DNA of 14,702 bases from Bacilli bacterium (lineage in GTDB: Bacteria; Bacillota_I; Bacilli_A; RF39; UBA660), in NCBI GenBank assembly GCA_022793565.1, contig JAAWDC010000106.1:1-14702 (forward strand). The letters are read 5' to 3'. Below, one piece after another: positions 1 to 14,702 of this stretch (position 1 is the first letter of the stretch; every line of letters begins with the position of its first letter). The notes under the pieces are model-generated. The model did not search any database. It was not told where the DNA came from and saw nothing but the letters and a program-made list of their open reading frames with translations. The position numbers and the translations under genes are program-made.

Positions 1-310
1 CCACCTGTACATCAAAAATAAGATGGGATAAAAATAAGATAAGAAAAACTCCTATCACCAAGTTACACAAAAAAAGAAAGTATTTTCTAAAATAGTACTC
101 GAGTTTAAAAACCCCATAATACCCAACAATATCAATTTGATAAACTGTTTTAATTTCCTTTATCTTTTGTAATCCTTCACGATCTACCAAAAGAATTACA
201 GAAGACTCTTCCCACTCTATTTTATGTAACTGAATATTCTTTCGATAAAGTGATCGAATAAAACGCTTTATATCTTTTCCAACTATTTTAATCTCATAAA
301 AATTATGCAT
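1..310 (-). CDS. yqfD: Sporulation protein YqfD, N-terminal part (cut by window edge)
   Basis: The reading frame starts at ATG 310 and stays open to position 1, giving about 103 residues; the rest lies outside the window. The start MHNFYEIKIVGKDIKRFI is preceded by AGGAG four bases upstream, inside the end of yqfC, and the two genes overlap by 8 bp. Residues 1-75 are soluble and alternate basic and hydrophobic stretches. A membrane segment begins near residue 80 (YFLFLCNLVIGVFLILFLS). This layout, a small cytoplasmic domain followed by a transmembrane helix, fits the YqfD family. In Bacillus subtilis yqfC and yqfD are adjacent, expressed in the mother cell under sigma-E and needed for efficient sporulation; the biochemical role is unknown. 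The name rests on position after yqfC and on the layout, since the diagnostic C-terminal part is missing. Confidence 0.8.
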   Translation of the reverse strand, partial: MHNFYEIKIVGKDIKRFIRSLYRKNIQLHKIEWEESSVILLVDREGLQKIKEIKTVYQIDIVGYYGVFKLEYYFRKYFLFLCNLVIGVFLILFLSHLIFDVQV

Positions 311-548
311 GATTCTCCTGTTTTAGTTCGATTAATTCTATTTTTCCACCAATTAAAATCTCACTATCTAATAGTTTCTTCACTCTTAAATTATCACCAT
401 GAATCACAATCGTACCATTAGGAGAAAGTAAAGAAACTTTTCTATCTTCCATATAATTAATCTTTATATAATTTTTAACATTCAACTGCTGCCTAAAATA
501 CTGAATTTGAAACTCTTCATCTAAAATATAGTTCCTGAGAAAAGACAT
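303..548 (-). CDS. yqfC: Sporulation protein YqfC (YabP/YqfC family)
   Basis: This 81-residue protein has the YabP/YqfC signature in its second half: a short beta-rich stretch (VSLLSPNGTIVIHGDNLRVK) followed by KKLLDSEILIGGKIELIEL. Family members are usually 80-100 residues, so it is full length. The start ATG 548 is preceded by AGGTGA at 558-553. The family is tied to endospore formation; YqfC is a mother-cell protein under sigma-E control in B. subtilis, with no known enzymatic activity. It overlaps yqfD by 8 bp and follows rpsU-yqeY, as in many Bacillota. It is separated from yqeY by an intrinsic terminator, and a sigma-E-like promoter lies directly upstream, so it is probably not part of the growth-phase rpsU transcript. 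Confidence 0.88.
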   Translation of the reverse strand: MSFLRNYILDEEFQIQYFRQQLNVKNYIKINYMEDRKVSLLSPNGTIVIHGDNLRVKKLLDSEILIGGKIELIELKQENHA

Positions 549-563
549 AAGATCACCTAATTC

Positions 564-592
564 AATGTATGAAAAAAAAAGACTTTTTATTA
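564..592 (-). promoter_or_regulatory. Candidate sigma-E promoter for yqfC-yqfD
   Basis: On the minus strand CATACATT (571-564) closely matches the sigma-E -10 consensus (CATACA-T). TAATAAA (592-586) lies 14 bp upstream and matches the kmATA core of the sigma-E -35. The predicted start site near 557 falls at the edge of the Shine-Dalgarno sequence, leaving a leader of only about 10 nt, which weakens the call. The -35 sits in the loop of the upstream terminator. Confidence 0.45.
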
Positions 593-602
593 GTCTCTTT
601 TG
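571..602 (-). terminator. Intrinsic terminator after yqeY
   Basis: On the minus strand the stem AGACT (596-592) pairs with AGTCT (584-580). It is extended by a G-T and several A-T pairs, has a 7-nt A-rich loop, and is followed by nine T residues (580-572). It ends the rpsU-yqeY transcript about 65 bp past the yqeY stop. Confidence 0.7.
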
Positions 603-664
603 TTATATATTCTTTTTTTCTAACGAAATAGCAAACTCCATATTCTATGGATTTCCATTTTAAA

Positions 665-1108
665 CTATAAATTTCCTAATTTTTCTTTGACCATTTGAGA
701 AACAATCCCCATATCTGCTTTTCCCTTTAATAAAGGTGTAATTACCCCCATAATTTTTCCCATATCCTTTAATGCAGTGGGTTTGACTTCCTGAAATGCA
801 TTCTCTACAATTTGTTCTATTTCCTCTTTAGATAATTGAGCAGGTAAATACGCATTTAAAATATCAATTTCAAAGTTTGTTTTATCAATCAAATCTTGTC
901 TAGCACCCTTTTCAAATTCTTTGACTGATTCTTTTCTTGTCTTGATTGCCTTACTTACGATTTCAATTAGCAAATCATCATTCATTTCTTTCTTTTGATC
1001 AATCTGTGCCAATTTTATACCTGACTTGATTTCACGAATCACTGTTAGCCGATCCTTCTCTTTATTTTTTAAAGCTTCTATCATATCTTTTTCTAATTTT
1101 TCTATCAT
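665..1108 (-). CDS. yqeY: GatB/YqeY domain protein
   Basis: This 147-residue soluble protein matches the YqeY family in length and pattern. It opens with helices that include RLTVIREIKSGIKLAQID, has an acidic middle (FEIDILNAYLPAQLSKEEIEQ; the LP-Q-LS-EEI pattern is typical), and a C-terminal part with KDMGKIMGVITPLLKGKADMG, the DMGKVM..L..KGKAD motif. The family resembles the tail domain of GatB, the amidotransferase that makes Gln-tRNA(Gln), and is thought to bind tRNA, but no reaction is established. The start ATG 1108 follows GGAGGGTAAAT. It sits 38 bp after rpsU, a pairing common across Bacillota. A hairpin terminator lies between them and no promoter fits in the gap, so expression probably depends on read-through from the rpsU promoter. 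Confidence 0.93.
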   Translation of the reverse strand: MIEKLEKDMIEALKNKEKDRLTVIREIKSGIKLAQIDQKKEMNDDLLIEIVSKAIKTRKESVKEFEKGARQDLIDKTNFEIDILNAYLPAQLSKEEIEQIVENAFQEVKPTALKDMGKIMGVITPLLKGKADMGIVSQMVKEKLGNL

Positions 1109-1129
1109 ATTTACCCTCCATTCTATTAG

Positions 1130-1156
1130 AAAAAGACTAATCTGAATTAGTCTTTG
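1130..1156 (-). terminator. Internal terminator/attenuator between rpsU and yqeY
   Basis: A perfect 10-bp stem (1155-1146 with 1141-1132) with a TCAG loop is followed by TTTTTC on the minus strand. The rpsU stop codon (1149-1147) lies in the 5' arm, so ribosomes finishing rpsU would cover the hairpin. It probably gives more rpsU than yqeY mRNA. Confidence 0.75.
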
Positions 1157-1347
1157 TTATTTCTTGCTTTATTTCTTCTGCGAGTATTTTTAATACCCTC
1201 TTTCTTAGCATTTCTACGTTTTACTCCTGGTTTATCATAACCTTCACGTTTCTTGCATTCAGAAGGGACTCCATCTCTAGCAACTTTTTGCTTAAACTTT
1301 TTCAGTGCGAATTCTAGATTTCCATTTTTTACTGCCACCTGTGTCAT
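1147..1347 (-). CDS. rpsU: Small ribosomal subunit protein bS21
   Basis: This 66-residue, very basic protein fits the bS21 family: VAVKNGNLEFALKKFKQKV near the N-terminus, then ECKKREGYDKPGVKRRNAKK, which matches the family pattern (KRE-YEKPS-KRKR), and an Arg/Lys-rich tail. S21 sits on the 30S platform near the anti-Shine-Dalgarno region and helps initiation. The B. subtilis protein is 57-58 residues, so this copy has a slightly longer basic tail. The start ATG 1347 has a strong GGAGGGG upstream. A consensus sigma-A promoter lies about 35 bp upstream of the start. It is the first gene of the rpsU-yqeY unit. Confidence 0.95.
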   Translation of the reverse strand: MTQVAVKNGNLEFALKKFKQKVARDGVPSECKKREGYDKPGVKRRNAKKEGIKNTRRRNKARNNKD

Positions 1348-1380
1348 TTTTTCCCCTCCTTCCGCGTTTCACTATGATTG

Positions 1381-1409
1381 ATTATAACGCAAAGTCCCTT
1401 ATTTTTCAA
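1381..1409 (-). promoter_or_regulatory. Sigma-A promoter of rpsU
   Basis: TTGAAA (1409-1404), a 17-bp spacer and TATAAT (1386-1381) on the minus strand give a near-perfect housekeeping promoter. The start is expected near 1374, giving a leader of about 27 nt that carries the GGAGGGG ribosome site. Confidence 0.88.
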
Positions 1410-1460
1410 CATTTTTTTCAACTTTTCTTTAAAAATCTATCTTTTACCCATCATTTCTAT

Positions 1461-1501
1461 TAAAGTTTTTGAGACTTTGACTTTTCAGTAATACTCTCAA
1501 A
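1461..1501 (-). terminator. Weak hairpin terminator candidate after the 180-residue gene
   Basis: TTTGAGA (1501-1495) pairs with TCTCAAA (1474-1468) across a 20-nt partly structured loop, and the tail is only AACTTTA. It sits 1-2 bp past the stop of the upstream gene and before the rpsU promoter. The poor T-tract makes it uncertain. Confidence 0.35.
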
Positions 1502-1502
1502 T

Positions 1503-2045
1503 TTAATTGAATTCTTTCAATTTAATAGCCTCTTTTGTAGAATTACGCAGATCAGGAACCTGATCAAAAGCATCTAAAATCTCTGTAGCTTCATATTCTT
1601 TTTGAAAACCAACTTCTTTTAATAAATAAGGCATTAAGCTTTCTTCATAGACTATTTGAATATTTTCCTCCGAAGATTTTAACACTAGAAAATTAGAATT
1701 CTGGAAAGTAACCATAGACCAATTTTTTTCGAAATCTATATAATGAGTCCTATTCGACCCATTATAAAGATAGTTCTCCACATACATTAATTTTTGAAAT
1801 AAAACGCCACTCTGCTCCAATACAACCACTTTTAAACATTCCGTTGCCTTTTCATAAGATAATGAACCAGTAATTTGATTATCATTATCATAACGTATAG
1901 CATTTCTATAAACAGAAACCATAGCTTTTGGTCCAGTAACTTGCTTATATATAAAAAATCCACAGAGTGCTATTGCTACAATACTTCCACCAATTTTAAT
2001 TTGTAAATTTTTAATTTTGCTTTTTCGTCCTGCATCTGCTTGCAT
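1503..2045 (-). CDS. Single-pass membrane protein of unknown function
   Basis: The 180-residue protein starts at ATG 2045 (MQADAGRKSKIKNLQIK). An upstream ATG at 2069 is unlikely because it overlaps the -10 element, while 2045 has AGGGAG seven bases upstream. The first 20 residues are short and basic. A transmembrane segment follows at about 20-38 (IGGSIVAIALCGFFIYKQV), and positive-inside charge places the remaining ~140 residues outside the membrane. The external part is mixed alpha/beta with several aromatic residues, no repeats and no cysteine pair suggesting a disulfide. I do not recognise the family. It is a single-gene unit with its own promoter; the hairpin after it is weak, so read-through into rpsU is possible. 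Confidence 0.8.
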   Translation of the reverse strand: MQADAGRKSKIKNLQIKIGGSIVAIALCGFFIYKQVTGPKAMVSVYRNAIRYDNDNQITGSLSYEKATECLKVVVLEQSGVLFQKLMYVENYLYNGSNRTHYIDFEKNWSMVTFQNSNFLVLKSSEENIQIVYEESLMPYLLKEVGFQKEYEATEILDAFDQVPDLRNSTKEAIKLKEFN

Positions 2046-2069
2046 AAAATCACTCCCTAAAACGTCCAT

Positions 2070-2098
2070 ATTATATCATAATTCCTTCTAATACACAA
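2070..2098 (-). promoter_or_regulatory. Extended -10 sigma-A promoter of the 180-residue membrane protein gene
   Basis: TATAAT (2075-2070) is preceded by TGA, giving the extended -10 form TGnTATAAT. A weaker -35, TTGTGT (2098-2093), lies at 17 bp. Transcription should begin near 2063, downstream of ATG 2069, which is the main reason for choosing ATG 2045 as the start. Confidence 0.75.
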
Positions 2099-2181
2099 TA
2101 ATGAACTACGGATCTACCTAGTACTTCATGAAAACATCTTAAAATCTTAATGTTATGTAACACTCCGCAAAAGAAAAATAC

Positions 2182-2210
2182 AAAAAGCATACACAAACTA
2201 TGTGTATGCC
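2182..2210 (-). terminator. Intrinsic terminator after the J-domain-like gene
   Basis: A perfect 9-bp inverted repeat (2209-2201 with 2195-2187) with a 5-nt loop is followed by TTTTTG on the minus strand. It lies about 125 bp past the stop at 2334. The AT-rich stretch 2211-2333 between stop and hairpin holds no ORF above a dozen codons and nothing else I can identify. Confidence 0.8.
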
Positions 2211-2333
2211 TAAATAAATTTTTATAAGTAAAGAAACATTTTTACCTTAGTAAAATTTATTGACTATAAATGAATGAAAAGTTACGATCTATCATAAGAT
2301 TTAGCTAAATTTTTCCACTACTGTCTTCTTTAA

Positions 2334-3140
2334 CTAATATAATTTCATTCTTTTATCTACTTCTTCTTCATCTACATTTTCAAAAATACTTTTTACATAT
2401 TCAGAATTCGCACGAAGATAATTGTGAATAATATCATAAGATTTTCTAAAGTCACATTCCAAAATTTTTCCATTGTGAATCAAGCCATGTGGAAAGACCC
2501 TAGATCCTAAAATAGCTGTAGACAAAATACCATTGGTACGAAAAATCTGTCCTTGAATCCATGGACGTTCAAACCAAGCCCATCTTATGTTATCAAATAT
2601 ATTCTGATAAGTAAAACAATCGCATAATGAAAAATGTGCTTCCTGATCTAATTCTCTAACTTTCCCAGTGTTTGGATCCTCCTTGTAAGCCGTCGTATAT
2701 CCAGAATAAATATCTTGAGCAAATAACAAAGAACTGTCCTCTCCAAAAACAATATAGACATCTTTTAATGGAATTTTCTTTCTAAACAGTTTGAATCTAC
2801 CTTTAGAAATCGCACTACCATACTTTTGAACAACTTCTCGATTGATAGAAGTAATAACATGACTTTGCGTCGCTTCAGGAACTGAAGAAATTAGCAATTC
2901 ATTTTTAGGCTTACTCCTTCTCCTTTCGAGTAGTTTTCCCCTCTCCTCAGGATCCATTAACTTTTTATAATGATAATGATAAATATTGATTAAATATTCC
3001 CCTTCTACATTCTTTCTGTTTGTATCTTCTCCACAAAACGTATCTATATGGAAACTGAAAGCTTTTTTAATCTCTGCTTCATCTGCATCCTCACTCAAAT
3101 GAAAAACATCAAAAGAATCCATTTCCTTCGTAATATTCAT
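2334..3140 (-). CDS. Protein with degenerate J-domain-like N-terminus, unknown function
   Basis: This 268-residue soluble protein starts at ATG 3140 behind a strong GGAGGGG. Residues 8-75 resemble a DnaJ J-domain in outline: FDVFHLSEDADEAEIKKAF looks like helices I-II, and the helix ending KKLMDPEERGKLLERRR matches the helix III-IV region (LsDPe-R--YD). The HPD tripeptide that activates Hsp70 is absent; the loop has HIDTFCGED instead, so co-chaperone activity is doubtful. Residues 75-268 are mixed alpha/beta with many aromatic residues and a short glycine-rich stretch (GILSTAILGSRVFPHGLIHNG), with no membrane segment. I do not recognise this second domain. The gene has its own promoter, a leader of about 165 nt containing a coupled small ORF, and its own terminator. 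Confidence 0.8.
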   Translation of the reverse strand: MNITKEMDSFDVFHLSEDADEAEIKKAFSFHIDTFCGEDTNRKNVEGEYLINIYHYHYKKLMDPEERGKLLERRRSKPKNELLISSVPEATQSHVITSINREVVQKYGSAISKGRFKLFRKKIPLKDVYIVFGEDSSLLFAQDIYSGYTTAYKEDPNTGKVRELDQEAHFSLCDCFTYQNIFDNIRWAWFERPWIQGQIFRTNGILSTAILGSRVFPHGLIHNGKILECDFRKSYDIIHNYLRANSEYVKSIFENVDEEEVDKRMKLY

Positions 3141-3247
3141 AATAACCCCTCCAAGTTAATTAACATATTCAACTTAATAACTTTCTTCATAGAGTCGCTT
3201 ATATCAGCCACTATCAAAAGTACCAAAATCTCTAATACTAAAGTCAC
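3137..3247 (-). CDS. Possible 36-residue hydrophobic leader ORF coupled to the J-domain-like gene
   Basis: A GTG-start ORF (3247) preceded by TAGGA four bases upstream runs to a TGA that overlaps the next start as ATGA. The peptide has a hydrophobic first half (TLVLEILVLLIVAD), then a basic amphipathic part (SDSMKKVIKLN) and LINLEGLL. The strong GGAGGGG of the downstream gene lies inside this frame, so terminating ribosomes would pass over it, a normal coupling arrangement. It could be a small membrane peptide or a regulatory leader. Against it: a GTG start, a modest Shine-Dalgarno, and the ease with which AT-rich DNA yields Leu/Ile-rich frames. No codon-level conservation can be tested here. 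Confidence 0.35.
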   Translation of the reverse strand: MTLVLEILVLLIVADISDSMKKVIKLNMLINLEGLL

Positions 3248-3312
3248 AGATTCCTAACCTTAATTTTCGTTTCTTAAATATATTACACAAAATTCCCCTA
3301 TAAAGCATTCAT

Positions 3313-3341
3313 ATTATACTATAATTCCCTTTAAAATGCAA
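3313..3341 (-). promoter_or_regulatory. Sigma-A promoter of the J-domain-like gene
   Basis: TATAAT (3318-3313) with TTGCAT (3341-3336) at 17-bp spacing on the minus strand. The -35 directly abuts the T-tail of the preceding terminator. The predicted start near 3306 leaves about 165 nt of leader. Confidence 0.68.
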
Positions 3342-3369
3342 CAAAAAGAACTGTTATACAACAGTTCCA
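3342..3369 (-). terminator. Intrinsic terminator of the bacteriocin-type operon
   Basis: The perfect 8-bp stem GAACTGTT (3367-3360) with AACAGTTC (3355-3348), a 4-nt loop and a TTTTTG tail lies just after the stop of the small membrane peptide gene at 3377. Confidence 0.82.
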
Positions 3370-3376
3370 AATAACA

Positions 3377-3535
3377 TCAACTTATTTGACGATACAGTAA
3401 ACGAAAAAAAGTCCCACTATATCTACCTAATTGAAAAAAACTAATTAGAAAATAATTAAGAAAATAACATCCAAATAAAACTGTTATTAGATAAATAAGG
3501 ATTTTAAATCCTTTGACTAAACCAGAAAATCTCAT
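3377..3535 (-). CDS. Small basic membrane peptide, possible bacteriocin immunity protein
   Basis: A 52-residue ORF starts at ATG 3535, overlapping the stop of the preceding peptide gene as ATGA, and ends 8 bp before the operon terminator. The N-terminus is short and basic (MRFSGLVKGFK), followed by a transmembrane helix at about 11-34 (ILIYLITVLFGCYFLNYFL) and a basic tail (GRYSGTFFRLLYRQIS). There is no double-glycine leader, so it is not a third exported peptide. Many class II bacteriocins have immunity proteins that are small basic membrane peptides encoded just after the structural gene. That position and shape support immunity, but sequence families of such proteins are weak and I do not recognise this one. 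Coupled translation would keep it in step with the peptides. Confidence 0.68.
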   Translation of the reverse strand: MRFSGLVKGFKILIYLITVLFGCYFLNYFLISFFQLGRYSGTFFRLLYRQIS

Positions 3536-3699
3536 AATGGACATAACGTATTTTCTGAAATTCTTCTAATAGCAGATCCAAGACTTCTCCCAAAAGAGAA
3601 AATAGTTTTCAATACTGTAGAAAAAGAATTAATCAGTGTTCCAGAAACACTAATTCCTCCTACAATTTGAATTAACTCTTGCTGCCCTACTTCACTCAT
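3532..3699 (-). CDS. Double-glycine leader peptide B (class II bacteriocin-type precursor)
   Basis: The 55-residue precursor starts at ATG 3699 with AGGAGG four bases upstream; an in-frame upstream GTG (3717) has no ribosome site and is not used here. Residues 1-15, MSEVGQQELIQIVGG, fit the leader pattern LS-xx-EL-xx-I-xGG that C39 exporters cleave after GG. The predicted mature peptide is 40 residues: a Gly/Ser/Thr-rich start (ISVSGTLINSFSTVLK), an amphipathic middle with three basic residues (FGRSLGSAIRR), and the tail SENTLCPL with a single cysteine. Such cationic amphipathic peptides normally permeabilise membranes of related bacteria, though signalling peptides use the same leader. It lies 8 bp after peptide A and overlaps the membrane peptide by 4 bp. 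A two-peptide (class IIb) system with peptide A is my inference. Confidence 0.85.
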   Translation of the reverse strand: MSEVGQQELIQIVGGISVSGTLINSFSTVLKTIFSFGRSLGSAIRRISENTLCPL

Positions 3700-3707
3700 A
3701 GTTCCTC

Positions 3708-3848
3708 CTAACCACACTTTTCTGGTCTCACAATTCCATCAAACACGCCAACAAGAAATGTACCAAGTGCAATAACTCCAGCAACAGTCCAAAAAGATAA
3801 TCCTCCTCCGTTAATTTTTTCTAATTCGTCTTCTGATAATTTTTGAAT
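3708..3848 (-). CDS. Double-glycine leader peptide A, apparent ATT start
   Basis: This short frame encodes a textbook bacteriocin leader (QKLSEDELEKINGG) and a 31-residue core beginning GLSFWTVAGVIALGTF, with the tail FDGIVRPEKCG. The core is hydrophobic and glycine-rich and has one cysteine next to the C-terminus. No ATG, GTG or TTG lies at a proper distance. The ATT at 3848 does: it is 7 nt after GGAAGGGGG and gives a 15-residue leader, the same length as peptide B. The only other in-frame start is GTG 3866, which has no Shine-Dalgarno in front and would add six residues. The frame overlaps the stop of the accessory gene by one base and ends 8 bp before peptide B. ATT starts are rare (known for infC), so either translation is deliberately weak or an ATG was lost. 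Confidence 0.78.
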   Translation of the reverse strand: MQKLSEDELEKINGGGLSFWTVAGVIALGTFLVGVFDGIVRPEKCG

Positions 3849-4261
3849 TACAAATCCCCCTTCCACAAATTAATAATTCGATCAAATATTGTATTTCTAG
3901 AAATCAAAATCCTACCAGAGATTATAGTCTCTTGGCACTCTTCCATCAACTGAAAATTTACTAAAATAAAAGTTGTGTTTTCAAATATTACTTGAGAATC
4001 AGTAATCACCTGTCTTGTATAACGATATTTTCCTTGATCAGTATAAAACACTCCCTCTGCTTTGATTTTACTAACACGATCAGTTGGTAAATAGGTTTGA
4101 TAAAGACCTGTTTCTGTTTTCATAATACTTAATGGAAAAGTAAGGTTTATTGGAATAGAAAAAAGGAAAAGCAAAAATAGAACAAGGAAAAGAATAACAC
4201 AAAAATAAAATCTATTTTGACCTGAGTCATTCTCTTCATGATAGTACTTAATTGTCCTCAT
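3848..4261 (-). CDS. Miniature HlyD/membrane-fusion-like accessory protein
   Basis: A 137-residue protein has a basic/polar N-terminus (about 1-17), one strong transmembrane helix at about 18-38 (FYFCVILFLVLFLLFLFSI), and a ~95-residue extracytoplasmic beta-rich domain. The region TDRVSKIKAEGVFYTDQG and the end TIISGRILISRNTIFDRIIN resemble the C-terminal beta-barrel of HlyD-type adaptors (D..KIK.G...; GM..-ARI....SI-D-L). Bacteriocin accessory proteins of this class are normally 400-plus residues with a lipoyl domain and long coiled coil between these parts; none of that is present. It overlaps the exporter gene by 14 bp and lies directly before the peptide genes, so a role beside the exporter is likely. 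The HlyD assignment is tentative, resting on position and short similarities. Confidence 0.65.
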   Translation of the reverse strand: MRTIKYYHEENDSGQNRFYFCVILFLVLFLLFLFSIPINLTFPLSIMKTETGLYQTYLPTDRVSKIKAEGVFYTDQGKYRYTRQVITDSQVIFENTTFILVNFQLMEECQETIISGRILISRNTIFDRIINLWKGDL

Positions 4262-6326
4262 TGATGTTTCCTTCCATTAAACATATTTTTCTTGTGAATA
4301 AATCCTGATTTCTTTCTCTGTGGGAAATCATTATCATCGTTTTATCTCGATATTTAGAAAATATTTTTTCTAAAATTGTACGCTCTCGAATTGGATCTAA
4401 TTCACTAAAACTTTCATCAAAAATATAAATAGAAGCGTTCTTGAATAAAGAGCGAGCTAAGATAATTCTTTGTCTTTCTCCTCCACTTAAATTATACCCA
4501 TTCTCCTCAATAATCCAATGATACCCTTCTAACTTTCCTTTTACCACTTCATCCACCATACAGAGTTTCCCAACTTCTAGTGTTTTTTCCAAAATCTCCT
4601 CATCCCGACTATAACTAATATTTTCTAATACCGTTGTACTAAATAGGTACCCTTTTTGTGGAACATATAAGATTTTTTCTCGAATGAAGGAAAGCGGATA
4701 ATTTTTAATATCGTTCCCATTGAATAAAATAGATCCTTTCTCTGGTTCTAAAATTCGCGATAACAATTTTGCTAAAGTACTTTTTCCCCCACCACTTTCT
4801 CCATAAATAAGTATCTTATCACCTCTTTCGATTCGTAAAGAAAGATCATTTAATACTCTGGCTCTCGCATTATAACTGTAAGATACTTTTTCTAAAACAA
4901 TGGTTTCTAAGCTTAATTTCAACATTTTCTTCTTCCCTAATAAATTCTCACTTGGTATTGATAATAATTCTCCAATATTTTTCCAAGCCTCCCGTGCTTC
5001 TTTGTATTCTAATTGAAAATTAAGAAAATGATGAAATGGATCTAGTAAATAGATACATAACGAATGATAAAAAATCAAATTCCCAATTGTCATATTCCCA
5101 TCCAATATGCAAATACTACAAAATACAAGTAAAGAAACTAAAAAAAGTTCCTCGATTCCTTTAGATAGTACCTGCTGTGTATTGCAGTTTCTAAGAAAAG
5201 CACATTGTCCTTTTTTATACCTATTGTATAAAAGAGAAAAAGTAGTTTGAAATCTTTGCTGATAGTTTAACGATTGAATAGCATCTATTCCAAGCAAACT
5301 CTCCATTAAATATGAATTCATTTTCTCTGCCTTCCTCTTTGCTTCTTTCAGCTTTACATTTCCTATAATTTGTAAAAAGAAAAGAATAAATCCAGAGATA
5401 CCAAAAAATAAAAATATTAAAAAGAGAATCTCCTTCCGTAATATTCCAAGAATACATAAAATAAGAAAAGAAAACGGAAGCTCAACAAAAAAAAGAAAAA
5501 TACTAGTAGGAAAAATAGATTCTAATTTTTCTAATTCCAATAACCTTGTAACAATTTCTCCAGTAGAATGATTTCTATAATACAAATATGGAAGTGATAA
5601 TAAATGTTGATAAACTTTCATATACATACATTTACCAAATTGATAAATTAGATCTTGAATCAAGTGAAATCGACATACTTGAAAACAACCCTTTATGAAA
5701 CTTAAACCCATAAATAAAATTACATAAGATAGCAAATTGTACTTTGAATGTAAAGAAACTACATACTCCATTAAATATTTTAGTTGGAAAGAACTCACTA
5801 GTTGTAAAAAAAATAGACCAAAGGAAAATAGTAAGAATAGTATAATTCGCTTCTTTTGAACAGTTAAAATAGTAAAAACAAAAGACTTAAGTTCTCTCGT
5901 AACTTCTATCTTAGGAATTTTCTTTCGGGGTGAAAAAATTAGAAAAACCTTTGTAGAAATTCTACGAAACTCCTCAACTGTCACCATTTTTAAAGAACTA
6001 GCTGGATCTGCAATTAAAATTTTCTTAGAGTTCACTTTGTATACAACTACATAGTGCGAATACTTACCATCTACCACCACATGAGCAATACAGGGCAAAT
6101 CTCTTTTACTTAATTCCAAAGTATCTCCCTTCACTCCAATTGCCGAGAAATTAAGTTTTTTTGCCGCCTCTATCAAATCATAAGCAGTAACTCCATCACG
6201 ACCAGTTCTTGTTAATTCCCTTAATCTTTCACGTGGAATATTTCCATGATAATAACGAATAATCATCAGTAAACAACTAATTCCACAATCTTTGGTAGTT
6301 TCTTGTTTAACAAAAGGTAGCTTCAC
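4248..6326 (-). CDS. Peptide exporter: C39 peptidase-ABC transporter (PCAT)
   Basis: The 692-residue protein has the three parts of a bacteriocin-processing ABC exporter. Residues 1-125 are a C39 cysteine peptidase with Gln8, Cys14 (KDCGISC), His91 (KYSHYVVV) and Asp107 (IADPAS) all in place; it cuts leaders after Gly-Gly. Residues 150-430 form a membrane domain of about six helices. Residues 470-690 are the ATPase: Walker A GESGGGKS (509-516), Q-loop Gln556, signature LSGGE (613-617), Walker B IYIFDE with Glu638, and His669. Walker A has Gly where Ser is usual (GxSGSGKS), which should be tolerated. The start is GTG 6326, behind AGGAAGTGA. Length and domain order are standard (about 700-720). 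It heads a coupled operon with the two GG-leader peptides it presumably cleaves and exports. Confidence 0.95.
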   Translation of the reverse strand: MKLPFVKQETTKDCGISCLLMIIRYYHGNIPRERLRELTRTGRDGVTAYDLIEAAKKLNFSAIGVKGDTLELSKRDLPCIAHVVVDGKYSHYVVVYKVNSKKILIADPASSLKMVTVEEFRRISTKVFLIFSPRKKIPKIEVTRELKSFVFTILTVQKKRIILFLLFSFGLFFLQLVSSFQLKYLMEYVVSLHSKYNLLSYVILFMGLSFIKGCFQVCRFHLIQDLIYQFGKCMYMKVYQHLLSLPYLYYRNHSTGEIVTRLLELEKLESIFPTSIFLFFVELPFSFLILCILGILRKEILFLIFLFFGISGFILFFLQIIGNVKLKEAKRKAEKMNSYLMESLLGIDAIQSLNYQQRFQTTFSLLYNRYKKGQCAFLRNCNTQQVLSKGIEELFLVSLLVFCSICILDGNMTIGNLIFYHSLCIYLLDPFHHFLNFQLEYKEAREAWKNIGELLSIPSENLLGKKKMLKLSLETIVLEKVSYSYNARARVLNDLSLRIERGDKILIYGESGGGKSTLAKLLSRILEPEKGSILFNGNDIKNYPLSFIREKILYVPQKGYLFSTTVLENISYSRDEEILEKTLEVGKLCMVDEVVKGKLEGYHWIIEENGYNLSGGERQRIILARSLFKNASIYIFDESFSELDPIRERTILEKIFSKYRDKTMIMISHRERNQDLFTRKICLMEGNINEDN

Positions 6327-6346
6327 TTTATCACTTCCTAATTACT

Positions 6347-6376
6347 ATTATTTATAAAACTACCAATGTCGTCCAA
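6347..6376 (-). promoter_or_regulatory. Possible promoter of the bacteriocin-type operon
   Basis: TTGGAC (6376-6371) and AATAAT (6352-6347) are 18 bp apart on the minus strand, between the coat-gene terminator and the exporter. The predicted start near 6340 leaves a very short leader before the AGGAAG site. I see no repeat pair typical of peptide-pheromone response regulators. Confidence 0.4.
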
Positions 6377-6383
6377 AAAAATA

Positions 6384-6412
6384 GAAAAAAAAACGAGATT
6401 AACTCTCGTTTT
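6384..6412 (-). terminator. Intrinsic terminator of the coat gene pair
   Basis: AACGAGA (6410-6404) pairs with TCTCGTT (6398-6392), with a 5-nt loop and a run of T on the minus strand (6391-6385). The stop codon of the CotF-like gene lies in the loop, so the gene ends inside its own terminator. Confidence 0.83.
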
Positions 6413-6722
6413 CTAATGTCTGTAACTCGCTTTCTAAGCAGTTTATTTTTTCCTGAATTTTTGTCTCTTCAGCTTCTTCTAATGAATACCAACCAAGACG
6501 AAATGCTAAATCATAGCACTCTCTAGCAGCATCTTTCAAATCCTCCATCATTGCGAAAATATCTTCATAAAGATCCCCATTACTAGCTTCATCCAAGACA
6601 ACTGCTGTATTATTAGACATACTCTTTTCTAACTCCAAAATACTGTTTAAATAATCCTTATCATTCATTTGTAAACTCTCTTTACAAGGAGTTTTAGGAT
6701 TTTCTATTTTATTCTGATTCAT
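6399..6722 (-). CDS. CotF-type spore coat protein
   Basis: The 107-residue protein is chosen to start at ATG 6722, nine bases after GGAGG and overlapping the previous gene by 14 bp; the longer open frame upstream is only the Lys/Arg-rich shadow of the acidic tail. Residues 20-80 match the Coat_F pattern: a start like DKDYLNSILELEKS, then EASNGDLYEDIFAMMED and the closing LGWYSLEEA (family: EK-l...Ea.n..lR..l..il.....y..M...GWY). This folds as a ferritin-like helical bundle. CotF proteins are structural parts of the spore coat or inner coat layers in Bacillota, made late in the mother cell. The final 25 residues form a charged helix. It is the second of a coupled coat pair closed by a terminator. 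Confidence 0.83.
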   Translation of the reverse strand: MNQNKIENPKTPCKESLQMNDKDYLNSILELEKSMSNNTAVVLDEASNGDLYEDIFAMMEDLKDAARECYDLAFRLGWYSLEEAEETKIQEKINCLESELQTLENES

Positions 6723-7086
6723 CTTCATCTTCCTCCATCTCATCATCATCGTCATCAGAGTACTCCTCTTCAGAATCTTCCTCTTCAGAGTCCTCTTCTT
6801 CTTCAGAATATTCTTCGTCCTCGGACTCCTCTTCACTATCTTCTGTATCGCAACAATCATCAGAACATTCTTCCTCAGAAAGATCTTCCTTCCTTAAAAT
6901 AGCAAGAATCCAAGCCATATGCTGATAATGCATTTCTGAAAGACTCTGGAAAAGTTCCTGAATCTCCTCATTTTCCACCTCATTACTAAAATGTACTAAT
7001 TGTTTAAATGCTGTAAAATTCCAATGAAACATATCTTCTAAGTATGATAAATCTTTAGTTGAAATCATTTTTGGTACTGTATCCAT
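6709..7086 (-). CDS. Coat-associated ferritin-like helical protein with long acidic tail
   Basis: Start ATG 7086 (MDTVPKM) lies nine bases after a perfect AGGAGG; an in-frame GTG at 7104 overlaps that site and is rejected. Residues 7-65 form two or three helices with the pattern STKDLSYLEDMFHWNFTAFK and a helix ending EMHYQHMAWILAIL. This resembles small ferritin-like proteins encoded next to CotF-type genes in clostridia and relatives. Residues 69-125 are almost entirely Glu, Asp and Ser, with three cysteines (74, 78, 79) at the start of the tail. The first part suggests a coat or coat-associated role. The tail could bind calcium or other cations, or hold the protein extended between layers, but no function is known. 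No sigma-E, -G or -K promoter was recognisable upstream. Confidence 0.75.
   Translation of the reverse strand: MDTVPKMISTKDLSYLEDMFHWNFTAFKQLVHFSNEVENEEIQELFQSLSEMHYQHMAWILAILRKEDLSEEECSDDCCDTEDSEEESEDEEYSEEEEDSEEEDSEEEYSDDDDDEMEEDEDESE
6712..6882 (-). repeat. Low-complexity purine-rich tract encoding the acidic tail
   Basis: About 170 bp with the minus strand almost all purine with T, built from irregular GAA/GAG/GAT/TCA/TCT codons. Short units encoding DSEEE or EEYS recur imperfectly. Such tracts change length by slippage, so tail length may differ between strains. Confidence 0.7.
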
Positions 7087-7136
7087 TTTTTCTTTCCTCC
7101 TCACTTCTATTTTGATCCCCTTTAATTAATTTCATA

Positions 7137-7165
7137 CAAAAAAGTCTAAAAATTTAGACTTTTTT
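7137..7165 (-). terminator. Intrinsic terminator after the CmpB-type gene
   Basis: A long, nearly perfect palindrome (7138-7150 with 7153-7165) centred on AGTCT/AGACT has A-tracts on one side and T-tracts on the other, so it can act in both directions. On the minus strand it ends the 7173-8024 gene 7 bp past its stop. Confidence 0.82.
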
Positions 7166-7172
7166 AAAGATA

Positions 7173-8024
7173 CTACCATTTTTTTAAATCATATAACTTC
7201 TTCTTTAATCGATCTCTCTTCTTAGAACTCTTTGCCCTTTCCAATTGAAGTTTCAATTTCTCTATTCGACGACGATTTTTTTCTCTCATCTTTTCTATTT
7301 TTTTCAAATACTTTCTACTTTCTTTTTCAATTCTCTCTAAACTAATACGAAGCATATTAGTAATTTGCACTCCTGTACCAGAACGTATCTGCAATTTTGG
7401 AAAAACTTTAAATAGCCTTCGAAAGAAAAATACATACTGTGATAAAAATTCTCGAACTTGTGCATCAACTTCACTTGTAGAATCCTTCCTAATATAATTA
7501 AATCTTAATTTCAACCGATTCAAAATCGTAAAAGACAGAATATTATCCACCAAGTACAATGAAAAAACAAAACCAGTAACAAAGATTAAAATATTTTGAG
7601 GAATCTGTTGAATCAATAACACATAATTAGGATGAATAAAATAAATAAAAACAAGTCCTAAAACGCCAAAAAGAAAAGAATTGAATAAGCAAATACGTCC
7701 TTCAATATTAAACTTCCGATTAGAATAATCCCACCATCTCATACGAAAAATCTTTTCCATCAAATAACTAGTAACATATTCTAAAATAGAAGTTCCAACC
7801 ATTGCCATAACAAATAAAATAAGAGGTGCATTTTGATATTGCTCCAAGAAAAAATACATATATAAAGCACCACACCCATAAATAGAACAATAAGGTCCAA
7901 GTAAAAAACCACGATCACAAACTAGTTTTCGATCATAAATAGAACAAAAGACACACTCGACAAACCATCCCATAATTGAATAACTAAAAAAAAGAAATAA
8001 AATAAAACAAATAGAATAAAGCAT
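7173..8024 (-). CDS. CmpB-family membrane protein (putative ABC transporter permease type)
   Basis: The 283-residue protein shows the ABC_trans_CmpB family pattern (PF06541). An N-terminal helix carries GWFVECVF, then CDRGFLLGPYCSIYGCGAL (family GFL-GP-CPIYG-G), EYVTSYLMEKIFRMRWWDYS, and FNIEGRICLFNS (family N--GRI-L--S). There are about five hydrophobic helices in residues 1-165. The last ~60 residues are a highly basic coiled coil (Arg/Lys/Glu heptads, e.g. KKIEKMREKNRRRIEKLK) on the cytoplasmic side. Despite the family name no ATPase partner is nearby and no transport substrate is established. The start ATG 8024 has AGAGGTGA upstream. It is a single-gene unit between two terminators. Related proteins are common in gut Bacillota; the coiled-coil tail may bind an unknown partner or nucleic acid. 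Confidence 0.85.
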   Translation of the reverse strand: MLYSICFILFLFFSYSIMGWFVECVFCSIYDRKLVCDRGFLLGPYCSIYGCGALYMYFFLEQYQNAPLILFVMAMVGTSILEYVTSYLMEKIFRMRWWDYSNRKFNIEGRICLFNSFLFGVLGLVFIYFIHPNYVLLIQQIPQNILIFVTGFVFSLYLVDNILSFTILNRLKLRFNYIRKDSTSEVDAQVREFLSQYVFFFRRLFKVFPKLQIRSGTGVQITNMLRISLERIEKESRKYLKKIEKMREKNRRRIEKLKLQLERAKSSKKRDRLKKKLYDLKKW

Positions 8025-8045
8025 TGATTCACCTCTACTTACTCA

Positions 8046-8074
8046 AGTATAAAATAATTTATTAAAAAAAGAAA
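8046..8074 (-). promoter_or_regulatory. Weak promoter candidate for the CmpB-type gene
   Basis: TATACT (8051-8046) is a fair -10. At 17 bp the only -35 is TTTCTT (8074-8069), inside the preceding terminator stem and T-tail. No better choice exists between the terminator and the start, so this or read-through must drive the gene. Confidence 0.3.
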
Positions 8075-8093
8075 GGCAGAAAGATGCCTTTCA
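8063..8093 (-). terminator. Intrinsic terminator after the PBP gene
   Basis: GAAAGGCA (8092-8085) pairs with TGCCTTTC (8078-8071), with a 6-nt loop and seven T residues, directly after the PBP stop at 8100. It shows that the division cluster ends here rather than running on into mraY. Confidence 0.87.
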
Positions 8094-8099
8094 AAATCA

Positions 8100-10250
8100 C
8101 TACTCATTATATTTAGGTTGAAAAATAAGATGAATAGAAGTCTCAGAATTTACAACAGTTCCTTCTGAAAGACTTTGACCGACCAGATACCCATTACCCT
8201 CTAACGTATAAGGAACCTGAATCAAATCAAGATAAGTTTTCACGTCCTTTTTACTCCAACCAGCGAAATTAGGAAGTGTATAACAAACACCATTTGTAAT
8301 TAGATAAACTTTACTTCCCTTAGATAATGTAACCTTTTCATTCGGAACTTGCGATACAACCCTATCTCCATCTCCAATGACTATAACATTTAATCCATTA
8401 ATTTGTAAGGCTGTCCTTACCTTTTCTACACTTTGATTAATATAATTACCAACTTCATGATGAGTTACAACAGAAGCTTCTTCAGGACCATTATAAATAT
8501 TATAGTACTTACTAACATTCTCAACGACCTCTTTTACCACACTAACTAAAGCATTAGGGGTATTGGGATTTGGACGCTTTAGATTTGCATAAATAATGAC
8601 CTGAGGATCTTCCTTAGGAAACATTCCTGCAAAACCACGAATAACATCATTCTCACCCTTTAAATATCCTGTTCCGTTTTCACTAGAAATTTGAGCAGTT
8701 CCTGTTTTAGCTATAATATTATACCCGTCCATATAATAAGAACTACCTGTTCCATCTAAAACTACTTGCTCCATCAATTCCTTCATCTTATCTGTTGTCT
8801 GCTTACTCGCCACTCTGCCTAATTCTTCCCTTGTATTTTGCATGATAACATTTCCATCATTATCTACAATACGGTCTACAATATAAGGTTTTAATAAAAT
8901 ACCATCGTTGGCAATTGAAGTTAAAGCCTGAATATTTTGAAGAGAAGTTGTCATAATACCTTGTCCAAAACCTGCATTTAATACTTCTGTCTCATATTTA
9001 AAATTTAATTTACCAGAAACTTCTTGACTAAGTTCGATACCCGTTTTTGAACCAAAACCAAGTCTCTTATAATAATCTTTCAAAATTTCTCGATTCATAT
9101 ATTTATCAATTAAATTAACGACCCCAATATTACTAGATAATGCAAAGCCGCGATCGTATGTGATATACCCCCAACCTTCTCTTTTCCAGTCACCAATTTC
9201 AGTTCCATCGGTTGTTGTATAAGTTCCAGACTTAAAGGTTTCTTCCCCGTTATATTTTCCAGCCTCCATTGCTGCCATATAAGAGAAAATTTTCATTGTA
9301 CTACCAGGCTCTATAGCAACAGATATATTAGGGTCCAAGTAAGAACTCAAATTTCGTAAATTAGGATCAAAAGAAGTACTAGAACTCAATCCTAAAATCT
9401 TTCCTGTCTTTGCATCTGCAACTACAATATTTAATTGATCAAAACTATAATTTTCTTTCGCATTTTCTAAGGCTTGCTCAATAAAAAACTGTACATTTGA
9501 ATCAATCGTTAAATAAATATCATTTCCATCTACAGCCTCTTGAATTTGCTCTTGAGTATTCACAATTTTATACCCACGTAAATCCTTTTGATACTCACGA
9601 TACCCATCTCTACCTGTTAATTCATTATTAAATAAAGATTCAATACCAAGCTCTCCAATAATTTTACCCTCTTCATTTAATTTAGCATACCCCAAAGTAT
9701 AAGAAAGAAAATCTCCCTTTGGATAATATCTCTTTTGAGTTTCAATAAAATCAATTCCTGGTAAATTTAAAGCAACGATTTTTTCCTTGGTTAACTCTGT
9801 TAACCCCTTTCCTTTAGAACCAAACTCTACTTGATAAGGAGATTCTCCATTACTATTTTTCCGATTCAAATAAGATAAAATCTGATTCTTATCTAGATCA
9901 ATTACAGTAGATAATTTCTCTGCTGTCATCTCTTTATCAATTACATAATTTTTTTTACCTCGAGATTCCGCAAGATAAGCAATTAATGTATAAGAATATA
10001 CATTTTGTGCTAAGGCCTCTCCATTCACATCATAAATTGTTCCACGCTTTGCCAAAATAGCATCATGTGCTGTTGTTCTAGAAGACGCAAACTTCTTCAA
10101 ATCTCGTCCATCAATCTCATCAGATAAGGCTAAAAACCCAGCTCGATATAGGAAAACTGCAAATAGAAAAAACGTAAAAAGAAGCAAAAGGTTCGCAGTA
10201 CGTACTTTAGTATCTACTTTTCTTTTCTTTTTTTCCTTCTTTTTAGTCAT
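8100..10250 (-). CDS. pbpB: Class B penicillin-binding protein with two PASTA repeats (PBP2B/SpoVD type)
   Basis: Starting at ATG 10250 (MTKKKEKKKRK) the protein has 716 residues: a short basic cytoplasmic end, a transmembrane helix at about 19-37, the dimerisation domain (about 60-230), the transpeptidase domain (about 240-580), and two PASTA repeats (about 597-654 and 655-710). Active-site motifs are present: STMK with Ser317 and Lys320, SSN at 372-374, and KTGT at 515-518. It crosslinks peptidoglycan at the division septum, or at the spore cortex in the SpoVD branch. Gene order after ftsL favours the division enzyme, but with no second copy here it may do both. The open frame extends 40 codons further upstream, through the ftsL terminator and the -35/-10 of a sigma-A promoter. 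The upstream ATGs are therefore unlikely, although ATG 10250 itself has a poorly spaced ribosome site (AAAGGATGTG) and GTG 10262 is an alternative. Confidence 0.92.
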   Translation of the reverse strand: MTKKKEKKKRKVDTKVRTANLLLLFTFFLFAVFLYRAGFLALSDEIDGRDLKKFASSRTTAHDAILAKRGTIYDVNGEALAQNVYSYTLIAYLAESRGKKNYVIDKEMTAEKLSTVIDLDKNQILSYLNRKNSNGESPYQVEFGSKGKGLTELTKEKIVALNLPGIDFIETQKRYYPKGDFLSYTLGYAKLNEEGKIIGELGIESLFNNELTGRDGYREYQKDLRGYKIVNTQEQIQEAVDGNDIYLTIDSNVQFFIEQALENAKENYSFDQLNIVVADAKTGKILGLSSSTSFDPNLRNLSSYLDPNISVAIEPGSTMKIFSYMAAMEAGKYNGEETFKSGTYTTTDGTEIGDWKREGWGYITYDRGFALSSNIGVVNLIDKYMNREILKDYYKRLGFGSKTGIELSQEVSGKLNFKYETEVLNAGFGQGIMTTSLQNIQALTSIANDGILLKPYIVDRIVDNDGNVIMQNTREELGRVASKQTTDKMKELMEQVVLDGTGSSYYMDGYNIIAKTGTAQISSENGTGYLKGENDVIRGFAGMFPKEDPQVIIYANLKRPNPNTPNALVSVVKEVVENVSKYYNIYNGPEEASVVTHHEVGNYINQSVEKVRTALQINGLNVIVIGDGDRVVSQVPNEKVTLSKGSKVYLITNGVCYTLPNFAGWSKKDVKTYLDLIQVPYTLEGNGYLVGQSLSEGTVVNSETSIHLIFQPKYNE

Positions 10251-10289
10251 ACCTTTTTTCACATCCTTTGCTTTCCTATTTTCTATTTT

Positions 10290-10318
10290 ATTATAACAAC
10301 TATCAAAGATCTTTTCAA
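10290..10318 (-). promoter_or_regulatory. Sigma-A promoter of the PBP gene
   Basis: TTGAAA (10318-10313), a 17-bp spacer and TATAAT (10295-10290) on the minus strand. It lies just after the ftsL terminator and inside the upstream open extension of the PBP frame. The start near 10283 makes ATG 10250 the first sensible ATG. Confidence 0.78.
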
Positions 10319-10347
10319 ATTTTTTCATATGAAATCTTTTCCATTGA

Positions 10348-10374
10348 CAAAAAAAATGGCCATTGGCCATCTTT
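10348..10374 (-). terminator. Intrinsic terminator/attenuator between ftsL and the PBP gene
   Basis: ATGGCC (10370-10365) pairs with GGCCAT (10361-10356) across a 3-nt loop. It is extended by A-T pairs to about 11 bp and followed by eight T residues. It begins at the ftsL stop and separates mraZ-rsmH-ftsL from the PBP gene. Confidence 0.8.
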
Positions 10375-10667
10375 TATTCCGTAATCTTTTTAATGTTACG
10401 ATTATTATAAGTTAACCCTTGCTCCTTAGCCACTTCTTGAATCTTATCTAAAGAAGCAAGTTCATTGATCTTCATAGTCAAACTCTCATTCTTTTTCTCT
10501 TGAATACTTATTTTCTTATTCATTTTTTCAACTTCAAAATTAATTTCAGAAAGTGTTGCTTGAGAAAATACCAATGCGAAAGGTAACGCAATTACCATAA
10601 CAATAGTAAAAGCATAAATCAATCGCTCAAACTTAGACATTTTCAAACGCTTCTTTACCTTCCGCAT
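10374..10667 (-). CDS. ftsL: Cell division protein FtsL-like
   Basis: The 97-residue protein starts at ATG 10667, nine bases after AAAGGAG; the in-frame TTG at 10676 is too close to that site. It has a basic cytoplasmic end (MRKVKKRLKMSKFERL), one transmembrane helix at about 18-38 (IYAFTIVMVIALPFALVFSQA), and an extracellular leucine-zipper-like coiled coil (EINFEVEKMNKKISIQEKK and onward) ending with the family-typical DKIQEVAKEQGL (family: p-ie--A--lGM). FtsL scaffolds the septal synthase with DivIC/FtsB. Sequence is poorly conserved in this family, so topology and position between rsmH and the PBP gene carry the call. The gap to rsmH is 25 bp. Confidence 0.88.
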   Translation of the reverse strand: MRKVKKRLKMSKFERLIYAFTIVMVIALPFALVFSQATLSEINFEVEKMNKKISIQEKKNESLTMKINELASLDKIQEVAKEQGLTYNNRNIKKITE

Positions 10668-10692
10668 CAGTCTCAACTCCTTTTTATTCTTT

Positions 10693-11616
10693 TTACCTAA
10701 TTCGCTCTATAATCCGTAATTTGGAAGAACGACTTCGAGCATTTTCTTCTAACTCTAAATTGCTTGGAGAAATTGGTTTTGTTGTAACTAACCTATAATC
10801 TGGCAAATACTCTTCTGGAATATTAGGTAACCCCTTTACCTTAGAATCGATCTCTGTTAAAGAACGAAAAAGGTTTTTAACAATTCGATCCTCCAAAGAA
10901 TGAAAGGTAATTACACAAAGTCTCCCACCAACTTTAAGCATACAACTAGCATCTTTTAAACTCTGTTCTAAAATCTCCAACTCATGGTTTACTTCAATGC
11001 GTATTGCCTGAAAAACTTTTCTAGCTGGATGTTTTTCTCTACTGTACTTCTCAGGAACAGAATGCTTAATAATCTCTACTAATTGTAAGGTAGTCTCAAT
11101 TTTTTTCTCTTCTCTAGCGCGGACAATTCCCCTTGCAATACTATTAGAATACTTTTCTTCCCCATACTGAAAGAAAATTCTAGAAAGTTCTTTTTCTGAA
11201 TATAGATTAACAACATCGTATGCTGAAAATTCTTGTTCTTGATCCATTCGCATATCTAACCATGCATCTTGATGATAACTAAATCCTCTTTCAGCCTCAT
11301 CTAATTGTGGAGAGCTTACTCCAAGATCAAAAAGAATTCCATCTACCGCATCCACATTCAGTTCTTGTAATTTCTCTTTCATATGTGAAAAATTACTCTT
11401 AATAATTGTAAAATTAGATCCTATTTCTTCTAACTTTTTCTTAGAATATAAAATTGCATTTTGGTCTTGATCAAAGGCGAAAAGTGAACCCCTTTTTATT
11501 CTCTTTAGTATTTCACCCGAATGACCAGCATAGCCCAATGTGCAATCCACATAAGTTCCATCCTCTTGGATATTCAAACCATCAATGGATTCTTGTAATA
11601 AAACACTTACATGCAT
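10693..11616 (-). CDS. rsmH: 16S rRNA (cytosine-1402 N4)-methyltransferase RsmH
   Basis: Start ATG 11616 ([14 protein letters not shown]) follows AGGTGA by 5 bp; an in-frame GTG 11625 overlaps the ribosome site and is not used. At 307 residues it is close to the usual 310-315. It methylates N4 of C1402 in the 16S rRNA decoding centre using SAM. The SAM-binding loop is [16 protein letters not shown], with Cys-Thr-Leu-Gly-Tyr-Ala where DGT-GRGG is most common. Further motifs are [41 protein letters not shown], and [10 protein letters not shown] near residue 240, all standard for the family. It lies 9 bp after mraZ, as in almost all dcw clusters, and is presumably cotranscribed with it under MraZ control. 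Confidence 0.96.
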
Positions 11617-11625
11617 TAGTCTCAC

Positions 11626-12066
11626 CTACTCCCCACCAAAACTCTGAGAAAACAAATTTTCAGCGATAGCAGACATATCATCAATATTACTATCCATAAA
11701 TTGATTCCAACTATCTTCATTCCAAATCTCAAGACGATCTCCTACTCCAATAATAATACAATCCTTTTTTAAAGCGGCATAAGAGACAAGTGGAGATGTA
11801 AGGTTAATACGACCTTGCTTGTCTAATTCTACAACCGTAGCACCTGATAGGAAAAATCTTGAAAAATTACGGGCATCTTGTTTAGTAAATGGTAAAGTTC
11901 CAAGTTGGCTTACAATCTTATTCCACTCATCCATAGAATAAACAAATAAGCAAGCCTCTAGTCCTCTTGTAACCACAAACTTCTCTCCAAGCTCTACGCG
12001 AACTTTAGAAGGAATAATAATTCGGCCTTTTTCATCAATTGTATGATGATACTCTCCCATCAACAT
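11626..12066 (-). CDS. mraZ: Transcriptional regulator MraZ
   Basis: The start is placed at ATG 12066 (MLMGEYHHT), six bases after GGGGG; ATG 12060 (MGEYHHT) is the alternative, and an upstream GTG at 12099 lies in the operator. The 146 residues hold two SpoVT/AbrB-like halves, each with the MraZ DxxGR core: EYHHTIDEKGRIIIPSKVR (about 5-23) and VELDKQGRINLTSPLVSYA (about 80-98). It forms ring-shaped oligomers that bind spaced short repeats ahead of its own operon and repress the division cluster. Four such repeats are present here between the -10 and the start codon, so direct autoregulation is expected. It ends 9 bp before rsmH. Confidence 0.96.
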   Translation of the reverse strand: MLMGEYHHTIDEKGRIIIPSKVRVELGEKFVVTRGLEACLFVYSMDEWNKIVSQLGTLPFTKQDARNFSRFFLSGATVVELDKQGRINLTSPLVSYAALKKDCIIIGVGDRLEIWNEDSWNQFMDSNIDDMSAIAENLFSQSFGGE

Positions 12067-12070
12067 AAAG

Positions 12071-12110
12071 ATCCCCCACTTTTTCCCATTATCAACCACT
12101 ACTTACCATT
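12071..12110 (-). promoter_or_regulatory. Predicted MraZ operator: four 10-bp direct repeats
   Basis: Read on the minus strand, four consecutive 10-mers are AATGGTAAGT, AGTGGTTGAT, AATGGGAAAA and AGTGGGGGAT. Each begins A[A/G]TGG and the period is exactly 10 bp. Known MraZ sites are TGG-containing boxes repeated every 10 bp. The array starts inside the -10 and ends in the ribosome site, ideal for repression. Confidence 0.82.
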
Positions 12111-12140
12111 ATAATACTATTAAAGAGTTCCTCTTGTAAA
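12111..12140 (-). promoter_or_regulatory. Promoter of mraZ-rsmH-ftsL
   Basis: TTTACA (12140-12135), an 18-bp spacer and TATTAT (12116-12111). A perfect TATAAT overlaps at 12113-12108, but its distance to the same -35 would be 21 bp. The spacer holds a small inverted repeat (AAGAG/CTCTT). Whichever -10 is used, it touches the MraZ boxes. Confidence 0.6.
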
Positions 12141-12202
12141 TAAAAATTCAAAGTTTGTGTCATATGATCTGTAAAGTGTTGACAGACAATAATGTTAATC
12201 GA

Positions 12203-12235
12203 ACAAAAAAAGAGCATTAGTTTCTACTAACACTC
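12203..12235 (-). terminator. Intrinsic terminator after thrS
   Basis: GAGTGTTAG (12235-12227) pairs with CTAATGCTC (12220-12212) in a 9-bp stem that includes two G-T pairs, with a 6-nt loop and seven T residues. It lies about 35 bp past the thrS stop. Confidence 0.82.
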
Positions 12236-12269
12236 CATATATAACTAACTGTATTTATCTAACTCGTTT

Positions 12270-14021
12270 TTATAAATCCTGATTTAATTTCTTATCATCA
12301 ATTACAGTACGAATATATTGTAAAAATTCATCCACTGAAACAGTTTTAGTTTCTTCTTGCCCATGAATACGATAACTAATCGTATGATCTTCCACTTCAT
12401 GATTTCCAAGAATTAAAGTAAATGGCACTTTACTCGTCTGACTCTCCCTCATTTTATACCCTAGTTTTTCATTTCTTTCATCGACTTCTACACGAACTTT
12501 TTCTTTTTCCAAAAGACTCTTAATTTCCCTAGCATAATCTAAATGATATTCATTATTAACAGGAATTACATTAACTTGTACTGGAGAAAGCCATGTTGGG
12601 AAAGCTCCCCCATAATGCTCAATCAAAATACCAATAAATCTTTCAATAGACCCAAAGATAACACGATGCAACATCACAGGTCTTTGTTTTGATCCATCTT
12701 TATCAATATAAGTTAAATCAAACCGCTCTGGAAGATTTGCATCCAATTGGATTGTTCCACATTGCCATACTCTTCCTAAAGAATCCCGAATATGAAAATC
12801 CAATTTAGGTCCATAGAAAGCACCATCTCCTGGATTAATCTTACAGTCATGACCTGCCTTATGACAAGCCTCTTGTAAAATAGACTCACTTCTATTCCAT
12901 GACTCGATAGTTCCAATAAACTTATCCTCTGGTCTCGTTGATAACTCAATATCATACGTCAATCCAAAAATCCCATAAACTCGATCAATAAAAGCTATAA
13001 GTTGAATTATTTCCTCTTCAATTTGATCTTCCCTCATGAAAATATGTGCATCATCTTGAGTAAATGTCCGAACACGAAACAATCCATTCAAAGCACCACT
13101 TGCTTCATGACGATGTACTTGTCCTAATTCCCCACAACGAATTGGAAGATCTTTATAGGAATGTAAAGAATTTTTATATACAAGCATTCCACCAGGGCAA
13201 TTCATAGGCTTAATAGCAAACTCTTTTTCATCAATCGCAGAAGTATACATATTCTCTCGATAATTCTCCCAATGACCAGAAACTTCCCAAAGTTCTTTAC
13301 TTAACATAATAGGCGTTTTAATAAATTCATATCCTTCTTTCGTATGTTCCTCATACCAGAAATTTTCTAAAACGTTCCTCAAAATCATTCCTTTAGGTAA
13401 AAAGAATGGAAATCCTGGACCATATTCACTAATCATAAAAAGTTCTAATTCTTTTCCAAGTTTTTTATGATCTCTCTTCTTAGCTTCTTCCAACATATCT
13501 AAATGTTCATTTAAAGCATTTTCATCTCCAAAACATACTCCATAGATCCTTTGAAGCATCTTATTTTTAGCATCACCCTTCCAGTAAGCACCACTTACTT
13601 TTAAAAGCTTAAAATATTTTAAATCTTTCGTGGTCTCTACATGAGGTCCTCGGCAAAGATCTGTAAAATCTCCTTGAGTATAACAACTAATCACAGTATC
13701 TTCTTCATTCATTCTACTAATTAAATCTAGTTTATAAGGATCATCTTTAAATTGATCAAGTGCTTCTTCTTTTGTAATTTCATGACGAACGATTTTCTTT
13801 CCATCTTTTGCACACTTCTTCATTTCGCGTTCAATCTTCTCTAGATCCTCTTCTTTGATTACTTCTTCCCCTAGATCAATATCATAATAGAATCCATCCT
13901 CAATCACTGGTCCTACCCAAAACTTAGCAGTTGGATATAAATGTTTTACAGCTTGTGCCAATAAATGTGCACAAGAATGGTTTAACTTATTTAACTCTTC
14001 ATTTTCTTTTATATTTATCAT
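12270..14021 (-). CDS. thrS: Threonyl-tRNA synthetase lacking the TGS domain
   Basis: The enzyme charges tRNA(Thr) with threonine. At 583 residues it is about 60 shorter than the usual ~640 because the N-terminal TGS domain is missing: it begins almost directly with the editing domain. The editing site is intact, with His15 and His19 (HSCAH) and Cys123 and His127 (CRGPH). The class II core follows from about residue 185, with zinc ligands Cys275 (MNCPGGM), His326 (DDAHIF) and His452 (MLHRVIFG), the motif 2 region around HRHE (303-306), and motif 3 at GSIERFIGILIEHYGG. The anticodon-binding domain covers about 480-575. Start ATG 14021 has AAGGAG eight bases upstream and overlaps the stop of the preceding gene as ATGA, so no longer form fits. 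No T-box motif (AGGGTGG-ACCGCG) is visible in the 150 bp upstream of the operon's first large gene. Confidence 0.97.
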   Translation of the reverse strand: MINIKENEELNKLNHSCAHLLAQAVKHLYPTAKFWVGPVIEDGFYYDIDLGEEVIKEEDLEKIEREMKKCAKDGKKIVRHEITKEEALDQFKDDPYKLDLISRMNEEDTVISCYTQGDFTDLCRGPHVETTKDLKYFKLLKVSGAYWKGDAKNKMLQRIYGVCFGDENALNEHLDMLEEAKKRDHKKLGKELELFMISEYGPGFPFFLPKGMILRNVLENFWYEEHTKEGYEFIKTPIMLSKELWEVSGHWENYRENMYTSAIDEKEFAIKPMNCPGGMLVYKNSLHSYKDLPIRCGELGQVHRHEASGALNGLFRVRTFTQDDAHIFMREDQIEEEIIQLIAFIDRVYGIFGLTYDIELSTRPEDKFIGTIESWNRSESILQEACHKAGHDCKINPGDGAFYGPKLDFHIRDSLGRVWQCGTIQLDANLPERFDLTYIDKDGSKQRPVMLHRVIFGSIERFIGILIEHYGGAFPTWLSPVQVNVIPVNNEYHLDYAREIKSLLEKEKVRVEVDERNEKLGYKMRESQTSKVPFTLILGNHEVEDHTISYRIHGQEETKTVSVDEFLQYIRTVIDDKKLNQDL

Positions 14022-14527
14022 CTTAGATACTCCTTCCTATCCATTTCCATTTTAGATTCAAGTTCAGCATATATGTCATCCGAAACTTCAAACAACATTT
14101 CATCATATCGTGCTGAGGCAATTTGCCCATAGATGGTTTGATCCCCCATATAAATGATTTCTACCAATTGATCAGGAGATAATTTCCGTACAGCAGCCTC
14201 TAAAAGATCTAAAGAAACTAATTCATTTCCCTCCATAATCTTAAATTTTAAAACCTCTTTATAAACTTCCTCTAAAGCACCACAGGATTTAATAACAAGT
14301 TTAGAAACTTCCATCAATGAAATACCATTTTCTAAAAGCCGTCGTTCAATCACACTTTGAATGACACAAATAGATGCACTTAATTCGACACATCTAGCCT
14401 TCAAATGCCTATTTTCTCCTTGCTCCATTCGAAGTCTAAAGCCTGCTAATTCCTTTTCACTCTTTTTTAATAGCATAAAAAGGATATTCAGATCACAACG
14501 AGATAAATAATTCTTCATCATAGCCAT
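14018..14527 (-). CDS. Alpha-helical protein of unknown function, coupled to thrS
   Basis: The 169-residue soluble protein starts at ATG 14527 behind GGGGGG six to seven bases upstream. It is nearly all alpha-helical, with leucine/isoleucine heptads and many Glu/Lys pairs (LLKKSEKELAGFRLRMEQGE and the C-terminal DDIYAELESKMEMDRKEYLR). There is no membrane segment and no obvious nucleotide- or metal-binding motif. It has three cysteines (residues 11, 46 and 54) in the N-terminal third and a fourth later, too scattered for a zinc site. I do not recognise the family. The stop overlaps the thrS start as ATGA, so the two are translationally coupled, which hints at a role linked to translation or simply to shared expression. 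A 39-codon ORF ends just before it. Confidence 0.75.
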   Translation of the reverse strand: MAMMKNYLSRCDLNILFMLLKKSEKELAGFRLRMEQGENRHLKARCVELSASICVIQSVIERRLLENGISLMEVSKLVIKSCGALEEVYKEVLKFKIMEGNELVSLDLLEAAVRKLSPDQLVEIIYMGDQTIYGQIASARYDEMLFEVSDDIYAELESKMEMDRKEYLR

Positions 14528-14531
14528 AAAA

Positions 14532-14651
14532 TCACCCCCCTATATATTGAAATGTAGTACTAGATTTTTTTCGAATTATAATCTCTAGATATAAATCATG
14601 TAACCACATAAACGCCGATTCCCCTAGTTTTATTAGTGTTTGTGTTTCCAT
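14532..14651 (-). CDS. Possible 39-residue small protein leading the thrS operon
   Basis: ATG 14651 lies four bases after AGGGGG and opens a frame ending in TGA at 14532, five bases before the next start. The product is METQTLIKLGESAFMWLHDL followed by a short hydrophobic, then basic segment (YLEIIIRKKSS) and TTFQYIGG. The last two glycine codons form the ribosome site of the next gene, a coupling layout. It follows a strong hairpin terminator with no room for a promoter between, so it would be translated only on read-through transcripts. It may be a true small amphipathic protein or a leader ORF. I see no threonine-codon run of the classic attenuator type (only three Thr codons plus two at the end). 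Confidence 0.5.
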   Translation of the reverse strand: METQTLIKLGESAFMWLHDLYLEIIIRKKSSTTFQYIGG

Positions 14652-14661
14652 ATTTCCCCCT

Positions 14662-14695
14662 AAAATAAAAACTCCTGTTATTACTAACAGGAGTG
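14662..14695 (-). terminator. Strong hairpin terminator or leader attenuator upstream of the thrS operon
   Basis: A perfect 10-bp stem (14694-14685 with 14680-14671) with a GTAA loop is followed by TTTTATTTT on the minus strand. It lies two bases before the AGGGGG site of the 39-codon ORF. It either ends an upstream gene outside the window or acts as a conditional attenuator of the thrS operon. Confidence 0.8.
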
Positions 14696-14702
14696 CATAA
14701 AC

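Follow-up and report, generated by a model that had tools for sequence, protein, structure and literature searches.

A near-universal two-peptide bacteriocin-type operon, possibly coupled to competence, in an uncultured family of Bacilli

The window analyzed here, i.e., the whole 14,702-nucleotide stretch of DNA from a bacterium of the family UBA660, carries a compact operon for which a sequence-only reading had proposed five minus-strand genes between two terminators: a C39-ABC exporter, a mini accessory protein (ACC), two GG-leader peptides (Pep1 and Pep2) and a small membrane peptide (SMP). All five open reading frames are found where that reading had placed them and terminator-like hairpins flank them on both sides (Table 1), the scan of positions 2200-8200 returning 3 hairpins vs 1.5 (sd 1.2) in shuffled sequences. 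Among the neighbors of the operon are yqfC- and yqfD-like genes as well as a gene with a CoatF domain (Pfam). For the ORF at 14018-14527, the name ytxC was dropped, with no family match.

Table 1. Coordinates of the operon, its parts and its surroundings in the window.
Feature	Position	Strand	Evidence
rpsU (ribosomal protein S21)	1147..1347	-	TIGR00030, 52.5 bits (cut-off 28.95)
Downstream terminator-like hairpin	3347..3368	-	Hairpin scan
SMP, 52-aa membrane peptide, predicted immunity protein	3377..3535	-	hhalign vs Pep2
Pep2 precursor	3532..3699	-	Family-wide profile matches; CbnX likeness
Pep2 leader, 15 aa	3699-3655	-	
Pep2 core, 40 aa, GxxxG = GRSLG, Cys close to C-terminus	3654-3535	-	
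Pep1 precursor, ATT start inferred	3708..3848	-	TIGR03949; 36-row alignment; SD-like GGGGGA
Pep1 leader, 15 aa	3848-3804	-	
Pep1 core, 31 aa, GxxxG = GVFDG, Cys 30	3803-3711	-	
ACC, mini membrane-fusion-like accessory protein, 137 aa, one helix + beta domain	3848..4261	-	
C39 peptidase-ABC exporter, 692 aa, GTG start	4248..6326	-	Pfam domains; same-genus orthologues
Promoter region	6327..6387	-	-10-like element compared by eye with same-genus relatives
Upstream terminator-like hairpin	6388..6414	-	Hairpin scan

The exporter contains the Pfam domains C39 (2.3e-34), ABC_membrane (1.7e-21) and ABC_tran (2.4e-27), together with DCG, SHY, DPA, GESGGGKST, LSGGERQR and FDES, which we take to be the C39 and ATPase motifs, and it has orthologues in 13 of 16 same-genus genomes (36-67% identity). 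Against TIGR01193 (peptide cleavage/export ABC transporter) it scores 371 bits over residues 11-691, under the cut-off of 523.85, despite an identical domain make-up. Regarding ACC, its fold is membrane-fusion-like, Foldseek alone giving no match at E < 0.001. The Mycoplasma exporter Mbov_0121 and protein MAG1140 (NF045998 and NF045999) are similar over nearly full length to the exporter and ACC, with neither score reaching its curated threshold (294 vs 500 bits and 20.6 vs 35 bits).

The leaders of 15 residues and the cores of 31 and 40 residues proposed for the two peptides hold, while the start of Pep1 had to be corrected, there being no ATG, GTG or TTG at that place. Translation likely begins at an ATT (3848-3846) that lies six bases past an SD-like GGGGGA (3860-3855) and overlaps the TAA of ACC by one base, a comparable layout being found in three close relatives; alternatively, Pep1 could start at an in-frame GTG (3866), which has no good SD. 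Pep1 is conserved across a 36-row alignment and scores 23.2 bits over residues 3-40 against TIGR03949 (class IIb lactobin A/cerein 7B), above the curated cut-off of 21.5; at E 0.01, this family matches 27/36 Pep1 members and 4/36 Pep2 rows. The Pep2 of the window has no family match in NCBIfam and Pfam at E 1, and profile searches of either peptide against solved structures gave nothing significant.

Class IIb bacteriocins are described as having GxxxG or GxxxG-like motifs in each of their two cores (PMC8538875, PMC6957408). Among 75 named loci, GxxxG is present in 75 Pep2 cores (shuffled mean 22, maximum 33) and 73 Pep1 cores (shuffled mean 43, maximum 53), and every Pep1 and Pep2 core has at least one cysteine. 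Further class IIb features in place are two different adjacent peptides, GG leaders with a C39-ABC exporter gene upstream, and an accessory export protein. The sequence-only reading of an exporter-bearing operon of the two-peptide bacteriocin type is supported by the leaders, the gene adjacency, the exporter and motifs in excess of shuffles, with which ACC and the Pep2-like small membrane peptide also fit. That reading would have been abandoned if homologues with conserved leaders were lacking or if the peptide genes evolved near neutrality. Such homologues exist, and the dN/dS of the peptide genes is 0.05-0.34 in eight pairs, some of them mutually dependent. Moreover, 13 of 16 same-genus relatives have the exporter along with Pep1 and Pep2, which is more than a chance arrangement.

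The last gene of the operon, whose ATG overlaps the Pep2 stop, encodes a transmembrane segment followed by a C-terminal half resembling that of Pep2. With hhalign, 34 selected SMPs align with 36 Pep2 sequences at 95% (E 2.5e-8), vs 0.3% with Pep1, and the 11 same-genus SMPs alone still reach 62% (E 7.8e-5). Because it places the likeness of the Pep2 C-terminal half behind a transmembrane segment, SMP is probably a decoy-type immunity protein. By the criteria used here, ORFs of this type are recognized at only 49/75 loci, that of the window having one hydrophobic segment, and three same-genus relatives (L043, L045 and L047) yielded none. The idea that SMP and Pep2 covary within their own operon was dropped, cognate pairs being no more alike than mixed ones.

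One of the closest parallels is carnobacteriocin XY/CbnZ of Carnobacterium maltaromaticum, described as likewise having a GG-leader pair followed by a short immunity gene with one transmembrane segment (PMC6957408). CbnX aligns with Pep2 (KTIFSFGRSLGSAIRRI / QTIFSAGQKLGNMVGKI; 10.6 bits, 0/2000 shuffles as good); CbnY, tried as a relative of Pep1, has no similarity to it. CbnX is plasmid-borne in the two records found, and its 3.1-kb stretch is without an annotated exporter. CbnZ is reported as a 42-aa protein, N-in/C-out, giving about 250-fold resistance (PMC6957408). It is most likely the 42-aa ORF ending in FIGRSIGSLF, an end with the same GxxxG as that of SMP; this ORF matches the SMP profile weakly (77/2000 shuffles as good) and the Pep2 C-terminal profile better (1/2000).

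Profile matches to Pep2 occur in 135/145 genomes of the family, representing 134/144 genera sampled, and in 183/193 genomes of a wider sample of the order; of the 135 family genomes with Pep2, 129 show exactly one match. Pep1 precedes Pep2 in 75/75 named loci, and rpsU lies downstream of the operon in 52/75, some loci having short flanks. Exporter and peptide distances follow those of YqeY (rho 0.51-0.61, 0/500 permutations, 42 loci). This is not a patchy accessory bacteriocin, since it is near-universal in the sampled family. Seven genomes at least 90% complete (G011, G013, G096, G116, G140, G177 and G178) have no Pep2, Pep1 or C39 match, so that the operon is dispensable or was missed there. 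Certain absences lie close to contig ends, with short C39 frames in G063, G081 and G139. An empty-site comparison located rpsU in just 4 of 8 genomes, so that excision and an assembly gap are both candidate causes. Relatives outside the family were sought and set aside: GG-leader matches there span mainly the leader, and the 16 stretches around them hold frames of 63-141 aa with no full exporter adjoining, ABC ATPases being matched in three.

As for regulation, it had been supposed that control must be simple or distant, which can now be sharpened for the relatives only. Of 30 genomes tried, 22 gave usable exporter/comEA pairs (comEA starts re-sought), and in these 22 relatives the two promoters within a genome are alike (permutation p <= 5e-5), a likeness that beats all 2-7 same-genome controls in 13/16. 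In the window itself, the promoter has a -10-like AAATAAT or similar, common to same-genus relatives by eye. Absence of Pep2 coincides with absence of the DNA-uptake gene comEC (Fisher p 1.7e-4, kinship ignored, 10 Pep2-less genomes), and comEC was not found in the window's own genome, which is 76% complete. Scoring of a sigma-H motif over 66 named loci and the window gave no such site upstream of the window exporter (best match 10 of 15). Over 20 chosen genomes, a strict count (at least 13 of 15) gave a weak signal, with sites at 6/19 exporters vs 14.6% of shuffles and at 3/20 comEC operons vs 12.5% of shuffles, the gene starts of several comEC operons being misplaced. Sigma-70 promoters upstream of the exporter were rejected as not above mononucleotide shuffles. 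SigH (TIGR02859) matches 145/145 genomes, none at the cut-off, and 10/14 control genomes as well, which points to a sigma-H-like factor at most.

We favor, with a probability of about 0.6, a two-peptide bacteriocin of class IIb type, encoded on the chromosome and inherited vertically, with predicted killing activity and coupled to competence like CibAB/CibC of Streptococcus pneumoniae. CibAB/CibC is a two-peptide bacteriocin with its immunity factor, expressed together with comEA and comEC (PMC5295010, PMC6560143), and cibA, cibB, cibC, comEA and comEC appear as ComX-regulon genes in a table of PMC6560143. The two systems are likened by organization and not by sequence; unlike CibAB/CibC, the operon of the window includes genes for an exporter and an accessory protein, and the case for a link to competence comes from promoters and co-occurrence in relatives. 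By homology, the C39 domain of the exporter would cut both precursors after GG, and exporter and ACC would release the 31- and 40-residue peptides. Pep1 and Pep2 may then pair through their GxxxG helices, perhaps with a disulfide between the conserved cysteines, and permeabilize neighboring cells, while SMP, with the GxxxG half of Pep2, could occupy Pep1 as a decoy and so protect the producer. The promoter type common to the operon and comEA in the family suggests that the operon most likely becomes active along with competence, and neighbors would be killed or lysed for their DNA as proposed here by analogy with CibAB/CibC.

Several observations count against this interpretation: the loci without a recognized SMP, the lack of a closer likeness of SMP to its cognate Pep2, the window promoter with no sigma-H-like site, comEC not being found in the window's incomplete genome, the weak strict count and the weak SpoIVA association in genomes at least 90% complete. 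Moreover, peptides that are near-universal and change slowly are unusual for a bacteriocin. These same properties, the single Pep2 match in most genomes and the comEA-like exporter promoter of relatives would suit pheromones sensed within the species, timing competence or stationary phase; C39 exporters are reported to process pheromones too, e.g., ComAB and CSP (PMC5295010). We nonetheless consider signaling unlikely: no kinase, regulator or receptor gene was recognized in the subset of the window's ORFs searched, and paired GxxxG peptides with a Pep2-like membrane peptide, in an operon that includes an accessory export protein, are not a pheromone layout. A housekeeping or developmental role of the pair, linked to sporulation or to the cell envelope, would accord with the yqfC-, yqfD-like and CoatF-domain neighbors and with SpoIVA in 123/145 family genomes; it is made improbable by Pep2 being kept in 19/22 SpoIVA-less genomes (p 0.18 overall, 145 genomes; a weak association, p 0.017, in genomes at least 90% complete) and by the CoatF neighbor being matched in only 3 of 13 same-genus loci compared. 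That the operon is an ordinary, recently acquired accessory cluster with no family-wide role and no common control, for which the seven near-complete genomes without it would speak, is the least probable account and is largely refuted by its distribution across genera, its recurrent rpsU-side location and distances that follow YqeY.

The near-universal distribution, the likeness of SMP to Pep2, the co-occurrence with comEC and the comEA-like promoter in relatives add to the first reading. A word search of open-licence PMC full text found no prior paper on the Pep1/Pep2 peptides, and the candidates of IIBacFinder, a large class II bacteriocin atlas (PMC12648078), may include their precursors. 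The mode of action of immunity proteins of two-peptide bacteriocins is described as a mystery (PMC6957408). With tens of natural operons in which the putative immunity peptide carries the interaction motif of the toxin, a decoy mechanism becomes directly testable, and decoy immunity, if true, could also account for short immunity proteins such as CbnZ.

Presence in most of the relatives sampled, often at the same place, and in several of them with a comEA-like promoter, suggests a weapon that is built-in and not optional. The full proposal, i.e., a two-peptide killing system that is core to the family, inherited vertically and under competence control, with a membrane-anchored decoy of one of its toxin peptides as immunity protein, is tentative and in our estimate falls somewhat short of even odds. 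Were a bacteriocin family-core, locus-fixed and linked to competence, a trait regarded as strain-specific would come to define an uncultured lineage. If the tie to competence holds, members of the family are predicted to be naturally transformable, and, if the proposal is true, the harvesting of DNA through fratricide would date back to the ancestor of this lineage of Bacilli.

The window's minus-strand operon is a core class IIb-type two-peptide system that carries a Pep2-like membrane peptide and is probably coupled to competence, as judged from comparative sequence evidence. The overall description given by the sequence-only reading holds: the five open reading frames lie where it had placed them between two terminator-like hairpins, the exporter has C39, membrane and ATPase domains, and both precursors have 15-residue GG leaders followed by cores of 31 (Pep1) and 40 (Pep2) residues, provided that Pep1 starts at ATT. 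This start is favoured because it is accompanied by a Shine-Dalgarno-like GGGGGA and because the layout is similar in three relatives.

Features of the operon and its upstream flank
Feature	Coordinates	Strand	Description
Exporter	4248..6326	minus	C39-ABC exporter
ACC	3848..4261	minus	mini membrane-fusion-like accessory protein
Pep1	3708..3848	minus	GG-leader peptide precursor
Pep1 start	3848-3846	minus	ATT codon
Pep2	3532..3699	minus	GG-leader peptide precursor
SMP	3377..3535	minus	small membrane peptide, predicted immunity protein
Upstream flank	6399-7104		CoatF-domain gene and strongly acidic protein

Inspected by eye, non-canonical starts recur, each preceded by a strong Shine-Dalgarno sequence: Pep1 seemingly begins with ATT in three relatives (loci L038-L040) as in the window, and in several family members (L156, L164, L173, L178, L181) the start of the exporter is seemingly ATA or ATT. 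The selection check on the peptide genes was borne out: Pep1 and Pep2 are clearly under purifying selection, with dN/dS well below 1 (0.046-0.27 and 0.053-0.34, respectively) in eight pairs, not all independent, to be compared with 0.08-0.26 for the exporter and 0.19-0.57 for ACC; for SMP, 0.19-0.47 was obtained from the four computable pairs out of five. The genes directly upstream of the operon were matched at this place in only three of 13 same-genus loci compared. Between the operon and rpsU, six loci (L040, L041, L043, L045, L047, L048) have an ORF of 122-166 residues with a DLRxLIxKxDxE-like motif.

An exporter orthologue is present in 13 of 16 same-genus genomes, always followed by Pep1 and Pep2 (13/13), with rpsU farther on in 11 loci and the operon close to the contig end in the remaining two. 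Across the family, the Pep2 profile matches 135 of 145 genomes (134 of 144 genera), as a single match in 129 of the 135, and 107 of the 112 good-quality genomes. In an order sample it matches 183 of 193, every genome listed being of the same family. A class-wide draw gave matches in 35 of 38 family members versus 7 of 258 others (E 3e-5 to 8e-3); a second draw, with a family-wide profile, gave matches in 11 family members as well as in 26 of 284 genomes from outside the family, these outside matches being at E 1.5e-7 to 9e-3 and chiefly over the leader. A DNA-pattern scan of named genomes yielded 75 loci, all from MAG or uncultured records, in which Pep1 immediately precedes Pep2 (75/75) and the exporter lies ahead of both in 73, the other two beginning at a contig end; rpsU is downstream in 52 and yqeY in 44, some flanks being too short. 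Pairwise distances track those of YqeY (rho 0.61 for the exporter, 0.56 for Pep1 and 0.51 for Pep2; 42 loci, 0/500 permutations each), and we read the operon as vertically inherited with occasional loss. When 15 genomes lacking a Pep2 match and G008, a 53% complete genome without exporter orthologue, were searched again, Pep1 was not found in 15 of the 16 and C39 not in 11. Proteins encoded by small genomes of the class (loci L209-L224) also carry a GG leader of similar type, and an ISGALLNGIA-like stretch often comes after it; a full C39 exporter is absent from the stretches fetched around them.

GxxxG occurs in 73 of 75 Pep1 cores (shuffled cores average 43, at most 53) and in all 75 Pep2 cores (22, at most 33). 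Class IIb peptides commonly share this or a similar motif, according to passages of two papers (PMC8538875, PMC6957408). Every Pep1 and Pep2 core of the 75 loci contains cysteine, exactly one in 70 and 72 of them, respectively, and an intermolecular disulfide is possible because each peptide has this conserved residue. Pep2 resembles carnobacteriocin X, which scores 10.6 bits with the Pep2 C-terminal profile (0/2000 shuffles as good).

SMP resembles Pep2 as well. In profile comparison, 34 selected SMPs align with 36 Pep2 sequences across 35 columns at a probability of 95% (E 2.5e-8) and do not align with the Pep1 profile (0.3%); the 11 same-genus SMPs alone reach 62% against Pep2 (E 7.8e-5). 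In a motif-blind set of 49 loci with a hydrophobic ORF of 30-62 residues after Pep2, GxxxG[ST]xx[RN] occurs in 43 (shuffled expectation 0.02), and 31 score more than 5 bits against the C-terminal profile of Pep2, versus 1/980 shuffled and 0/49 reversed sequences. An ORF of 42 residues that follows the gene for carnobacteriocin X is most likely the proven immunity protein CbnZ and ends in the same GxxxG block, profile support for this resemblance being suggestive only. Passages of the same papers describe immunity proteins of two-peptide bacteriocins as membrane-associated and their mechanism as a mystery (PMC8538875, PMC6957408). The simplest mechanism consistent with the SMP-Pep2 resemblance would be a Pep2 decoy that binds Pep1. 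Second Pep2-like matches adjoin Pep2 in a few operons (locus L156 at 3214 and 3384; G061:C2; G051:C19) and would be in keeping with SMP having arisen by duplication.

Regarding competence, Pep2 tracks comEC in 145 genomes (both 124, comEC only 4, Pep2 only 11, neither 6; p 1.7e-4) and in those at least 90% complete (101, 1, 6 and 4; p 1.6e-4), counts that ignore phylogeny. On the same footing, the sporulation marker SpoIVA does not significantly track Pep2 overall (p 0.18), and a weak association is seen when only genomes of 90% completeness or more are counted (p 0.017). The window's own genome, 76% complete, gave no comEC, which is present in the same-genus genome G004. SpoIVA gives no match in five reduced genomes of 0.5-1.0 Mb (G075, G128, G071, G052, G054), all of which have retained comEC and Pep2 along with a sigma-H-like match.

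The 15-position Bacillus sigma-H consensus is matched at 13 or more positions upstream of the exporter in 39 of 67 sequences (66 named loci and the window, several closely related), in 10.7% of dinucleotide shuffles and in 7.9% of 557 control upstream regions; this strict count is weak in the first 20 chosen genomes. Unsupervised search of 63 exporter upstreams returned AAGAAGGAAATT. With this exporter-derived motif, 19 comEA upstreams outside the training set outscore 333 controls (p 1.8e-5), as do, less strongly, 17 exporter upstreams from the comEA-tested genomes (p 0.011). Pairs of comEA and exporter upstreams were sought in 30 genomes, hand-picked mostly for contig room among the 128 that match comEC. 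Within a genome the two are alike (16 pairs, p < 5e-5), 13 of the 16 beating all of their 2-7 same-genome controls (p 6e-6 against 61 controls). Ten genomes added later, four of them without a usable pair, contributed six more pairs (p 0.0045); for the full set of 22 pairs, p <= 5e-5. The two upstreams are near-identical across ~30 bases in G158 and G110, and have little in common in G060, G064 and G112. The AGGA element is absent from the window's own exporter promoter and from most of 12 same-genus relatives shown, which have in common a -10-like AAATAAT or CATAATT instead. Beyond what the sequence-only reading had described, the operon is core, is probably coupled to competence and encodes a Pep2-like membrane peptide.
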